A model generated the notes under the pieces. The model searched no databases, was not told the origin of the DNA, and was given only the letters and a program-made list of their open reading frames with translations. From Chitinophaga pinensis (GTDB lineage Bacteria; Bacteroidota; Bacteroidia; Flavobacteriales_D; Crocinitomicaceae): DNA of 64,000 bases. The position numbers were made by a program, and so were the translations under genes. Numbering within the stretch: the first letter of the stretch is position 1; each line of letters starts with the position of its first letter. Shown here piece by piece: positions 1-64,000 of the stretch. Where the stretch lies: assembly GCA_945902745.1 (NCBI GenBank), contig CAMDNE010000003.1, forward strand, positions 1-64,000, in the 5' to 3' direction.

Positions 1-677
1 CCATTAGCATATATTTTTATAATTGCTCCTTTTGTTAAAGTTGAATCTGCATTGTACATTTCACCAACTACAAAAAAGGTTGTGTCATTATATTGCCGTA
101 TCGAATTAGCAGCATCCTCTCCAGAAGAACCAAAATTACGAGTCCACAAAGTATCTCCATTATGGTCCGTTTTAACAATGTAAAAATTTCGATCTCCAAT
201 CGCGGTGCCAGTTGTTTCACCTACCATATAAATGGTGGAATCAGCAGTTATTAGTGCATCGTTCAATTTTTCCCAACCAGGATGATTGTAATGTCTTTCA
301 CTTATTTGATTCCCATATTCATCCGTTTTAACTAAATAAAAGTTATAAGAACCGCTTCCAAGTGAATTAGAATAACCTGCAATATAAAAAACACTGTCAT
401 TCCAATTTAGAACCCTCCTGCCCCAATCACTTTCTGAACCACCAAAATTCTTCGACCATTGAAATGTTCCTAAACTATCTAATTTCATTAAAAATACCTG
501 AGATGGGCTGTCTGCGTAACTGCTTGAACTTCCTGTCACCAAATAAGAACTATCTGCAAGTTGAACAATTCCTTGTCCATAGTCATAGCCATTGTCTGAG
601 AAAATTTTAAAAAATTTTATCTGTCCAAAACCAACAAATGCCTGAAAAAAGAAAATTACAATAATTGCTTGTCTCAT
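1..677 (-). CDS. Secreted propeller-like protein, N-terminal part (cut by window edge)
   Basis: About 225 residues are readable before the gene runs off the left edge. The ATG at 677 overlaps the stop of the preceding gene as ATGA, so translation is probably coupled. The N-terminus (MRQAIIVIFFFQAFVGFGQ) is a Sec signal peptide. The mature part has repeating blades of about 50 residues with recurring pieces such as Y-L-V-T-G, F-L-M-K-L-D and W-S-K-N-F-G-G, then Y-L-V-K-T-D and W-T-R-N-F-G-S. This is typical of secreted beta-propeller proteins in Bacteroidota that usually end in a T9SS sorting domain. That C-terminus lies outside the window, so T9SS export is inferred. No enzymatic function can be assigned. 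Confidence 0.75.
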   Translation of the reverse strand, partial: MRQAIIVIFFFQAFVGFGQIKFFKIFSDNGYDYGQGIVQLADSSYLVTGSSSSYADSPSQVFLMKLDSLGTFQWSKNFGGSESDWGRRVLNWNDSVFYIAGYSNSLGSGSYNFYLVKTDEYGNQISERHYNHPGWEKLNDALITADSTIYMVGETTGTAIGDRNFYIVKTDHNGDTLWTRNFGSSGEDAANSIRQYNDTTFFVVGEMYNADSTLTKGAIIKIYAN

Positions 678-1903
678 ATCTTTAATCTTAAACGTAAAAT
701 AATCGATTGTCCTTTACCCGTTTTCGAAACCATACCAACTAAATCTTCACTAGAAATTCCTAATGCGAACTTTTTCAAATTTATTTGAGAATACAATCCG
801 AATCTCAATGCGGTATATCCACCATAACTCACATTTGCACCCAAATCAAGCCATTTTGTTGTTTTATATTGAACTCCAGCATAAATCATAGGAACATATG
901 AAACAGATGGATACATTCGAACACCAAAGAAACTTTGAACTTTTGTTGTACACATTGCATCAACAATTTTACCTATTTGAATAAAGCCTGGCAAAAAACG
1001 AACTTTGGTTATAGACGTGGAATCAATTCCTAACGTATCTAAAATGGAAGTCTTTGAATTAATAACGTTTGCATCTCCAACCAATTGATTAAAAGTGAAA
1101 CCATCAAATGAAATAATGGTGTCAGCTGCATATCTTGTAACTGCAGAGTAAATATGTGCGACACCTAGATTCTTAGCTAGGAACTGGATATAGGATGTTT
1201 TGCCTTCTCTTATGACTACAGGAATTCTAAAATCTAAATCCACTCCTACTGCATAACCTTTTACAAAAGTATTTGTTGAAGCATATTGAAACTCTCCATC
1301 AAATGTTAAACTGACAGAATCACCACTTGCCGATTGAAAAAGTTTACCCTCTCTGACATTTCCTTCTGCATAATTTGAAATTGAATAGAAATTAAGTGAA
1401 ACATTTGATTTTGTTTTTTTATTAATTACACCAAACCCTATTTTTTGAAATGACATGGAAGAAAAGCGTGTCCCAGAAAAATTAGCATTTTCACCTAAAT
1501 AGTTTTCATTTCCATAAAAAGTCAACCCGAACAAATCTTTGGAATACAAACTCGATACATAAGTATAGTATCCTGCTTTGATAATAAACCCTAAATTTTC
1601 ATTTTTAAAAAGATTTACCTTCATATTCCTATATTCAAATTCACTCGAAAGGTCAACACCTAAACGATTAATTCCTTTATGCTTCGTAAATGAATTATCT
1701 TTTATTTCATTTGTGATATTTCCACCAAATATAAATTTAGAACTTAAAGAATTTTGAATTGAAGTCGCTCCGAAATCAGCAACTCCATTGATTATGTATT
1801 CTTGATTATACGCATTCGTGTCATGCTGTATAGGCAGTAATTGTTGGGTAAATCCAACAGAATTTAATCCCAAAAGAATAAATAGAAAGTATAACCTCAT
1901 CAT
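674..1903 (-). CDS. DUF5723-type outer-membrane protein
   Basis: A 409-residue protein beginning MMRLYFLFILLGLNSVGFTQ, a Sec signal peptide. The rest alternates short amphipathic beta strands and turns and ends in a strand (SIILRLRLKI), as expected for an outer-membrane barrel. I recognise it as DUF5723-like from its general pattern (F-G-A-T-S-I-Q near the mature N-terminus and G-A-N-V-S-Y-G-G near the end); this comes from memory, not a search. It sits between a lipoprotein gene and a secreted propeller gene, with 4-bp overlaps on both sides, so the three are probably one transcript and may act together at the outer membrane. ATG codons at 1903 and 1900 are both possible; the first gives the ATGA overlap. 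Confidence 0.75.
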   Translation of the reverse strand: MMRLYFLFILLGLNSVGFTQQLLPIQHDTNAYNQEYIINGVADFGATSIQNSLSSKFIFGGNITNEIKDNSFTKHKGINRLGVDLSSEFEYRNMKVNLFKNENLGFIIKAGYYTYVSSLYSKDLFGLTFYGNENYLGENANFSGTRFSSMSFQKIGFGVINKKTKSNVSLNFYSISNYAEGNVREGKLFQSASGDSVSLTFDGEFQYASTNTFVKGYAVGVDLDFRIPVVIREGKTSYIQFLAKNLGVAHIYSAVTRYAADTIISFDGFTFNQLVGDANVINSKTSILDTLGIDSTSITKVRFLPGFIQIGKIVDAMCTTKVQSFFGVRMYPSVSYVPMIYAGVQYKTTKWLDLGANVSYGGYTALRFGLYSQINLKKFALGISSEDLVGMVSKTGKGQSIILRLRLKI

Positions 1904-3495
1904 AAGACTGCTTTTAAAACGAGTTTTGCTTTCAACTTGACTGCTATGAAAGCGCCAACAGGAATTAATACCTGACTATTAGTGGAAGTTATTGGATCCG
2001 GTGTATTAAATTGTGTTTCAACCGCAATATTTGTGATGTTTTCGAGATCTATTAGCATCGCTTCATTTAATACAAAATTAACTTCTGAATTCATTTTTCT
2101 TTTGCCATCAGAAGGATCAATAGAACCATAAAGAGATGATACGATATCTGAACTACCTGTAATAGTATGAAGTACAACTCCATTCACATCCATTAAAAAT
2201 AATTTAACACCACTAGATAAAGGAAATGCATTGGTAACGTTTAACACCAAAATGCCTGATTCAACATGTGATTTTTCAAGATCTTGTTTGATATCGAAAT
2301 TAAAAGTATCGCGCAAAGTCAAACCGTCGGCTCCAATTGCTAAAGGCATTTGTGCTTTAATTTTCACTTTTAATCGGCTATTTGGGAAAATTTCATTCCA
2401 ACCACCAGAAACATTACCAAAAGGATTCATTTCTAATTTATAACCAACCGTATGTGATTTCCCTAAATTCTCTAGATATGTTTCTAAGTTGCTATTCATT
2501 CCGTCAAAACCAATCAAAGTAGTTGAATTTGTCAATGAAGACCAATTCCCAGTTGCTTGGTCGATGTATAAAGGAACACCTATTTGAGTACCAGATAGAC
2601 TTACTGTATTTCCTAGATAATTTGTGTTTGAAACAGTTGTAATCAATGCTTTGGCATCTATTTTCATTCCATTTGTAATCTCAAATTGGAGATTAACAGA
2701 AGGTAAATCAACTGCTCCTGATGTTACACTGTTTAGAAAATCAATGTTATATGCTGTTGTATCAGAAATTATCTTATTTCCAAAATAACCCCGAGCATAA
2801 TCGACCTTAATATTTTTGAACAATGCATTCACTTTAAATACTTGAGCATTTGTAACAGTAACTGTTGGACCAGCAGGATCTGTTGCGACGACTAATCTTG
2901 ATTGTAAAACATTGTATTCTCCACCAGAAACACCGGTCAAAAGCAAATCGTAACCAGAAATATCAAGACTTGCAACAATTGTCCCTGGATTTGAATTTGT
3001 TCCAGCAGGAACTTCATATTGTTCTTGAAATTCTATTCCATTTTTTGAAACTCCTGGTAATTGAACAGTGAAAAAAGTTTTTGTGTTTACAGGATTGAAA
3101 ACTTCCATCTTTATGACACCGTTGCTCACTCTGATTTTCTTTAATTGAACAGCGTTATTTCCAATTGTATGTTCTTCAACTTCGTTTACAATACTGAATC
3201 CTGGTGGAACAGAAAGACTTGGTACAGCAATATTAAAATTATGAGTAATTAACGTATCAGGAAGAGACACGAAATCCTCAATACCAAGATTTAAAATAGT
3301 ACGTGTCAAATCAACTTGATAGAAGGTGCTCATCCCAGCAGTTAATGTTGAATCATTTACTAAATTATTCAAAGATAATGTGTCATTAATCAATGGAGTA
3401 ACCCAATTCGAATCCCAAGTTGTTTTTTCTTTATGACAAGACATAAGGAACAAGATTCCAATAAAAGGCAAAATATATAATTTCTTCACATTCAT
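1900..3495 (-). CDS. Large hypothetical lipoprotein
   Basis: A 531-residue protein with a clear lipoprotein signal: MNVKKLYILPFIGILFLMSC, lipobox L-M-S-C with the modified cysteine at residue 20. The mature part is rich in beta strands and Thr/Asn/Val, with no enzymatic motif I recognise. It lies 31 bp downstream of a thiolase gene on the same strand and overlaps the DUF5723 gene by 4 bp. The neighbourhood suggests an outer-membrane-anchored partner of the DUF5723 barrel and the secreted propeller. That is inference; the family is not known to me. Confidence 0.7.
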   Translation of the reverse strand: MNVKKLYILPFIGILFLMSCHKEKTTWDSNWVTPLINDTLSLNNLVNDSTLTAGMSTFYQVDLTRTILNLGIEDFVSLPDTLITHNFNIAVPSLSVPPGFSIVNEVEEHTIGNNAVQLKKIRVSNGVIKMEVFNPVNTKTFFTVQLPGVSKNGIEFQEQYEVPAGTNSNPGTIVASLDISGYDLLLTGVSGGEYNVLQSRLVVATDPAGPTVTVTNAQVFKVNALFKNIKVDYARGYFGNKIISDTTAYNIDFLNSVTSGAVDLPSVNLQFEITNGMKIDAKALITTVSNTNYLGNTVSLSGTQIGVPLYIDQATGNWSSLTNSTTLIGFDGMNSNLETYLENLGKSHTVGYKLEMNPFGNVSGGWNEIFPNSRLKVKIKAQMPLAIGADGLTLRDTFNFDIKQDLEKSHVESGILVLNVTNAFPLSSGVKLFLMDVNGVVLHTITGSSDIVSSLYGSIDPSDGKRKMNSEVNFVLNEAMLIDLENITNIAVETQFNTPDPITSTNSQVLIPVGAFIAVKLKAKLVLKAVL

Positions 3496-3526
3496 TCTAA
3501 CGTAAATTATCTATTAATGGTTGGTA

Positions 3527-4735
3527 TTATGCTCTTTCAATAATTGTTGCATAACCTTGACCAACACCTATACACATTGTTACAAGTGCATATCTCTTAT
3601 TTGTTTTTTGCAATTCTAAAGCTGCGGAATGAAGAATCCTTGCTCCAGACATTCCAAGTGGATGACCTAAAGCAATAGCACCTCCATTTGGATTAATACG
3701 CGGGTCATTGTCTGCCAAACCTAATTTTCTTGTACACGCTAATACTTGCGCTGCAAAAGCTTCGTTCAATTCTAAAATATCCATCTGATCAAGCGTTAAA
3801 CCCGCTCTTTGAAGAACTTTTTGGGATGCGTAAACAGGTCCTATTCCCATTATTCTCGGCTCCACTCCAGCTACTGCAGCACCAACTATTCTTGCTAATG
3901 GTTTTAATCCGTTTTTATTCACCGCTTCTTCAGATGCAATTAATAACGCTGCAGCACCATCATTTAATCCTGAAGCATTTCCCGCAGTCACAGTTCCATC
4001 TTTTTTAAATGCAGGTCTTAAACCGGCCAAACTTTCAAGCGTTGTTTCTGGTCGTGCAAATTCATCTTGATCGAATATAAGTGCATCCTTTTTTCTTTGC
4101 GGAATGATAACTGGAACAATTTCTTGGGCTAATCGGCCATTAGACATTGCTATTGCAGCTTTTTGTTGCGACCATAAAGAGAATTGATCTTGTGCTTCTC
4201 TTTCAATTCCGTACAAATCAACTAAATTTTCTGCTGTATTTCCCATTCCATCAACACCATATAATTCTTCCATTTTTGGGTTAATAAATCTCCAACCAAA
4301 AGAAGAATCATACATTTGTGCATCACGACCATAAGCAGTTGACGTTTTAGAAATCACCCATGGACCTCGCGTCATGTTTTCAACACCACCAGCGATATAA
4401 ATATCTCCAGCACCATCTTTAATTGCACGAGCAGCATTAATTGCAGCAGCCATTCCTGAAGCACACAATCTATTAACCGTTTCACCACCAGATTGAAATG
4501 GCAATCCAGCTAATAAACCAGCCATTCTTGCTACATTTCTATTGTCCTCACCAGCCTGATTTGCACAGCCAAAAATCACATCTTCAATTAACAAAGGATC
4601 TAGATTCGGATTCCTTTCCATTAATGACTTAATAACATGAGCACCAAGATCATCCGCTCTAACTGCAGACAAAGTTCCTCCAAAACTCCCGATGGCAGTT
4701 CTTATTCCATCAACTATATAAACTTCTTTAGGCAT
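3527..4735 (-). CDS. 3-oxoadipyl-CoA-type thiolase (acetyl-CoA C-acyltransferase)
   Basis: A 402-residue thiolase, which cleaves a 3-oxoacyl-CoA with CoA to release acetyl-CoA. Catalytic residues are visible: acyl-accepting Cys91 in NRLCASG, His358 in [14 protein letters not shown] and Cys388 in CIGVGQG. The stretch [20 protein letters not shown] and the closing M-C-I-G-V-G-Q-G are the hallmarks of the PcaF/PaaJ subgroup (3-oxoadipyl-CoA thiolase of phenylacetate and beta-ketoadipate breakdown) rather than plain FadA. Many Bacteroidota carry a single copy annotated simply as acetyl-CoA acyltransferase, so the substrate is not certain. No other phenylacetate gene adjoins it; a PaaY-like gene lies 17.5 kb away. 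Confidence 0.9.
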
Positions 4736-4846
4736 AAAAATTGTTTGAATTCATAAAGGTAACATTTTTGAAATTGTTGAAAACTAATTTTATCCATCAA
4801 TTCGATAGTTTGTATATTAGTTTTCCAAAAACTTAAACAAAAAAAC

Positions 4847-5947
4847 GTGAAAAAAAAGTATCTCCTACTGATAAAGCTATGCGTAGCTTTTGGGATAAAC
4901 TCATTTGCACAACTAGAGGAACTCACACCTGTAGAACAAGCATATCGAGATTCCATCAAAGCATTAAACCTTCAAAATGAAGCAGTTGCTCAAAGTCAAG
5001 AAGCCTATAATAGAGGAATTAAATTGTTCTCAGAAAAAAGTTTTACTGCGGCTATTACTGAATTTGGGAAATCAATTCAATTCGATCCGAATTTCACTGC
5101 AGCATATTACAACAAAGGTGTAGCCGAAAATGAAGCTGAAAAATATGCAGATGCTTCAAAAACATTAAACACACTTATTGAAAAAGATCCAAGCTATTCA
5201 AAGGCTTATTTTCAAAGAGGAAGAGCTTTTCAAGGATTAAATGATTATTTGAAAGCCGAAAAGGATTATGAAAAATCTATATCTATTGATCCTAAAAACC
5301 CAAAAGCATATTATAACTATGGCACATTGCGCTTCTTACAAGCTGATTATAATGGCGGAATCAAACACTTTACAAAAGCCATTGAATTAGATCCAAATTT
5401 TGCTTTCGCATATAACGACCGTGGAAGTTGTTACCGAATGTTGGGAAATTATCCTAAAGCGCTTGTTGACTATGAAGAAGCCGTTCGTAAAAATCCAAAA
5501 ATGGCATTTGCTTTAAATAATATTGGAACTACAAAAAAGAAAACAAAAGATTATGTAGGTGCAATGGCAGCTTTTAATAGAGCAATTTCTGTTGATCCAT
5601 TGTTCTATATGGCTTTCAACAATCGTGGAGCAACACAAATGGAACAAAACAGATTAGATGATGCTAAAAAAGATTTCGAGAAAGCATTGGAAATCAATCC
5701 TAAATATGCTCCAGCAGCTTCAAATTTAAGTGCAATTTATTTCAGATTAAAAGACTATAAAAAAGCGTTAGAATTAGCAGACAAAGCAATTACACTTGAT
5801 GCAAATTATGGAAACGCTTATGTGAATCGTGCAAATGCAAAAGAAATGAGTCGTGATATGAATGGCGCATGTGATGATTGGTTTAAAGCAAAACAATTAG
5901 GTGTAGAATTGGGTAAGAATTACTACTCAAGTAATTGTAACGAATAA
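4847..5947 (+). CDS. Nine-TPR exported protein
   Basis: A 366-residue protein with a signal peptide (MKKKYLLLIKLCVAFGINSF, cut near A-Q-L) followed by about nine 34-residue tetratricopeptide repeats from residue 47 to 352. The repeats carry canonical pieces such as A-Y-Y-N-K-G, A-I-E-L-D-P-N-F and K-A-L-E-I-N-P. The start is a GTG at 4847; no in-frame ATG would preserve the signal peptide. TPR arrays are protein-binding scaffolds, and this one would work in the periplasm. It sits 12 bp upstream of a PorE-like TPR/propeller/OmpA gene, so the two are probably co-transcribed and may belong to one envelope complex (inference). Confidence 0.85.
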   Translation: MKKKYLLLIKLCVAFGINSFAQLEELTPVEQAYRDSIKALNLQNEAVAQSQEAYNRGIKLFSEKSFTAAITEFGKSIQFDPNFTAAYYNKGVAENEAEKYADASKTLNTLIEKDPSYSKAYFQRGRAFQGLNDYLKAEKDYEKSISIDPKNPKAYYNYGTLRFLQADYNGGIKHFTKAIELDPNFAFAYNDRGSCYRMLGNYPKALVDYEEAVRKNPKMAFALNNIGTTKKKTKDYVGAMAAFNRAISVDPLFYMAFNNRGATQMEQNRLDDAKKDFEKALEINPKYAPAASNLSAIYFRLKDYKKALELADKAITLDANYGNAYVNRANAKEMSRDMNGACDDWFKAKQLGVELGKNYYSSNCNE

Positions 5948-5959
5948 AAAGACTTAGAG

Positions 5960-8029
5960 ATGAAAAAATATATAATAACTGCAATAGCTCTTATTTTTAC
6001 GCTTGTTGCAAACGCACAAAACGTCGAATTTAAGTCAGCTAATTTCAAAGAAGACAAAGAAGGTTTAAAAAAAGCAGAAGATGCAATAAAAAAAGGTGAT
6101 GAATTTCTAGCACTTGGAAACGAAGCAATTTTCTTGGTTCAAAGTCCAGGATTAAACTTCCAAAAAGCGTTGAAAGAATTCATGATTGCTCAAAAATTCA
6201 ATCCGAAGAATGGTCATTTGAATTTTAAAATTGGTGTTTGTCATGCAAATTCTACTGATCCGTTTAAATCAATAGAATTCATTAAAAAAGCATTCAGTTT
6301 AGACCCTGCATGTGATCCATTCATGAATTACTATTTAGGTTATTCTTTGCAATTAGAGGAAAAATTTGATGAAGCCTCAAAAGCATATATTGAATTTGAA
6401 ACAGCATACAAAAAAGCAGATAATTTCTCGAAATTCGTTACGCAGCATAAAAACGAATGTAAGGCTGCAAAAGCATTGAAAGCTGCACCAATCCGTGCAT
6501 GGGTTGACAACGTTCCTGAATTAAGTTCTGATGCAGACGATTTTGCTCCCTCAATCACAACTGATGGTGCTGAAATGGTATTAACATCTAACCGTTCTAA
6601 CGGTCATACCTCAAATGAAGTGGGTGGATATGACGCCGATATTTATACCTCAACTTTAAATGATGGGAAATGGGCGACGCCAAAACAGATTTCTGGTCCT
6701 TTGAATACTACAGGCGATGATGTTTCAAACAACATGAGTTATAATGGTACAAAAATGTTACTTCACAGAGAAGTAAATGGTCAACTTGATATTTTTGAAA
6801 GTAAATTGAATGGTTTGAATTGGTCAGACCCTGCATTATTGCATTTTCAAATTTCATCAGGAAAAGCAAATGAAAAATATGCTGCTTATAATCCTGATGG
6901 TTGGAGTATTTTCTTTTCTAGAGACAATGATAATAGAGCAAATGGTTTTGATATCATGTACAGCGCAATGCAAAGTAAGATTCAAAAAGATTACATGGCA
7001 GCTACAATGGTCACCTTGATTAATTCAAAATTTAATGATGGACCAATATACCTTCATATTGATGATGAGACAATGTATATCGCTTCTGAAGGTCATGAAT
7101 CCATAGGAGGCTATGATATTTTTGTATCGAAGAAAATACAAGGACAATGGACAAAACCAGTAAATATGGGTTATCCAATCAACACACCATATGATGATTT
7201 TTTCTTTGCTGGAACTGCAAATGGAAAATTTGCTTATATCTCATCAAATAGGGCTGGTGGAAAAGGTGGTTATGACATTTACAAAGTAACATTTTGGGGT
7301 CCAGAAAAAACGCCAATTACGGATGTTGAAGATTACTTACTTTCTTCTATTGCAATGCCAATGAAAGATGCGCAGGTAGAAGCAACTGTTGATGTCAACA
7401 AGAAATCATTTACGGTATTCAAAGGAATTACGATTGATGCCATGACAAAAAAACCAGTTGAAGCTAACATTGAAATCACAGATAACGTGACAGGAAAAGC
7501 GATTGAAACATTCACAACAAATAGCGCTACAGGTAAATTTATCATCACGTTGGCTTCTGGAAAAAACTATGGTATTGCAGTTAAAGCAGATAAGTATTTA
7601 TTCCATTCTGAAAATTTCGACATTCCAAATGGTGCAGCAGACAATTTAGTCAACAAAGTAATTGAGTTGAAAAATATCGCTATCGGCAGCAAAATCGCTT
7701 TGCGAAACATCTTCTTTGACATTGGTAAATCAACATTACGACCTGAGTCAAATTCTGAATTAGATCGTCTATTAAAATTAATGAAAGATGTTCCAACTTT
7801 GAAAATTGAGATCTCAGGTCATACCGACAATACTGGTTCTGCGACATTGAATGAAACATTATCTCAAAGTCGCGCTGAAGCCGTTGTTGCATATCTTACA
7901 AGTAAAGGAATCGCAGCTAACAGAATGGCAGCGAAAGGATACGGTGCTTCAAAACCTATAGCATCTAATAATTCTGAGGATGGCAAACAACAAAATCGTA
8001 GAACTGAATTTGAGATAAAAGGCAATTAG
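5960..8029 (+). CDS. PorE-like TPR/PD40 propeller/OmpA protein
   Basis: A 689-residue exported protein. In order: signal peptide (MKKYIITAIALIFTLVANAQ); TPR-like helices about 40-165; a PD40/WD40-like propeller about 185-445, with blades such as D-G-A-E-M-V-L-T-S-N-R and F-A-Y-I-S-S-N-R-A-G-G-K-G-G-Y-D-I-Y; a carboxypeptidase-regulatory-like beta domain about 475-560; and an OmpA peptidoglycan-binding domain about 575-689 with GHTDNTGSATLNETLSQSRA and Q-N-R-R-T-E-F. This order and length match PorE of Porphyromonas gingivalis, a T9SS component that attaches the complex to peptidoglycan, as I recall it. PorE is a lipoprotein, whereas no lipobox cysteine is visible here, so equivalence is not proven. 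A hairpin terminator follows at 8200. Confidence 0.85.
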   Translation: MKKYIITAIALIFTLVANAQNVEFKSANFKEDKEGLKKAEDAIKKGDEFLALGNEAIFLVQSPGLNFQKALKEFMIAQKFNPKNGHLNFKIGVCHANSTDPFKSIEFIKKAFSLDPACDPFMNYYLGYSLQLEEKFDEASKAYIEFETAYKKADNFSKFVTQHKNECKAAKALKAAPIRAWVDNVPELSSDADDFAPSITTDGAEMVLTSNRSNGHTSNEVGGYDADIYTSTLNDGKWATPKQISGPLNTTGDDVSNNMSYNGTKMLLHREVNGQLDIFESKLNGLNWSDPALLHFQISSGKANEKYAAYNPDGWSIFFSRDNDNRANGFDIMYSAMQSKIQKDYMAATMVTLINSKFNDGPIYLHIDDETMYIASEGHESIGGYDIFVSKKIQGQWTKPVNMGYPINTPYDDFFFAGTANGKFAYISSNRAGGKGGYDIYKVTFWGPEKTPITDVEDYLLSSIAMPMKDAQVEATVDVNKKSFTVFKGITIDAMTKKPVEANIEITDNVTGKAIETFTTNSATGKFIITLASGKNYGIAVKADKYLFHSENFDIPNGAADNLVNKVIELKNIAIGSKIALRNIFFDIGKSTLRPESNSELDRLLKLMKDVPTLKIEISGHTDNTGSATLNETLSQSRAEAVVAYLTSKGIAANRMAAKGYGASKPIASNNSEDGKQQNRRTEFEIKGN

Positions 8030-8077
8030 GTTTTCATTTTAAGAAATATGGAGTCAAGGTCGCAATGCTTAATCATT

Positions 8078-8122
8078 GCCACAGATGCACAGATTCACAA
8101 AATTAATCAGTGCATCTGTGGC
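8078..8122. repeat. Dispersed hairpin repeat, copy 1
   Basis: Arms GCCACAGATGCACAGATT (8078-8095) and AATCAGTGCATCTGTGGC (8105-8122) are inverted copies with one mismatch in 18 around a 9-nt loop. The same element recurs at 19678-19724. It lies in the 234-bp gap after the PorE-like gene and upstream of a separate terminator. Similar CACAGAT-rich non-coding repeats are scattered in Bacteroidota genomes; the function is unknown. Confidence 0.75.
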
Positions 8123-8199
8123 TGATAAAATTTTATAAATGGAAAGATAAAGACCCTAAATTGCATAGTTTTATCTAGATGATTGACACTATTAAAAGA

Positions 8200-8226
8200 A
8201 AAGCGAGTTTAACTCGCTTTTTTTTC
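8200..8226 (+). terminator. Rho-independent terminator after the PorE-like gene
   Basis: AAGCGAGTT (8201-8209) pairs with AACTCGCTT (8211-8219) and is followed by a T-run to 8225. It ends the 4847-8029 transcription unit just before the promoter of the next gene. Confidence 0.75.
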
Positions 8227-8236
8227 GAATAAACCT

Positions 8237-8244
8237 TAGATTTG
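8237..8244 (+). promoter_or_regulatory. Bacteroidota-type -7 promoter element
   Basis: TAGATTTG fits the TAnnTTTG consensus of the primary sigma factor in this phylum. It lies 19 nt upstream of the ATG at 8264, between a terminator and the gene. No good -33 TTTG is visible. Confidence 0.45.
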
Positions 8245-8263
8245 ATAAACGCATTGATTTGTT

Positions 8264-9637
8264 ATGAAAGATTCAGAATTCAAAATAAAATTTCTCGGTG
8301 GAGCAGGAACAGTAACAGGTTCAAAGACCATAATTGAGACTCCTAAAAAAACTATCATGGTTGATTGCGGACTTTTTCAAGGCTTGAAAGAACTGCGTTT
8401 AATGAATTGGGCACCATTCCCGATAAATCCGAGTAAAATCGACGAATTAATTTTGACACATGCTCATTTAGATCATTGTGGTTATATTCCCTTGTTAGTA
8501 AAAAAAGGGTTTACTGGAAAAATACATTGCACCAAACCGACAATGGAATTAGCACACATCATCCTTTCAGATAGTGCGAAAATTCAGGAAGAAGACGCGG
8601 AAAGGGCTAATAAAAACAACTATTCAAAACACAAAAAGGCAGAACCACTTTATACTGTCGAAGATGTTGTTGAAGCAATGAAACATTTTGTTGCTCATGA
8701 ATTACATGAATGGGTGATTATAGACAATTCAATTAAGTTTCAATTACTTAACAATGGACATATTTTAGGCTCTACTTTTGTTGATTTACACGTAAATGAC
8801 AAAAAAATCATTTTCTCTGGAGATATTGGTCGAAAAGCTCCTATGTTATTATATCCTCCAGAAAAAATTAAGGATGCAGATTATATAATTCTCGAATCAA
8901 CTTATGGTGATAGAGTTCATTCTTCAGGTGACGTAAAAGCTGAATTATTGAAAGTTATTCAAGAAACATTTGACAGAAAAGGAATTTTAATGATCCCTTC
9001 TTTTGCGGTTGAACGAACGCAAGAATTAATGTTCATTTTACATCAATTAAGAGAAGAAGACTTATTACCAAATATGCCGATTTATTTGGATTCCCCAATG
9101 GGAATCAACTCAACAAGTGTGTATAATCATTTTCCTGAATGGCAAAATTTGTCGCATTATGATTTGAGTAGAATGTATGAAGATGCTAATTTTGTGAGTG
9201 ATTTTGAACATTCAAAAACCGTAGTTGCAGACAAAACTCCAAAAATTGTTTTAGCGGGAAGTGGAATGATGTCTGGAGGTAGAATTTTGCACTATTTAAA
9301 TAACCACATTGATAATCCAAATAATACGCTTCTTTTTGTTGGTTTTCAAGGTGAAGGAACTCGAGGAAGAGCCATTATGGAAGGAAGTCAAGAGATTAAA
9401 TTTTATGGTGAATACCGAAAAGTTAAATGCCATATTAGTTCAATCACGTCTCTTTCTGCTCATGGAGACCAAATGGAAATGATCGATTGGCTTAAGAATT
9501 TCGAGCACAAACCACTTGAGATATTTTTAAATCATGGGGAATTGCACCAATCAGATGCTTTACGCGTTAAAATTCAAAGCGAATTAGGTTGGGAAGCAAA
9601 AATCCCTAAATTAGACTCCGAATATATTTTATCATAA
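8264..9637 (+). CDS. MBL-fold beta-CASP hydrolase (RNA-processing type)
   Basis: A 457-residue cytoplasmic metallo-beta-lactamase-fold protein. The metal-binding motif H66-A-H68-L-D70-H71 is in LILTHAHLDHCGYIP. Further pieces are I-F-S-G-D-I-G-R, the beta-CASP segment S-G-M-M-S-G-G-R-I-L-H-Y-L, and the RMMBL end L-S-A-H-G-D-Q and F-L-N-H-G-E. This is the architecture of CPSF73/YSH1-like nucleases, and bacterial homologues are annotated as RNA-specific metallohydrolases or exonucleases. Length is usual. The next gene follows after 11 bp and is probably co-transcribed, though no functional link is obvious. Confidence 0.9.
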   Translation: MKDSEFKIKFLGGAGTVTGSKTIIETPKKTIMVDCGLFQGLKELRLMNWAPFPINPSKIDELILTHAHLDHCGYIPLLVKKGFTGKIHCTKPTMELAHIILSDSAKIQEEDAERANKNNYSKHKKAEPLYTVEDVVEAMKHFVAHELHEWVIIDNSIKFQLLNNGHILGSTFVDLHVNDKKIIFSGDIGRKAPMLLYPPEKIKDADYIILESTYGDRVHSSGDVKAELLKVIQETFDRKGILMIPSFAVERTQELMFILHQLREEDLLPNMPIYLDSPMGINSTSVYNHFPEWQNLSHYDLSRMYEDANFVSDFEHSKTVVADKTPKIVLAGSGMMSGGRILHYLNNHIDNPNNTLLFVGFQGEGTRGRAIMEGSQEIKFYGEYRKVKCHISSITSLSAHGDQMEMIDWLKNFEHKPLEIFLNHGELHQSDALRVKIQSELGWEAKIPKLDSEYILS

Positions 9638-9648
9638 GCAACGAGCAG

Positions 9649-11064
9649 ATGTCAAATTTCATTGCAATTCAAGCAAAAGATTTAACTTATTTTACTGAAA
9701 TATTAGGTGAACGATGTTATGTTGATTCCGAAAATTTATTGGAATACAGTCACGATGAAACGGAAGATTTATCTTTCTTACCTGAAGTGGTTTTAAAACC
9801 TAATTCACCTGAAGAAGTTTCCAAAATACTTGCTTATTGCAATGCCAATAATATTGCTGTTACACCATCTGGAGCTCGAACTGGATTAAGTGGTGGGGCT
9901 TTACCTATTCATAAAGGTGTCGCTTTGTCCATGGAAAAATTCAACCGGATTCTTAAAATAGACGAAAAAAACCATCAAGTAACAACTGAACCTGGTGTTA
10001 TTACGCAAGTTTTACAAGATGCAGTAAAAGAAAAAGGATTATTTTATCCTCCTGATCCAGCAAGTAAAGGAAGTTGTTTTATTGGAGGTAATGTTTCTGA
10101 AAATTCAGGTGGTCCAAAAGCAGTAAAATACGGAGTAACCAAAGATTATGTTCTGAATCTTGAAGTTGTTTTACCGACTGGTGAAATCATTTGGACAGGT
10201 GCTAACGTTTTGAAAAATGCTACTGGTTATAATTTAACGCAATTAATTATCGGCTCAGAAGGAACTTTAGCCGTCATTACAAAAATTGTTTTGCGCCTTA
10301 TTCCCCACCCTACCCACGATTTATTAATGCTCGTTCCTTTTTTCGATGCTGAAAAAGCGTGTGAAGCTGTTGCTGCAATATTTAGAGCTGGAATTACCCC
10401 GAGTGGATTAGAATTCATGGAACGTGATGCGTTAACTTGGACTCAAAAATTTACTGGAGATCAAACTATTGAAGTAAAAGAAAATCATGCGGCACATTTA
10501 TTAATTGAAGTCGATGGATTTAACCAAGACATTTTAATGGCAGAATGTGAAAAAATCATGGAAGTATTAGAAGAATTCGAAACAGATGAAATTCTTTTTG
10601 CTGAAAGTGAAGCACAAAAAAATAGTCTTTGGTCTTTGAGAAGAAAAGTTGGGGAAGCCGTAAAATCTCAATCAATCTATAAGGAAGAAGATACTGTTGT
10701 GCCACGTTATGAATTACCACGATTATTACATTACGTTAAAACGATTGGTGAAAAATACGGTTTACATTCTGTTTGTTATGGTCATGCTGGAGATGGAAAT
10801 CTACATGTCAATATAATAAAAGGAGATTTATCCGATGAGCAATGGGAAAATGACCTTCCTTTAGCCATTCGAGAATTATTTACAGAAGTTGTTAAATTGG
10901 GTGGTACACTTTCTGGTGAACATGGAATTGGTTTGGTGCAACAATCTTATATGGATATTGCCTTTCCGGAAGTTAGTTTGAATTTAATGCGCAATATTAA
11001 GACTGTTTTTGATCCAAATGGAATATTGAATCCAGGGAAGATTTTTACAACAGAGAAGAATTAA
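9649..11064 (+). CDS. FAD-binding oxidoreductase, GlcD/D-lactate dehydrogenase family
   Basis: A 471-residue flavoprotein of the VAO/PCMH family. The N-terminal FAD-binding domain (about 45-225) has P-S-G-A-R-T-G-L-S-G-G-A, F-I-G-G-N-V-S-E-N-S-G-G-P and I-I-G-S-E-G-T-L-A-V-I-T. The C-terminal FAD-oxidase domain has Y-G-H-A-G-D-G-N-L-H-V-N and G-T-L-S-G-E-H-G-I-G. Members oxidise 2-hydroxy acids such as glycolate or D-lactate, passing electrons to an acceptor. No GlcE or GlcF gene is adjacent, so the substrate cannot be fixed; D-lactate or D-2-hydroxyglutarate are equally possible. No signal peptide. Confidence 0.9.
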   Translation: MSNFIAIQAKDLTYFTEILGERCYVDSENLLEYSHDETEDLSFLPEVVLKPNSPEEVSKILAYCNANNIAVTPSGARTGLSGGALPIHKGVALSMEKFNRILKIDEKNHQVTTEPGVITQVLQDAVKEKGLFYPPDPASKGSCFIGGNVSENSGGPKAVKYGVTKDYVLNLEVVLPTGEIIWTGANVLKNATGYNLTQLIIGSEGTLAVITKIVLRLIPHPTHDLLMLVPFFDAEKACEAVAAIFRAGITPSGLEFMERDALTWTQKFTGDQTIEVKENHAAHLLIEVDGFNQDILMAECEKIMEVLEEFETDEILFAESEAQKNSLWSLRRKVGEAVKSQSIYKEEDTVVPRYELPRLLHYVKTIGEKYGLHSVCYGHAGDGNLHVNIIKGDLSDEQWENDLPLAIRELFTEVVKLGGTLSGEHGIGLVQQSYMDIAFPEVSLNLMRNIKTVFDPNGILNPGKIFTTEKN

Positions 11065-11113
11065 TGATTTTGATTCACTAATTTCTTGAATTTAACTATT
11101 ACAAATACCAAGA

Positions 11114-11980
11114 ATGGTAAAAACAAAGCTCAAACTTCAAGATAAACTGCCTCTTACTTGCACGCGAACTGGTGCATGTTGTCATGGGAATTTAGTCAAG
11201 CTTAATCCATGGGAATTGTCGATCCTTGCCAAAGGAAAAAAAATGACAACAAGAGAATTTCGTGATTTGCATACCGAGTTTGGAGGGATTCGATTAAAAT
11301 TTAATGGGGATACTGATTCTAATGGCAGAAAGTCGTGCAACTTATATAGTCATAATCACGGCTGCAGCGTTCATTTAAGTCGTCCTTTAGCCTGCAGATT
11401 ATTTCCACTAGGCAGACAAATTCAAAGTAATGAAGTGAATTACATATACCAAGGAGAAGAATTCCCCTGTTCAATCGGTTGTCCTGATGTAGTCAATTTA
11501 CCCTATTTAAGTGTTGGTGAATATCTAGAAGGGCAGGAAACAAAATACTTTGAAGAAGCACAAGATGCATATTTAGAACTGATGCAAAATATCGCTGATG
11601 TTGCCTTCGTACTTCTTCTAGATAGCGGTTTAGCTAATTCCAAAAATCATGAAACGCTTAAAGAATGGAGAAAAATGGGCATCGAATCTCCGGAATCCCT
11701 AGTTAAAATAATTGGTAACGAATGGCTCGATCATTTGATGCTTCCGCATATAACTGAAAATCTAGAAAACCCTATTTTATTTGCTCAAACACACAACGAA
11801 ATACTGCAAGAAAGAGTTCAAGAAAAATTTGAAACGTTAAAAACGAATCAAGAATTTCACGAAGCAGCAGTTTTAATTATGGGAATGACATTGTATTTAG
11901 CTGCTGCCATTGGAGCAAATCCAAAAAACTTATCAGAATATTGGATTGATATAGCGAAGTCGCACGGAGCAAAAGAATAG
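11114..11980 (+). CDS. YkgJ-family cysteine-cluster protein
   Basis: A 288-residue protein with the CxCC-type cysteine cluster of the YkgJ/Fe-S-oxidoreductase-like family: C16, C22 and C23 in TCTRTGACCHG, then SCNLYSHNHGCSVHLSRPLA with a further cysteine just after, and F-P-C-S-I-G-C-P. Eight or so cysteines in the first 130 residues suggest a bound metal, zinc or an iron-sulphur cluster. The C-terminal half is alpha-helical with no known motif. Biochemical function in the family is unresolved. The gene starts 49 bp after the flavoprotein gene and may share its transcript. Confidence 0.8.
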   Translation: MVKTKLKLQDKLPLTCTRTGACCHGNLVKLNPWELSILAKGKKMTTREFRDLHTEFGGIRLKFNGDTDSNGRKSCNLYSHNHGCSVHLSRPLACRLFPLGRQIQSNEVNYIYQGEEFPCSIGCPDVVNLPYLSVGEYLEGQETKYFEEAQDAYLELMQNIADVAFVLLLDSGLANSKNHETLKEWRKMGIESPESLVKIIGNEWLDHLMLPHITENLENPILFAQTHNEILQERVQEKFETLKTNQEFHEAAVLIMGMTLYLAAAIGANPKNLSEYWIDIAKSHGAKE

Positions 11981-12016
11981 CTCAATTCAACTTAATAATT
12001 CAGGAATTAACTACGA

Positions 12017-12568
12017 TTAATTATTCAAAAAATTCATGTCTCCACTTTTCATTTGGCGATATGAATTGGCTAAATAAGCTAAGATAATTCTCATGGCATC
12101 AAACGCTTCTTCTGTTTCAGCACTGATTTCCTTTCCTTTCATTCGAAGTAAAAGCTTCATGTATAATGCATGAAACAATACTTCAATTTGATTCTTTTCT
12201 TTCAGATTCGAACGTTCTTTAAATTCTTCAATGTAAGGCGTTCCTGTTTCAAATAAAACACGATATTTCTCATCATTGGCTTGATTTAACAAAGTATTAT
12301 GTAAGAATGAAATCTCAACTAAAACATCTTTTAAATCGTGTAAATGACCCATTTTTTCAATTCTCTGAGATTTCATTTGCCCAATGATGTCTCTATACCA
12401 ATCCTTGTATTGTTCAATAAATGAATTATCTGGCAATTGTGGACGCACATAATTATCAATTATTGCATCTAAATCAAAGTTGTAAGCACGCACCAAATCT
12501 TCAATTTGGTACATGTACAACACGTATTCTGCGATATTCTCTACTTGCTTTTGACGTGCAATAAACAT
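12017..12568 (-). CDS. DUF4924 family protein
   Basis: A 183-residue all-helical cytoplasmic protein recognised as DUF4924, a family restricted to Bacteroidota, from the N-terminus FIARQKQVENIAEYVLYMYQ and the phrase H-L-H-D-L-K-D-V-L. There is no catalytic motif and no experimentally known role that I am aware of. It is the last of three closely spaced minus-strand genes, 6 bp after the OmpH-like gene. It faces the YkgJ-family gene convergently with a 36-bp gap and no visible terminator. Confidence 0.8.
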   Translation of the reverse strand: MFIARQKQVENIAEYVLYMYQIEDLVRAYNFDLDAIIDNYVRPQLPDNSFIEQYKDWYRDIIGQMKSQRIEKMGHLHDLKDVLVEISFLHNTLLNQANDEKYRVLFETGTPYIEEFKERSNLKEKNQIEVLFHALYMKLLLRMKGKEISAETEEAFDAMRIILAYLANSYRQMKSGDMNFLNN

Positions 12569-12574
12569 AGTTTT

Positions 12575-13177
12575 TTACTTCTTTGTGTCGTTTTCAATTT
12601 CTGCTTGCTGCTCATTTAAAAAAGCGGCGAACTCTTTACTTACATCCATAGCAGAATTGATATAATTGATTTGTCCACCCTGCCCGTGAATCAGTAGGAT
12701 ATCAATGTTATTTTTCTCACTGAATTGCTTTCCAAATGCTTCAATTTTTTTACTAATGGTTTCAAGTTTCTCCATTGTTTCTTTTTCCAATCTAGCACCT
12801 TCATTTTGCTGATATTGCATTAAATCAGATTCCATTTGTTGTGCACGTTGTTGAATTTGAGCTTGTTCATTTTCTGATAGTAAACCACTTCTCAATTTCT
12901 CGTTGTTCTTCATTATATAATTCTGATATTCTTTAGACCTGCGCTCAACTTCCTTTTGAAAGGCAGTTTGCTTTTTCGTAACAATCGCTTCCTCTTTCTT
13001 AAAGTATTCAAATGTAACTTTCAAACTATCACTGTTATAGAAAGCTATTTTCAAGCCTTTCATATCTCTTGCTACGACCTTAGGCGTTGAATTTTCTTTT
13101 ACCTTTTCTTTCTTACCGCAAGCTGTAATTCCTAACAAAACAACACTTGTCAAAACCAATAATTTATTCATAATCAT
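12575..13177 (-). CDS. OmpH/Skp-like periplasmic chaperone, lipoprotein form
   Basis: A 200-residue protein with a lipoprotein signal (MIMNKLLVLTSVVLLGITAC, cysteine 20). A long charged coiled coil follows (about 60-150, rich in Glu, Lys and Gln), then a small beta-rich end (I-D-I-L-L-I-H-G-Q-G-G-Q-I-N-Y). This is the Skp/OmpH fold: trimeric jellyfish-shaped chaperones that hold unfolded outer-membrane proteins in the periplasm. Classical Skp is soluble, and the lipid anchor is a variation also found in Bacteroidota. Translation may start at Met1 or Met3. The upstream 99-residue gene ends one base before this ATG. Confidence 0.8.
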   Translation of the reverse strand: MIMNKLLVLTSVVLLGITACGKKEKVKENSTPKVVARDMKGLKIAFYNSDSLKVTFEYFKKEEAIVTKKQTAFQKEVERRSKEYQNYIMKNNEKLRSGLLSENEQAQIQQRAQQMESDLMQYQQNEGARLEKETMEKLETISKKIEAFGKQFSEKNNIDILLIHGQGGQINYINSAMDVSKEFAAFLNEQQAEIENDTKK

Positions 13178-13178
13178 T

Positions 13179-13478
13179 TTATAATTGATTTGTATTTTTT
13201 TTAAATTCCGTTTCCCAATCAGCGCGCATTTCTATAAAACGCTTTAAGCAATTGGAAAGTAATTCTGGTGATATCATTTTTTCTACTTCTTCCAGAGAGT
13301 TAACATCCAATTCTCCAATCTTAAAAAGCTGTTCAAATTGACCCAACTCTATCTTTACAATGTATTTTGCATTGTAATTCAAAAGTTGAATTTTGTATCG
13401 TTCGTGTGGAATGTCTTTTAAAAGTCTCAAAGATTCAATTTTCAACAAAAATAACAGAAATCTGTCTATAGAAATCAC
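13179..13478 (-). CDS. Small hypothetical protein
   Basis: A 99-residue protein I do not recognise. It is mixed alpha/beta and acidic toward the C-terminus (S-L-E-E-V-E-K-M-I-S-P-E), with no signal peptide or membrane segment. The only plausible start is a GTG at 13478, just 5 bases from the T-tract of the preceding terminator, so the true start could be further in. Its stop is one base from the ATG of the OmpH-like gene, which supports it as a translated, coupled member of the operon with OmpH and DUF4924. Confidence 0.55.
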   Translation of the reverse strand: MISIDRFLLFLLKIESLRLLKDIPHERYKIQLLNYNAKYIVKIELGQFEQLFKIGELDVNSLEEVEKMISPELLSNCLKRFIEMRADWETEFKKNTNQL

Positions 13479-13483
13479 AAAGC

Positions 13484-13512
13484 AAAAAAAAACACCTCTT
13501 TAGAAGGTGTTT
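13484..13512 (-). terminator. Rho-independent terminator after the SiaC-like gene
   Basis: On the minus strand, AACACCT (13511-13505) pairs with AGGTGTT (13497-13491) around a 7-nt loop, followed by a run of T (A-run at 13484-13490 on plus). It separates the SiaC-like gene from the 99-residue gene. Confidence 0.75.
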
Positions 13513-13533
13513 CAATCTATTTATTCATAAAAT

Positions 13534-13935
13534 TTAAACTGCCATGGCAATATCCATATCAATGTATTCTTTAAATACAAACGGAACCTTAACCATATAC
13601 GCATAATCTTGTCCAACTTCGTACATGTCTTCATCTGTTTCACGGTATAGCCATTCAACATGGACATCATTTCCAACTTCTGCAAGTTCATTTAGCTTAT
13701 ATAATAAGAACAAAATCCTTTTAGATGATGAAATATTGAAATATTCTAAATCAATTTTTACAACAGTTGATCCATTTGGATTCAATAAATACGTTTCAAA
13801 CCAATTTAATACTGGCAACCAAAATTCATCTGGTTGGTCAGGGATTGAACGGCCTTTAATCTCCATCACACCGCTTTTACCATTGAAATGGATAAATGGG
13901 GTCTGTGGAGTCGCATTAATGTATAATTCTTCCAT
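13534..13935 (-). CDS. SiaC-like regulatory protein (DUF1987)
   Basis: A 133-residue cytoplasmic protein of the DUF1987/SiaC family, recognised from T-P-F-I-H-F-N, S-G-V-M-E-I-K-G-R-S-I-P, the central K-I-D-L-E-Y-F-N-I-S-S-S-K and V-E-W-L-Y. In Pseudomonas, SiaC is a small partner-binding switch: kinase SiaB phosphorylates Thr68, phosphatase SiaA reverses this, and unphosphorylated SiaC activates a diguanylate cyclase. Here residue 68 is Ile (codon 13732-13734), followed by Ser69-71. No SiaA, SiaB or cyclase gene is in the window. The gene stands alone, with its own terminator downstream. Confidence 0.8.
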   Translation of the reverse strand: MEELYINATPQTPFIHFNGKSGVMEIKGRSIPDQPDEFWLPVLNWFETYLLNPNGSTVVKIDLEYFNISSSKRILFLLYKLNELAEVGNDVHVEWLYRETDEDMYEVGQDYAYMVKVPFVFKEYIDMDIAMAV

Positions 13936-14077
13936 AAATCAAACAATTTATACTGCAATTTGCATATTATTATTCAGAGTGATTCAACTTTTCTACCAAT
14001 GACAAAAAATGATAGATGAACTGCAAATATCATCGACTAAAGTAATAATAAATTGTTTAAATAGTAGTTTTGATTGA

Positions 14078-14911
14078 CTAAAATGTACTTTTTATCGAAT
14101 ATTCGGACAAAAGCTCTATTGGTTTAGTGATTACAACACCTAAATTCAAATGCCGTTTTAAGAGTAGTTCTTTGATTATTATTTGGTTATAATGCGCATA
14201 ACTTCCAACAAAACAAATTGTTTTATTAACTAAAGTTGCGGGGAAAAATTTCTCAATAAAATATGAAATATTCTCACGATGAAGTTGTTGAATTTCTAAA
14301 TTTAAGGAGCCAGAAAAAATTCCAGATAAACTAGCAATGAATTCCTTATTTGATGGGGCGTTACTATCTAAACTCTTAAAACCTCCTGTATTTAAAGTCG
14401 ATTCAATTTCCCTTTTCGTTTCCAATGAAAATTTATCTTTCAAATAGTAATCAATTAGCAATTTCCCAAAGTAAAAACCACTTCCTTCATCACCAATCAA
14501 TGGTCCTAATCCACCGTAAACATTTTTTATTTGATGATTTTCAATTTCAGACAAAACTGCCCCTGTCCCTAATATTCCTATCCAGCCATCTTCATTCCCA
14601 AAACAAGCCCTCGCTGCAGCGAGAATATCGGATTCTACTTGAACATCTTTAAACCCCCAATTCTGAAAAACTAATTTGACCTTGGTTCTATTTGGTTCTT
14701 TTAAACATCCACTCCCATAAAAATGGACTTCCAAATCTTTAATAACGCTATATTTTTTCCAAAACGACTTGTTTGTTTCAATCCATTCTTCTGACATTAG
14801 GTTTGGATGATAGGAAGCTGTTGTAAAATAGTTTTTATTACCTAAAACATCTACAAAACACCAATCTGTTTTGGTTCCTCCGCTATCGGCTATCAAATAG
14901 GATTTTTTCAT
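14078..14911 (-). CDS. N-acetylglucosamine kinase-type sugar kinase (BadF/BadG family)
   Basis: A 277-residue ASKHA-fold kinase starting at the ATG at 14911; an upstream in-frame extension exists only via TTG and lacks family similarity. ATP-site motifs are the N-terminal I-A-D-S-G-G-T-K-T-D-W, I-G-I-L-G-T-G-A-V-L-S and G-P-L-I-G-D-E-G-S-G-F-Y-F-G. Homologues phosphorylate N-acetylglucosamine or related amino sugars with ATP, which would fit recycling of peptidoglycan or use of chitin. Substrate preference cannot be read from sequence. It is divergent from the protein-kinase gene, with 92 bp between the two starts. Confidence 0.85.
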   Translation of the reverse strand: MKKSYLIADSGGTKTDWCFVDVLGNKNYFTTASYHPNLMSEEWIETNKSFWKKYSVIKDLEVHFYGSGCLKEPNRTKVKLVFQNWGFKDVQVESDILAAARACFGNEDGWIGILGTGAVLSEIENHQIKNVYGGLGPLIGDEGSGFYFGKLLIDYYLKDKFSLETKREIESTLNTGGFKSLDSNAPSNKEFIASLSGIFSGSLNLEIQQLHRENISYFIEKFFPATLVNKTICFVGSYAHYNQIIIKELLLKRHLNLGVVITKPIELLSEYSIKSTF

Positions 14912-15003
14912 TATTGAAAAGTAAAAAGAATTTGAAACATAATTGGATATTAATTCTAAAAACAAGGTGTTTCTAATTCCTTTTTTGTTCTTTTGATTTG
15001 AAG

Positions 15004-15894
15004 ATGTCGAATTTATTACAAAAATATTCTATAAAAAAGTCCCTTGGAACGCAATCGAAGCGAAAATTTGGAGCAGTATATTTGGTCCAAAACAAACTCA
15101 CGCTAGAATTAGCTGTGCTGAAATCGCTCGTTAAAACAGAACTGAATTTTCAATTACAAGCGCGTCTTTTGAAAGAAGCAACCTTTTCCTTTAATACTCT
15201 TGGATTACCAAAAACTATTGATTTTTTTGAGACTGAAACTGAGATAATTGTGCTTAAAAACTATTCAGAAGGAATGTCATTAGATGAATATTGGCAGACG
15301 ATAAAGAGAAGAAAAAGAATTGAAGTATTTCAAATTATCCTACCCAAACTAATTCACTTATTACAAATTTTGGTAGAACAAAAAATAGTTCATTGCGATT
15401 TAAAACCAAGCAACATAATTATACACGAAGAGAATGGACAAATTGAAGTAAAACTAATTGACTTCGGAATGGCATTGAGAACTGATGAAGAAAATCACCG
15501 TCAAACTCTTTTTCCTTTAGGATATGCAGCACCTGAGTTATTATTGAATAAACTTGAAATCGTAGACCAACGAACAGATCAGTTTTCACTCGGAATAATT
15601 ATTTGGAAACTTTTTACAGATAAATTGCCATTAATGCATCCTAATCCAAGCATTTTTACAAATTTACAATTAACACACCCTTTGCCCGATGATGTTGAAT
15701 TACCAAAAGGATTTTATCCAATTCTTCTCAAAATGTGCAATAAACATCAGTTTAAAACAGCGCCTAACTTGATTTCTAAAGAAGAAATACTTAACAATTT
15801 AACTGAAGGTATAAATGGACGGTTCGATAATTATGATGAAATTCTACTTTCTTTTCAATCCATTCCTATACGAAGAAATTTATTTTGGTTTTAA
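15004..15894 (+). CDS. Serine/threonine protein kinase, stand-alone catalytic domain
   Basis: A 296-residue Hanks-type kinase. Lys40 (A-V-L-K), likely helix-C Glu58, catalytic loop H130-C131-D132-L-K-P-S-N137, D153-F-G, the G-Y-A-A-P-E segment and D-Q-F-S-L-G are all present, so it should be active. Two oddities: the catalytic HRD motif is HCD, which makes it a non-RD kinase, and the glycine-rich loop is loose (G-T-Q-S-K-R-K-F-G-A-V). There is no membrane segment or sensor domain, and the protein ends about 40 residues after the usual kinase fold. The ATG at 15004 is preferred to an in-frame TTG six bases earlier. The stop overlaps that of the convergent neighbour. Confidence 0.85.
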   Translation: MSNLLQKYSIKKSLGTQSKRKFGAVYLVQNKLTLELAVLKSLVKTELNFQLQARLLKEATFSFNTLGLPKTIDFFETETEIIVLKNYSEGMSLDEYWQTIKRRKRIEVFQIILPKLIHLLQILVEQKIVHCDLKPSNIIIHEENGQIEVKLIDFGMALRTDEENHRQTLFPLGYAAPELLLNKLEIVDQRTDQFSLGIIIWKLFTDKLPLMHPNPSIFTNLQLTHPLPDDVELPKGFYPILLKMCNKHQFKTAPNLISKEEILNNLTEGINGRFDNYDEILLSFQSIPIRRNLFWF

Positions 15895-16547
15895 AAGAAG
15901 TCTTTTCGGAACCCTATGTTAAATGAGAACAAAAGAGGAGCATATAGCGTATTTACAACACTACTCGCCGTTGCATTACTAGCAGTTGACGTTATAAGAT
16001 AAGCAAAGTTCGCATCAAAATACATGGTTCCGATTCCAGCAAATGTATATTTCACCCCGCCTCCTAAGCCAAAGCCAAGATTAAAAATTGAACCTTTTGG
16101 CATTTCTGTAGATGGCAAACTATATAATACTTGATCATAGTCACCATACGTTCTTTTTATTGAGTTGAATGCCAACAATAAATTAGCTCCACCATAACCA
16201 CCAAATCCAGAATCATACCCATTACCAACATAATATCTATTTCCTCCTTCGAGAATTGTGTAATTCATTGAATTCACATAACTGATTGTCTGAAACCCTG
16301 TTAAATCAGCAGTTTGAACAAAAGTTGAATTTGTTATTGATTCTTTTTGTCTTGCGTAAAAAGAAATTCTTGCATAAAGAGAATTCTGATCATTTCTAGG
16401 TAATTCACCTCCTATATGCATTCCGATAAAGGGTTTTGCAGTAGTTCCAAATCCTTTAAGGACAGATGCACCACCTGAAACCCCGAACTGTCCCATTACG
16501 TTCAATGAACCTAATACAAGTGCTATTATTACTAAATACTTTCTCAT
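15891..16547 (-). CDS. Outer-membrane beta-barrel protein, hypothetical
   Basis: A 218-residue protein with signal peptide MRKYLVIIALVLGSLNVMGQ. The mature part has alternating strands and Gly/Tyr/Phe-rich turns (G-G-Y-G-G-A-N-L-L-L-A-F, G-L-G-G-G-V-K-Y-T-F) and a terminal strand F-S-F-N-I-G-F-R-K-D-F-F ending in Phe, the usual C-terminal signal for outer-membrane insertion. The start at 16547 gives an ATGA overlap with the stop of the tag gene and places the signal peptide at the N-terminus, so it is preferred to the ATG at 16559. No specific function is assignable. Confidence 0.75.
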   Translation of the reverse strand: MRKYLVIIALVLGSLNVMGQFGVSGGASVLKGFGTTAKPFIGMHIGGELPRNDQNSLYARISFYARQKESITNSTFVQTADLTGFQTISYVNSMNYTILEGGNRYYVGNGYDSGFGGYGGANLLLAFNSIKRTYGDYDQVLYSLPSTEMPKGSIFNLGFGLGGGVKYTFAGIGTMYFDANFAYLITSTASNATASSVVNTLYAPLLFSFNIGFRKDFF

Positions 16548-17086
16548 AATTCTAACCATTTTGGATTTGTTTTTTTTACGACATCAAAAATTATGCAATT
16601 TTCATCATGAGCCCCCTTTAAATATCCAGTGCTCATTAAAAATTCATTAACAATTTCCCCTCCTACAAATTTAAACGTCTTTTTGAATAAAATAGTCCAT
16701 TCTTCTTTTGATTTTGGATGATTTCTATCCAACCAATTTTTAAAAGATCCTAAATCCTCATTAAAATGTTGAATTTGTTGTGCATTGTATACAACAGACC
16801 TAACTTTTAATTTATTGCGTATAATTCCAGCGTTTGTTAATAATTCTTGAATTTTAATTTCGTCATAACTTGCAATTTTAGCTATTGAATAATTATCAAA
16901 CGCTTTTCGAAAATTTTGTTTCTTATTTAATATTGTTCCCCAAGATAATCCTGCTTGATTGATTTCCAAAATTAACCGTCCGAACAACTCATTATCGTCC
17001 TCAATTGGGAAACCATATTGACTTTCATGATAATTTCTATGCGCATCATGTTCTTCTCTTCCATTACAAAAACTGCAATAACTCAT
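16544..17086 (-). CDS. tag: DNA-3-methyladenine glycosylase I
   Basis: A 180-residue base-excision repair glycosylase that removes 3-methyladenine from alkylated DNA. Family signatures: N-terminal M-S-Y-C-S-F-C-N-G (zinc cysteine region), Y-H-E-S-Q-Y-G-F-P-I-E-D-D-N-E-L-F, L-E-I-N-Q-A-G-L-S-W-G-T-I-L-N-K-K, and the C-terminal zinc pair G-A-H-D-E-N-C. The start is the ATG at 17086; an in-frame TTG further upstream is part of the promoter element TATATTTG. The downstream outer-membrane gene overlaps by 4 bp, an operon pairing with no evident functional logic. Confidence 0.92.
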   Translation of the reverse strand: MSYCSFCNGREEHDAHRNYHESQYGFPIEDDNELFGRLILEINQAGLSWGTILNKKQNFRKAFDNYSIAKIASYDEIKIQELLTNAGIIRNKLKVRSVVYNAQQIQHFNEDLGSFKNWLDRNHPKSKEEWTILFKKTFKFVGGEIVNEFLMSTGYLKGAHDENCIIFDVVKKTNPKWLEL

Positions 17087-17104
17087 CCTCAAAAAATTAT
17101 TAAT

Positions 17105-17112
17105 CAAATATA
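17105..17112 (-). promoter_or_regulatory. -7 promoter element for tag
   Basis: On the minus strand this reads TATATTTG, a perfect TAnnTTTG, 18 nt upstream of the tag ATG. It faces a similar element at 17183-17190 for the divergent gene. Confidence 0.5.
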
Positions 17113-17182
17113 TGACGTATAATCTTTATAAAAAGTTAATTTAAAATTAATTAGCATATTTTTTATTCTTTAAATACAATTG

Positions 17183-17190
17183 TATATTTG
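17183..17190 (+). promoter_or_regulatory. -7 promoter element for the SdiA-regulated-type gene
   Basis: TATATTTG on the plus strand, 15 nt before the ATG at 17206. It is identical to the element serving tag on the other strand. Confidence 0.5.
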
Positions 17191-17205
17191 TTTTACATTA
17201 AAACC

Positions 17206-18150
17206 ATGTCGAAACAAATTTATTTTTCGTTTATCATTGCTGCTTTGTCTTTTATTACCGTAAAACGTATTCAAAAGGCTGGTGTTGAGCATTTTTATTT
17301 GCTTGAAACACTATTTCAAAAAGAAGATGGATGGTTCAATTTCGAAAAACCTGAATTTATTTTAAATCTACCTTTCGAATTAAGAGAAATATCTGGAGTT
17401 ACAAAGCTTGAAGGAAACGAAATTGCATGTGTTCAAGATGAAAATGGAATTATTTTCGTTTATAATTTAGATGCAGATTCAATAATTCGGCAATTTCAAT
17501 TTGGACAAAATGGCGATTACGAAGGAATTACACTTGTCGATAGTACTTTTTATGTATTACGAAGTGATGCTACATTAATCGAAATCAATTCCCCTTGGGA
17601 TTCATCACACGTAATTGAAACCAAATTAAACATTCCAAATTTGGATAATGAAGGTTTATGTTACGACCAACGAACGAATAGTTTATTATTAGCACCTAAA
17701 AGCAAAACAGGTAAAGGTCCAGAATTCAAAGATAGCAGATCGATTTATTCAATTGATTTAGCAACAAAAAAATTGAATGAAAAACCCTTATTTGTAATTA
17801 GTGTATCAGAAATTGAAGCTTTTGCGAACGAAAAAGGTATTCCATTGCCACAAAAACTTTCAAAATTATCTGCTGATAGTATTTCAGCTCTAAAATTTTT
17901 ACCTTCCAAATTAGCTGTGCATCCTAAAACAGATGAAATTTATATTCTTTCTGCAATAGACCATACAATGGCAGTTTACACTAAAACAGGTGAATTAATT
18001 AATTTCATTTGTTTAGATTCAGATCTATTCAATAAACCGGAAGGAATTACCTTTCTTGAGAATGGTGATTTGATTATCACAAATGAAGGTCAATTGGGCT
18101 TACCTACTTTGCTTAAATTTCAATGGCAAAAATTGGAAAAGAAAAAATAG
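17206..18150 (+). CDS. SdiA-regulated (YjiK-like) propeller protein
   Basis: A 314-residue exported or membrane-anchored protein with a hydrophobic N-terminus (MSKQIYFSFIIAALSFITV). The body is a YncE/YjiK-type beta-propeller of the SdiA-regulated family, with L-R-E-I-S-G-V-T, G-D-Y-E-G-I-T-L-V, N-L-D-N-E-G-L-C-Y-D and K-P-E-G-I-T-F-L-E-N-G-D-L-I-I-T-N-E-G. The acidic loops probably bind calcium or hold the blades together. The role in cells is unknown for the family. The ATG at 17206 is chosen over a TTG inside the promoter element. Confidence 0.8.
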   Translation: MSKQIYFSFIIAALSFITVKRIQKAGVEHFYLLETLFQKEDGWFNFEKPEFILNLPFELREISGVTKLEGNEIACVQDENGIIFVYNLDADSIIRQFQFGQNGDYEGITLVDSTFYVLRSDATLIEINSPWDSSHVIETKLNIPNLDNEGLCYDQRTNSLLLAPKSKTGKGPEFKDSRSIYSIDLATKKLNEKPLFVISVSEIEAFANEKGIPLPQKLSKLSADSISALKFLPSKLAVHPKTDEIYILSAIDHTMAVYTKTGELINFICLDSDLFNKPEGITFLENGDLIITNEGQLGLPTLLKFQWQKLEKKK

Positions 18151-18261
18151 TATTGCTTCTTTTTATTATGTTGATGTCTTTGAAAGTCATTAACTCTTAA
18201 ATTAGTGTTAATTTGATGCTTAACGAGTATAAAAAATTTACTTTTAATTAAAATCTAAACC

Positions 18262-18666
18262 ATGAAACTATTTATTTTAATATTATTCGTAGCGATTAGT
18301 AGTATAAATAAAACCTTCGCTCAAATTGAAAATAAGGCAACACCAAAAAAACATCCTGTAAGCTCTGGGAAAGATGACGATTGCATGTTGCATGATGTTT
18401 ATGACAAACCTCTTGAAATCAATTTTCATCAAAAGAATAAAGCGAACATTGCACACACAACAACTGATTATATTCAGTTTAATCAAAATGGGATTTATAC
18501 GGAAAGTATTGGCGGAAAATTAAACACAGGAACTTGGACATTTGACACTGTTAAAAAGGTTTTAACAGTTAATTGCAGTGGTACAAAAGAATGGAATTTA
18601 ACTTCTTCAAAAGGTCAATATTCGTTATCCAATCCTACTGAATCGATTCAAATCAAAAGGAAATAA
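18262..18666 (+). CDS. Small exported hypothetical protein
   Basis: A 134-residue protein with signal peptide MKLFILILFVAISSINKTFA. The mature part is beta-rich, with G-G-K-L-N-T-G-T-W-T-F-D and V-L-T-V-N-C-S-G-T-K-E-W, which resembles the small lipocalin-like or DUF5004-like domains of Bacteroidota without a firm match. Two cysteines. The DsbA-like gene follows after 15 bp, so the two are probably co-transcribed, and the thiol oxidoreductase could act on it (weak inference). Confidence 0.6.
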   Translation: MKLFILILFVAISSINKTFAQIENKATPKKHPVSSGKDDDCMLHDVYDKPLEINFHQKNKANIAHTTTDYIQFNQNGIYTESIGGKLNTGTWTFDTVKKVLTVNCSGTKEWNLTSSKGQYSLSNPTESIQIKRK

Positions 18667-18681
18667 AATCTATATCATTTC

Positions 18682-19323
18682 ATGAAAGTAGAAATTTGGT
18701 CAGACATCATGTGTCCATTTTGTTATATTGGCAAACGACATTTTGAAAAAGCATTATCACAATTAGACGATACTGGTGCAATTGAAATAGAATGGAAAAG
18801 TTTTCAATTAGATCCAACCATTCCTAAAACAGTTAAAAAAATAAGTGTATACCAATATTTAGCGGATGCAAAGGGAATTTCCTATTCAGAATCTAAAGAA
18901 ATGCATGACAATGTAGTTCAATCAGCAAAAAATGTTGGTTTGACCTATAATTACGATAATGCAATCGTTGCCAATTCGTTTGATGCACATCGTATGATTC
19001 AATTTGCAAAAACAAAAGGATTAGGCGATCAACTAGAAGAAGCACTTTTTAAAGCGTATTTCACAGACGGCAAAAACATTGGAGACATCAACGATCTTTT
19101 AGAAATAGGCGTGTCAATTGGAATTGAAAAATCAACTTTAAAAGCTGTTTTAGAAAGTGAACAGTTTACAAATGAGGTTAACAATGATATTTCTGAAGCG
19201 CAAGAAATTGGTGTGAGAGGAGTTCCTTTTTTCGTTTTTGATAGAAAATATGCCATTTCAGGTGCTCAACCAATTTCAGTTTTCATTGAAACTATTGAAA
19301 AAGTTTTGAGTGAATCAAAATAA
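18682..19323 (+). CDS. DsbA-family (FrnE-like) thiol oxidoreductase
   Basis: A 213-residue thioredoxin-fold protein. The active site C11-P-F-C14 is in W-S-D-I-M-C-P-F-C-Y-I-G-K, followed by the DSBA helical insertion and a C-terminal cis-Pro segment G-V-R-G-V-P-F-F-V-F. FrnE-like members lack a signal peptide, as here, and are cytoplasmic disulphide oxidoreductases or isomerases, often linked to stress. The polyketide-synthesis name of the family is historical. Length is typical. Confidence 0.88.
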   Translation: MKVEIWSDIMCPFCYIGKRHFEKALSQLDDTGAIEIEWKSFQLDPTIPKTVKKISVYQYLADAKGISYSESKEMHDNVVQSAKNVGLTYNYDNAIVANSFDAHRMIQFAKTKGLGDQLEEALFKAYFTDGKNIGDINDLLEIGVSIGIEKSTLKAVLESEQFTNEVNNDISEAQEIGVRGVPFFVFDRKYAISGAQPISVFIETIEKVLSESK

Positions 19324-19426
19324 AGTTAGATTTTTCAGAATGTACAATTTTGATTAGTGTCACTTAAGTTACAATTGGAATTACCTATTAACCTTAATAT
19401 CGTAAAGAAAAACTAACTTATTTATT

Positions 19427-19630
19427 ATGAAAAAAAATATGGGAAATGCTGATAGAATAATCCGTGTGGTTATCGCAGCAGTCATTGCAGTTCTATTTTT
19501 TACAATAGTTATTCCTGGAACATTGGGAATTGTGTTACTTGCTTTAGCGGGAGTATTTGTCCTCACTAGCTTAATTAGTTTTTGCCCATTGTATTTGCCT
19601 TTCGGATTAAATACGTGCAAAAAGAAATGA
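19427..19630 (+). CDS. DUF2892 (YgaP-type) inner-membrane protein
   Basis: A 67-residue protein recognised from N-M-G-N-A-D-R-I-I-R-V and the two hydrophobic segments about 13-32 and 36-50, followed by S-F-C-P-L-Y-L-P-F-G-L-N-T-C. The same domain forms the membrane part of the rhodanese YgaP. Here it stands alone, which is common in Bacteroidota. The conserved C-P-L-Y piece suggests a sulphur or redox role, but none is shown. Translation could start at Met1 or Met5. Confidence 0.8.
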   Translation: MKKNMGNADRIIRVVIAAVIAVLFFTIVIPGTLGIVLLALAGVFVLTSLISFCPLYLPFGLNTCKKK

Positions 19631-19677
19631 TCCACTAAGCCATCAATACATATTTAGGGCTGAAATAATTGATTATT

Positions 19678-19724
19678 GCCACAGATGCACAGATTAAGTT
19701 CAATTTAATCAGTGAATCTGTGGC
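19678..19724. repeat. Dispersed hairpin repeat, copy 2
   Basis: GCCACAGATGCACAGATT (19678-19695), identical to the left arm at 8078, pairs with AATCAGTGAATCTGTGGC (19707-19724) with two mismatches around an 11-nt loop. It lies between the convergent DUF2892 and ferredoxin genes, where it may serve as a transcription barrier. Confidence 0.75.
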
Positions 19725-19782
19725 TAAAATAGCATGAACAAAGGATACAAAGACAAGAGGTCTGTCTCCATGTTAGTCACAC

Positions 19783-20013
19783 TTATTTTAATTCTTCGTA
19801 TCGAATAATATTTACAGGGCAATGTTTTTTTGCGGCTTCTAAAGCGAACAATTCATCGTCTTCTACAAGCGTTGAAAACCAACCTTTCTTTTCAATACCT
19901 CCAATCAGCGTGCTTTTGCCGTCTTTTTTTGACATGCGCCAACGGTACTTATCTGCTTCAACACAGGCGTTGCAACCAATACATTTAAATCGATGTTGTA
20001 CAACTCGAATCAT
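19783..20013 (-). CDS. Small 4Fe-4S ferredoxin
   Basis: A 76-residue protein with the single-cluster ferredoxin pattern C11-x2-C14-x2-C17 (K-C-I-G-C-N-A-C-V-E-A) and distant C65-P (K-K-H-C-P-V). The middle has an insert rich in Lys, Gly and Trp. Its ATG overlaps the stop of the U32 gene by 4 bp, so the two proteins are made together. The arrangement suggests it supplies electrons, or a cluster, to the U32 enzyme (inference). Confidence 0.85.
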   Translation of the reverse strand: MIRVVQHRFKCIGCNACVEADKYRWRMSKKDGKSTLIGGIEKKGWFSTLVEDDELFALEAAKKHCPVNIIRYEELK

Positions 20014-21245
20014 TCAACCGGAACTAATTTATAGAGCTTGTCCGAAGGGCGAACTTTTTCGCTTACAGGAAAGGTTATTGTAACTCCTCGTTTAGCACTT
20101 TCAGCAGGTTCATCATCAACGCGCATTTGTGTTAAGACAGTTTCAATTACTCCTGTTGTTGGACCAGTAATAATGAGCTCGTCACCTATTTTTAAATTCT
20201 GTGCTTCAATGTAAAATTCACCAATTCCAGCAGCGTCATAATATTTCATTCCCTTTCCTACATACACTTTTCTCTTTGTAGCTTTAGAACCAGGATTATC
20301 GCTCCACTCCCCCATTTTTCTGCCCAGATAATATCCGTCCCAAAAACCGCGATTAAAAACAGTACTCAAGCGTTCCTTCCAATCAATGACTTTTTCTGCG
20401 GTAAATGTTCCAGCATAATATGCATCGATTGCCTCGCGGTAGCATTGTGTTGTGGTGTAAACATAATCAGCACTTCTTCCTCTCCCTTCAATCTTTAAAA
20501 CAGATACGCCTGATGCGATTACTTTATCTAAAAAATCAATTGTACATAAATCTGAAGCTGACATAATGTATTCGTTGTCAATTTCAAATTCTGTTCCTTC
20601 ATCTTTGTCCATTACAACATACGATTTTCTGCAATTTTGAACACAAGCACCTCTATTCGCAGAAGAAAAATGAGAATGTAAACTCAAATAACATTTCCCT
20701 GAAACGGCCATACATAAAGCTCCATGACCAAAAACTTCTGTTCGAACTAATTTTCCAGATGGGCCTGTTATTTCTCTTCTTTCAATTTCTTTGTTAATCA
20801 ATTCAACTTGTTGTAAACTCAATTCTCTTGCCATCACCATTACATCAGCATAGACAGAATAAAATTCGACTGTATCTATATTCGTAATATTTGCTTGAGT
20901 AGAAATATGAACTGTAACACCAATTTTCTTTGCATAATTCATGACAGCATGATCTGAAGCGATAACAGCTGTAATAGTACTTTCTTTGGTTGCATCTAAA
21001 ATTCTCTTCATCAAACTTACATCGTGATCGTACACGATTGTATTTAACGTTAAATAGCTTTTTATACCGTTTTCAGTGCAAATCCGAGCAATTTCAGGTA
21101 AATCCTCAATCGTGAAATTATGCGTTGATTTGGTGCGCATGTTTAATTGTTCAACACCAAAATAAATTGAATTTGCTCCAGCTTTTATGGCTGCCATCAT
21201 AGCATCAAATGTTCCCGCAGGAGACATTAATTCCATTTTTATCAT
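20010..21245 (-). CDS. U32-family protein, TrhP (YegQ)-like tRNA hydroxylation factor
   Basis: A 411-residue protein of the peptidase U32 family. It starts E-L-M-S-P-A-G-T-F-D-A-M-M-A-A-I-K-A-G-A and contains the U32 signature V-F-G-H-G-A-L-C-M-A-V-S-G-K-C-Y-L-S, then N-R-G-A-C-V-Q-N-C-R-K. The cysteines around these motifs are cluster ligands in UbiU/UbiV and TrhP. Full length plus a C-terminal beta domain best fits TrhP/YegQ, which makes 5-hydroxyuridine at the tRNA wobble position and is reported to depend on iron-sulphur assembly and prephenate. The old peptidase label is probably wrong for this subgroup. Coupled to a ferredoxin gene. Confidence 0.85.
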   Translation of the reverse strand: MIKMELMSPAGTFDAMMAAIKAGANSIYFGVEQLNMRTKSTHNFTIEDLPEIARICTENGIKSYLTLNTIVYDHDVSLMKRILDATKESTITAVIASDHAVMNYAKKIGVTVHISTQANITNIDTVEFYSVYADVMVMARELSLQQVELINKEIERREITGPSGKLVRTEVFGHGALCMAVSGKCYLSLHSHFSSANRGACVQNCRKSYVVMDKDEGTEFEIDNEYIMSASDLCTIDFLDKVIASGVSVLKIEGRGRSADYVYTTTQCYREAIDAYYAGTFTAEKVIDWKERLSTVFNRGFWDGYYLGRKMGEWSDNPGSKATKRKVYVGKGMKYYDAAGIGEFYIEAQNLKIGDELIITGPTTGVIETVLTQMRVDDEPAESAKRGVTITFPVSEKVRPSDKLYKLVPVE

Positions 21246-21395
21246 TTCGCAAAATTGGTTATTAAGCTATCTTTAAAAAATGATAATAATCATAAAAATG
21301 AAAAAACATTCACTTTACCTTCGCATTCAGAATAGGCTAATTTTGAATTTTTATTCCCTTTCTAAATTTCCTGCATTAACTTTACAAAAAATAAT

Positions 21396-22238
21396 ATGAT
21401 GAATTTTAAAATCCTTCTTCTTCTTTGTTTGATAAGTCAGTTTAGCTTTTCGCAAGATGAAAGCAACAACAAGCACATTTACAAAAAAGGAACTTTTTCT
21501 ATGTATTGGGGTTGGAACCGCGCTGCTTATACTAAGTCAGACATTACATTTAAAGGCACAGATTATAAATTTGAGTTATCTGATGTCATTGCAAAAGACC
21601 GTCAATCCCCGTTTAGTGGTAAGACCTACTTTTCCCCAACTAAAATGACAATTCCGCAGTATAATTTTAGAATTGGGTATTTTATAAAAGATCACTATCA
21701 ACTTTCATTTGGCGCAGATCACATGAAATATGTTATGGAACAAAACAATACGGTTAAAATTAATGGTACAATTAATAATTCTGGAACCTCTTATGATGGT
21801 GTTTATGAAAATGCTGATGTTGTATTAGCAGATACTTTTCTAAAATTCGAGCATACCGATGGGTTGAATTATGAGAATTTTGAATTGCGACGTTTTGATG
21901 TCTTGTTTCAAGTGAAGCATTTTTGTGTCAGTGCAAATGAAGGATTAGGAGTAGGTTTTTTACTTCCTAGAACGAATACTACTTTGATGAATAATGCACG
22001 TTACGATGAATTTCATTTAGCGGGATTTGGAGCCAGTGCTGTTCTTGCTTTAAATTTAACGTTCTTCAAGTATTTCTTTATTCAATCGGAATGGAAAGGT
22101 GGATTTATTTCAATGCCTGATATTCGAACTACTATGCACAAAGAAGACAGAGCGAGTCAACATTTTTTATTTTCACAATACAATGTTGTTTTCGGAGTGA
22201 ATTTCAGAATCCCTTGTAAAAAAACTCCTAAAGACTAA
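21396..22238 (+). CDS. Hypothetical outer-membrane protein
   Basis: A 280-residue protein with signal peptide MMNFKILLLLCLISQFSFSQ. The mature part opens with K-G-T-F-S-M-Y-W-G-W-N-R-A and continues with alternating aromatic strands, including F-R-I-G-Y-F-I-K-D-H-Y-Q-L-S-F-G-A-D-H and F-F-I-Q-S-E-W-K-G-G. It ends V-F-G-V-N-F-R-I-P plus a short lysine tail, which fits a small barrel. I know related proteins only as conserved hypotheticals in Bacteroidota. The PaaY-like gene follows after 3 bp, so the two are co-transcribed. Confidence 0.7.
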   Translation: MMNFKILLLLCLISQFSFSQDESNNKHIYKKGTFSMYWGWNRAAYTKSDITFKGTDYKFELSDVIAKDRQSPFSGKTYFSPTKMTIPQYNFRIGYFIKDHYQLSFGADHMKYVMEQNNTVKINGTINNSGTSYDGVYENADVVLADTFLKFEHTDGLNYENFELRRFDVLFQVKHFCVSANEGLGVGFLLPRTNTTLMNNARYDEFHLAGFGASAVLALNLTFFKYFFIQSEWKGGFISMPDIRTTMHKEDRASQHFLFSQYNVVFGVNFRIPCKKTPKD

Positions 22239-22241
22239 TTC

Positions 22242-22841
22242 ATGGCAATTTTTGAATTCAATGGTTTTAAGCCGGTAATTAAGGCTAGTAGCTTTGTTCA
22301 TCCCAATGCTACGGTTACGGGAAATGTGATTATTGGAGAAAAAGTGTACATTGGTCCAGGTGCAGCAATTCGTGGTGATTGGGGTCAAATAATCATTGAA
22401 GATGGTTGTAATGTTCAAGAAAATTGCACCATTCATATGTTCCCAGGAACGACCGTTACGTTAAAAAAGGGAGCGCATATTGGTCATGGAGCAATTATAC
22501 ATGGTGGAACAATTGGCGAAAACTGTCTAATCGGTATGAACAGTGTCATCATGGATGATGTTGTCATGGAAGACGAATGCATCATCGGTGCTTTGTGTTT
22601 TGTTCCAGCTAAAATGCATTTACCAAAAAGAAGTTTAGTTGTTGGAAATCCAGCGAAAATCATCAAAGAAGTTTCTGACGAAATGATGGAATGGAAAACG
22701 AAAGGAACTACTCTGTATCAAGCGTTGCCAAAAGAATGTCAGGACACGCTGAAGGAATGTGAGCCGTTACGAGAGATTGAAGCTAATCGTCCGAGTCAAG
22801 AAGCGATGTTTGTAACGTGGGAAAAGATAAAGGGCGAATAG
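22242..22841 (+). CDS. paaY: PaaY-like hexapeptide-repeat protein (gamma-carbonic-anhydrase fold)
   Basis: A 199-residue left-handed beta-helix protein. Hexapeptide repeats run from about 20 to 140, with the zinc-binding histidine triad His65, His82 and His87 (N-C-T-I-H, H-I-G-H-G-A-I-I-H-G). The end, M-E-W-K-T-K-G-T-T-L-Y-Q and E-P-L-R-E-I-E, is the C-terminal extension characteristic of PaaY, a thioesterase that hydrolyses a toxic ring-fission by-product in phenylacetate catabolism. Homologues are often labelled gamma carbonic anhydrase or acyltransferase. The assignment rests on the C-terminal extension. No phenylacetate ring-cleavage genes are nearby. Confidence 0.75.
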   Translation: MAIFEFNGFKPVIKASSFVHPNATVTGNVIIGEKVYIGPGAAIRGDWGQIIIEDGCNVQENCTIHMFPGTTVTLKKGAHIGHGAIIHGGTIGENCLIGMNSVIMDDVVMEDECIIGALCFVPAKMHLPKRSLVVGNPAKIIKEVSDEMMEWKTKGTTLYQALPKECQDTLKECEPLREIEANRPSQEAMFVTWEKIKGE

Positions 22842-22868
22842 ATTTTATTCAAATTAAAAATATCCCAC

Positions 22869-22905
22869 AAAAAAAGGATGCAATCACTTACATCCTTTTC
22901 AATCT
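22869..22905. terminator. Bidirectional terminator between convergent genes
   Basis: AAAAAGGATG (22871-22880) and CATCCTTTT (22891-22899) form a hairpin with a 10-nt loop, with an A-run on the left and T-rich sequence on the right. It serves the PaaY-like gene and the PorP/SprF-OmpA gene. Confidence 0.65.
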
Positions 22906-22919
22906 TATTACTGTTACTT

Positions 22920-24314
22920 CTATTTTAGAAAATGCATTTCAACTCTTCTATTTTTTGCTTGTCCTTCTTCAGTATCGTTATCAGCGATAGGATTTGATTC
23001 CCCATAATAATAAAGATCAATTCGATTTGCATCAACACCATTGGAAACAAGCATATCCTTTACAGCTTGAACACGGTTTTTAGAAAGCAGCATGTTATAT
23101 TCATCTGTTCCATTATTATCTGTGTGCCCATCCAATCGGATTCTTAGATCTTGTCTAATCAACAGTAGATTTGTCAGAGATTCCAATTCTCCATATGATT
23201 TCTTCAAAATGATTGCTTTATCGTGTTCGAATTCTAATTTTCTCGAAGCTAAATCTAACACACGATTAGCATCTTGATCAGAAATTCTATTCACATTTGG
23301 CTCATTGATATAGATTGTATCAACACGTTCTACAATCAATGTATCCGTTTTGTATTCAATTGCATAAACAGTATCCACTTTTTGAACCGGTGTTTCAGCA
23401 TACAGTGAATCTAGCATCGGTTTTTTCTTCTTACACAACTTCAATCCAATAATTATTTCATGCGAACCAGAACTGTATTTTGCGATGTTTTGAAGTGGAA
23501 CTTCGTACGCATAACCAATAAAAAACAAATTTTGAATGTTTACACCTACTCTACCGATTAATCCTACTTGCGTGCGATATCCGATTCCACCGTGAATGAA
23601 ATTCTTATAGTTTACATCTGCATTAATATCAAATTGATTGGTATTATTAATTCCTTTATAGAGAACAGATGGTTTCACACTGAATTTCTGATTCACTTGA
23701 AACTTATATCCAAGTAAACCAACCATGTGTCTTCTCAAGCCATAACCATCTAAACCAGTGTATCCAAAATTTGAAAAAGACTGAATAACTTGCTTCGATG
23801 CAAATGAAAGTTCCAATCCTTTGAATTGATATAGAAAACCAACTTCTGAATTGATGGAAGACGAAGATTGACTTCCACCATTTACAATGACATCTTGTGC
23901 ATCAAACGCAATTGCACCTGTAGGATTTAATCGAAATTGGTAGTAGCCTCCTGTGATACCAATACGAACATGATGCACTTTGGCGATGTTTAAACCGTAA
24001 GCGATTGAACCTGAAGCTGCAACTTGCTGCAACATACCCAATTTATCTATCAAAACGTTTCCACCAATGCCAAGGGATTTTCCAATTCGCGTATTTGCAC
24101 TAAATAAACTCGTTATCGGCGCTCCGTCAACTTTTACCCATTGGTTGAGGTGTGAAAAGAAGATTTCCGCACAACCACTTGCTCCAGCATATGCAGGATT
24201 CAATGAATATTTATTATACGAATAGACATTCGACTGTGGCGTTTGTTGGGCAAACGAACTCAAGCTTATTATGGAACAAGCTATGATTAAACTAGTAGTT
24301 AATATATTTTTCAT
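22920..24314 (-). CDS. PorP/SprF-family protein fused to OmpA domain
   Basis: A 464-residue exported protein. Signal peptide MKNILTTSLIIACSIISLSS; a PorP/SprF barrel about 22-295, opening with the family pattern N-V-Y-S-Y-N-K-Y-S-L-N-P-A-Y-A-G-A-S-G and containing I-G-G-N-V-L-I-D-K-L-G. A 50-residue Val/Thr/Asp linker follows (V-D-T-V-Y-A and D-T-L-I-V-E-R-V-D-T-I), then an OmpA peptidoglycan-binding domain 350-464 (L-D-G-H-T-D-N-N-G and A-K-N-R-R-V-E-M). PorP/SprF proteins hold or finish export of T9SS cargo with type B sorting domains. The cargo gene lies just upstream (6-bp gap). The OmpA fusion would tie the barrel to the cell wall. The standard PorP/SprF protein is about 300 residues, so the extra domain is notable. 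Confidence 0.88.
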   Translation of the reverse strand: MKNILTTSLIIACSIISLSSFAQQTPQSNVYSYNKYSLNPAYAGASGCAEIFFSHLNQWVKVDGAPITSLFSANTRIGKSLGIGGNVLIDKLGMLQQVAASGSIAYGLNIAKVHHVRIGITGGYYQFRLNPTGAIAFDAQDVIVNGGSQSSSSINSEVGFLYQFKGLELSFASKQVIQSFSNFGYTGLDGYGLRRHMVGLLGYKFQVNQKFSVKPSVLYKGINNTNQFDINADVNYKNFIHGGIGYRTQVGLIGRVGVNIQNLFFIGYAYEVPLQNIAKYSSGSHEIIIGLKLCKKKKPMLDSLYAETPVQKVDTVYAIEYKTDTLIVERVDTIYINEPNVNRISDQDANRVLDLASRKLEFEHDKAIILKKSYGELESLTNLLLIRQDLRIRLDGHTDNNGTDEYNMLLSKNRVQAVKDMLVSNGVDANRIDLYYYGESNPIADNDTEEGQAKNRRVEMHFLK

Positions 24315-24320
24315 AGCTCC

Positions 24321-27300
24321 TTATTTTTTAAATCTGAATAAGTTGACCGTTCCTTTGTATTCTGTATCAGAACACTTTATGGAATAATAATAAACCCCAT
24401 CAGGCAAAGGTTCGCCGTCTTTGGTTCCTCCCCACTCATTTTGATAATCATTAGATTGATACACTGGCTGACCCCAGCGGTTATAGATTATAGTCGTACA
24501 TCCTGCAATTTGTGTATAATCTGAAATCTTCCACGTATCGTTTTGACCATCTTCATTCGGTGTAACGATGTTACTTATTTCGAAAGGACCATCACAATTT
24601 TGAACTGCCAATTCCAAATGTACTATTGAATCACAACCCGATGCCGTTTGAAACACCTCATCGTAAAGTCCACTTAATGACAATGTTTGAGTTCCGAACA
24701 CATACGTTTCTCCTTCACAGATTGTTGTATCTCTGTAAAATTCAATTGCATCGTCAACAAATAAATAAAGAGTTACGCTTGAATCACACCCTGAGGCGGT
24801 TTGAAATTGCTGTGGATACGTTCCTGATACATTCAACACTTGTGTTCCAAATGTATAGGTTTGTCCAGCACATATTGTTGCCGAATAAGACGAAGATAAA
24901 ATTGGATTCACATTTAAATACAAGGTTACCAGAGAATCGCATCCTGAGAGTGTAGTAAACGATTCTGTGTACGTACCAGAACTAGCAAGTGTTTGACTTC
25001 CCAAACTATAATTTTGACCTTGACAAATTGCTGCTGTAATTGATCCTATTATCGTTGGATTGACGGTCAAGTATAGTCGTTCTATTGAGTCGCATCCATT
25101 TATAGTACTCAAGGTGTTTAAATAGGTTCCTGATGCAGATAATACCGTTGAACCAAAAGTATACGATTGGCCATTGCAAATTGAAACAAAAACATTGCTC
25201 GTATCAATTGGTAGAACTGTTAAGAACAAAGTAACAATAGAATCACATCCTCCAACAGCAACAAGCGTATTAGAATAAGTTCCTTCAACGGTTAAACTAG
25301 TAGCACCAAACGAATATGAATCACCTTGACAAATAGTAGCACTTGAATTTGATGTCAATGTTGAGGCAACAAATAAGGTGGTCGTAATCGTACTATCGCA
25401 TCCATTTGCTGCAACAAGTACATCCGTGTAAATTCCAGAAGTGCTATACGTACTTGTACCAACATTAATCGAACTTCCTTGACAAATAGTAAATGTTTGA
25501 GCAAACGTTACAGGTTGAATGACAGAAATAGTCGTATAAATTGTACTATCACAGCCATTTACAGCTGGAAAAACATCTGTATACAAACCTGCAGTTGTTT
25601 GATTTGCTCCTTCCAAGAAAATACTTTGTCCGTTGCAGATTGTTGTTGCAACAAAATTCACATTCGGATTTGTTATACATGGATTTGCACACAAGGAAGC
25701 ATCTATTGTAAAGGAATAAGGACACGCTCCATCCGAAATTGAAATGGTATATATTTCCGCTGATGGAACAGGGAAAACGACATTTGCTCCAGCCGCAAAA
25801 CTACCCGTAGCAACAATATTATTCGTCGAATTTTGAATAGTATATGTGAAGTTTGAACTATAATAAGTAGCTAAACCTCCCGAGCTTGTGAAATTGATTT
25901 CACACAATGCGCTGTTATAGCTAGAAACAGGAACAATAGGTTGTAAATAAACCACTGGCACACCATTTTCAACTGTTGCACTAATACACGTTAAATCTCC
26001 CCAAGTCGCTGGTTCATCCGCCATTGGTGAAACGTAATACAATTGGTTGAATAATGGGTTTCCAAAAGTTCCAGAACCATTTGTGTTATTTACAAATACA
26101 CCATTTTCAGTTTGAACTGAATCAATAAAAGTAAATCCAGTGTTAGCAACAGGATCTGGAACAGGATTTGTTGAATGAATAACATAACCCAACTGTAAAC
26201 AAGATGGAATATCAAGTGTTGTCAAACCTATTCCATTTAATAGGATTCCAGGACTTAACGTATCACCAAAGCAAACAAATGCCGTATCTGCCGAAGCAAC
26301 ATCAATAATATCTCCATTTGCGATTTCCACAAAAACATCTCCTGCATCGCTTGCTACTTCTCGAATATATTCGATGATGTATTGCCCTTCATCTCCTGGA
26401 GAACCTCCATCAAGTTGAATAGCGTATATCGTTCCTGGTGTCAAGCAGCACATTGATTCTTGATTACCTGTGAAACCAGCAGAACCTTGAAGTAAAGGTG
26501 TGATAATTGGAGTTGTTTGTGTTCCATCTGTAGTATAGGTTGCAGGATTCAATCCGCCATAACAATCTGTTCCATTTAATAATTCATAAACAGAATAACG
26601 CAAAAGATTCATTCCAATATACGCTCTAATATTCATTTCAATAGCACCTGAAGGCGGAGCAACAAAATAATGCCATACCGTTTGATTTGCACAATTTGCA
26701 GCTAAAGGATCAATTGCAGGTTCACCTGCTAAATATTCTCTACAAGCAAATTCGTTTGTTCCAGCAACCGCTTGAAATGGAGGAGTTACTCCAGCTGGCG
26801 TTACAACTACTTCATATAACGGGTCGATTGTCGTTAAACAAAGAATATCGTTCCCTGGAGGATTAACTACTGGATCAACAACCGATGGATCGTATAACCA
26901 ATTATTAATATTTTGCGCATTGAAAAGTGTTAAACCGTTAGCAGGATCTACCATCCCGAAATATTTGTAACCCGGCTCCATGCAGCGTGCATCAATACGC
27001 GCACTTTGCGAAGCTCCTCCTAAAAATCCATTTAAGCCACCATCTGCAGCGTACAATACTTCAAGATTTGCACATGAATAATCTGAAGGAATTCCTGGAG
27101 AAAAACGGTCATCAAATCCAAATAATGCTGAGCTTTCAGAAAAAATGGTGCTTTGATAATCTGTTTCAAAAATCATACGACCATTATTCGGCGCAACAAA
27201 ATTCAACCATACACTTTCATTCACATCATTGTTATTAGCCGCAACGTGATTGTAATCATACGCATGGTACTGATTTGGATTTGGAGAAGTATGAGGAGCT

Positions 27301-28541
27301 CCTGTTTCACCATAATTATTTCCACCGTCCAAAGCACATCCAAACGTTAAATTTGCTGTAACTGGAGAACCCAACGCTGATGTTATAACTGCCGCTAAAG
27401 GACTCACTGTGCTAGATAAACAAGGAATATCTTCAATATCAGGGGCACTTCCTCCAAAACTATTCACTTGAATTTGAAAATATCCACGATCTGTGGGATT
27501 ATCAGCTGTAAATTGAACATAATAAGTTTGTCCAGGAATTAATTTCTGATAACTAAAGGGAGAAACAGGATCACAAGCATCTAAAATAATTTCTGCCTCG
27601 GGGTCAATCCCTAAGAAATCAGTTCCATCAGAAAATTCTATGTGCGATAAGTACTCAAATTTATCTTTGATCAATAGTGACGTTATAGGTTGCACACCAG
27701 TAACACATGAACTTGCGTCTGCAGCATGGTAAATTTCAAAATAGGTTCCTAATTCCGTTCCACCAAGATCAGAAGTAATCCCAACAGCGCCGCTTGCAGG
27801 AGCAATAAAACTAAACCATCCCGAGCCACTTGCCGCAACATTACTTGATGCAGGTTCATTTGGTTCGAGTGTATAGTCACACCAAGCATACGCATAAGTA
27901 GTGTTCAATGTTAAAGATGCCGCATCGCAAATAGCATCTTCTAAATAGTTTACAATTAAAGGCGAGCGAATAACTTCAATCGTAATTATATAATTTTGGG
28001 TACCACAACCACTACTACCACTTGCGTTAAATGTTTGTATTACAGTACCGGAAAACGCAGGTACCGCGATTATTCCATTTTGTCCACTGGTTTCTAAGTC
28101 TGAAAAAGCACCACCCGTTAAATCGTAATTCGTGGGAGCATCATTTTCATATCCTTGCCATTCGATCGCAATATTTGTTGGAACATCGGTTGGGCAGAGA
28201 TAATCGTGGTTAAAGAATATACCATCATTAGGATTGATGTCTGGGTGAGAAGCCGTTCTGACCCAAGGGCCATTATTGTTATTTACAAAAGCGTGATTAA
28301 AATCTCCAAGGAAACCAAATAAAACCGGACTGTTGTTAGAAAAACCCAAAGTGTTATCGGTTGCCAAATATTCAAACACAAAATCACTGTTTCCGGTAAG
28401 AAACCCATCACAATCCACATTATTCAATACTTCAACGGATATTACACGTACTTTGATATTTGCTTGACCAATCGAAAAATTGGCGTTAAAAAATAGCAGT
28501 AGCATAATAGTCCGAACACAAAATGTTCGAAATTTTTTCAT
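24321..28541 (-). CDS. T9SS type B secreted repeat protein
   Basis: A 1406-residue cell-surface protein with signal peptide (MKKFRTFCVRTIMLLLFFNA). The first 960 residues are several beta domains with phrases such as S-G-W-F-S-F-I-A-P-A-S-G, W-L-N-F-V-A-P-N-N-G and W-H-Y-F-V-A-P-P-S-G, a recurring jelly-roll-like module. Residues about 965-1318 are seven 50-residue repeats, each with I-C-x-G and G-C-D-S. The last 87 residues (V-T-P-N-E-D-G-Q-N-D-T-W, Y-N-R-W-G, P-D-G-V-Y-Y-Y) are the gliding-motility-associated type B sorting domain. Cargo of this kind is exported by T9SS with a PorP/SprF partner, here the next gene. An adhesin-like role is likely but not shown. Confidence 0.9.
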   Translation of the reverse strand: MKKFRTFCVRTIMLLLFFNANFSIGQANIKVRVISVEVLNNVDCDGFLTGNSDFVFEYLATDNTLGFSNNSPVLFGFLGDFNHAFVNNNNGPWVRTASHPDINPNDGIFFNHDYLCPTDVPTNIAIEWQGYENDAPTNYDLTGGAFSDLETSGQNGIIAVPAFSGTVIQTFNASGSSGCGTQNYIITIEVIRSPLIVNYLEDAICDAASLTLNTTYAYAWCDYTLEPNEPASSNVAASGSGWFSFIAPASGAVGITSDLGGTELGTYFEIYHAADASSCVTGVQPITSLLIKDKFEYLSHIEFSDGTDFLGIDPEAEIILDACDPVSPFSYQKLIPGQTYYVQFTADNPTDRGYFQIQVNSFGGSAPDIEDIPCLSSTVSPLAAVITSALGSPVTANLTFGCALDGGNNYGETGAPHTSPNPNQYHAYDYNHVAANNNDVNESVWLNFVAPNNGRMIFETDYQSTIFSESSALFGFDDRFSPGIPSDYSCANLEVLYAADGGLNGFLGGASQSARIDARCMEPGYKYFGMVDPANGLTLFNAQNINNWLYDPSVVDPVVNPPGNDILCLTTIDPLYEVVVTPAGVTPPFQAVAGTNEFACREYLAGEPAIDPLAANCANQTVWHYFVAPPSGAIEMNIRAYIGMNLLRYSVYELLNGTDCYGGLNPATYTTDGTQTTPIITPLLQGSAGFTGNQESMCCLTPGTIYAIQLDGGSPGDEGQYIIEYIREVASDAGDVFVEIANGDIIDVASADTAFVCFGDTLSPGILLNGIGLTTLDIPSCLQLGYVIHSTNPVPDPVANTGFTFIDSVQTENGVFVNNTNGSGTFGNPLFNQLYYVSPMADEPATWGDLTCISATVENGVPVVYLQPIVPVSSYNSALCEINFTSSGGLATYYSSNFTYTIQNSTNNIVATGSFAAGANVVFPVPSAEIYTISISDGACPYSFTIDASLCANPCITNPNVNFVATTICNGQSIFLEGANQTTAGLYTDVFPAVNGCDSTIYTTISVIQPVTFAQTFTICQGSSINVGTSTYSTSGIYTDVLVAANGCDSTITTTLFVASTLTSNSSATICQGDSYSFGATSLTVEGTYSNTLVAVGGCDSIVTLFLTVLPIDTSNVFVSICNGQSYTFGSTVLSASGTYLNTLSTINGCDSIERLYLTVNPTIIGSITAAICQGQNYSLGSQTLASSGTYTESFTTLSGCDSLVTLYLNVNPILSSSYSATICAGQTYTFGTQVLNVSGTYPQQFQTASGCDSSVTLYLFVDDAIEFYRDTTICEGETYVFGTQTLSLSGLYDEVFQTASGCDSIVHLELAVQNCDGPFEISNIVTPNEDGQNDTWKISDYTQIAGCTTIIYNRWGQPVYQSNDYQNEWGGTKDGEPLPDGVYYYSIKCSDTEYKGTVNLFRFKK
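24590..25650 (-). repeat. Seven in-frame 50-codon repeats
   Basis: Seven consecutive protein repeats of about 50 residues, pattern x-I-C-x-G-x-x-Y-x-F-G-x-x-x-L-x-x-S-G-T-Y, then G-C-D-S and L-x-L-x-V. Copies differ at many positions at DNA level, so the array is old rather than freshly expanded. Each unit has exactly two cysteines and could be closed by one disulphide. Confidence 0.9.
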
Positions 28542-28592
28542 AGCAAGGTTTAGTTTTAAAAGTTTATTCTGGTTTATTCTAATCTATTCAAT

Positions 28593-29852
28593 TCACATCA
28601 GCATCATCACTGGATTCTCCAAATATTGTTTAAATGTTTGTAAAAATGCAGCTCCAGATGCACCATCAACAACTCGATGATCACATGATAATGTAACTTT
28701 CATAACATTACCTGGAACAACCATTCCGTTCTTAACAACTGGTATTTGTTTAATTCCACCAACGGCTAAAATACAACTATCTGGCGTATTTACAATAGCA
28801 GTGAACGATTCTATTCCAAACATTCCAAGATTGGAAATAGTAAATGTATTTCCTTCCCAGTCAGCTGGTTGCAATTTTTTATCTTTCGCTTTTTGAGCGA
28901 AGACTTTAACCTCTGCTCCAATTTCCATCAAACTCTTTGTATCTGCAAAACGGACAACAGGAACTAATAATCCATCTTCAACTGCTACAGCAACTCCAAT
29001 ATGTACATGGTTATTTCTGCGAATAACATCGCCTAACCAAGAACTGTTGACAGTTGGATTCTTTTTCAATGATAGAGCCACAGCCTTCACAACCATATCG
29101 TTGAAAGATACTTTAACACCTTCAACAAGATTCATAGATTGACGAATAGTAATAGCATTATCCATGTCAATATCCAATGTCAAATAGAAATGCGGCGCAG
29201 TAAATTTACTTTCAGATAAACGTCGTGCAATTGTTTTACGCATTTGAGAAACTGTCTCGTCTGTATATGATTCAACACCTGGCACAGACTTCGTGAAAGA
29301 TCCATTTGCAGGCGTATATGGCACATAATGATCCACATCACGCTTTACTATTCTTCCAGCTTCACCTGTTCCTGAAACAGCATTAATATCAATTCCTTTT
29401 TCTTCTGCAATTTTCTTCGCTAATGGTGATGCAAACACACGACCATTACTATTCGAAGCTGGTATAGCAACTGGTGCTTTCACTTCAGCCACCACTGGAG
29501 CTGCAACAGCTGCAACTTTTACTTCTTGTACTGGAGGAGTAGCTTTTACTTCTTCTTTAACTTGAGCAATTGAAGGACCTTTGGCATTCGCAATAATAGC
29601 TGTAACGTCCTCCCCTTTTTTACCAATAATTGCTAAGATCTCATTAACTGGAGCAGCTTTACCTTTTTCAACTCCAATGTATAACAAAACACCGTCAAAA
29701 AAAGATTCAAACTCCATAGTTGCTTTATCTGTTTCAATTTCAGCTAATATTTCGCCTGATGCAACAGTATCTCCAACTTTTTTTGTCCATTCAGCAACAA
29801 CACCTTCTGTCATGGTGTCACTTAATTTGGGCATGTATATGATTTCAGCCAT
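28593..29852 (-). CDS. pdhC: Pyruvate dehydrogenase E2, dihydrolipoamide acetyltransferase
   Basis: A 419-residue E2 subunit that transfers acetyl groups from lipoyl to CoA. A single lipoyl domain at the N-terminus carries the lipoylated Lys43 (E-T-D-K-A-T-M). A Pro/Ala/Val-rich linker leads to the peripheral-subunit-binding domain (F-A-S-P-L-A-K-K-I-A-E-E-K-G-I-D), and the catalytic core ends with His392 and Asp396 in S-C-D-H-R-V-V-D-G. The PDH-type N-terminus M-P-K-L-S-D-T-M-T-E-G separates it from the second E2 at 56082. It lies 70 bp downstream of the E1 alpha gene; no E1 beta gene adjoins. Confidence 0.93.
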   Translation of the reverse strand: MAEIIYMPKLSDTMTEGVVAEWTKKVGDTVASGEILAEIETDKATMEFESFFDGVLLYIGVEKGKAAPVNEILAIIGKKGEDVTAIIANAKGPSIAQVKEEVKATPPVQEVKVAAVAAPVVAEVKAPVAIPASNSNGRVFASPLAKKIAEEKGIDINAVSGTGEAGRIVKRDVDHYVPYTPANGSFTKSVPGVESYTDETVSQMRKTIARRLSESKFTAPHFYLTLDIDMDNAITIRQSMNLVEGVKVSFNDMVVKAVALSLKKNPTVNSSWLGDVIRRNNHVHIGVAVAVEDGLLVPVVRFADTKSLMEIGAEVKVFAQKAKDKKLQPADWEGNTFTISNLGMFGIESFTAIVNTPDSCILAVGGIKQIPVVKNGMVVPGNVMKVTLSCDHRVVDGASGAAFLQTFKQYLENPVMMLM

Positions 29853-29888
29853 TTTTTTTATTTAAATATTTTCAAATAGAGTCGAACG

Positions 29889-29918
29889 TCTATGCTCCAG
29901 GTTCTATGCTCTATGCTC
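29889..29918. repeat. Short TCTATGCTC repeats between pdhA and pdhC
   Basis: Three near-copies of CTATGCTC (29890-29897, 29904-29911, 29911-29918) sit in the 70-bp gap between the two pyruvate dehydrogenase genes, just after the pdhA stop. No hairpin or binding-site role is evident. Confidence 0.6.
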
Positions 29919-29922
29919 TTTT

Positions 29923-30975
29923 TTAATACTCTTTAATATAAGGATAATCTGTTTGCGTATAAACATCCTCGTACAATTCATGTGCTTCTGGATAAGGAGA
30001 GTTTTCAGCAAATTCAACTGATTCAGCCACTTCTTTTTTCACCCATTCACTCATATCTTCGAGTTGTTTTGCTGTCATCCATTTGTTCTCTTGAATCACT
30101 TTCAAACAATGTTCGATTGGATCTTGTTCCATCCATTCTGCTAACTCCTCTTTTGTTCTATATTTCATTGGATCAGACATCGAGTGACCTTTATATCGAT
30201 ACGTTCGAATGTCTAATAATGTTGGTCCATTTCCTTTTCTTGCTCTATCACACGCTTCTTCAATAGCTTCATGCACAGATTCAGGTGACATACCATTCAC
30301 AATTCTTGAAGGCATTTCATATGAAAGTCCAATTTTTGAAAGATCCGATACATTGGTAGTTCTTTCTACAGAAGTTCCCATGGCGTAATTGTTATTTTCA
30401 ATGATAAAAATCACTGGAAGTTTCCAAATCATCGCCATGTTGAATGTCTCATGCAAAGCACCTTGACGAACAGCTCCATCACCCATTGATACAAAAGCAA
30501 CATTATCTGTTCCATTGTATTTTTCAGCAAAAGCAGCACCTGCTCCCATTGCGATTTGAGCTCCAACGATTCCATGTCCACCCATAAAGTTTTTTTCCTT
30601 TATGAAAAAGTGCATAGATCCACCTTTACCTTTTGAGCAACCTGTAGATCTTCCATATAATTCAGCCATTAACACTCTTGGATCTACTCCTAAAGCAATT
30701 GGGTGTGCGTGATCTCTATATGCTGTCATGTGTTTATCACCAGGACGACAAGCGCTTGCTGTACCAGCAACAATAGCTTCTTGACCAATATAAAGGTGAC
30801 AAAAACCACCAAAATTTTGTTGAATATATAATTGACCCGTTTTTTCTTCGAATTTACGAATGAGTAACATGTCTTTATACCACTTGATATACGTTTCTTT
30901 AGAAAACTTTGTTTTACCAGCAACTGCTGATTTTTTAGTTGTTTTTGATGGTTTGCTTGCAGTTTTTACCGCCAT
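29923..30975 (-). CDS. pdhA: Pyruvate dehydrogenase E1 component, alpha subunit
   Basis: A 350-residue thiamine-diphosphate enzyme subunit for oxidative decarboxylation of pyruvate. After a Lys/Ala/Thr-rich 30-residue tail come M-L-L-I-R-K-F-E-E, G-F-C-H-L-Y-I-G-Q-E-A, the ThDP/Mg motif S-M-G-D-G-A-V-R-Q-G and I-I-E-N-N-N-Y-A-M-G-T, and the loop Y-R-Y-K-G-H-S-M-S-D-P. It is the promoter-proximal gene of a pdhA-pdhC unit. The partner E1 beta is not in the window, a split arrangement common in Bacteroidota. Confidence 0.94.
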   Translation of the reverse strand: MAVKTASKPSKTTKKSAVAGKTKFSKETYIKWYKDMLLIRKFEEKTGQLYIQQNFGGFCHLYIGQEAIVAGTASACRPGDKHMTAYRDHAHPIALGVDPRVLMAELYGRSTGCSKGKGGSMHFFIKEKNFMGGHGIVGAQIAMGAGAAFAEKYNGTDNVAFVSMGDGAVRQGALHETFNMAMIWKLPVIFIIENNNYAMGTSVERTTNVSDLSKIGLSYEMPSRIVNGMSPESVHEAIEEACDRARKGNGPTLLDIRTYRYKGHSMSDPMKYRTKEELAEWMEQDPIEHCLKVIQENKWMTAKQLEDMSEWVKKEVAESVEFAENSPYPEAHELYEDVYTQTDYPYIKEY

Positions 30976-31001
30976 GTTTTTACCAATTAAAATTCGAAAG
31001 A

Positions 31002-31009
31002 CAAATATA
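31002..31009 (-). promoter_or_regulatory. -7 promoter element for pdhA
   Basis: Reads TATATTTG on the minus strand, a perfect TAnnTTTG, 26 nt upstream of the pdhA ATG. No clear -33 box. Confidence 0.45.
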
Positions 31010-31063
31010 GAAAATTCTAATCATAGATGTTTGAAAACACCTACAAATCCACATATAATTTTA

Positions 31064-31873
31064 CTATGGTTGGATTTTTAAAAATGGTTTTACTTCTTTT
31101 ATTGGAATACTAATTGAAATACTCCCAGCAGAATAAGGTGCAATTTCATAATTATTGTACAAAAAATTCATGTTGCCATCAGCAAAATTAAAATTCTCAT
31201 TACAACTAAATTTTCCATCCGTAAACCAAAAACCCGCGTCTGTTAAATTGACATCTTCTCCAATTTCATTTTGCGCCCTGAAGTATTTTTCAGCTAATTC
31301 AGTGAAGGTTGGAATGTCGGTAATGAAATCAGACAAAGTCAATTCCTTTCCATTAGTTCGAGATATCAACGAATAACTGGCATAACCATTTCCATGGGCT
31401 CCACCTGTATAATTCCAAATAGACAAATCAAGTTCAACAAATTTTTCGAATTCTACGATGCTTATTGTTGATTCCATTTCCCAAAGTTGTCCTTCCTCCA
31501 ACATGTCAGATTCTAAGCGACTTAATGAATCAAAATACGTTAATTGTTTTAAGAAAAAATCGGTGCTTAATTTTTTATTCGGATCATAATCAATTTCAAA
31601 TTCCGTATTTGAACGCACAAAATCAACTATTCTAAAATTTATCGAATCTTGAAATGGTAAAAGTCCCTGATTTTGGTTTTCATAAAAATCATATGTTATA
31701 ATCAATAAAGCGGTATCCGTTTTAAGTGTTGAAATACTTTGAATTTTTACATCGCCGTGAACAATTAAATTTTCTGGTGCGTTTGATTCAATTTTAGTTT
31801 CATTGATGTCTGGTTTTGAAACGCCACAAGACACAAGTAGTATGATGATAAAAAGTGAACTTAAGATTTTCAT
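31064..31873 (-). CDS. DUF3298/DUF4163 (RsiV-like) lipoprotein
   Basis: A 269-residue lipoprotein with signal MKILSSLFIIILLVSC (cysteine 16). The N-terminal half is a DUF4163-type domain and the C-terminal half DUF3298, recognised from W-N-Y-T-G-G-A-H-G-N-G-Y and the end P-Y-S-A-G-S-I-S-I-S-I-P. RsiV of Bacillus, which shares these domains, is an anti-sigma factor that binds lysozyme. The lipoprotein forms in Bacteroidota have no sigma factor nearby, so a lysozyme-inhibitor or cell-wall-sensing role is possible but unproven. Confidence 0.82.
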   Translation of the reverse strand: MKILSSLFIIILLVSCGVSKPDINETKIESNAPENLIVHGDVKIQSISTLKTDTALLIITYDFYENQNQGLLPFQDSINFRIVDFVRSNTEFEIDYDPNKKLSTDFFLKQLTYFDSLSRLESDMLEEGQLWEMESTISIVEFEKFVELDLSIWNYTGGAHGNGYASYSLISRTNGKELTLSDFITDIPTFTELAEKYFRAQNEIGEDVNLTDAGFWFTDGKFSCNENFNFADGNMNFLYNNYEIAPYSAGSISISIPIKEVKPFLKIQP

Positions 31874-32039
31874 AAAGATTGTTTTAATACCGATACGCTA
31901 TTTTGTAAAGTAAATTAAAATTTACCAACAAAAAGTCGCTCGGCATTATTTAGTTGAATTTATTTAGGCTCTTTATGATTAAGTGCCGATAATAGAAAAA
32001 AAATAACTATCTTAATTTATGTTACTATAATCTATTTGA

Positions 32040-32106
32040 ATCCCGATGGGATGAAATGATTATAGAAAATAATATAAATGATTTAATAAAAACCCTGAAA
32101 GGGTGA
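32040..32106. repeat. Left REP-like hairpins
   Basis: Two perfect small palindromes: ATCCC-GAT-GGGAT and ACCCT-GAA-AGGGT. The second is followed by GA and lies 8 bp upstream of the transposase ATG. Confidence 0.75.
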
Positions 32107-32114
32107 CATGATTT

Positions 32115-32579
32115 ATGGCCGGCACGTATTCACAAATTTATATTCAGTATGTATTCGCTGTTAAAGGGAGACAAAATTTATTACAAAAGCCTTGGCGCGA
32201 CGAAGTCTATAAGTACATCGCTGGAATTATAAAAGGGAAAAATCAAAAATCAATAATAGTACATGGAGTGTCCGATCATATTCCCGTTTTTGTAGGTTTA
32301 AAACCAGCAATGAATATATCTGATCTCGTTCGTGATATTAAAAACAATTCTTCTAATTTCATCAATGATAATAAATGGGTAAAAGGAAAATTTGCGTGGC
32401 AGGAAGGGTATGGCGTTTTTTCATATTCTCAATCGCAAATAGAAAATGTTTATCAATACATTGCAAATCAAGAGGAACATCATTCAAAAAAGACGTTCAA
32501 AGATGAATATATTGAATTTCTTAAGAAATTCAATATTGAATACAATGAGAAATATTTGTTCGACTGGTTATCTGATTAA
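32115..32579 (+). CDS. REP-associated/IS200-type Y1 transposase with altered HUH motif
   Basis: A 154-residue protein of the Y1 transposase family (IS200/IS605, RAYT). Family features: Y-S-Q-I-Y-I-Q-Y-V-F-A-V-K-G-R-Q-N-L, L-V-R-D-I-K-N-N-S-S-N-F-I, W-Q-E-G-Y-G-V-F-S-Y-S and the S-Q-I-E-N-V-Y-Q-Y-I-A-N-Q-E-E-H-H helix, where the catalytic tyrosine is expected. The metal-binding motif is normally H-U-H (D-H-I-H or D-H-V-H); here it is H55-I56-P57, since codon 57 is CCC. One base change from CAC would explain it. Otherwise the frame is intact and full length, so the protein may be catalytically dead or recently inactivated. Confidence 0.88.
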   Translation: MAGTYSQIYIQYVFAVKGRQNLLQKPWRDEVYKYIAGIIKGKNQKSIIVHGVSDHIPVFVGLKPAMNISDLVRDIKNNSSNFINDNKWVKGKFAWQEGYGVFSYSQSQIENVYQYIANQEEHHSKKTFKDEYIEFLKKFNIEYNEKYLFDWLSD

Positions 32580-32583
32580 AATA

Positions 32584-32651
32584 TCACCCTTTCAGGGTTT
32601 TGTCTCGATAAAATTAAATTGATTCTAAAATTCGGTCACCCTTTCAGGGTT
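32584..32651. repeat. Right REP-like hairpins, two copies
   Basis: TCACCCTTTCAGGGTT at 32584-32599 and 32636-32651, exact inverted copies of the left element at 32091-32106, 52 bp apart. The first begins 4 bases after the transposase stop and may also end its transcript. Confidence 0.8.
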
Positions 32652-32743
32652 TCGTTTATAGAATAAAATTGATTTATTTATATGTTAGAAAAGTAAAATT
32701 CAACAATCCACAAAATTCTATATAGAATCTTAACATAAAAGCT

Positions 32744-34747
32744 TTAGTTAATAGTTTGAAATAACTTGTCGTGTAAATTTCTCGTGTGTGCTTGATTTGG
32801 ATCTATTGCTAATATTTCCTCATAAACCTTCAATGCTTCTTTTTTCTTTCCTACGATTTCTAGCAACATACCTTTGTTTGACTTAGCACTTAAATCAGCA
32901 GGAAATTGGTTCACAAAAATGGTCATCAACTCCAAGCTTTTATCGAATTTTTGTTGGTTAAAAAACTCTTGAGACAACTCCAACAAATAATCTTTTTTAT
33001 CGGGAAAGTTGGCTAACAATTCTTTGGAAACAGCTATTAATTGATCATCTTCTTTCAAAATTCTCAAATAATAAATTTGGCGCTGATAATCTTCTGCAGA
33101 TTTCTTTTTCGACAAACCAACAGTTCTAACCATGTCAACCATTAACGCATTTTTCACTTTCGGAGATTCTTGCAATGCTATTAATTGTTCTAAAATGAAA
33201 TATTTGTTTTGAAAAAGAGATGGTTTGTCCAATTTCAATGAATCAATGGCGAAATTTAATTCTAACAATCCTTTATTGTATAAATCAATAGATTGCTCTT
33301 TAGTGCTCGCTATTTTTCCATATTCAGCATAAACGAATCCCATGTTTTCATAAATATTGACATAATTCGTATAAATATTTTTGGCAACAACAAACTCGTC
33401 GATTGACTGTTTGAACCAGCTTTCTTTATCAACATTATTTACCGTTCTATTTCCTTGCTCTAAATATTCTGTAGCTAAGTTAAAATGTGCTTTTATACTG
33501 TTTGGCGACACTACTATTCCCGATTCATAAATAGCTAAATTATTTTTCCAATCAGCACTTCTTGAAACTGTCCGACCGATAAAAAACACCACAAAAATTC
33601 CAAACAATCCAATTTTAAGTGCTTTGGTTTTATCAGAAACGATTGCATCTACTCCTAAAACGGCCATGATAATAATTCCTAGAACTGGCATGAATAAAAA
33701 GCGTTCCCCCAGATTACAGTTGATTAGAAAAAAGAAATTGGACGTTAACGCAAATGTGCTGATGAATAACAATGCTCCAAAACCAAACAATTTTCTCTTG
33801 ATTATTCCAAAGGCAAACAATCCTAAAAGAACTAAAAGCCCAAGTAAACCAATTAAACTTTGCCAATTTGAAAATGGTACTAATGGAAAAGTTGATATAG
33901 AATAATCCCAGCTCATTTGAATAGGCAAAATTGTTAATTGCAGGTACTTTGCAAAAATTGAGAAGTTCGTTGCGAACAATTCCGAATTTGTTTGTGCGAG
34001 CGCCAATGAATTCGCAACAGGATCAATTGGATCTTGAATTAAAACATCGGTTAAAACCATGGCTCTTATTCCGAAATACAACAAAAAAGGAATGGCAAAC
34101 AATAAGCTTTTCTTCACAACGTCAAGAATGGACGCAGTTTTCATGTAATAATAAGTTGCTGGAAAAAGTAACACACCCAAAACAGCTGTTTCTTTCGATA
34201 AAGTCGCCGCGAAAAACAAAAGTAATGAACCAATAAGCAACGATTTATGTTGAAATAAAATCCATCTCGAATAAAAATAGAGACTCGAAAACAAGAACAA
34301 CGCACTCAGTAACTCATCTCGACTTTTCACGTTTGCAACCACTTCCGTGTGAATTGGATGAAGCATGAATAGCAAAGTGATTGCAATAACCAATTTTTGG
34401 CGTTCTTCTCCGAATAGATTTTGCAAAAATTTAAATAAAACCAATACACAAAGCGCATATAACAAAACTTGAATAAAGTGAGATGCTGACGATTTTGAAT
34501 CGAATACTGATTTTTCTATTGCAAAAGTTGAAAGTGTAATTGGTCGATACGATTCATCTTCTCGCTCATTATAGCCGAATAAATAACTGTGTTTGAAGAT
34601 TTCGGAAATTCCGCCAATTCCTTCTTGCGTTAATTTATTCGATTTCACAACAATCATGTCATCAATCGTATAAGCATGATTGATTGTATTTGCATATAAA
34701 AGAAAGCTAAAGCCTATCCAAAACCACCACTTTTCAAAAATTTTCAT
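32744..34747 (-). CDS. TMTC-like membrane glycosyltransferase with C-terminal TPRs
   Basis: A 667-residue inner-membrane protein. The first 395 residues have about ten hydrophobic segments with loop motifs typical of the GT-C/TMTC (O-mannosyltransferase-like) family: Y-T-I-D-D-M early, Y-R-P-I-T, H-P-I-H-T-E-V-V-A-N-V-K-S-R-D-E-L and L-S-K-E-T-A-V. The C-terminal 270 residues are TPR-like helices (A-H-F-N-L-A-T-E-Y-L-E-Q-G-N, A-L-K-V-Y-E-E-I-L-A-I-D-P-N-Q-A). Eukaryotic TMTC proteins mannosylate cadherins; bacterial ones could glycosylate exported proteins, but the acceptor is unknown. It follows the cdd gene by 8 bp, so the two are co-transcribed. Confidence 0.8.
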   Translation of the reverse strand: MKIFEKWWFWIGFSFLLYANTINHAYTIDDMIVVKSNKLTQEGIGGISEIFKHSYLFGYNEREDESYRPITLSTFAIEKSVFDSKSSASHFIQVLLYALCVLVLFKFLQNLFGEERQKLVIAITLLFMLHPIHTEVVANVKSRDELLSALFLFSSLYFYSRWILFQHKSLLIGSLLLFFAATLSKETAVLGVLLFPATYYYMKTASILDVVKKSLLFAIPFLLYFGIRAMVLTDVLIQDPIDPVANSLALAQTNSELFATNFSIFAKYLQLTILPIQMSWDYSISTFPLVPFSNWQSLIGLLGLLVLLGLFAFGIIKRKLFGFGALLFISTFALTSNFFFLINCNLGERFLFMPVLGIIIMAVLGVDAIVSDKTKALKIGLFGIFVVFFIGRTVSRSADWKNNLAIYESGIVVSPNSIKAHFNLATEYLEQGNRTVNNVDKESWFKQSIDEFVVAKNIYTNYVNIYENMGFVYAEYGKIASTKEQSIDLYNKGLLELNFAIDSLKLDKPSLFQNKYFILEQLIALQESPKVKNALMVDMVRTVGLSKKKSAEDYQRQIYYLRILKEDDQLIAVSKELLANFPDKKDYLLELSQEFFNQQKFDKSLELMTIFVNQFPADLSAKSNKGMLLEIVGKKKEALKVYEEILAIDPNQAHTRNLHDKLFQTIN

Positions 34748-34755
34748 CTGCTTTT

Positions 34756-35229
34756 TCAGTTTGTTCCGAAGGCAAAAGGTAATAAATCTTTTGCAGAATT
34801 AAATACGATGGTTTTTTTATTTTGACTTACAAGAATTACTCTATAAGGCTTGTTTTGGCGAATTTCTGTTTCTAACATTACTTGTCGACAACCACCACAA
34901 GGCGCCAAAATAGTATCGAAAGGAATTAGATCTCCATTGGCAACAATACAAATCGTTTGAACAGCTATATCTGGAAAATTTGCTCCAGTATAAAAAAGTG
35001 CAACTCGTTCCGCACACAATCCTGAAGGATAAGCAATGTTTTCCTGATTATTTCCTAAAACAACTTCACCGTTTTCAAGAAGAACGGCTGCTCCAACGCT
35101 AAATTTGCTATATGGCGCATAGGCCTTTTCACATATTGAATATGCTTTTGTAATGAGTTCTTTCTCATTAATTGACAACTCTTCCCAAGAGTCAAATAAT
35201 TCATATTCTAGGTTGTGCGTGTGTTTCAT
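34756..35229 (-). CDS. cdd: Cytidine deaminase
   Basis: A 157-residue zinc enzyme that converts cytidine or deoxycytidine to uridine forms for pyrimidine salvage. Motifs are A-Y-A-P-Y-S-K-F-S-V-G-A-A, N-I-A-Y-P-S-G-L-C-A-E-R-V-A (zinc Cys and catalytic Glu) and A-P-C-G-G-C-R-Q (two zinc Cys), the tetrameric three-cysteine type. The start is the ATG at 35229; the in-frame TTG upstream belongs to a promoter element. The N-terminus is about 20 residues longer than the minimal enzyme. First gene of a two-gene unit. Confidence 0.94.
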   Translation of the reverse strand: MKHTHNLEYELFDSWEELSINEKELITKAYSICEKAYAPYSKFSVGAAVLLENGEVVLGNNQENIAYPSGLCAERVALFYTGANFPDIAVQTICIVANGDLIPFDTILAPCGGCRQVMLETEIRQNKPYRVILVSQNKKTIVFNSAKDLLPFAFGTN

Positions 35230-35247
35230 TTGTATAAATATTGTGGT

Positions 35248-35255
35248 CAAAACTA
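35248..35255 (-). promoter_or_regulatory. -7 promoter element for cdd
   Basis: TAGTTTTG on the minus strand, matching TAnnTTTG, 18 nt upstream of the cdd ATG. Confidence 0.45.
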
Positions 35256-35363
35256 ATCAAAAGCTTTATTTAACGAGCATTTCAATGAATTTTTAAAGAA
35301 TTCGGTTAAAATCGCTTAGTTTGATTTGTGCAAGTGATTGAATAATTCTAATTTTACAATTCT

Positions 35364-36668
35364 ATGATTCAATATAAAAAAGTTGCATTCTATACACTCG
35401 GTTGTAAATTAAATTTCTCTGAAACATCAACAATTTCAAGGTCATTTGAAGATGGTGGATATGCAAAAGTTGAATTTGAAGAAACACCCGATATTTTTGT
35501 GATTAACACGTGTTCTGTTACTGAAAATGCAGATAAAAAATGTAAGCAGTTAGTCAAAAAAGCATTAAAGATAAATCCTGATGGTTTTGTGGCAATTATT
35601 GGCTGTTTTGCGCAATTAAAACCGATTGAAATCAGTCAAATCCCAGGAGTTGATTTGGTATTAGGAGCAAATGAGAAGTTCAATATCATCGAGCACATTG
35701 AAAAACTGAATCAGAAACAAGATGAAACAATCGTTTCATTTGAATCAATCAAGAAAACAGAAGATTTCATTCCTGCATTTTCAATTGGCGACAGAACGCG
35801 TTCATTTTTAAAAATTCAAGATGGGTGTGATTATTTCTGTACGTTTTGTACCATTCCTTTGGCAAGAGGAAAAAGTAGAAATGCTTCTATCGTTAGCACA
35901 TTAAAAGAAGCGGAGAAAATTGGAAAAACGGACATCAAAGAAGTTGTTTTGACGGGCGTTAATATCGGAGATTTTGGACAAGGTGGAGATGAAACGTTTT
36001 TTGATTTAGTGAAGGAATTAGATAACGTAGAAGGAATTGATCGCTACAGAATTTCATCCATTGAACCTAATTTATTGAGTAACGACATTATTCATTTTTG
36101 TTTGAATGAATCCAAGCATTTTGTTCCACATTTTCACATCCCATTGCAATCAGGAAGTAATCGTTTACTAAAAGCAATGCGCAGAAAGTATTTAAAAGAA
36201 TTATACGCTGAGCGTGTGGCTTACATTAAATCTTTGAGACCTGACACGTGCATTGGCGTGGATGTAATTATTGGTTTTCCTGGAGAAACAGATGAAGAAT
36301 TCCTTGAAACAATGGATTTTCTGAAAGATATTGATATCTCTTATTTACATGTCTTCACCTATTCAGAAAGAGCAAATACGACAGCCGTAAAACTTGGTGA
36401 TCCAGTTCCAATGTCGGTTAGAAAAGAACGTAGCAAGCAATTGCATATATTATCTGATAAGAAAAAACGAGCCTTCTATGAACAAAACATTGGTTCAATT
36501 AGAACTGTTTTATTTGAAAACGAAGAAGACAACGGAATCATGTATGGATTTACAGAGAATTATGTAAAAGTTAAATTGCCATTTGATTCAGCACTCATTA
36601 ATACTTTTCAAACGGTAACGCTGACAGAAATTGATCGAGATGGAATTATGAAATGTACCCTACAGTGA
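35364..36668 (+). CDS. mtaB: tRNA t6A37 methylthiotransferase
   Basis: A 434-residue radical-SAM enzyme that adds a methylthio group to C2 of N6-threonylcarbamoyladenosine-37 in tRNA. The N-terminal cluster cysteines are C14 (Y-T-L-G-C-K-L-N), C50 (N-T-C-S-V-T) and C81 (I-G-C-F-A-Q). The radical-SAM cluster is C155-x3-C159-x2-C162 (G-C-D-Y-F-C-T-F-C). A C-terminal TRAM-like region is present. T-L-G-C-K-L-N distinguishes MtaB from MiaB and RimO. A near-consensus TAATTTTA lies at 35349, 7 nt before the ATG. Confidence 0.94.
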   Translation: MIQYKKVAFYTLGCKLNFSETSTISRSFEDGGYAKVEFEETPDIFVINTCSVTENADKKCKQLVKKALKINPDGFVAIIGCFAQLKPIEISQIPGVDLVLGANEKFNIIEHIEKLNQKQDETIVSFESIKKTEDFIPAFSIGDRTRSFLKIQDGCDYFCTFCTIPLARGKSRNASIVSTLKEAEKIGKTDIKEVVLTGVNIGDFGQGGDETFFDLVKELDNVEGIDRYRISSIEPNLLSNDIIHFCLNESKHFVPHFHIPLQSGSNRLLKAMRRKYLKELYAERVAYIKSLRPDTCIGVDVIIGFPGETDEEFLETMDFLKDIDISYLHVFTYSERANTTAVKLGDPVPMSVRKERSKQLHILSDKKKRAFYEQNIGSIRTVLFENEEDNGIMYGFTENYVKVKLPFDSALINTFQTVTLTEIDRDGIMKCTLQ

Positions 36669-36699
36669 ACAGATTCCTAACACTTAATTCAATTTAAAC

Positions 36700-36903
36700 A
36701 CATAGGCACATAGTTCACATAGGTTATTTGTAGCTTGTAACTATAAAGTCATCACTTTTTCTGAACCACATAGAAACATAGTTCACATTGGAGATTTATA
36801 ATTTGCAACTAATAACTCATCACTCTTTCTAAACTAAATAGGTAAATAGATTACATAGGATAATCTAATTCTTAATTTGCAATAGCAACTCATCCCATGT
36901 AAC
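36700..36903. repeat. Three degenerate 68-bp tandem repeats
   Basis: The 348-bp gap 36669-37016 between mtaB and the convergent mnmD gene holds no gene. Three units start at 36700, 36768 and 36836 (exact 68-bp spacing), each opening with a CATAG-rich block (unit 1: ACATAGGCACATAGTTCACA) and the first two sharing G-T-C-or-C-T-C-ATCACT-like ends. Units 1 and 2 agree at roughly three quarters of positions; unit 3 is more diverged. The remainder up to 37016 is built of related pieces (ACTAATAACTCATCACT). Confidence 0.75.
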
Positions 36904-36928
36904 TAATCACTCCTAATTCATCACTTTA

Positions 36929-36956
36929 TAACTTGTAACTTGTAACTTGTAACTTG
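36929..36956. repeat. Heptamer microsatellite TAACTTG x4
   Basis: Four perfect copies of TAACTTG in tandem, inside the same gene-free gap. Shorter cousins (ACTTGTAACTAATAAC) follow to 36990. Confidence 0.85.
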
Positions 36957-37016
36957 TAATTAGCAACTAAACACTTGTAACTAATAACTCATCACTTTTA
37001 ACTTGCAATTATCAAC

Positions 37017-37682
37017 TCATAACTTAACCGCTCTCGTCATTTCCCTTTTCCCTGGAGGACCTGGTAATCCTTCTACTTTAAATCCCAAAGATTTTAAATC
37101 GCGTTTCATTTGTCCCATGGCGCAATAAGTGACTAGAATGCCATTTGGTTTCAACATGTCGTACATTTTCTTTAAAACATCGATTGTCCAAACTTCCTGC
37201 TGAACTTTCGGACCAAAAGCATCAAAGAAAACAATATCAGCAGATGATTTTGCAGGATGATAATCTTGAATTTTTGCATGTATTTTTTGAAATGTAAAGT
37301 TGGTAAGAAAAGAATGCTTTTCGCCCCATGACAAGGAATGCATCAAAGAAAAAGACTCTGTAAATTGTTTATCAACCAAATGTTCATAGCTGATGTCTTT
37401 GATCAATTCTAATTCAACAGGATAAGCTTCTATTCCAATATAATTAATCGTTCTATCCGAATTAACAGCCTCAACGAGTGTTAACAAAGCATTTAATCCT
37501 GTTCCAAATCCCATTTCAAAAACAGTAATTTCAGCAGTTGGATTTAATGTCCGAATACCATTTTGGATAAAAACATGCAACGCTTCTTGCAGCGCACCAT
37601 TGGTTGAATGATAATTTTCATCCATTTCTGGAATGTAAATCGTTTTTGAACCATCAGCTGTAAGAATGACCTCTCTTTTCAT
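37017..37682 (-). CDS. mnmD: tRNA mnm5(s2)U34 methyltransferase, MnmD-like
   Basis: A 221-residue SAM-dependent methyltransferase (DUF752 family). It starts M-K-R-E-V-I-L-T-A-D-G-S-K-T-I-Y-I-P, contains the SAM-binding loop E-M-G-F-G-T-G-L-N-A-L-L, the acidic residue in Y-I-G-I-E-A-Y-P, and the catalytic segment D-I-V-F-F-D-A-F-G-P-K. This is the stand-alone form of the methyltransferase half of MnmC, the last step of wobble-uridine modification; the FAD oxidoreductase half is absent, as in many bacteria. The ATG at 37682 is preferred to one at 37697 because the latter overlaps a promoter element. Confidence 0.88.
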   Translation of the reverse strand: MKREVILTADGSKTIYIPEMDENYHSTNGALQEALHVFIQNGIRTLNPTAEITVFEMGFGTGLNALLTLVEAVNSDRTINYIGIEAYPVELELIKDISYEHLVDKQFTESFSLMHSLSWGEKHSFLTNFTFQKIHAKIQDYHPAKSSADIVFFDAFGPKVQQEVWTIDVLKKMYDMLKPNGILVTYCAMGQMKRDLKSLGFKVEGLPGPPGKREMTRAVKL

Positions 37683-37686
37683 TGTA

Positions 37687-37694
37687 CAAAAATA
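37687..37694 (-). promoter_or_regulatory. -7 promoter element for mnmD
   Basis: TATTTTTG on the minus strand, ending only 4 nt before the ATG at 37682. The mRNA would start at or next to the start codon. Confidence 0.5.
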
Positions 37695-37697
37695 CAT

Positions 37698-38056
37698 TTT
37701 GAAATTAAGTCATCTCCTTATTACCCTCCAAACTTTTTATGTACAATAGAGAATGACACTTTTTCTATTGATGATTTTGATGGGGTCATCATTAAAAGAA
37801 AAAAAGCACGAAGAAAAAGCCCCAAACTAATTTCTATAGATTAAACAAAATATTTAGGAAATGTATCCGCGCATTTAAGCGAAATCAGCGGGAAAAATGA
37901 AAAAATAATTCCGCAGAAAACGCTGACTAACGCTAATTGAATCATTGCTTTTAATCTTTTAATTTGATTTTCGCCAAACTTCTTAATTCGAAATATGCTA
38001 TTAACAATTGTTGAAAAGTAGTATTTATATCTTTTTAAGAAAGATTTGCAAAAGCA
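37698..38056. other. Gene-free divergent region between mnmD and dnaB
   Basis: About 360 bp with no convincing gene. An 87-codon open frame on the minus strand (37841-38104) runs into the dnaB start and has no family features. The notable content is the imperfect inverted repeat at 37866-37933 and the dnaB promoter at the right end. Confidence 0.6.
37866..37933. repeat. Imperfect inverted repeat, CGC-rich
   Basis: Left part 37866-37894, containing GCGAAATCAGCGGGAA, and right part 37909-37933, containing TTCCGCAGAAAACGCTGA, are rough inverted copies separated by an A-rich spacer. The wording matches a class of CGC/CAGCGAAATC-type non-coding repeats common in Bacteroidota genomes (from memory). 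Confidence 0.5.
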
Positions 38057-38088
38057 TTTGAATCGAGCCGATTGATTTTCTATCTTTG
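38057..38088 (+). promoter_or_regulatory. dnaB promoter (-33 and -7 boxes)
   Basis: TTTG (38057-38060), a 20-bp spacer and TATCTTTG (38081-38088) match the two-part Bacteroidota consensus. The ATG follows after 4 nt, so the transcript is probably leaderless. Confidence 0.6.
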
Positions 38089-38092
38089 TTTC

Positions 38093-39661
38093 ATGGACAA
38101 CCAACCCGAAAATAGCAGAAAACCAATCACAAGGGTTAAAAACACCAATACATTAGCAAATGATCTTGGTAAAATTCCGCCTCAAGCTGTAGATTTAGAA
38201 CAAGCAGTTCTTGGCGCAATGATGCTTGAAAAAAATGCAGTCACAGATACCATAGATATTTTGATGCCGAGCAGTTTTTATGATCCAAAACACCTATTCA
38301 TTTACAATGCTATTCGGGAATTATTTGGTAGTTCTGTTCCAATTGACCTTTTAACCGTAATCAATAAATTAAAGCAAAACGGCGAATTAGAAGCATCTGG
38401 TGGAGCTGTGTATATTTCACAACTAACAAGTAGAATTGCTTCAACAGCACACGTTGAGTTTCACGCTAGAATAATTTCTGAAAAACACATTAAACGTGAA
38501 TTAATTCGAATGAGTAGCGAAGTAATTCGTGATGCTTACGACGATACGAATGATGTTTTTGACGTTTTAAACAAAGCAGAAAGCGAACTTTTTAAAATCG
38601 CAGAAAACAACATGGGCAAGGATGTTTCTACCATGCAAAATGTTGTCAAGCAAGCAATTGAAGAGATTGAAAAAGCTTCTCAAAATACAGATGGAATTTC
38701 TGGCGTTGCAACAGGATTCTTTGATTTAGATAAAATCACGTCTGGTTGGCAAAAATCAGATATGATTGTAATTGCAGCCAGACCAGCGATGGGAAAAACA
38801 GCTTTTGTTCTTTCAATGGCTAGAAATTCAGCGGTTGACCACGGAAAAGGTGTTGCCATTTTCTCATTGGAGATGTCGGCAGTGCAACTTGTAAAACGTC
38901 TAATCGCTTCCGAAACGAGATTAAGTGCAGAGAAATTAAGGAAAGGTGATTTACGTGAACACGAATTCCAACAATTGCATTCTAGAATAACTAAACTTGC
39001 CACTGCTCCTATTTATATTGATGACAGTCCTGGAATTAGTGTTTTTGATTTACGTGCAAAATGCCGTCGATTAAAAATGCAATACAATATCGACATGGTC
39101 ATCATTGATTATTTGCAATTGATGACGGCCGGTGGATCTAAAGGTGCTGGAAACCGTGAACAAGAGATTTCAACTATTTCCCGTTCAATCAAAGAAATAG
39201 CCAAAGAATTAAACATACCAATTATCGCTTTATCACAGTTAAGTCGCTCAGTTGAGCAACGTGGTGGTGATAAACGACCTGTTCTTTCCGACTTACGTGA
39301 ATCTGGGGCAATTGAGCAAGATGCAGATATCGTTTCATTTATTTACAGACCAGAATATTATGGTTTAATGGAAGATGAAGACGGAAATTCTAATCAAGGA
39401 GTGAGTGAAATCATTATTGCTAAACACAGAAATGGAGCCTTAGATCGTGTTCGTCTCCGTTTTATTGGTGAATATGCCCGATTTGACAATTTAGAGAGTT
39501 TTACAGAGGATGTCAATGTTCCAACCCACACAAGTTTAAATGCTAGTACTGATTTTGATGAGCCTAGTCCAGCGAGTTACACGATTGCTAGTAAAATGAA
39601 CTCTTTTGATGATAATACTGTCGATTTTGATAAATCGTTAGATGACGAAACGCCATTTTAA
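38093..39661 (+). CDS. dnaB: Replicative DNA helicase
   Basis: A 522-residue hexameric helicase that unwinds DNA at the replication fork. The N-terminal domain starts P-P-Q-A-V-D-L-E-Q-A-V-L-G-A-M-M. The RecA-like domain has Walker A A-A-R-P-A-M-G-K-T-A-F, I-F-S-L-E-M-S, Walker B M-V-I-I-D-Y-L-Q-L-M and S-D-L-R-E-S-G-A-I-E-Q-D-A-D. No intein. The ATG at 38093 is used; the in-frame TTG 21 bases upstream would read through the promoter. The acidic C-terminal 50 residues are species-variable. Confidence 0.95.
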   Translation: MDNQPENSRKPITRVKNTNTLANDLGKIPPQAVDLEQAVLGAMMLEKNAVTDTIDILMPSSFYDPKHLFIYNAIRELFGSSVPIDLLTVINKLKQNGELEASGGAVYISQLTSRIASTAHVEFHARIISEKHIKRELIRMSSEVIRDAYDDTNDVFDVLNKAESELFKIAENNMGKDVSTMQNVVKQAIEEIEKASQNTDGISGVATGFFDLDKITSGWQKSDMIVIAARPAMGKTAFVLSMARNSAVDHGKGVAIFSLEMSAVQLVKRLIASETRLSAEKLRKGDLREHEFQQLHSRITKLATAPIYIDDSPGISVFDLRAKCRRLKMQYNIDMVIIDYLQLMTAGGSKGAGNREQEISTISRSIKEIAKELNIPIIALSQLSRSVEQRGGDKRPVLSDLRESGAIEQDADIVSFIYRPEYYGLMEDEDGNSNQGVSEIIIAKHRNGALDRVRLRFIGEYARFDNLESFTEDVNVPTHTSLNASTDFDEPSPASYTIASKMNSFDDNTVDFDKSLDDETPF

Positions 39662-39689
39662 AAATGGTTTGATAGTTGTTAATGAAAAA

Positions 39690-40970
39690 ATGAAAAAATT
39701 TAACATGCGGTATATAATTGTCATCTTCTTTTTAATAACAATTCCCTTTAAAGGTCTATCAACGCAAATTATCATTCCAATGGATGATACACAGTCTGAC
39801 CATTTAAAAGCATACGGAATTGCGTTTTGGGCTCTTGAAAACAGTGTCACCATTGAATGGCTTTTAAATTACCGTGGTGGTTCATTTTTAGTTCCCCATT
39901 TAAGAGCATTGGAAGAAGAACTTGTTTTGAGAAATGTTAAATATGAAGTTTTAGCAGACGGACAAGTCAATCAAATTAGGAATCAAATAGCAAATCCAGA
40001 AGTGAATATGGAAATTGTTCAACTCGAAAAAGCTCCTAAAATTGCCGTTTACACACCACGAGGAAAACAACCGTGGGATGATGCGGTGACGCTAGTCTTA
40101 GAATATGCTGAAATTCCTTACGAAAAAATATACGATTCTGCGATTGTAATGGGCTTGCTACCAAAATATGACTGGTTACATTTACACCATGAAGATTTCA
40201 CTGGTCAATATGGTAAGTTTTATTCTGCCTATCGCTCCTACCCTTGGTATCAGCAACAAGTTGAAGATGCCGAAGCCGATGCAAAAATGCTTGGTTTTAA
40301 TAAAGTATCCGAATTAAAACTTGCTGTCGCAACAAACATTAAAAACTTTGTAATTGGAGGTGGTTTTCTGTTTACTATGTGCAGTGGAACAGATAGTTTC
40401 GATGTGGCATTGGCAGCGCATGAAACGGATATCTGCGAACAAATGTTTGATGGTGATGGCAGTGATCCAAAATGTCAAGATAAATTAGATTTTGCAAATA
40501 CGTTTGCTTTTGAGAATTTCAAACTAGAAAGAGATCCATTGATGTACGAATATTCTAATATAGATGGAACGGATATTCACCGCCAACAGCGAGTAACTGA
40601 GTCAACAGATAAATTTACCTTGTTTGATTTCTCTGCAAAATGGGATATTGTTCCTACGATGTTAACACAATGTCACACAACTGTGATTGATGGTTTTATG
40701 GGACAAACTACTGATTTCAGAAAAGACTTAATCAAACCGAATGTATTAATACTTGGAGAAAACAAAGCCTTAGAAACTGCCCGTTACCTGCATGGTGAAA
40801 TGGGTCAAGGTACTTGGACTTTCTATGGTGGACACGACCCTGAAGATTACGAACACAAAGTTGGTGATCCTCCAACAGATTTAAATCTACATCCTAATTC
40901 TCCCGGATATCGATTGATTTTAAATAATATTCTTTTTCCTGCTGCTAAGAAGAAGAAAAGAAAAACGTAA
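39690..40970 (+). CDS. Exported protein of the family mislabelled asparagine synthetase B
   Basis: A 426-residue protein with signal peptide (M-K-K-F-N-M-R-Y-I-I-V-I-F-F-L-I-T-I-P-F). The mature part has conserved blocks Q-I-I-I-P-M-D-D-T-Q, H-L-K-A-Y-G-I-A-F-W-A-L-E, L-L-N-Y-R-G-G-S-F, Y-D-W-L-H-L-H-H-E-D-F-T-G-Q-Y-G and T-F-Y-G-G-H-D-P-E-D-Y. I know this family in Flavobacteriia under the label asparagine synthetase B, yet no glutaminase or synthetase motif is present and it is exported. The His/Asp-rich blocks hint at a metal site. Start at 39690 or 39705; an in-frame ATG at 39642 lies inside dnaB and would bury the signal peptide. Confidence 0.75.
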   Translation: MKKFNMRYIIVIFFLITIPFKGLSTQIIIPMDDTQSDHLKAYGIAFWALENSVTIEWLLNYRGGSFLVPHLRALEEELVLRNVKYEVLADGQVNQIRNQIANPEVNMEIVQLEKAPKIAVYTPRGKQPWDDAVTLVLEYAEIPYEKIYDSAIVMGLLPKYDWLHLHHEDFTGQYGKFYSAYRSYPWYQQQVEDAEADAKMLGFNKVSELKLAVATNIKNFVIGGGFLFTMCSGTDSFDVALAAHETDICEQMFDGDGSDPKCQDKLDFANTFAFENFKLERDPLMYEYSNIDGTDIHRQQRVTESTDKFTLFDFSAKWDIVPTMLTQCHTTVIDGFMGQTTDFRKDLIKPNVLILGENKALETARYLHGEMGQGTWTFYGGHDPEDYEHKVGDPPTDLNLHPNSPGYRLILNNILFPAAKKKKRKT

Positions 40971-41030
40971 TCTTTTTGTTTATTCTAAGGATTTTTATTT
41001 TAAATTGGTGGTAACTTTTAAACTGCTAAA

Positions 41031-43958
41031 ATGAAAAAAATCTACTTTCTTCTGATACTTCTAGTATCTATTAATTATTCTTTTTCCCAACAACACGTTG
41101 AAAAAGAATCGAATAACTCCCAGAATTTAAATTCTAAAAAGCTTGGCACTCTGCCAAACTCAAGTAAAACTATTCATGAAAAAACAAATGAAAAGCCAAG
41201 TGGTTTTGGGAATCACACGTGTAAAACGCACGAACTAACAGAAAAACATTATGCTGAACGAGGAATTTTAAAAGAGTTCAATGATGATTATAAAAGTGCT
41301 ACTTCAAAAGTAAAAGGTCCTCAAATTGTTAAAACTCCAGGTGTAAATAATATTTCTGTAATTTTTCATGTTGTTTATAATCCAAATAATCCTGCAGAAA
41401 ATGTATCGAATGCTCTAATTATGCAAGTTTTTGCTGATATTCAAGAAGATTATCAGCTACTAAATGCTAATGCAGTAAATGCGCGCAGTAGTTTCGGATT
41501 CGTGCCTTCAGATGCTAATATTAATTTTTGTTTAGCAACGCAAACAGCGGCTGGTGTTCCTTTGTCAGAAGTTGGTGTTATTCGGGTTTCAACAGCCGAA
41601 GATTGGTACGATTCAAATAATGGTGAAGAGAACAAAATGAAAGCTTCAGCTACGGGAGGGTCTCAAATTTGGAATAGAAATAACTATTTGAATGTTTGGA
41701 TTTGTGATATTTCAAATGGTGCTAATTCAGGTACGGCTGGTTATGCTTATCGTCCTACAACATCTTTTTTACCATCTTCAACAATTGATGGTATTGTCTT
41801 AGATTACAATTTAGGGATGAACAATGAAAATGTTTTAACACATGAAATTGGTCATTTCTTAGGATTGGATCATACTTGGGGAGGTTCTGGAAGTTGTTCA
41901 ATGGATGACGGTTTTACAGATACTCCAAACACAGCAGGACCTTCTTTCAATTATGCTGGCTCTTGTTCTGGAAACCAATCAACATGCTCTGGTGTTCAAA
42001 CTCAATATGAGAACTATATGGATTACAGTAATTGTACTGTTATGTTTACACAAAATCAAGCTGATTTTATGCTCGTTATTTTATCTGGCATTAGAGGTTC
42101 GCTTTTATTGTCATCTGGTTGTAATCCAGTTAACGCTCCACCTGTGGCAGATTTCAATGCAGATTTAAGTCCACCGATTATTGTACCTGTTGGTGGGTCT
42201 GTGAATTTCTTTGACCTATCTTCAAATGTTCCGACCGGCTGGACATGGAATTTTGGAGGAGGAGCATCAAATCAATCTGTTCAAAATCCATCTGTTACGT
42301 TTAATACTGTAGGAACATACACTGTTACTTTAACAGCTTCTAATGGTTACGGGAGCGACCAAGAAGTGAAAGCTGCTTATGTTCAAGTTGTTGCTGCTGC
42401 TGCTGGAACAGCATGTGATACATTAAGAAATTATCTTCCTTTAACCGAAGCAGAAGCATACTACAATTGGTCGAGTGGATGGGGATTCTTTCCAGGTCAT
42501 GGTAGATATTCTACAACACCTCAGTCTCAAATCTACCAATATGCCGATCGATTTACTGCACCTGCAACTACCTTTGTTAGAAGATTACGTTTTCCTATCG
42601 CTAAAGCTGTAAATCAAAGTGGAACTGGTTTCATGAAAATCAGAATACAAACTGATGTTGCAGGCAGTCCAGGCGCCATATCAGGTGTTGATACATTATT
42701 AATTTCCGATATGAATGCTGGATTCTATAATGAATTTGACTTCACAATACCCGTTTCTGTAACTGGAAATTTCTGGGTTACCTTCGAAATGTTCTATGGC
42801 TCACCCCAAGATTCTATTTCGTTGTATTGTGTAGATTTTAATTATAGAAATGGCACAATTGCTACAGGTTTAAATACAATGAAATGTTATTATGGAGGAG
42901 CTACTAGTACTACTGGTATATGGCATGTCCCAACAGATATAAACCCAATTTGCAAATCAAGTCTTTGGTTGGACGTTTTAACTTCAAATGGTCCAGCACC
43001 TGTGGCAGATTTTACCTTCTCTGAAAGTCAAGTTTGTGCAGGTGGTCAAATTACTGTAAATGGTTCTTCTTCCACAAATACAACTAATTATTATTGGTAT
43101 GTAACTGACGACCCTTTTACGACTATCATATCACAAAGTAGTACTGCAGGAAATAATTTTACTTTTCCGACTGCGGCAAACAGAAGAATCTATTTATTTG
43201 CGGATGGTTCGTGTATGACAGATGGATTATATCTACCTGTTGTTGTTAATGCTGTTCCAACTGCAACTGTTGTAAGCACAAATACAACATGTGGTATCAA
43301 TAACGGTTCTATAACAATATCGAATCCTTTGGGTGGAGACACACCAAATTACACTTACAGTATTGATGGAATAAACTATCAAGTTTCCGGTTCATTTACA
43401 AGTTTAGCACCTGGAACTTACACTGTTTACATTCTTACTCCAGGCGATAATTGTATAAAAACATATACAAAGGTTATAACCGCTTCTACAGAATTAGTAG
43501 CGACAGTTAGCCCTAGTGTTACTATTTGTCCAGGTGATTCGCCAACCTTAACTGCAAGTGGAGGAACAGGTTATACTTGGTATGATGGATCTACAAATAT
43601 TGGCAGTACAGCATCAATTACCGTTACTCCAACAGCAACAAGTCAATATAGCTGTGTTGTAACAGATGGAACTTGTCAAGCAACAGTTTATACGTATGTT
43701 ACAGTTGATGTTTGTGGTGGAATAGATGAATTATCCTCCCAGGTTAATATTTACCCTAATCCAACTAATGGTCTCTTCACAATTGAAGTTCCAGGTGATT
43801 TCAACTATAAACTTTATGATGCAAGAGGCCGATTAATTGCAAATGGCGAAGCAAATGAATTAGTTGATTTATCGATTAAATCATATGAAAGTGGCATTTA
43901 CTTCATTGATATCTCAACCGATAAGTTTGAAAATACCTTTAAAATTGTCAAAAAGTAA
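41031..43958 (+). CDS. Secreted M43-type zinc metallopeptidase with PKD domain and T9SS type A signal
   Basis: A 975-residue extracellular protease. Signal peptide MKKIYFLLILLVSINYSFSQ; propeptide-like Lys/Asn-rich region to about 100; metzincin catalytic domain with H271-E272-x2-H275-x5-H281 (H-E-I-G-H-F-L-G-L-D-H) and a Met-turn Y-E-N-Y-M-D-Y. A PKD domain at about 375-455 has V-P-T-G-W-T-W-N-F-G-G-G and Y-T-V-T-L-T-A-S-N. Further beta domains follow, then a C-terminal type A sorting domain (V-N-I-Y-P-N-P-T-N-G-L-F-T-I, ending F-K-I-V-K-K). Pappalysin-like M43 enzymes degrade proteins outside the cell. Confidence 0.92.
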   Translation: MKKIYFLLILLVSINYSFSQQHVEKESNNSQNLNSKKLGTLPNSSKTIHEKTNEKPSGFGNHTCKTHELTEKHYAERGILKEFNDDYKSATSKVKGPQIVKTPGVNNISVIFHVVYNPNNPAENVSNALIMQVFADIQEDYQLLNANAVNARSSFGFVPSDANINFCLATQTAAGVPLSEVGVIRVSTAEDWYDSNNGEENKMKASATGGSQIWNRNNYLNVWICDISNGANSGTAGYAYRPTTSFLPSSTIDGIVLDYNLGMNNENVLTHEIGHFLGLDHTWGGSGSCSMDDGFTDTPNTAGPSFNYAGSCSGNQSTCSGVQTQYENYMDYSNCTVMFTQNQADFMLVILSGIRGSLLLSSGCNPVNAPPVADFNADLSPPIIVPVGGSVNFFDLSSNVPTGWTWNFGGGASNQSVQNPSVTFNTVGTYTVTLTASNGYGSDQEVKAAYVQVVAAAAGTACDTLRNYLPLTEAEAYYNWSSGWGFFPGHGRYSTTPQSQIYQYADRFTAPATTFVRRLRFPIAKAVNQSGTGFMKIRIQTDVAGSPGAISGVDTLLISDMNAGFYNEFDFTIPVSVTGNFWVTFEMFYGSPQDSISLYCVDFNYRNGTIATGLNTMKCYYGGATSTTGIWHVPTDINPICKSSLWLDVLTSNGPAPVADFTFSESQVCAGGQITVNGSSSTNTTNYYWYVTDDPFTTIISQSSTAGNNFTFPTAANRRIYLFADGSCMTDGLYLPVVVNAVPTATVVSTNTTCGINNGSITISNPLGGDTPNYTYSIDGINYQVSGSFTSLAPGTYTVYILTPGDNCIKTYTKVITASTELVATVSPSVTICPGDSPTLTASGGTGYTWYDGSTNIGSTASITVTPTATSQYSCVVTDGTCQATVYTYVTVDVCGGIDELSSQVNIYPNPTNGLFTIEVPGDFNYKLYDARGRLIANGEANELVDLSIKSYESGIYFIDISTDKFENTFKIVKK

Positions 43959-43977
43959 TACAAAATAAATTCTAAAA

Positions 43978-44013
43978 AAAAATCCCGATTGATAACCAAT
44001 CGGGATTTTTTTT
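43978..44013. terminator. Bidirectional terminator between two T9SS cargo genes
   Basis: AATCCCGATTG (43981-43991) pairs perfectly with CAATCGGGATT (43997-44007) around a 5-nt loop, with an A-run on the left and a T-run on the right. It serves both convergent genes. Confidence 0.9.
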
Positions 44014-44025
44014 GAACGCTTTTAT

Positions 44026-46290
44026 CTATTCTTTAATAAATGGAATTGTTGTCACTTTATTGTTTTCGGATAAAATTCGAATGGTATAATAACCGGAATT
44101 CCAATTCATAGATGGTACTTCTGTAATTTTTTCTTGAGTAACAGTTTCATAAAGTTTTCTACCTTGAAGATCTATTATTTGAACTGTTAATTTTCCCTCC
44201 TCCTTTGATGAAATAAATACATTTCCACTTGTAGGAACAGGATATACCGAAACATTTAATGGCAACAAATCTTCACTTATTGAAAGGAAGCAATTATTTG
44301 AAGCTGCAAACGTAGGATTTCCATACGTAAATGTCCCAGCATCAGGACAACGAGCATAGGCAACATCAGTTGTTTGAATTGGGAAATTTATTCCATCCAA
44401 TACCGTAACGCCATCGCTGATTATTACTGATTCACCGTTGATTCCCAATTTAAAATTAGCATGTAAACCAGATTGTAAGGTGTCATTGTCAGCCCAAACG
44501 ATTAAATATTCATTTGCTGTAATCCCTGTTCCTGCTGGAAATTGCCATTTCGCCAAATTGAAGATATCATCGGACAAGTATAATCCACTTAAATTCAAAC
44601 CTGTTGTTGTTGTGTTATAGATTTCAATCCAGTCGTTGCTTTCCCCATTTGCATCATAAGCAGATACTGTGTTATCCGCCATTAATTCATTCACAACAAT
44701 TTGTCCAGCTGTTGGAGCAGGAAGCGTAACCATTAATGTATGGTATTCATGCTCCGCTCTTTGCGGACTAAACAATCCAGCATTCGAATTTTCCGCATAG
44801 ATGTAATATTCCAACATGACACAATTCAAAGTTACCGATGCGCCATAAACATGGTCACCTGCAGCTCCATCGTTATGCGCTCCATCATCAAACATTTGAA
44901 CACGTGTAAATTTTGATGGTGTATCCATTCGATATCCTAAATAGACAGTTGTTTCATTTGAACATGTAGCTGTAAGTGTAATTGTTTGGCCATAAGAAGG
45001 AGAAACAACACTTGAAGCATAAGCCGAAATAGCTGGAGCCGCTAAAATATAATTGGCATTTGAACTAAAAAACGTCGCTCTTGCATCCATCAATGCTTTA
45101 ATTCCAGGAATTGAACCACCAGGTCCTCCTGTTGTGACAGAAGTCGTTAAACCGTTAATAAACTGCGTATAGGTAAAGAATTTATATGGATCGGCAAGTA
45201 CAGAAGCGTCAATAGTTGATCTAAGAGTGTTTGCCGTTGTAACATACAATGAAGAAGCAAACATCTCTTGAACTATTGTACGAATATGCGCCATGTACAT
45301 TCTATTATATTGAGCATTTCCTAATAATTTAACAATCAATGGGTGGATTGATGATGCATTATTTGACATTGGATCTAATGTAGTTGCTGTATAGGGTCCA
45401 GAACCCGTTCCACCTGGAAAACCTCCAAAACTCATGTTATAATCCCAACCAATTGGCAGAAAACGTTCGTTTAAATCCTTATATAAATAATAGTTTTGTC
45501 TGAATGCCCCGGAATAAGAATCCAAATTCACTAAAACATTGTTAAAAGCCAACATCCAAAGTGCTCTATCAACGTCAAGAATACTTTCAATTGCTGTAAA
45601 ATTATTATTCAAGGTGTCAATCATTTCGACTAAATCATTCCAACCATAAGTTGATTTCAACTCATATCCATTCGCATATGAACTACTATCTGAGTTGATG
45701 TATTTTAAATCAGGACTAACAGTTGCACCAGGTCCTGCTCCACCAACTGGATTACATTTAAAAAATGAACCGTTCGAAGAATAGAAATGATCGCCATTGA
45801 ACTTGTCATTAATACTTTCAGCACTTGAATATAAACCTCTCAAAGTTCCATTGATATAGACATTCGAGAAATTTGCCTTTGGACAATCCATATATTGTTC
45901 TAAAATAGCATAGGAAAGAACTTCACGAATCATTGAAGGGTCTTGATAGCCATTTTGCAATTTCACATCGGTATATCCTTGGTAATCGTAACTTCCATGA
46001 ACCCAATCTAAAGAAATATGAATTGGATTTTTATTATTATTTGCATTGTATGAACTATTCCCTTTGTACTTCACTCCTACACTATCGAAAACAACACCAT
46101 TAATTCGAACCGAATCTGCTAATAAATAGTCTTCAGTTGAAGCAGCTAATGCATCCATTTGAGCATCCCAAGTTGGGGATGTGAAAAATATTTCAATTGT
46201 TTGGACTGTTGCTCTGTCATAAAAGTCTTGTGAAAACGACAAATTCGCTTGTAAACAGACAATTCCGATAATAAAACTAATTCTTTTCAT
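44026..46290 (-). CDS. Secreted CotH-kinase-like protein with lamin-tail domain and T9SS type A signal
   Basis: A 754-residue secreted protein. Signal peptide (MKRISFIIGIVCLQANLSFS); CotH domain about 60-420 with G-V-K-Y-K-G-N-S-S-Y-N, D-V-K-L-Q-N-G-Y-Q-D-P-S and R-G-L-Y-S-S-A-E-S-I-N-D-K-F. A lamin-tail domain at about 535-650 has I-V-V-N-E-L-M-A-D-N and S-N-D-W-I-E-I-Y-N-T. A type A sorting domain ends the protein (V-S-V-Y-P-V-P-T-S-G-N-V). CotH of Bacillus is a spore-coat protein kinase; secreted CotH proteins in Bacteroidota are of unknown substrate, and some associate with cellulosomes or polysaccharide use. Confidence 0.9.
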   Translation of the reverse strand: MKRISFIIGIVCLQANLSFSQDFYDRATVQTIEIFFTSPTWDAQMDALAASTEDYLLADSVRINGVVFDSVGVKYKGNSSYNANNNKNPIHISLDWVHGSYDYQGYTDVKLQNGYQDPSMIREVLSYAILEQYMDCPKANFSNVYINGTLRGLYSSAESINDKFNGDHFYSSNGSFFKCNPVGGAGPGATVSPDLKYINSDSSSYANGYELKSTYGWNDLVEMIDTLNNNFTAIESILDVDRALWMLAFNNVLVNLDSYSGAFRQNYYLYKDLNERFLPIGWDYNMSFGGFPGGTGSGPYTATTLDPMSNNASSIHPLIVKLLGNAQYNRMYMAHIRTIVQEMFASSLYVTTANTLRSTIDASVLADPYKFFTYTQFINGLTTSVTTGGPGGSIPGIKALMDARATFFSSNANYILAAPAISAYASSVVSPSYGQTITLTATCSNETTVYLGYRMDTPSKFTRVQMFDDGAHNDGAAGDHVYGASVTLNCVMLEYYIYAENSNAGLFSPQRAEHEYHTLMVTLPAPTAGQIVVNELMADNTVSAYDANGESNDWIEIYNTTTTGLNLSGLYLSDDIFNLAKWQFPAGTGITANEYLIVWADNDTLQSGLHANFKLGINGESVIISDGVTVLDGINFPIQTTDVAYARCPDAGTFTYGNPTFAASNNCFLSISEDLLPLNVSVYPVPTSGNVFISSKEEGKLTVQIIDLQGRKLYETVTQEKITEVPSMNWNSGYYTIRILSENNKVTTIPFIKE

Positions 46291-46350
46291 ACTTCGAGAT
46301 TAATATTAAGGTAATATAGATGTTGTTTTAATTTAATACTTGCGGTTTAG

Positions 46351-46383
46351 TAAAAAAAAAACGTCCACACAATTGTGGACGTT
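46351..46383 (-). terminator. gyrB terminator
   Basis: On the minus strand AACGTCCACA (46383-46374) and TGTGGACGTT (46369-46360) form a 10-bp stem with a 4-nt loop, followed by eight or more T (A-run at 46352-46359 on plus). Confidence 0.9.
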
Positions 46384-46404
46384 TCAACTTATAATTGGTT
46401 AGAA

Positions 46405-48453
<2,049 letters not shown>

Positions 48454-48532
48454 TTATCAACAAAATATCAACGATAAGTAGATATTGCTTTAAATGATAA
48501 AAAATAAAGGTTAAAAAGTACTTTTGAATAAA

Positions 48533-49063
48533 TTACTCCGCAATCCATTTTATGATTTCAGGATCATTTGGCAATGTTCCAGGATTGATAACTTTAATCA
48601 ATTTACCATTCTCATCTAATAAATACTTTTGGAAATTCCATTTTACTGAGCTACTTTCCAGTCCGTTCAATGATTTTTCTGTCAAAAATTTATATACTTC
48701 ACACATGTCATCGCCTTTGACAGAAACTTTACTCATCATTGGAAAAGACACACCATAATTTTTCTGACAAAATTCAGCAATTTCTTTATCCGTTCCAGGT
48801 TCTTGGGACATGAAATTATTTGCTGGAAAACCAACAATCACAAAATTACTGTCTTTGTAAGCTTTATAAACTTCTTCTAATTGTTCATATTGTGGTGTTA
48901 ATCCGCATTTAGAAGCAGTGTTTACGACCATGATTTTTTTACCTTTTAACGTTGCAAAATCAAACGTTCCTCCATCAATTGTTTCTACTTTAAATTGATG
49001 AATTGATTGGGCTGTAACACTTACAGAAATGAATGTTATTAGGACGTAAAGAAAGTTTTTCAT
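48533..49063 (-). CDS. Glutathione peroxidase-family thiol peroxidase, exported
   Basis: A 176-residue peroxidase with a signal peptide (MKNFLYVLITFISVSVTAQS). The peroxidatic Cys53 lies in V-N-T-A-S-K-C-G-L-T-P-Q-Y-E-Q-L-E, and the Trp/Asn of the tetrad are in V-K-W-N-F-Q-K-Y-L. The segment usually F-P-C-N-Q-F is F-P-A-N-N-F, so the usual Gln and resolving Cys are replaced; from memory this variant is common in Bacteroidota. It reduces hydroperoxides, probably with thioredoxin-like donors in the periplasm. The ATG at 49063 follows a promoter element; the upstream TTG is not used. Confidence 0.9.
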   Translation of the reverse strand: MKNFLYVLITFISVSVTAQSIHQFKVETIDGGTFDFATLKGKKIMVVNTASKCGLTPQYEQLEEVYKAYKDSNFVIVGFPANNFMSQEPGTDKEIAEFCQKNYGVSFPMMSKVSVKGDDMCEVYKFLTEKSLNGLESSSVKWNFQKYLLDENGKLIKVINPGTLPNDPEIIKWIAE

Positions 49064-49084
49064 GATTATGTTTTTTAATGATAA

Positions 49085-49092
49085 CAAACATA
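49085..49092 (-). promoter_or_regulatory. -7 promoter element for the peroxidase gene
   Basis: TATGTTTG on the minus strand, perfect TAnnTTTG, 21 nt upstream of the ATG. The divergent OmpA gene has its own element at 49132. Confidence 0.5.
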
Positions 49093-49131
49093 CGAAAACA
49101 AAGTTCAATTAAACTAGTGGTTTTTCGGAAC

Positions 49132-49139
49132 TATTTTTG
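49132..49139 (+). promoter_or_regulatory. -7 promoter element for the OmpA-family gene
   Basis: TATTTTTG, perfect TAnnTTTG, 21 nt upstream of the ATG at 49161. Confidence 0.5.
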
Positions 49140-49160
49140 ATTTTATCCGAATACTATAAC

Positions 49161-50027
49161 ATGAAATTAAGAATCATTCAATATTTAATGCTCCTTTTCA
49201 CGGCACTTAATGTATCGGCACAAACCGATTTTAATGGTGTTTGGCAAGGTATAATGCTGAGAGATGGCTATAAATTTGAACAAGGAACACTTCTATATTG
49301 TACGTTTAGTATATCGGACGATGTGCTCGAAGGAAAAATGAGAGATGAAATTTATTCAAAAGATTTATTTGCTGTAAAAAAAATCAAGGGATATTATCGA
49401 GAAAATAAATTGGAAATCAGTCAAATTGTGATTGAAAAAAAGAAAAGTGCATCGAATACAAATTGGTGCAATATAAACACCCTCTTAACCTATAATGACA
49501 GCACTGGTTATTTGGAAGGACGCTACACGAGCAAGGATTGCAAAGGAAACAATGGGAAAATAATCTTATACAAATCAACAACTACTTTTTCGGCAACGGA
49601 GCAGTCACCAACTACTCAAACATGGTTCAATGAATTCCTAAAAGATTATAAAAAAGGATTAAATGCACCTTTAATTAGAGAGAACGAACGTGCAAACTTC
49701 AAATTTCAACCAATTTACTTCGATTACGACAAAGCAGAAATACATCCAGAATATGAAGCTTTCTTATTAAAAATGGTTCGAGTTGTTGAAGGCCATACAG
49801 ATTTAAGAATTAAAGTCACTGGAAATACAGATGCTGATGGATCAGATACATATAACCTTGAGTTATCTAAAAAACGAGCTGAAGCGTTAATTAACTTTTT
49901 TGTGAGCAAAGGACTTAGTCGTGATAGAATTGAAATTGAATTCAAAGGAGAATCAAATCCCATTGACACAAATACTACTCCTGAAGGAAAACAGCGAAAT
50001 AGACGAGTCGATTTTTCGTTTATTTGA
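49161..50027 (+). CDS. OmpA-family cell-wall-binding protein
   Basis: A 288-residue exported protein. Signal peptide MKLRIIQYLMLLFTALNVSA; an N-terminal beta domain about 22-145 starting F-N-G-V-W-Q-G-I, lipocalin-like and not further identified; a short linker; and an OmpA peptidoglycan-binding domain about 175-288 with I-Y-F-D-Y-D-K-A-E-I-H-P, G-N-T-D-A-D-G-S-D-T-Y-N-L-E-L-S-K-K-R-A and R-N-R-R-V-D-F. The usual G-H-T-D is G-N-T-D. The stop overlaps the convergent TonB-receptor gene by 8 bp. The ATG at 49161 restores a proper signal peptide. Confidence 0.85.
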   Translation: MKLRIIQYLMLLFTALNVSAQTDFNGVWQGIMLRDGYKFEQGTLLYCTFSISDDVLEGKMRDEIYSKDLFAVKKIKGYYRENKLEISQIVIEKKKSASNTNWCNINTLLTYNDSTGYLEGRYTSKDCKGNNGKIILYKSTTTFSATEQSPTTQTWFNEFLKDYKKGLNAPLIRENERANFKFQPIYFDYDKAEIHPEYEAFLLKMVRVVEGHTDLRIKVTGNTDADGSDTYNLELSKKRAEALINFFVSKGLSRDRIEIEFKGESNPIDTNTTPEGKQRNRRVDFSFI

Positions 50028-52437
50028 TTTTTTTCTTAGTTGCAAATTCAATAATAATCCCCAATGAAGGTTGTAAAATTCCAGAAGTTTGATCTACTAA
50101 CTTTGTTTGATATTTAGTTGGGTCTGTTGGATCAGTCAAAGCTATTCCATTTGCATCTTTTACAAGCAATAAAACTGGTGCAACCTTAGTTTTATATGCA
50201 TATAGATTTTGAATATCCAAATAAAAATTCATTGCAAATTTCTCAAAATAAAACTTTTTGTCTACTCTAAAATTCAATTGATGATAAGCACTTTCGCGCA
50301 TAGAATTCAATTTAGAATAATCAGGTAAACCTCTACCATTTACATCCCAAACCTGCTTGATACTTGATGTTGAAACGTCAATTGGCGTATAAGGAGAACC
50401 ACCTGAATAAAGCCATCTCACTCCTACTTCCCATCCTTTTTTGAATCGTTTACCTCCAGTCAGGGAAACAATGTTTTTACTGTCCCAAGAACTAGGAACA
50501 TATCCGTTGTTTTTATCCTTAAATTCAGAATTAACAAAGGTATATGCAACGATTCCATAAAATCCTTTGATTAATTTTTGTTGGTATAAAAACTCTACAC
50601 CATAAGAACGACCGTTCGAAGTAGAGCGAACAACTTCATTTCCAACTACACCAAAATCAGTCCCTAAATTTGCCAGTGAAATGGAATCGTTTAGAGAATA
50701 AGGATATCGGCTATAACTTTTATAAAATCCCTCAACCGTAAATCTAGAACTGAAATCTGTCAAATATTCCGTTCCCAAAACAAAATGATCTGCTCTGATA
50801 TATTTTACATCATTGGTTTTATTCAATAATTCCCCATTTGCATTTCTATAACCCAAAATAGTGTAAGCTGGTAACTGATGATAACGTGCAATATTTCCGT
50901 TAACAGACCATTTTTCTGTTAATCTGAATCCAGCGGAAAGCATTGGCGATAACTGATTCAATGGATTCATTAAACTTTTTGAGTAATTGCTGAAATCAGT
51001 TCTTAATCCAAAAGACAAATTCAATCTTTCTGATAGTAATACCTTTGAAACTTGTCCGAATAATGAACCTTTACTTAAGTATAAATCTGACGAATAATCA
51101 ATAGTTATTGGAGCACCTTGAACAGAAATTTGATTATACGTTTGATTATTATATCTCACATATTCATAACCTGCACCAGCATTAATTCTCCATCCGTTTT
51201 TTGAATAAGTATGTTCGAATCTGATTTTATTTTCTGCTTCGAAAGAGGAATAATCTAATATTTTATTCGCATCTGAAACGATATTGTTTAAATAGCGCTT
51301 TGCACCATTTTTCAACATATTTCTACTCGCAATAACATTCTGAAATGAATTCTTTGAGAAATGCATCCAATTCACTCCGACCGTATAATTCCATTGGTTT
51401 TGAGTGGGAATGTTTCCTAAAATATATTCATTATATTCCCTTTGTATTGAATCAGTTACCTTATCGTTTACTTTTGAATTTAATGCGAATTGATCCAAGG
51501 CTCCTAAGCCGATAAAAGTCAGCTTATTCTTCTGATTTATTTTATAATTAAACTTGAATTGAGAATCATTATAAGTAGGTAAAAATGGTAATTTAAGGGC
51601 AGCAAAAAGAAATTGCAAGTAAGATCTTCTAACAGAAAAAATAAAGTCAACTTTTTTACCAAGTGGACCATCAAAGGTTAAAGCAGCATCACTAGAACCT
51701 ACAGCAAAATTCGTGATTAAACCATCCGGATTTCCATCTTTTTGCTTGAAAGCAATCACCGAACTCAGACCATTTGCTCGATTAGACGGAAAAGCCCCAG
51801 AATAGAAATCAACTTCACGAATAAAGTTAACATTCAATAATCCCACAGGTCCACCACTACTTCCTTGCGTAGCAAAATGGTTGATATTTGGAACTTCAAT
51901 CCCATCTAAGTAAAATTTGTTTTCACCGGGAGATCCACCACGCACAATAATGTCATTTCTAAAAGTAGCTCTTGATGCAACTCCTGGTAATGCTTGTAAG
52001 ACTTTACTAACGTCTCTTCCCGCTCCAGGAAGACGCTCAATTTCTGTTGAATTTAATGTCCTTAGAGAAACCGGTGATTCACTTTTTTTGGTGAACGGGT
52101 TGGCTTTGACAATTATCTCCTTTTGATCTTTAATAATTGGTTCAATTAAAAAATCTAGTTCTACCGTTCTAGAATTGGTAATTGTAATTTCATTAACCAT
52201 CAAATCTTGGTAACCAGAGCAAGTTACTTTAAATGAAATAATTCCCGGATTTAAATTTTCGAAAATGTATTCACCGTCCACTGAACTAACTGTTCCTAAT
52301 TGTAAATCAACAATTGATATTTTAACAAAAGGAATTACTTCGTTGTTAATTGAATTTAAGGTATGCCCTACTATTTTTCCTGTTTGCGAAAAGGTGGAAA
52401 AACTAAAAAAGATAAAACTGTATACTAAGAACTTCAT
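50020..52437 (-). CDS. TonB-dependent receptor with carboxypeptidase-like N-terminal domain
   Basis: An 805-residue outer-membrane transporter. Signal peptide MKFLVYSFIFFSFSTFSQ; a carboxypeptidase-regulatory-like domain about 20-105 (G-E-Y-I-F-E-N-L-N-P-G); a plug about 120-230 with L-P-G-A-G-R-D-V-S-K-V-L-Q-A-L-P-G-V and I-I-V-R-G-G-S-P-G-E-N-K-F-Y-L-D-G-I-E-V; then a 22-strand barrel. It takes up a ligand with energy from TonB/ExbBD. There is no SusD partner, so a siderophore, cofactor or peptide is likelier than a glycan, but the ligand is unknown. Confidence 0.9.
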   Translation of the reverse strand: MKFLVYSFIFFSFSTFSQTGKIVGHTLNSINNEVIPFVKISIVDLQLGTVSSVDGEYIFENLNPGIISFKVTCSGYQDLMVNEITITNSRTVELDFLIEPIIKDQKEIIVKANPFTKKSESPVSLRTLNSTEIERLPGAGRDVSKVLQALPGVASRATFRNDIIVRGGSPGENKFYLDGIEVPNINHFATQGSSGGPVGLLNVNFIREVDFYSGAFPSNRANGLSSVIAFKQKDGNPDGLITNFAVGSSDAALTFDGPLGKKVDFIFSVRRSYLQFLFAALKLPFLPTYNDSQFKFNYKINQKNKLTFIGLGALDQFALNSKVNDKVTDSIQREYNEYILGNIPTQNQWNYTVGVNWMHFSKNSFQNVIASRNMLKNGAKRYLNNIVSDANKILDYSSFEAENKIRFEHTYSKNGWRINAGAGYEYVRYNNQTYNQISVQGAPITIDYSSDLYLSKGSLFGQVSKVLLSERLNLSFGLRTDFSNYSKSLMNPLNQLSPMLSAGFRLTEKWSVNGNIARYHQLPAYTILGYRNANGELLNKTNDVKYIRADHFVLGTEYLTDFSSRFTVEGFYKSYSRYPYSLNDSISLANLGTDFGVVGNEVVRSTSNGRSYGVEFLYQQKLIKGFYGIVAYTFVNSEFKDKNNGYVPSSWDSKNIVSLTGGKRFKKGWEVGVRWLYSGGSPYTPIDVSTSSIKQVWDVNGRGLPDYSKLNSMRESAYHQLNFRVDKKFYFEKFAMNFYLDIQNLYAYKTKVAPVLLLVKDANGIALTDPTDPTKYQTKLVDQTSGILQPSLGIIIEFATKKKIK

Positions 52438-52484
52438 TGATGTTTTTTTCTTTTAACAAGTCAATCTTGATTTTGTTCTTGATT

Positions 52485-52913
52485 TCATTCAGTTTTTACC
52501 CATTTTTGGGTTCTGTAGAATGGTCCTATATAACCTCTTACATTTAGATAATTTGAATTCCCAGGTTCCAACCACATTTTAACGGTATACAATTTTCCGT
52601 TTTCAGGGTCGATAATTGTTCCATCTTCCCATGCACTGCCGTCCCACTTCAAACCTCTTACGATTTGCAAACCGATTAATGGAAGATTTTTTCTATCGTC
52701 AGTACATTTGGTACATTTAGCATTTGGTTCTCTACCTTCTCTAGGGAACAAATACGTTATTTTTCCATACAACTTACCATCACTCTTATAAAGTTCAACG
52801 ATTGATTTCTTTTTATTCGTTTCATCATCGATTGTAACCCATTTACCCACACACGTTTGAGCCATTGAATTCATTGACAAAAACAATATTAAGGCGCTAA
52901 TTAAATTTTTCAT
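52485..52913 (-). CDS. DUF2147 exported protein
   Basis: A 142-residue protein with signal peptide MKNLISALILFLSMNSMAQT. DUF2147 features: C-V-G-K-W-V-T-I-D-D-E-T, S-I-V-E-L-Y-K-S-D-G-K-L-Y-G-K-I, a C-x2-C pair (A-K-C-T-K-C-T-D), L-K-W-D-G-S-A-W-E-D-G-T-I-I-D-P-E-N-G and L-N-V-R-G-Y-I-G. It is a small beta-barrel periplasmic family of unknown role, often near uptake genes. It lies 47 bp upstream of the TonB-receptor gene on the same strand and may be co-transcribed with it. Confidence 0.88.
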   Translation of the reverse strand: MKNLISALILFLSMNSMAQTCVGKWVTIDDETNKKKSIVELYKSDGKLYGKITYLFPREGREPNAKCTKCTDDRKNLPLIGLQIVRGLKWDGSAWEDGTIIDPENGKLYTVKMWLEPGNSNYLNVRGYIGPFYRTQKWVKTE

Positions 52914-52964
52914 TTCTTATAATTTTAGAATAGTAAAAATAAACAATTAGGTGATACAATTTTA

Positions 52965-53528
52965 TTAGCAAGAAAATAAAAAGTTCTTAAATACTTCTTT
53001 TCCATTTTCAGTTAAAATTGATTCTGGATGAAATTGAACGCCAAAAACGGGCAACGATTTATGTTCGTATGCCATTAAGATCTTATTTTCAGAAAATGCT
53101 ACAGGAATTAATTCTCCACTTTCTTTCAAATTAACTGCCCAACTATGGTATAAACCAACCGAAATTTCTTTTTCAAAATTTAAAAATAAACGATTTGGTT
53201 CTAGAATTTGCATTTTTTCACTCACCCCATGTTTAACGGAATTTTGATTGTATAATTTTGCACCAAAATATTCTGAGATTCCTTGCATACCTAGACAAAC
53301 TCCCAATATTTTCTTTGACTTAGAATAGCGTTCTAAAACTGCAAACAGTGATTTTGTATCACTCGGAATACCTGGTCCTGGTGATAATACAATACAATCA
53401 TATTGCTCGATTTCATCCAAAATAATGGAATTATCTTCCACAACAGTAACATCAACACCAAGACCTTCCAAATAATGAAAAATGTTGAATGTAAAAGAAT
53501 CATAAAAATCAATGAGTAGAACTTTCAA
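52965..53528 (-). CDS. Glutamine amidotransferase of anthranilate/aminodeoxychorismate synthase
   Basis: A 187-residue class I amidotransferase (TrpG/PabA) that supplies ammonia from glutamine for tryptophan or folate synthesis. The triad is Cys78 (L-G-V-C-L-G-M-Q), His167 and Glu169 (V-Q-F-H-P-E-S). L-S-P-G-P-G-I-P is the oxyanion region. C-L-G-M-Q in place of C-L-G-H-Q leans toward PabA-like members. The start is TTG at 53528, giving the canonical M-K-V-L-L-I-D-F-Y-D-S-F; no ATG is available. A TAACTTTG element lies 29 nt upstream. No component I gene adjoins. Confidence 0.88.
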   Translation of the reverse strand: MKVLLIDFYDSFTFNIFHYLEGLGVDVTVVEDNSIILDEIEQYDCIVLSPGPGIPSDTKSLFAVLERYSKSKKILGVCLGMQGISEYFGAKLYNQNSVKHGVSEKMQILEPNRLFLNFEKEISVGLYHSWAVNLKESGELIPVAFSENKILMAYEHKSLPVFGVQFHPESILTENGKEVFKNFLFSC

Positions 53529-53557
53529 ATAATTTCTCTTTAATTACTAAACTTGCA

Positions 53558-53565
53558 CAAAGTTA
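53558..53565 (-). promoter_or_regulatory. -7 promoter element for the amidotransferase gene
   Basis: TAACTTTG on the minus strand, matching TAnnTTTG, 29 nt upstream of the TTG start. Confidence 0.45.
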
Positions 53566-53665
53566 ACAAAGTGTGAAAACGATAAAATTAAATTTTAAGA
53601 TACTTTTCAGATTAAATTAACAATAGTGCTTTGATTTACACGTTCATGTTTTAATTAAAAATAAA

Positions 53666-54046
53666 ATGAAAAAAGCTATTCATATACCAGGAGCACCTGC
53701 GCCTATTGGACCTTATAGTCAAGCAATATTAAATGGTTCTACTTTATTTGTAAGTGGGCAAATTCCATTAAATCCATTTACGGGTGAATTAGTTATTGAT
53801 ACTATTCAAAATGCTACTCATCAAATCATGAAGAATATTACAGCGCTTTTAACAGAGGCAGGAATGACGCTTGAGAATATTGTAAAGTGCAGTATTTTCT
53901 TGAAAAGCATGGACGATTTCGCCGAAATGAATGTTGTGTATGGCAGTTATTTTAATGAAATTCCTCCTGCTCGTGAAACAGTTCAAGTTTCAAAACTACC
54001 ATTAGATGTAACGATAGAAATTTCTTGTATTGCGATAAAAAATTAA
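53666..54046 (+). CDS. ridA: RidA-family enamine/imine deaminase
   Basis: A 126-residue trimeric enzyme that hydrolyses reactive 2-aminoacrylate and related imines released by PLP enzymes. Features are A-P-A-P-I-G-P-Y-S-Q-A-I, F-V-S-G-Q-I-P-L-N-P, the substrate-binding Arg103 in P-P-A-R-E-T-V-Q-V and Glu118 in V-T-I-E-I-S-C-I-A. The length is canonical. The glycosyltransferase gene starts within 3 bp of the stop, so the pair is translationally linked without an obvious functional link. Confidence 0.92.
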   Translation: MKKAIHIPGAPAPIGPYSQAILNGSTLFVSGQIPLNPFTGELVIDTIQNATHQIMKNITALLTEAGMTLENIVKCSIFLKSMDDFAEMNVVYGSYFNEIPPARETVQVSKLPLDVTIEISCIAIKN

Positions 54047-54048
54047 AA

Positions 54049-56004
54049 TTGACCAAAAACTATTCCTTTAAAATATCTGTAATAATAGTAAATTACAATG
54101 TTGAGTTCTTCTTAGAACAATGCTTGAATTCCGTTCAAAAAGCATTAGAAAAAGTGAATGGACAAGTCTTTATTGTTGATAATAATTCAATCGATGGTTC
54201 TGTTGAAATTGTTCAACGAAAATTTCCACAATACAATTTAATTGCTAACAAAGACAACAAAGGATTTTCAAAAGCAAATAACCAAGGAATTCTTTTATCG
54301 GATGCGGAATATGTTTTACTGTTAAATCCGGATACTGTTGTTGAAGAAGATACGTTTTTAAAGGTTATTGAATTCATGGATAACCATCCAGAAGCTGGTG
54401 GCTTAGGAGTTCGGATGCTTGATGGAAAAGGAAAGTTTTTACCAGAATCTAAACGCGGATTACCAACACCAAAAGTTGCTTTTTACAAAATTTTCGGTTT
54501 ATCTAAACTATTTCCAAAATCGAAAAAATTCGGACAGTACCATGCTGGACATTTAAGCGAATTTGAAACAAATGAAATAGATATTTTAAGTGGCGCTTTC
54601 ATGCTTATGAGATCTGAAGCATTGGATAAGGTAGGACTATTAGACGAAGCGTTTTTCATGTATGGAGAAGATATTGATCTGTCGTACCGTATTCAAAAAG
54701 GAGGCTATAAAAATTACTACTTTCCTGAAACGCGCATCATTCATTATAAAGGTGAAAGCACGAAGAAAAGTAGTGTTAATTATGTCTTTGTTTTTTATCG
54801 TGCAATGATCATTTTTGCTGAAAAACATTTCTCACAAAAAAACGCGAAACTCTTCTCCTTTTTAATCAATGCTGCTATCTATTTTAGAGCATTTTTAGCA
54901 ATTTCCACGCGGTTTATTAAAGGAGCAATATTACCAATAGCTGATTTTATTATTCTTGTAATTGGATTATTTGCGCTCACCAATCAATGGAAAATAAGCA
55001 ATATTGATTTTCCAGAAAATTTATTAGAAATTGCTATTCCTTCGTATACAATTACGTGGATGTTGAGTATTTTGTTTAATGGCGGTTATGATTTCCCTCT
55101 TAAATTTTTAAAGTTTCTAAAAGGCGCTCTCATTGGTACACTAATAATCTTAGTATTCTATGCATTGCTACCGAAAGAATGGCAATTCTCAAGATTGTAT
55201 ATTTTATCTGGAGCGGTATGGGTTTTTCTTTATTTTACTTTATCAAGAATATTCCTTCACTTTTCAATTGGAAAAAAGTTCAATCTTATTCAAAAGAAAA
55301 ACAAAAAATTTGCCATTGTTGGACATAAGGAAGAGTTTGATCGCGTTAGTGAAATACTAAAACAAACGAATGAAAAGATTGACATAATTGAGCATGTTTC
55401 ATTAGATGACACGAAAGAAATTGGTGCGGTCGGAACACTAAATCAATTAGACCAAATAACATATATTCATGAAATTAATGAGATCATTTTTTGTGCGAAA
55501 GACACAACTGCTCAATCTATCATACACTGGATGTCGATTATCGAGTCAACAAACATTGATTTTAAAATAGCCCAACCTGATAGTCTCTCATTAATTGGCA
55601 GTAATTCAATTGAAACAGCAGGAGATTTATACGTGTTGAATTTAAACTCCATCACAAAGACTCAAAATATACGTTCAAAAAGAACATTTGACTTTCTAAC
55701 GGCCCTTATTTTAACCATTGGACTACCTATTTTCATTTTTGCATATAAAAAGAAAAAGCAATTTGTCAGGAATATATTCAAAGTTCTGATTGGCAAAATT
55801 TCAATTGTTGGCTATTTAAGTTCAAAAAATAATTCTTCCATACAACTTCCAAGAATCAAAGGAGGAATCTTAAACCCTACAGATAGCCTGTCTTTTATTG
55901 ATGAATCTTTAACGGATAAGTTGAATTTAATTTATGCGAGAGATTATTCAATTCAGAAGGATTTAGGTATACTTCTCAAAGCGTGGAGAAAGCTTGATAG
56001 ATAA
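54049..56004 (+). CDS. Glycosyltransferase family 2 fused to a reduced sugar-phosphate-transferase-like region
   Basis: About 651 residues. An N-terminal GT2 domain (1-250) opens K-I-S-V-I-I-V-N-Y-N-V-E-F-F and has V-D-N-N-S-I-D-G-S, L-L-N-P-D-T and G-A-F-M-L-M-R. Four or more membrane segments span about 270-400. A nucleotide-binding-like soluble part follows (F-A-I-V-G-H-K-E-E), then a C-terminal segment beginning K-R-T-F-D-F-L-T-A-L-I-L-T-I that recalls WcaJ/WbaP phosphoglycosyltransferases but lacks their catalytic D-E and P-R-P blocks. It probably acts in cell-surface polysaccharide assembly. The start is not ATG: TTG at 54049 (3 bp after ridA) or 54025. Confidence 0.78.
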   Translation: MTKNYSFKISVIIVNYNVEFFLEQCLNSVQKALEKVNGQVFIVDNNSIDGSVEIVQRKFPQYNLIANKDNKGFSKANNQGILLSDAEYVLLLNPDTVVEEDTFLKVIEFMDNHPEAGGLGVRMLDGKGKFLPESKRGLPTPKVAFYKIFGLSKLFPKSKKFGQYHAGHLSEFETNEIDILSGAFMLMRSEALDKVGLLDEAFFMYGEDIDLSYRIQKGGYKNYYFPETRIIHYKGESTKKSSVNYVFVFYRAMIIFAEKHFSQKNAKLFSFLINAAIYFRAFLAISTRFIKGAILPIADFIILVIGLFALTNQWKISNIDFPENLLEIAIPSYTITWMLSILFNGGYDFPLKFLKFLKGALIGTLIILVFYALLPKEWQFSRLYILSGAVWVFLYFTLSRIFLHFSIGKKFNLIQKKNKKFAIVGHKEEFDRVSEILKQTNEKIDIIEHVSLDDTKEIGAVGTLNQLDQITYIHEINEIIFCAKDTTAQSIIHWMSIIESTNIDFKIAQPDSLSLIGSNSIETAGDLYVLNLNSITKTQNIRSKRTFDFLTALILTIGLPIFIFAYKKKKQFVRNIFKVLIGKISIVGYLSSKNNSSIQLPRIKGGILNPTDSLSFIDESLTDKLNLIYARDYSIQKDLGILLKAWRKLDR

Positions 56005-56017
56005 TTGATAATTTCCC

Positions 56018-56048
56018 TTTGTTCAAAACGTTTTTTACCGTATTTTTG
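56018..56048 (+). promoter_or_regulatory. Promoter (-33 and -7 boxes) for the second E2 gene
   Basis: TTTG (56018-56021), 19-bp spacer, TATTTTTG (56041-56048): full match to the Bacteroidota consensus. The ATG is 33 nt downstream. Confidence 0.65.
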
Positions 56049-56081
56049 TATCCTAAAAAAAAGTAAAACATCCTTTTTCAC

Positions 56082-57443
56082 ATGGCACAAATTGAAATTA
56101 GACTCCCGAAAATGGGGGAAAGCGTTACAGAAGCAACAATAACGAATTGGTTAAAAAACATTGGAGACACTGTTGAATTAGACGAGCCTTTGGTTGAAGT
56201 TGCTACGGATAAAGTTGACAATGAGTTGCCATCTGAAGCTGCAGGAATTTTAATTAAACAATTTTTTGAAAAAGATCAAGTAGCTCAAGTTGGTGATGTA
56301 ATTGCTTTAATTTCTGCAGATGGTGGTGCAATTGCAGCAGAACCTGTAAATGAAATCAAGGTTGAAACAACTGTAGTTTCTGATAATAACAATTCAATTC
56401 AATCAATACCAGTAGTTGCTAATGGTTCCTCAGAACTCATTGATAAAAATGGCCCATCTGGAAAATTTTATTCACCACTCGTTCGCAGTATAGCTGAAAA
56501 AGAAGGTGTATCAATGTCGGAATTAGAATCACTGAATGGAACAGGTCAAGGAGGTCGCGTAACGAAAAAAGATATTCTTGACTATGTTGAAAACAAACCA
56601 ACATCTCAAGCTCCAGTTGCTAAAGTTGAAAACACTGTTAAAGCAGAAAACACTGCTGCTCCAATTGCTGCGACTGCAAGTCAAGGAGCTGGTTTCTTAT
56701 CCCACATTAAAGGTCCAATTGTAATTCCTAATCCAGGTGATGAAATCATTGAGATGGATCGCATGCGTAAGATTATTGCAGAACACATGGTTATGTCTGT
56801 GCATGTCGCACCTCATGTAACTTCATATGTTGAAGCAGATGTTACAAATATTGTGAATTGGAGAAATAAAGTAAAAGGTGACTTTGCTAAACGTGAAGGT
56901 GAAAACATCACATTTACACCAATTATCATTGAAGCGATTGTTAAGGCAATTAAAGATTTTCCTATGATTAATATTTCAGTTAGTGGTACAACAATTATTA
57001 AAAGAAAAGATATTAATATTGGAATGGCAACAGCACTTCCTTCTGGGAATTTAATTGTTCCAGTTATAAAAAATGCAGACCGCATGAATCTTGTTGGATT
57101 AACTAAAGCTGTTAATCAATTGGCTAACAGTGCACGAAACAACAAATTGAAACCGGAAGATATTCAAGGAGGAACATTCACAGTAACGAATGTTGGTTCA
57201 TTTGGAAATGTAATGGGAACACCGATAATTAATCAACCACAAGTTGCAATTATGGCTTTGGGTGCAATTCGAAAAATTCCAGCAGTAATTGAAACACCTA
57301 ATGGTGATTTTATTGGAATTCGTTCAAAAATGTATTTATCTCATTCATATGACCACCGAGTTGTAGATGGTTCATTGGGAGGACAATTTGTAAGAAGAGT
57401 TGCGGATTATTTAGAACAATTTGACCCAAACAGAGAATTATAA
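56082..57443 (+). CDS. 2-oxoacid dehydrogenase E2 (branched-chain/2-oxoglutarate type)
   Basis: A 453-residue dihydrolipoamide acyltransferase. The lipoyl domain has Lys44 in E-V-A-T-D-K-V-D-N-E-L, the subunit-binding domain reads Y-S-P-L-V-R-S-I-A-E-K-E-G-V, and the catalytic core ends with His425 and Asp429 in S-Y-D-H-R-V-V-D-G. The lipoyl sequence L-P-K-M-G-E-S-V-T-E-A-T is that of SucB/BkdB proteins rather than pyruvate dehydrogenase. Which 2-oxoacid it serves cannot be decided, since its E1 is not adjacent. The gene has its own promoter, 78 bp after the glycosyltransferase gene. Confidence 0.9.
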   Translation: MAQIEIRLPKMGESVTEATITNWLKNIGDTVELDEPLVEVATDKVDNELPSEAAGILIKQFFEKDQVAQVGDVIALISADGGAIAAEPVNEIKVETTVVSDNNNSIQSIPVVANGSSELIDKNGPSGKFYSPLVRSIAEKEGVSMSELESLNGTGQGGRVTKKDILDYVENKPTSQAPVAKVENTVKAENTAAPIAATASQGAGFLSHIKGPIVIPNPGDEIIEMDRMRKIIAEHMVMSVHVAPHVTSYVEADVTNIVNWRNKVKGDFAKREGENITFTPIIIEAIVKAIKDFPMINISVSGTTIIKRKDINIGMATALPSGNLIVPVIKNADRMNLVGLTKAVNQLANSARNNKLKPEDIQGGTFTVTNVGSFGNVMGTPIINQPQVAIMALGAIRKIPAVIETPNGDFIGIRSKMYLSHSYDHRVVDGSLGGQFVRRVADYLEQFDPNREL

Positions 57444-57478
57444 ATATTTATTTTAACCACTTTTTAACCACTCTATGC

Positions 57479-59824
57479 ATGAAAGTAATAATTAACCTAT
57501 TATTTGTGTTGTTTTTGCCATTTATTGGTTCGACACAATTAACAGAGTATGAGGTTCGTCAAATGACACAAAACGCAACAGAGGATGAACTTTTAATTGA
57601 AAGTTCGAGAATGCTGCAAGAAGGTTATTTTTATTTTTCTGAAATAGTTGTTGACCGTTTATTGCAACTTAACCCTACTAGTCCGAATTACAATTATAGA
57701 AAAGGTTATATTATTTTGGATTCACGGCAAGATTGGGTTGCTGCAGCGCCATATTTATTAATTGCAATTTCAGATATTGATAAAAATTATGATATGTATT
57801 CTTCGAAAGAGAAAAGTGCACCAACTGATGCACTTTATCATTTAGCGAGATGCTATCATTTGGATGAGCAATTAGATAAAGCAAAAGAATATTATTCTAA
57901 ATTCATTGCTGAAACTGGAAACAAATCAGAACTAATTGCAAAAGCACAAATTCGTATACTTCAATGTGATGTAGCAAAAGCTTTAATCGCTAAACCGAGA
58001 GATTCAAAAGTAACAAACCTTGGACAAACAATTAACACTGTTTATCCAGAATATTCACCTGTTATTTCATTGGACGGAACGTCTTTATATTTCACATCAA
58101 GAAGACAATGGGCAGATCAATCTACAGATGATTTTAAAGATGCTCAATTGAATCAATATCCAGAAGATATATACGTAAGTTACCACGATTTGAATGAAAA
58201 ATTTAGTAAACCAGAAAAATTAAGTTTTTGTGATGGAAAAACGAACGAGGCAACCGTTACTATTAGTTCAGATGAAAGAAGAGTTTATACATATGAGGAT
58301 AGAACAGGAAATGGCGATTTATATTTCTCAGATTTTCAAAATAGTTCATTCCAAACATTGACAAAACTAGAATACCAAGATTTAAATACAAAATATTGGG
58401 AAACGCATTGTTCAGTAACTCCTGATGGTCAGCAAATGTATTTTGTTTCTGACAGACCAGGTGGTTTTGGAGGAAGAGACATCTATAGAATAGTTAAATT
58501 ACCAAATGGCAGCTGGAGCGAAGCAATAAATGTTGGTCCTTCGGTGAATACACTTAATGATGAAGATTCACCATTTATAGCAGTTGACAATAAAACTTTA
58601 TATTATTCAAGCAATGGTGTGAAAAGTATGGGGGATTTTGACATTTTTGTTTCTGTTCGTGATGAAAATAATTTTTGGTCAGAACCTATTAACCTAGGAT
58701 ACCCTATTAATTCGACTGGTGATGATATTTTTTATACCACAACAGCAGATGGTTTGACAGGTTATTTGTCATCATTCCGTAAGAATGGATTTGGAGAAAA
58801 AGATATTTATAAAATTGAAAATGATTTTATGGGTATTACTAAAACAGCTGTTTTAAAGGGATTAATAAAAACTTCTGACGGAAGTCCTATTCCTGAATCA
58901 GTTTATGTCACTTTGAAATGTACTAATTGTGATGATCAAAAGGCTTATGAAATAAACCCAAGACTTCGTGACGGTTCTTTTTTCAATAGTTTAATTCCAT
59001 GTAAGGAATATGATATATCATACAGTTATGATTCGTTATCAACCTTTATTTATAAGGAAACTTTCAAAACTGATTGTAAAACCGAATATGAAGAAATTTA
59101 TAAAGAGTTAATCCTAGATGTTAAACGAAAAAGAATTACACCTAATGTAAAATACACTTTGGATGGTACCGTTGCAGATAAAAAAACTGGAATTAAATTA
59201 GAAAATTCTATTGTTGAATTCAATATCGTAAATACAAATTCAACAATTGAAAGTATACAAACGAATACAGTTGGTTCTTTTACTTCAACTATCCTTAAGG
59301 ACAGTAAGTATGGTGACACAATTTATTATCATGTAAAAGTAATTAAAGACGAATACCTTACTCAAACATTTGATTTTAAAGAAATATTAGGTGATAAAAG
59401 TGATATTCATTTAACGTACTTACTCGAAAAGCCAGAAATAGGTATCGACTTAGCAGTTACACTGGATTTAAATCCAATATATTTTGATCTAGACAAATCA
59501 AATATCCGTCCTGATGCAAAAATTGAATTAGATAAGATTGTTAAAATAATGAATGACAATCCAACAATACAAATAGAATTGGGTTCACATACCGACTGTA
59601 GAAGTTCATACGCTTACAACATAGCACTATCAGGTAGAAGAGCTAAATCGTCCGCCGATTATATTAAAGCCAGAATAACGAATCCAAAACGTATTTATGG
59701 AAAAGGTTATGGTGAATCAAAATTGGTTAATGGATGTGAATGCGAGGGCACTGTGAAATCAAGTTGTTCTGAAGAAGAACATCAAGCAAATCGAAGAACA
59801 GAATTTAGAATCGTAAAAAAATAA
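57479..59824 (+). CDS. TPR/PD40 propeller/CRD/OmpA envelope protein, paralogue A
   Basis: A 781-residue exported protein with signal peptide (MKVIINLLFVLFLPFIGSTQ). In order: TPR-like helices about 30-165 (Y-H-L-A-R-C-Y-H-L), PD40 propeller about 180-455 (S-L-D-G-T-S-L-Y-F-T-S-R-R, F-V-S-D-R-P-G-G-F-G-G-R-D-I-Y), a cysteine-containing beta domain about 460-545, a second carboxypeptidase-regulatory-like domain about 555-640, and an OmpA domain about 660-781 (Y-F-D-L-D-K-S-N-I-R-P, G-S-H-T-D-C-R-S, A-N-R-R-T-E-F). The OmpA part has an insert with C-E-C-E-G-T. It belongs to the PorE-like group; followed by a terminator and a paralogue. Confidence 0.87.
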   Translation: MKVIINLLFVLFLPFIGSTQLTEYEVRQMTQNATEDELLIESSRMLQEGYFYFSEIVVDRLLQLNPTSPNYNYRKGYIILDSRQDWVAAAPYLLIAISDIDKNYDMYSSKEKSAPTDALYHLARCYHLDEQLDKAKEYYSKFIAETGNKSELIAKAQIRILQCDVAKALIAKPRDSKVTNLGQTINTVYPEYSPVISLDGTSLYFTSRRQWADQSTDDFKDAQLNQYPEDIYVSYHDLNEKFSKPEKLSFCDGKTNEATVTISSDERRVYTYEDRTGNGDLYFSDFQNSSFQTLTKLEYQDLNTKYWETHCSVTPDGQQMYFVSDRPGGFGGRDIYRIVKLPNGSWSEAINVGPSVNTLNDEDSPFIAVDNKTLYYSSNGVKSMGDFDIFVSVRDENNFWSEPINLGYPINSTGDDIFYTTTADGLTGYLSSFRKNGFGEKDIYKIENDFMGITKTAVLKGLIKTSDGSPIPESVYVTLKCTNCDDQKAYEINPRLRDGSFFNSLIPCKEYDISYSYDSLSTFIYKETFKTDCKTEYEEIYKELILDVKRKRITPNVKYTLDGTVADKKTGIKLENSIVEFNIVNTNSTIESIQTNTVGSFTSTILKDSKYGDTIYYHVKVIKDEYLTQTFDFKEILGDKSDIHLTYLLEKPEIGIDLAVTLDLNPIYFDLDKSNIRPDAKIELDKIVKIMNDNPTIQIELGSHTDCRSSYAYNIALSGRRAKSSADYIKARITNPKRIYGKGYGESKLVNGCECEGTVKSSCSEEEHQANRRTEFRIVKK

Positions 59825-59860
59825 AAAAAAAGTCTCGCAATTATGTGAGACTTTTTTTTT
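59823..59860 (+). terminator. Terminator between the paralogues
   Basis: AGTCTCGCA (59831-59839) and TGTGAGACT (59844-59852), one G-T pair, 4-nt loop, A-run before and T-run after. Confidence 0.88.
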
Positions 59861-59948
59861 AAATTCACATTCGCAACCTTTTACCTCTACATTCGTACAA
59901 ATTTACAATTTACAGTTTTTAACCATAAAAGCTTTTAAATATAGTATT

Positions 59949-62045
59949 ATGAAAAATATTACCCTTTTTTATTTCTTGCTTTTTTCTCCACTGTTTTTGT
60001 TTTCTCAATTAACAGATGACGAAGTTTTTCAATTAATTCAGAATGGATCTGAACAACAACTAGTTTCTGAAAATTCGCGAATGATGCAAGAGAATCTTCT
60101 TTATCACGCAGAAATGGTTGCTGATAAACTTTTAACTTTAAAACCTGAAAGTTCAAATTACAATTATCGAAAAGGTTTTTTAGTGCTAGAGATTAGAAAA
60201 GACTATATGAAGGCCATTCCTTTTTTGGAAAAGGCTATACTAAAAACTGACGCAAATTATGATGCTTATGGTGTTTCTGAAAAAAGTGCTCCAGCTGATG
60301 CCTTTTTTCACTTAGCTACTTGTTATCATCTAAATGAAGATATAGAAAAAGCTAAATTATATTACAACAGTTTTCTTGCAGCATCAAAGGATAAATCAGA
60401 GTTGATTGCAGTTACCAACTTACGACTAGTTCAGTGTGAACGTGCAATTGAAGCAATGGCAAATCCAGTAAATGTTCGCTTAAAAAACATTGGTAATAAA
60501 ATTAACGGCGAATTTCCCGATTATGCTCCCGTAGTTTCTTTGGATGGCTCTTCATTATTTTATACATCACGCCGGCCATGGGCAAATGGTGAAACAGAAG
60601 TGTTTAGAGATCCTGGTATTAATCAATATCCTGAAGATGTATATGTTAGTTATTTGAGTGATGATTCAGTTTGGATGGAACCGAAACGTTTAGAATTTTG
60701 TCTCCCAAAAAGAAATGAAGCTACAATCGCTGTAAGTACTGACGAACGAAAAATCTATTTGTATGAAGATTCTACTGGCAATGGAGATATTTATTATACA
60801 GACTTTTACGCGAGTAAATTCAGTGACATCCAAAAAGTGACAGACAAGGATATCAATACGAAGTACTGGGAAACACACTGCATGGTTTCGCATGATAGAT
60901 CAAGAATGTTCTTTACTTCTGATAGACCAGGGGGAATGGGCGGAAGAGATATTTATATGTCTAAAAGACGCGCAGATAGTACATGGTCAAACCCAATTAA
61001 TTTAGGTCCACGTGTTAATACTGCTCACGATGAAGATGCACCATTTGTATCTATAGACAATAAAATGCTTTATTTCTCAACAAATGGTGAAAAAAGTATT
61101 GGAGGATTTGATATTATGGTGTGTGATTTATTGGAAGATGATACTTGGTCAGATTCTAGAAATTTAGGTTATCCATTCAATTCTACAAATGATGATATTT
61201 TTTACACTACTACAAGTGATGGTTTAAGAGGCTATATGACATCTTTTAGAAAAGATGGATACGGTGAAAAGGATATTTATGAAATATACAATGATTACTT
61301 AGGTGTTAAAAACATTGCTGTATTTAAAGGAGTGATTAAAACACTTGACAACTCCCCTCTTCCAGAAGATTTTGCGGTAAACATTAAATTAACGTGTGAA
61401 GATTGTGAAGACTTTGAGAAAAACAGAGTTATTTTCCCTCGTCTTAGAGATGGATTATTCATGTCTGGTTTAAAACCATGTAAAACATACACTATAGCTT
61501 ACTTTAATGCTTCTGACAGTAAGGTAATGTATGAAGAATCATTCACAACAGAATGTAATCTTGATTATCAAGAAATCAATAGAGAATTAATCTTAGATGT
61601 CCCTAACCGTGCCATAATAGTACCTAAGGACACTATTAAAGTAATTGATCCAATCGATATTGTTTCATACAAAAATCTTGAGTTCTTACATTATTTTGAT
61701 TACAATAAAAACAAATTGTACACAGATAAAGGGAAATTAAAAGATTTCATTAAAGAAGTTGAAGCTCAATTGAAGGAAGGACGACCATCGATTACAATAA
61801 ATGTATATTCTTCTGCTTCGCATGTTCCAACCAAAACTTATGAAACAAACGAAAAATTAACAACGATTCGTGCCGAGAACATGAAATATGACATTTTTAC
61901 TTATTTTGAATCAAAACCTGAATTTAAAGGAAAAGTAAATGTTGTAATTGTTTCAGCAATAGTTGATGGACCTGAATATGTTAATGACTCTGCTAAACAA
62001 AAGAAATACAAACCTTATCAGTTTGTCGGTCTGAAAACTGAATAA
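59949..62045 (+). CDS. TPR/PD40 propeller protein with degenerate OmpA end, paralogue B
   Basis: A 698-residue paralogue of the preceding protein, colinear through signal peptide, TPR (Y-H-L-N-E-D-I-E-K-A), propeller (F-T-S-D-R-P-G-G-M-G-G-R-D-I-Y) and the first beta domain. After the shared E-L-I-L-D-V it lacks the second regulatory-like domain, about 80 residues. The C-terminal OmpA-like part keeps Y-F-D-Y-N-K-N-K-L and an I-R-A-E-N-M helix, but the peptidoglycan-binding H-T-D loop reads Y-S-S-A-S-H and the closing N-R-R motif is missing. It has its own terminator. It probably no longer binds peptidoglycan in the usual way and may pair with paralogue A (inference). Confidence 0.85.
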   Translation: MKNITLFYFLLFSPLFLFSQLTDDEVFQLIQNGSEQQLVSENSRMMQENLLYHAEMVADKLLTLKPESSNYNYRKGFLVLEIRKDYMKAIPFLEKAILKTDANYDAYGVSEKSAPADAFFHLATCYHLNEDIEKAKLYYNSFLAASKDKSELIAVTNLRLVQCERAIEAMANPVNVRLKNIGNKINGEFPDYAPVVSLDGSSLFYTSRRPWANGETEVFRDPGINQYPEDVYVSYLSDDSVWMEPKRLEFCLPKRNEATIAVSTDERKIYLYEDSTGNGDIYYTDFYASKFSDIQKVTDKDINTKYWETHCMVSHDRSRMFFTSDRPGGMGGRDIYMSKRRADSTWSNPINLGPRVNTAHDEDAPFVSIDNKMLYFSTNGEKSIGGFDIMVCDLLEDDTWSDSRNLGYPFNSTNDDIFYTTTSDGLRGYMTSFRKDGYGEKDIYEIYNDYLGVKNIAVFKGVIKTLDNSPLPEDFAVNIKLTCEDCEDFEKNRVIFPRLRDGLFMSGLKPCKTYTIAYFNASDSKVMYEESFTTECNLDYQEINRELILDVPNRAIIVPKDTIKVIDPIDIVSYKNLEFLHYFDYNKNKLYTDKGKLKDFIKEVEAQLKEGRPSITINVYSSASHVPTKTYETNEKLTTIRAENMKYDIFTYFESKPEFKGKVNVVIVSAIVDGPEYVNDSAKQKKYKPYQFVGLKTE

Positions 62046-62049
62046 TACT

Positions 62050-62087
62050 TAAAAAAAAAGTCTGGTTCGCTCCAGACTTTTTTTTTG
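62050..62087 (+). terminator. Terminator after paralogue B
   Basis: AGTCTGG (62059-62065) and CCAGACT (62072-62078) with a 6-nt loop, extended by A-run and T-run pairing. Confidence 0.88.
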
Positions 62088-62101
62088 TCTAATCATTCCA
62101 T

Positions 62102-62109
62102 TATCTTTG
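62102..62109 (+). promoter_or_regulatory. -7 promoter element for the exonuclease gene
   Basis: TATCTTTG, perfect TAnnTTTG, 14 nt before the ATG at 62124, just after the preceding terminator. Confidence 0.5.
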
Positions 62110-62123
62110 AAAAAAATATTCAA

Positions 62124-62975
62124 ATGAATTTACATCTTGAAAGACCGTTAGCTATTTTTGACCTTGAAACAACAGGGCTAAATATCACAAGCGATCGTAT
62201 TGTTGAAATTGCTATTATCAAAGTTTATCCAGATGGAAAAGAAGAACATTTTTGCAAACGCGTAAATCCACAAATGCCGATTCCGAAGGAAACAAGTGAA
62301 ATTCATGGCATTTATGACAAAGACATTATAAACGAACCAATTTTTGATTTAATCGCAGCTTCAGTTGTTGAATTCATTGGTGATGCAGACCTTGCAGGTT
62401 TCAACTCCAATAAATTTGATATTCCCGTTTTGGCAGAAGAATTAATGCGTGCTGGATCTGATTTTGACATTTCACAAAGAAAATTTGTAGACGTTCAAAA
62501 TATTTTCCACAAAATGGAACAACGTACGTTAGCTGCCGCCCATCAATTTTACTGCAAAAAACCTATTGAGAATGCACATAATGCATTACATGACGCTCAA
62601 GCTACTTGGGATGTTTTGAAAGCACAAATGGCTCATTATGCAGATTTATCAAATGACATTCCTTCCCTATCAGAATTTTCTAAAGCTGGAAATTATAATT
62701 TATTAGATTTTGCAGGTCGATTAGCTATTAACGAGAAGGATGAATCCATTTATAATTTTGGCAAGCATAAAGGAAAAACAATTAAAGAAGTGGCACGAAT
62801 TGAGCCTGGATATTATGGTTGGATGCTTGATGCGGATTTTCCATTATACACTAAAAAATGCCTGCGCATCGAAATGGATAAAATTAAAAAGGAGCGAGAA
62901 AACAGTAAAAAAGAAGAGAATACTTCTGAAGATATTGGTAGCAAATTAGATGCTTTAAAAAACAAATTTAAATAA
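62124..62975 (+). CDS. DnaQ-like 3'-5' exonuclease with C-terminal DUF3820-like domain
   Basis: A 283-residue DEDDh exonuclease. Metal residues: Asp13 and Glu15 (I-F-D-L-E-T-T-G-L), Asp99 (F-N-S-N-K-F-D-I-P-V-L), His152 and Asp157 (A-H-N-A-L-H-D-A). Residues about 215-255 (F-G-K-H-K-G-K-T-I-K-E-V and P-G-Y-Y-G-W-M-L-D-A-D-F-P) resemble DUF3820, and a charged tail follows. The DNA polymerase III epsilon label is often given, but the stand-alone form with this extension is more likely a DNA or RNA processing exonuclease. The ATG at 62124 follows the promoter; a TTG at 62085 is in the terminator. Confidence 0.87.
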   Translation: MNLHLERPLAIFDLETTGLNITSDRIVEIAIIKVYPDGKEEHFCKRVNPQMPIPKETSEIHGIYDKDIINEPIFDLIAASVVEFIGDADLAGFNSNKFDIPVLAEELMRAGSDFDISQRKFVDVQNIFHKMEQRTLAAAHQFYCKKPIENAHNALHDAQATWDVLKAQMAHYADLSNDIPSLSEFSKAGNYNLLDFAGRLAINEKDESIYNFGKHKGKTIKEVARIEPGYYGWMLDADFPLYTKKCLRIEMDKIKKERENSKKEENTSEDIGSKLDALKNKFK

Positions 62976-62976
62976 G

Positions 62977-63588
62977 ATGAAAATCATTTGTATAGGAAGG
63001 AATTATTCAGATCATGCAAAAGAAATGAAAGCCGAAGTGCCAACGGTGCCGATTTTTTTCATGAAACCGGATATTGCTATTTTAAAAGACGGAAATCATT
63101 TTTATTATCCTGATTTTACGAAAGATTTGCATTATGAATGTGAATTGGTTGTGAAGATCTGCAAAGTGGGTAAAAATATTACGGAGAAATTTGCTCCCAA
63201 CTATTATAAGGAATTAACGCTTGGAATTGATTTCACAGCGCGTGATTTACAACAAATCTGCAAAGAGAAAGGTTTACCATGGGAAATAGCGAAATCATTT
63301 CAACACAGTGCTCCACTATCAAATAAAACAATTGATGTGAATTCGGTGGATTTAAACAATCTAGGTTTTGAATTGAAAAAGAATGGTGAAACAGTTCAAG
63401 TTGGAAACACCAAAGAAATGATTTTTACAATTAATCAAATCATCGTGTACCTTTCAAAATTCATGACGTTAAAAACGGGGGATTTAATTTTTACTGGAAC
63501 TCCTGCTGGTGTTGGCCCCGTAGCTATTGGTGACAATTTAGAAGGGTTTTTGAATGAACAAAAAATGTTTGAATTCAAGGTGAAGTAA
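62977..63588 (+). CDS. Fumarylacetoacetate hydrolase-family protein
   Basis: A 203-residue single-domain FAH-fold enzyme: M-K-I-I-C-I-G-R-N-Y-S-D-H-A-K-E, F-F-M-K-P-D, metal ligands in H-Y-E-C-E-L-V-V-K-I (Glu pair) and L-G-I-D-F-T-A-R-D-L-Q, and L-K-T-G-D-L-I-F-T-G-T-P-A-G-V-G. Members hydrolyse or decarboxylate acylpyruvates, oxaloacetate or 2-keto intermediates of aromatic degradation. Short members like this are often oxaloacetate decarboxylase or acylpyruvase, but the substrate is not decidable from sequence. It begins one base after the exonuclease stop, so it is in the same operon. Confidence 0.88.
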   Translation: MKIICIGRNYSDHAKEMKAEVPTVPIFFMKPDIAILKDGNHFYYPDFTKDLHYECELVVKICKVGKNITEKFAPNYYKELTLGIDFTARDLQQICKEKGLPWEIAKSFQHSAPLSNKTIDVNSVDLNNLGFELKKNGETVQVGNTKEMIFTINQIIVYLSKFMTLKTGDLIFTGTPAGVGPVAIGDNLEGFLNEQKMFEFKVK

Positions 63589-63631
63589 TTAAATTATTAG
63601 AAGAGAAAAGAGATACAGGAATTTCAAATAA

Positions 63632-63652
63632 GGAAAAAGGAAGAAGGAAGAA
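63632..63652. repeat. Heptamer repeat AAGGAAR x3
   Basis: AAGGAAA, AAGGAAG, AAGGAAG in tandem in the gap between the FAH gene and the sugar transferase gene. Confidence 0.7.
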
Positions 63653-63675
63653 GTAATTTGGTTCGTATGAATTAC

Positions 63676-63696
63676 ACTTTTTACTTTTTACTTTTT
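63676..63696. repeat. Heptamer repeat ACTTTTT x3
   Basis: Three exact tandem copies of ACTTTTT, 23 bp after the previous heptamer array in the same gap. Confidence 0.8.
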
Positions 63697-63744
63697 ACTA
63701 GATAATCTGCGCTAACGCTTGATTTTATCAAAGCTGCGCTTTTC

Positions 63745-64000
63745 TTACTTTCCTTTCGCTTTAACAATAATCAATACCGTATAAAGCATAATCTTGATAT
63801 CCAAGGCTAATGTTCTATTTTTAAGATAAAGCAAGTCAAACTTCATGCGTTGTAGCATTTGATCAACATTTTCAGCATACCCATATTTCACTTGGCCCCA
63901 AGATGTAATACCTGGTCTCACTTTCGTTAAATGTAAAAACTGTGGTTCAATTTGAACTATTTGATCGATAAAAAATTGACGTTCTGGTCGTGGTCCTACA
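63745..64000 (-). CDS. Polyprenyl-phosphate sugar-phosphate transferase, C-terminal part (cut by window edge)
   Basis: The last 85 residues of a protein running in from the right edge. Readable motifs are V-G-P-R-P-E-R-Q-F-F, V-R-P-G-I-T-S-W-G-Q-V-K-Y-G-Y and D-L-L-Y-L-K-N-R-T-L-A-L-D-I-K-I-M. These are the conserved end of the bacterial sugar transferase family (WcaJ, WbaP, PglC), which moves a sugar phosphate to a lipid carrier to begin surface polysaccharide or glycoprotein glycan synthesis. The N-terminus is outside the window. It may belong to a polysaccharide gene cluster to the right. Confidence 0.88.
   Translation of the reverse strand, partial: VGPRPERQFFIDQIVQIEPQFLHLTKVRPGITSWGQVKYGYAENVDQMLQRMKFDLLYLKNRTLALDIKIMLYTVLIIVKAKGK

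What the first reader, a model, noticed from the sequence alone, without database searches (positions are those of the whole stretch)
22920..24314. PorP/SprF barrel fused to an OmpA peptidoglycan-binding domain
PorP/SprF proteins are normally about 300 residues. Here the barrel is followed by a repetitive V-D-T linker and a full OmpA domain with G-H-T-D and N-R-R motifs. A T9SS cargo-holding barrel anchored directly to the cell wall would combine two roles usually split between separate proteins.
Basis: partly seen in the sequence, partly recalled or inferred. Interest (0 to 1): 0.6.

Follow-up and report, generated by a model that had tools for sequence, protein, structure and literature searches.

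The report
Secretion carrier fused to wall anchor
A bacterial outer-membrane protein of the kind that carries and holds a surface protein is here built in one piece with a domain of the kind that grips the cell wall, a real and conserved design that lets one test what decides whether surface proteins stay put or move.

Summary
The gene at 22920-24314 (minus strand) encodes one 464-residue protein: signal peptide, complete 14-strand PorP/SprF barrel, disordered Asp-Thr-rich linker, complete OmpA-like domain. It is not a frameshift: 68 of 240 genomes of its family carry it with one match across both domains. It is not the common form: 1295 PorP/SprF matches in 100 family genomes, OmpA fusions found in 13 of these genomes. 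The three residues that hold peptidoglycan in PorE are invariant in 40 of 40 orthologues. A type B T9SS cargo gene lies directly upstream in 41 of 42 named loci. Of 18 unfused carriers in this genome, 4 have a separate OmpA-bearing gene next door; fused loci do not. Best explanation: a dedicated carrier that secretes its neighbour, then pins it to the wall. The larger surprise lies beyond the finding: PorP barrels gained wall-binding tails more than once, of two unrelated kinds (OmpA, SPOR, once both). The papers seen do not describe this. New variant of a known kind. Wall binding and immobility are inferred, not shown.

The parts
22920..24314 (-). whole gene: PorP/SprF barrel fused to an OmpA-like peptidoglycan-binding domain, 464 aa
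24249..24314 (-). signal peptide, residues 1-22 (read from the sequence)
   Evidence: no signal-peptide program was run
23433..24248 (-). 14-strand FadL-type barrel, residues 23-294
   Evidence: PF11751; model; VIA-align Z 25.4 to chain F of a T9SS translocon complex, 8gl6_F
24171..24173 (-). Cys48, just before strand 1; with Cys294 one of only two cysteines of the mature protein
   Evidence: 40 of 40 orthologues; co-occurs with Cys294
23433..23435 (-). Cys294, just after strand 14
23265..23432 (-). linker, residues 295-350, largely disordered in the model, with a DT...DT motif (Asp324-Thr325, Asp332-Thr333)
22923..23264 (-). OmpA-like domain, residues 351-464
   Evidence: PF00691; VIA-align Z 19.2 to 5wtp_C
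23118..23120 (-). Asp399, equivalent by spacing to PorE Asp576, peptidoglycan (DAP) pocket
   Evidence: 40 of 40; PorE residues from PMC7192894
23094..23096 (-). Asn407, equivalent by spacing to PorE Asn584, DAP pocket
23073..23075 (-). Arg414, equivalent by spacing to PorE Arg591, DAP pocket
24321..28541 (-). presumed cognate cargo, 1406 aa, T9SS type B sorting domain; 6 nt upstream of the carrier
24336..24581 (-). type B C-terminal sorting domain of the cargo
   Evidence: TIGR04131 67.5 bits, cut-off 35; PF13585
24627..25640 (-). seven repeats with a period of exactly 51 residues in the cargo (pattern matches between residues 968 and 1305), each with two cysteines

Best explanation
It is a dedicated T9SS type B carrier that is also its own wall anchor. 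Proposed working: cargo (24321-28541) and carrier are made from one operon; the cargo's type B C-terminal domain leaves the SprA translocon bound to the PorP-type barrel; the cargo stays on the barrel at the cell surface; the linker lets the C-terminal OmpA domain reach the wall and grip the DAP stem peptide, so that cargo and barrel are held in a fixed place. In one polypeptide it does what PorP plus the separate lipoprotein PorE are proposed to do together for static type B proteins. Shown here: architecture, pocket residues, gene order, conservation, absence of the SprF gliding tail. Inferred: one transcript, secretion of this cargo by this barrel, wall binding in the cell, immobility.
For: Both domains complete and over cut-off. 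DAP-pocket triad Asp399/Asn407/Arg414, same spacing (0, +8, +15) as PorE Asp576/Asn584/Arg591, in 40 of 40 orthologues. Type B cargo gene directly upstream, same strand, gap -1 to 45 nt in 41 of 42 named loci; the other has only 208 nt of upstream sequence; 20 of 20 fetched divergent long carriers too. In the same genome 4 of 18 unfused carriers have a separate OmpA-bearing gene directly downstream, whereas in 0 of 36 fused loci with a visible next gene was OmpA found in it (these are orthologues, not independent cases, and some next genes are cut by contig ends). SprA and GldJ are present. The SprF-type twin-cysteine tail that ties SprF to the moving track (PMC12635249, passages) is absent. 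In F. johnsoniae the static cargo Fjoh_3952 goes with a PorE-like gene, and the cargos named as dynamic do not (PMC12618676, passages).
Against: No experiment. Cargo genes also precede 13 of the 18 unfused carriers here, so the neighbourhood supports carrier function, not anchoring. In PMC12618676 the C-terminal domain of Fjoh_1123, which has no PorE-like gene in its operon, gave mostly static foci (moving ones in 3% of cells), so a static cargo does not need such a gene. Cys294 sits where a link to GldK could in principle form. In the wide alignment 9 of 20 OmpA tails lack the Asp of the pocket, so wall binding may not hold for every fusion. The model is of moderate confidence (mean pLDDT 74.2, pTM 0.52).
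Confidence: 0.7

Rival explanations
1. General envelope tether: the protein mainly staples outer membrane to wall, as OmpA or OprF do, and the barrel is just a membrane plug; the neighbouring cargo is a leftover of its origin.
For: Barrel + linker + OmpA domain is the layout of OmpA/OprF (recalled), and the best-matching solved OmpA domain is that of a Bacteroidota OmpA (5wtp, 5wtl).
Against: The barrel is of the 14-strand PorP/FadL type; the cargo gene stays directly upstream in 41 of 42 named loci although the genes downstream change, so the pair is kept together.
Confidence: 0.12
2. Still a mobile gliding-type carrier: Cys294 (or another contact) links it to the moving GldK track, and the OmpA domain only touches the wall transiently or serves another contact.
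For: Cys294 is invariant (40 of 40) and lies just after the barrel, near where SprF has its C-tail; SprF is tied to GldK by a cysteine (PMC12635249, passages).
Against: No Cys-X-Cys tail. Cys294 keeps company with Cys48 (62 both, 38 neither, 3 with one, of 103 PorP frames; many of these are close relatives), and the two flank strands 1 and 14, which close the barrel, so an internal disulfide is likelier. The pocket residues are all kept.
Confidence: 0.1
3. Machine-placing role: the OmpA domain holds the carrier near T9SS sites (as PorE is proposed to help anchor the PorK/N ring) rather than fixing the displayed cargo.
For: PorE-PorP complexes contain small amounts of PorK and PorN (PMC9143113, passages).
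Against: The fusion is one of about 20 PorP genes of this genome, with its own cargo gene, and lacks the TPR and propeller parts of PorE; a core role should not be so patchily distributed (74 of 240 family genomes with a full or partial match).
Confidence: 0.06
4. Artefact: a frameshift, assembly join or mis-called stop merges two genes.
For: None found.
Against: Same uninterrupted frame in independent genomes down to 43% identity.
Confidence: 0.01

Closest known systems
PorP-PorE pair of Porphyromonas gingivalis with type B protein PG1035 (PMC9143113, passages; PorE structure PMC7192894, passages)
   Same: PorP-family barrel holding a type B protein, coupled to an OmpA-like domain with the same three DAP-binding residues
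   Different: Two proteins there, one here; no TPR, propeller or carboxypeptidase-regulatory domain found here; no separate lipoprotein, the barrel itself is the membrane anchor
SprF, carrier of the gliding adhesin SprB in Flavobacterium johnsoniae (PMC12635249 and PMC12618676, passages)
   Same: PorP/SprF barrel encoded directly downstream of its type B cargo
   Different: SprF ends in a Cys-X-Cys tail bonded to GldK of the moving track; this protein has no such tail and ends in an OmpA-like domain
Fjoh_3952 / Fjoh_3951 / Fjoh_3950 (type B cargo, carrier, PorE-like; PMC12618676, passages)
   Same: Same three functions side by side; the cargo is static in that study
   Different: Carrier and PorE-like protein are separate genes there; the authors offer the wall-bound complex as a speculation
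OmpA / OprF outer-membrane proteins
   Same: Barrel, linker, OmpA domain in one chain (recalled; OmpA-domain structures matched)
   Different: Different barrel family; no cargo gene; no secretion role (recalled)

Membership tests
PorP/SprF type IX carrier | full-length PF11751 / TIGR03519 match over the curated cut-off | tested here: met
   193 bits vs 22.3; 209.9 bits vs 90.55
PorP/SprF type IX carrier | 14-strand FadL-type barrel | tested here: met
   14 strands in the model; Z 23.2-26.2 to FadL chains and 24.8-25.4 to chain F of T9SS translocon structures
PorP/SprF type IX carrier | type B cargo gene directly upstream (usual, not universal) | tested here: met
   window: 6 nt; 41 of 42 named loci
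PorP/SprF type IX carrier | binds and secretes its type B cargo | not testable with these tools
   needs experiment
SprF gliding-type carrier | Cys-X-Cys in a periplasmic C-tail | tested here: not met
   cysteines only at 13 (signal peptide), 48, 294; motif from PMC12635249 (passages)
OmpA-like peptidoglycan-binding domain | PF00691 over cut-off, full length | tested here: met
   75.3 bits vs 27.2, model 2-98 of 98
OmpA-like peptidoglycan-binding domain | Asp/Asn/Arg side chains that bind DAP | tested here: met
   same spacing as in PorE, 40 of 40 orthologues; PMC7192894 (passages)
OmpA-like peptidoglycan-binding domain | binds peptidoglycan | not testable with these tools
   needs experiment
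PorE | TPR + beta-propeller + regulatory domain before the OmpA domain | tested here: not met
   only PF11751 and PF00691 found at E up to 1; NF052230 T9SS_PorE 51.1 bits vs cut-off 600
Type B T9SS substrate (the upstream protein) | TIGR04131 over cut-off at the C-terminus | tested here: met
   62 bits vs 35, residues 1321-1402

The most novel reading that the evidence does not exclude
The tail after the PorP barrel is an address label. Barrels with a cysteine tail ride the gliding track, barrels with an OmpA tail (or an OmpA-bearing partner) are fixed to the wall, and barrels with a SPOR tail send their cargo to places with bare glycan strands such as the division site. OmpA and SPOR tails were each gained more than once.
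Probability: 0.3. Interest if true: 0.8.

Novelty: new variant of a known kind. Interest (0 to 1): 0.6.

Why it matters
How type B proteins are fixed or moved after secretion is an open question; the PorP-PorE wall link is proposed from pull-downs, cross-links and gene order. A natural one-chain fusion is independent evidence that carrier and wall binder work together, and it is a ready-made tool: cutting, mutating or swapping the tail should switch a cargo between static and mobile. Fusion to two unrelated wall-binding domains, more than once, suggests that selection favours this link.

Tried and rejected
Frameshift or assembly join: rejected. Fusion as the commonest PorP form: rejected. BamG, another FadL-type barrel: the model matches BAM-complex barrels too (9n2d_B, Z 22.5; BamG as FadL family from passages of PMC12611786), but TIGR03519/PF11751 place the protein with PorP. 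A single origin of all wall-binding tails: rejected on the tree, p-AU 0.012, with the caution that rows were gathered largely by searches with fused queries and that several branches are long. Rows dropped there: of 105 distinct PorP frames one with a short barrel match, then near-copies, leaving 82; L109 (barrel cut by the contig end, so labelled plain) was left out of the final counts and the test. Before that step, and with the one OmpA+SPOR row as a class of its own, the table gave 6 changes for OmpA and 3 for SPOR.

The phylum sample with the narrow profile A1 (E up to 1e-40) listed no fusion but the window's own; the wider profile A2 showed four long frames outside the order among the listed rows, all four with OmpA or SPOR tails. 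The row lists were cut by the tool and only a few candidates per genome were scored, so these are lower bounds.

The long frame L019 of the own genome (561 aa) is not counted with the tailed carriers: its extra part is N-terminal and Pfam found only the PorP domain. L143 is the same place as L121, fetched again.

Cargo fold (mean pLDDT 65.6, pTM 0.38) and its Foldseek search showed a mostly beta model without a convincing relative. Viral fold library: OmpA-domain and generic barrel matches. Promoter and terminator scan: fewer sites than in shuffles. The linker DT motif (47 of 49 frames of the main group, 1 of 15 OmpA-only divergent ones) has no explanation yet; a stricter pattern fitted only 18 of 40 orthologues.

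Paper searches for the fusion (searches returned no paper): none of the listed titles and starts of abstracts, nor the passages read in seven papers, describes it. The library lacks preprints and most subscription journals, and supplements were not open to me.

Full report
WHAT IS THERE. The minus-strand frame 22920-24314 (464 aa, ATG) carries a complete PorP/SprF domain (residues 21-290) and a complete OmpA domain (362-456), both far over Pfam's cut-offs; NCBIfam agrees for the barrel. An AlphaFold2 model from 40 orthologues (mean pLDDT 74.2, pTM 0.52) has 14 barrel strands between residues 49 and 293, a linker with pLDDT under 50 at 298-318 and 326-340, and an OmpA fold. VIA-align 2 gives, for the barrel, Z 26.2 to FadL (3pgr, rmsd 2.6, 257 aligned) and Z 25.4 to chain F of a T9SS translocon complex (8gl6_F, rmsd 2.9, 263 aligned; that this chain is PorV is recalled); for the C-terminal part Z 19.2 to the OmpA domain of Capnocytophaga gingivalis (5wtp_C, rmsd 2.1, 122 aligned). 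Foldseek also lists the PorE domain 6top (rank 12, E 2.9e-8). A profile search of PDB sequences listed, in the 60 rows shown of 78, matches to the OmpA part.

THE WALL-BINDING POCKET. In PorE the side chains of Asp576, Asn584 and Arg591 bind the DAP residue (PMC7192894, passages read). The window protein has Asp399, Asn407 and Arg414 with the same spacing; each is present in 40 of 40 sequences of alignment A4, whose mean column identity is 61%. In the wider alignment A2 the Arg is in 20 of 20, the Asn in 19 of 20, the Asp in 11 of 20, so the more distant OmpA tails may bind differently or not at all.

THE NEIGHBOUR. Six bases upstream ends a 1406-residue protein with a type B T9SS sorting domain. 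In the 42 named loci with a PorP match (L072-L113; the 43rd, L114, matched only residues 392-463 and was dropped) a gene with this domain lies directly upstream on the same strand in 41, gap -1 to 45 nt; the remaining one, L096, has only 208 nt of upstream sequence. The gene after the carrier varies: among the 36 loci where one is visible it is on the same or the opposite strand and of many lengths, and in none did the local HMM find an OmpA domain in it (some of these genes are cut by contig ends); one locus (L087) has an OmpA gene 1.2 kb on. The cargo has seven repeats with a period of 51 residues before its sorting domain; with one pattern nine orthologues give 2 to 7. Its N-terminal part is well conserved (63% mean column identity over 30 sequences) and mostly beta in a low-confidence model.

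THE HOST'S OTHER CARRIERS. The genome has 20 PF11751 matches (one search lists 19); 19 are usable, one is a contig-edge piece. A type B gene is directly upstream of 14 of the 19, the window's included, so this pairing is general (one of the 14, L014, is a weak match). Of the 18 without an OmpA tail, 4 have a separate OmpA-bearing gene directly downstream: a 713 aa protein with TPR, PD40 and OmpA domains as in PorE, a 762 aa one with PD40, a regulatory-like domain and OmpA (TPR below the cut-off), a 533 aa protein, and a 320 aa OmpA protein with a lipoprotein-like start. A fifth carrier (L156) is followed by a 746 aa TPR protein in which Pfam found no OmpA domain. The genome has 46 type B matches, 40 over the cut-off, one SprA and one GldJ over the cut-off when its two matches in one frame are summed.

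HOW COMMON. In the 240 genomes of the family searched, my count from the listing gives 68 with one match across barrel, linker and OmpA domain at 43% identity or more (two of them stop short, at residues 442 and 448), plus 6 with partial matches only (not all checked to be contig ends): 74 of 240, in three genera only. Eight further matches at 30 to 37% identity span both domains. The records named are metagenome-assembled genomes, most labelled Flavobacteriales or Bacteroidetes, several Crocinitomicaceae; the name of the family rests on these titles. One search scored only six candidates per genome, so 13 is a lower bound. In a sample of 395 genomes of the phylum the strict profile listed no fusion outside the window's own genome; the wider one listed four long frames outside the order (list cut), which proved to be two OmpA and two SPOR fusions.

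RECURRENT WALL-BINDING TAILS. I fetched 20 loci (L115-L134) whose PorP frame looked long or whose match spanned both domains: all 20 have a type B gene directly upstream. Fourteen have an OmpA tail (by Pfam or local HMM; weak for L118 and L120), and six align together with a SPOR tail. Eight more long ones (L135-L142) all have the type B gene too. Of the 16 long carriers given to Pfam, 12 carry OmpA or SPOR over the cut-off and one of these (L117) carries both; L127, L130, L132 and L139 do not reach it, and their SPOR label rests on alignment or on a local HMM, which for the first three was built with them. With the SPOR profile 30 matches in 25 of 199 genomes of the order span the model to position 478 or beyond (my count, list cut); 4 of the 30 were fetched. 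Linkers differ: Asp-Thr-rich and disordered in the window's group, thrombospondin type 3 repeats in L121, L137 and L138, coiled-coil-like matches below cut-off in some of the SPOR group. On a tree of 82 barrels the presence of a wall-binding tail needs at least 3 changes, OmpA 4, SPOR 4, and one clade of all tailed barrels is rejected with p-AU 0.012. Sampling was largely by fused queries and several branches are long, so this supports repeated gain without fixing the number; changes may also be losses.

TWO CYSTEINES. The mature protein has only Cys48 and Cys294, each in 40 of 40 orthologues, directly before strand 1 and after strand 14. Over 103 distinct PorP frames both are present in 62, neither in 38, one alone in 3, of which one is a truncated frame; most of the 62 are close relatives, so these are not independent events. 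As strands 1 and 14 close the barrel, I infer a periplasmic disulfide at the seam. SprF instead has a Cys-X-Cys tail, one Cys of which bonds to GldK of the moving track (PMC12635249, passages and outline).

MECHANISM. Type B proteins stay bound to their PorP-type carrier, and PorP binds PorE, whose C-terminal domain binds peptidoglycan (PMC9143113, passages). In F. johnsoniae the cargo Fjoh_3952, whose carrier gene is followed by a PorE-like gene, showed only static foci; the cargos the authors call dynamic (SprB, Fjoh_4750, Fjoh_1123) lack a PorE-like gene in their operons, and the wall-bound complex is called a speculation (PMC12618676, passages). Against a simple rule, most foci with the Fjoh_1123 domain were static as well. 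The window protein joins the two halves in one chain, with 60 to 81 residues between Cys294 and Phe362 of the OmpA domain. I therefore think it secretes its upstream neighbour and holds it at a fixed place on the wall (confidence 0.7). Secretion, wall binding and immobility are inferred.

NOVELTY. Nine paper searches gave no description of a PorP/SprF protein fused to an OmpA or SPOR domain in what I saw (titles, starts of abstracts, passages of seven papers). The kind, a T9SS carrier with a wall link, is known; the one-chain form and its recurrence with SPOR are, as far as these searches go, new.

Noticed in passing
L128, L129, L131, L135, L136, L142 (Pfam); L127, L130, L132, L139-L141 (local model); L117 (OmpA and SPOR): PorP/SprF barrels fused to a SPOR domain, directly downstream of type B cargo genes. 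SPOR domains bind bare glycan strands at division sites (recalled), so these may send cargo to the septum.
   Followed up: partly
L019 497-3641 (own genome, G000:C18): Operon-like run of an ECF sigma factor, a 561 aa protein with an N-terminal part that resembles an anti-sigma factor (by eye, no family match), one likely membrane helix and a C-terminal PorP barrel, and a plain PorP: may be a sensor that spans both membranes.
   Followed up: partly
L005 1441-2406 and L006 1441-2397 (own genome): Two PorP genes, one beside GldJ and one in the sigma factor run, differing in 1 of 300 residues after the signal peptide but with different signal peptides.
   Followed up: partly
L149, L150, L151, L156, L158, L162 (own genome): These plain PorP proteins end in a short tail with a Cys-Pro near the C-terminus, perhaps a one-cysteine counterpart of the SprF tail that bonds to GldK.
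   Followed up: no
window 23265-23432: The otherwise variable linker keeps a DT-x5-7-DT motif in 47 of 49 frames of the main group and in 1 of 15 divergent OmpA fusions; function unknown.
   Followed up: partly
window 24627-25640: Seven cargo repeats with a period of exactly 51 residues, each with two cysteines; nine orthologues checked with one pattern give 2 to 7.
   Followed up: partly
window 59949-62045: 698 aa protein with PD40 propeller repeats and a weak TPR match but no OmpA match: PorE-like without the wall-binding end.
   Followed up: no
window 41031-43958 and 44026-46290: Two proteins with the T9SS type A sorting domain, side by side on opposite strands: an M43 metallopeptidase with a PKD domain and a CotH kinase protein with a lamin-tail domain.
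   Followed up: no
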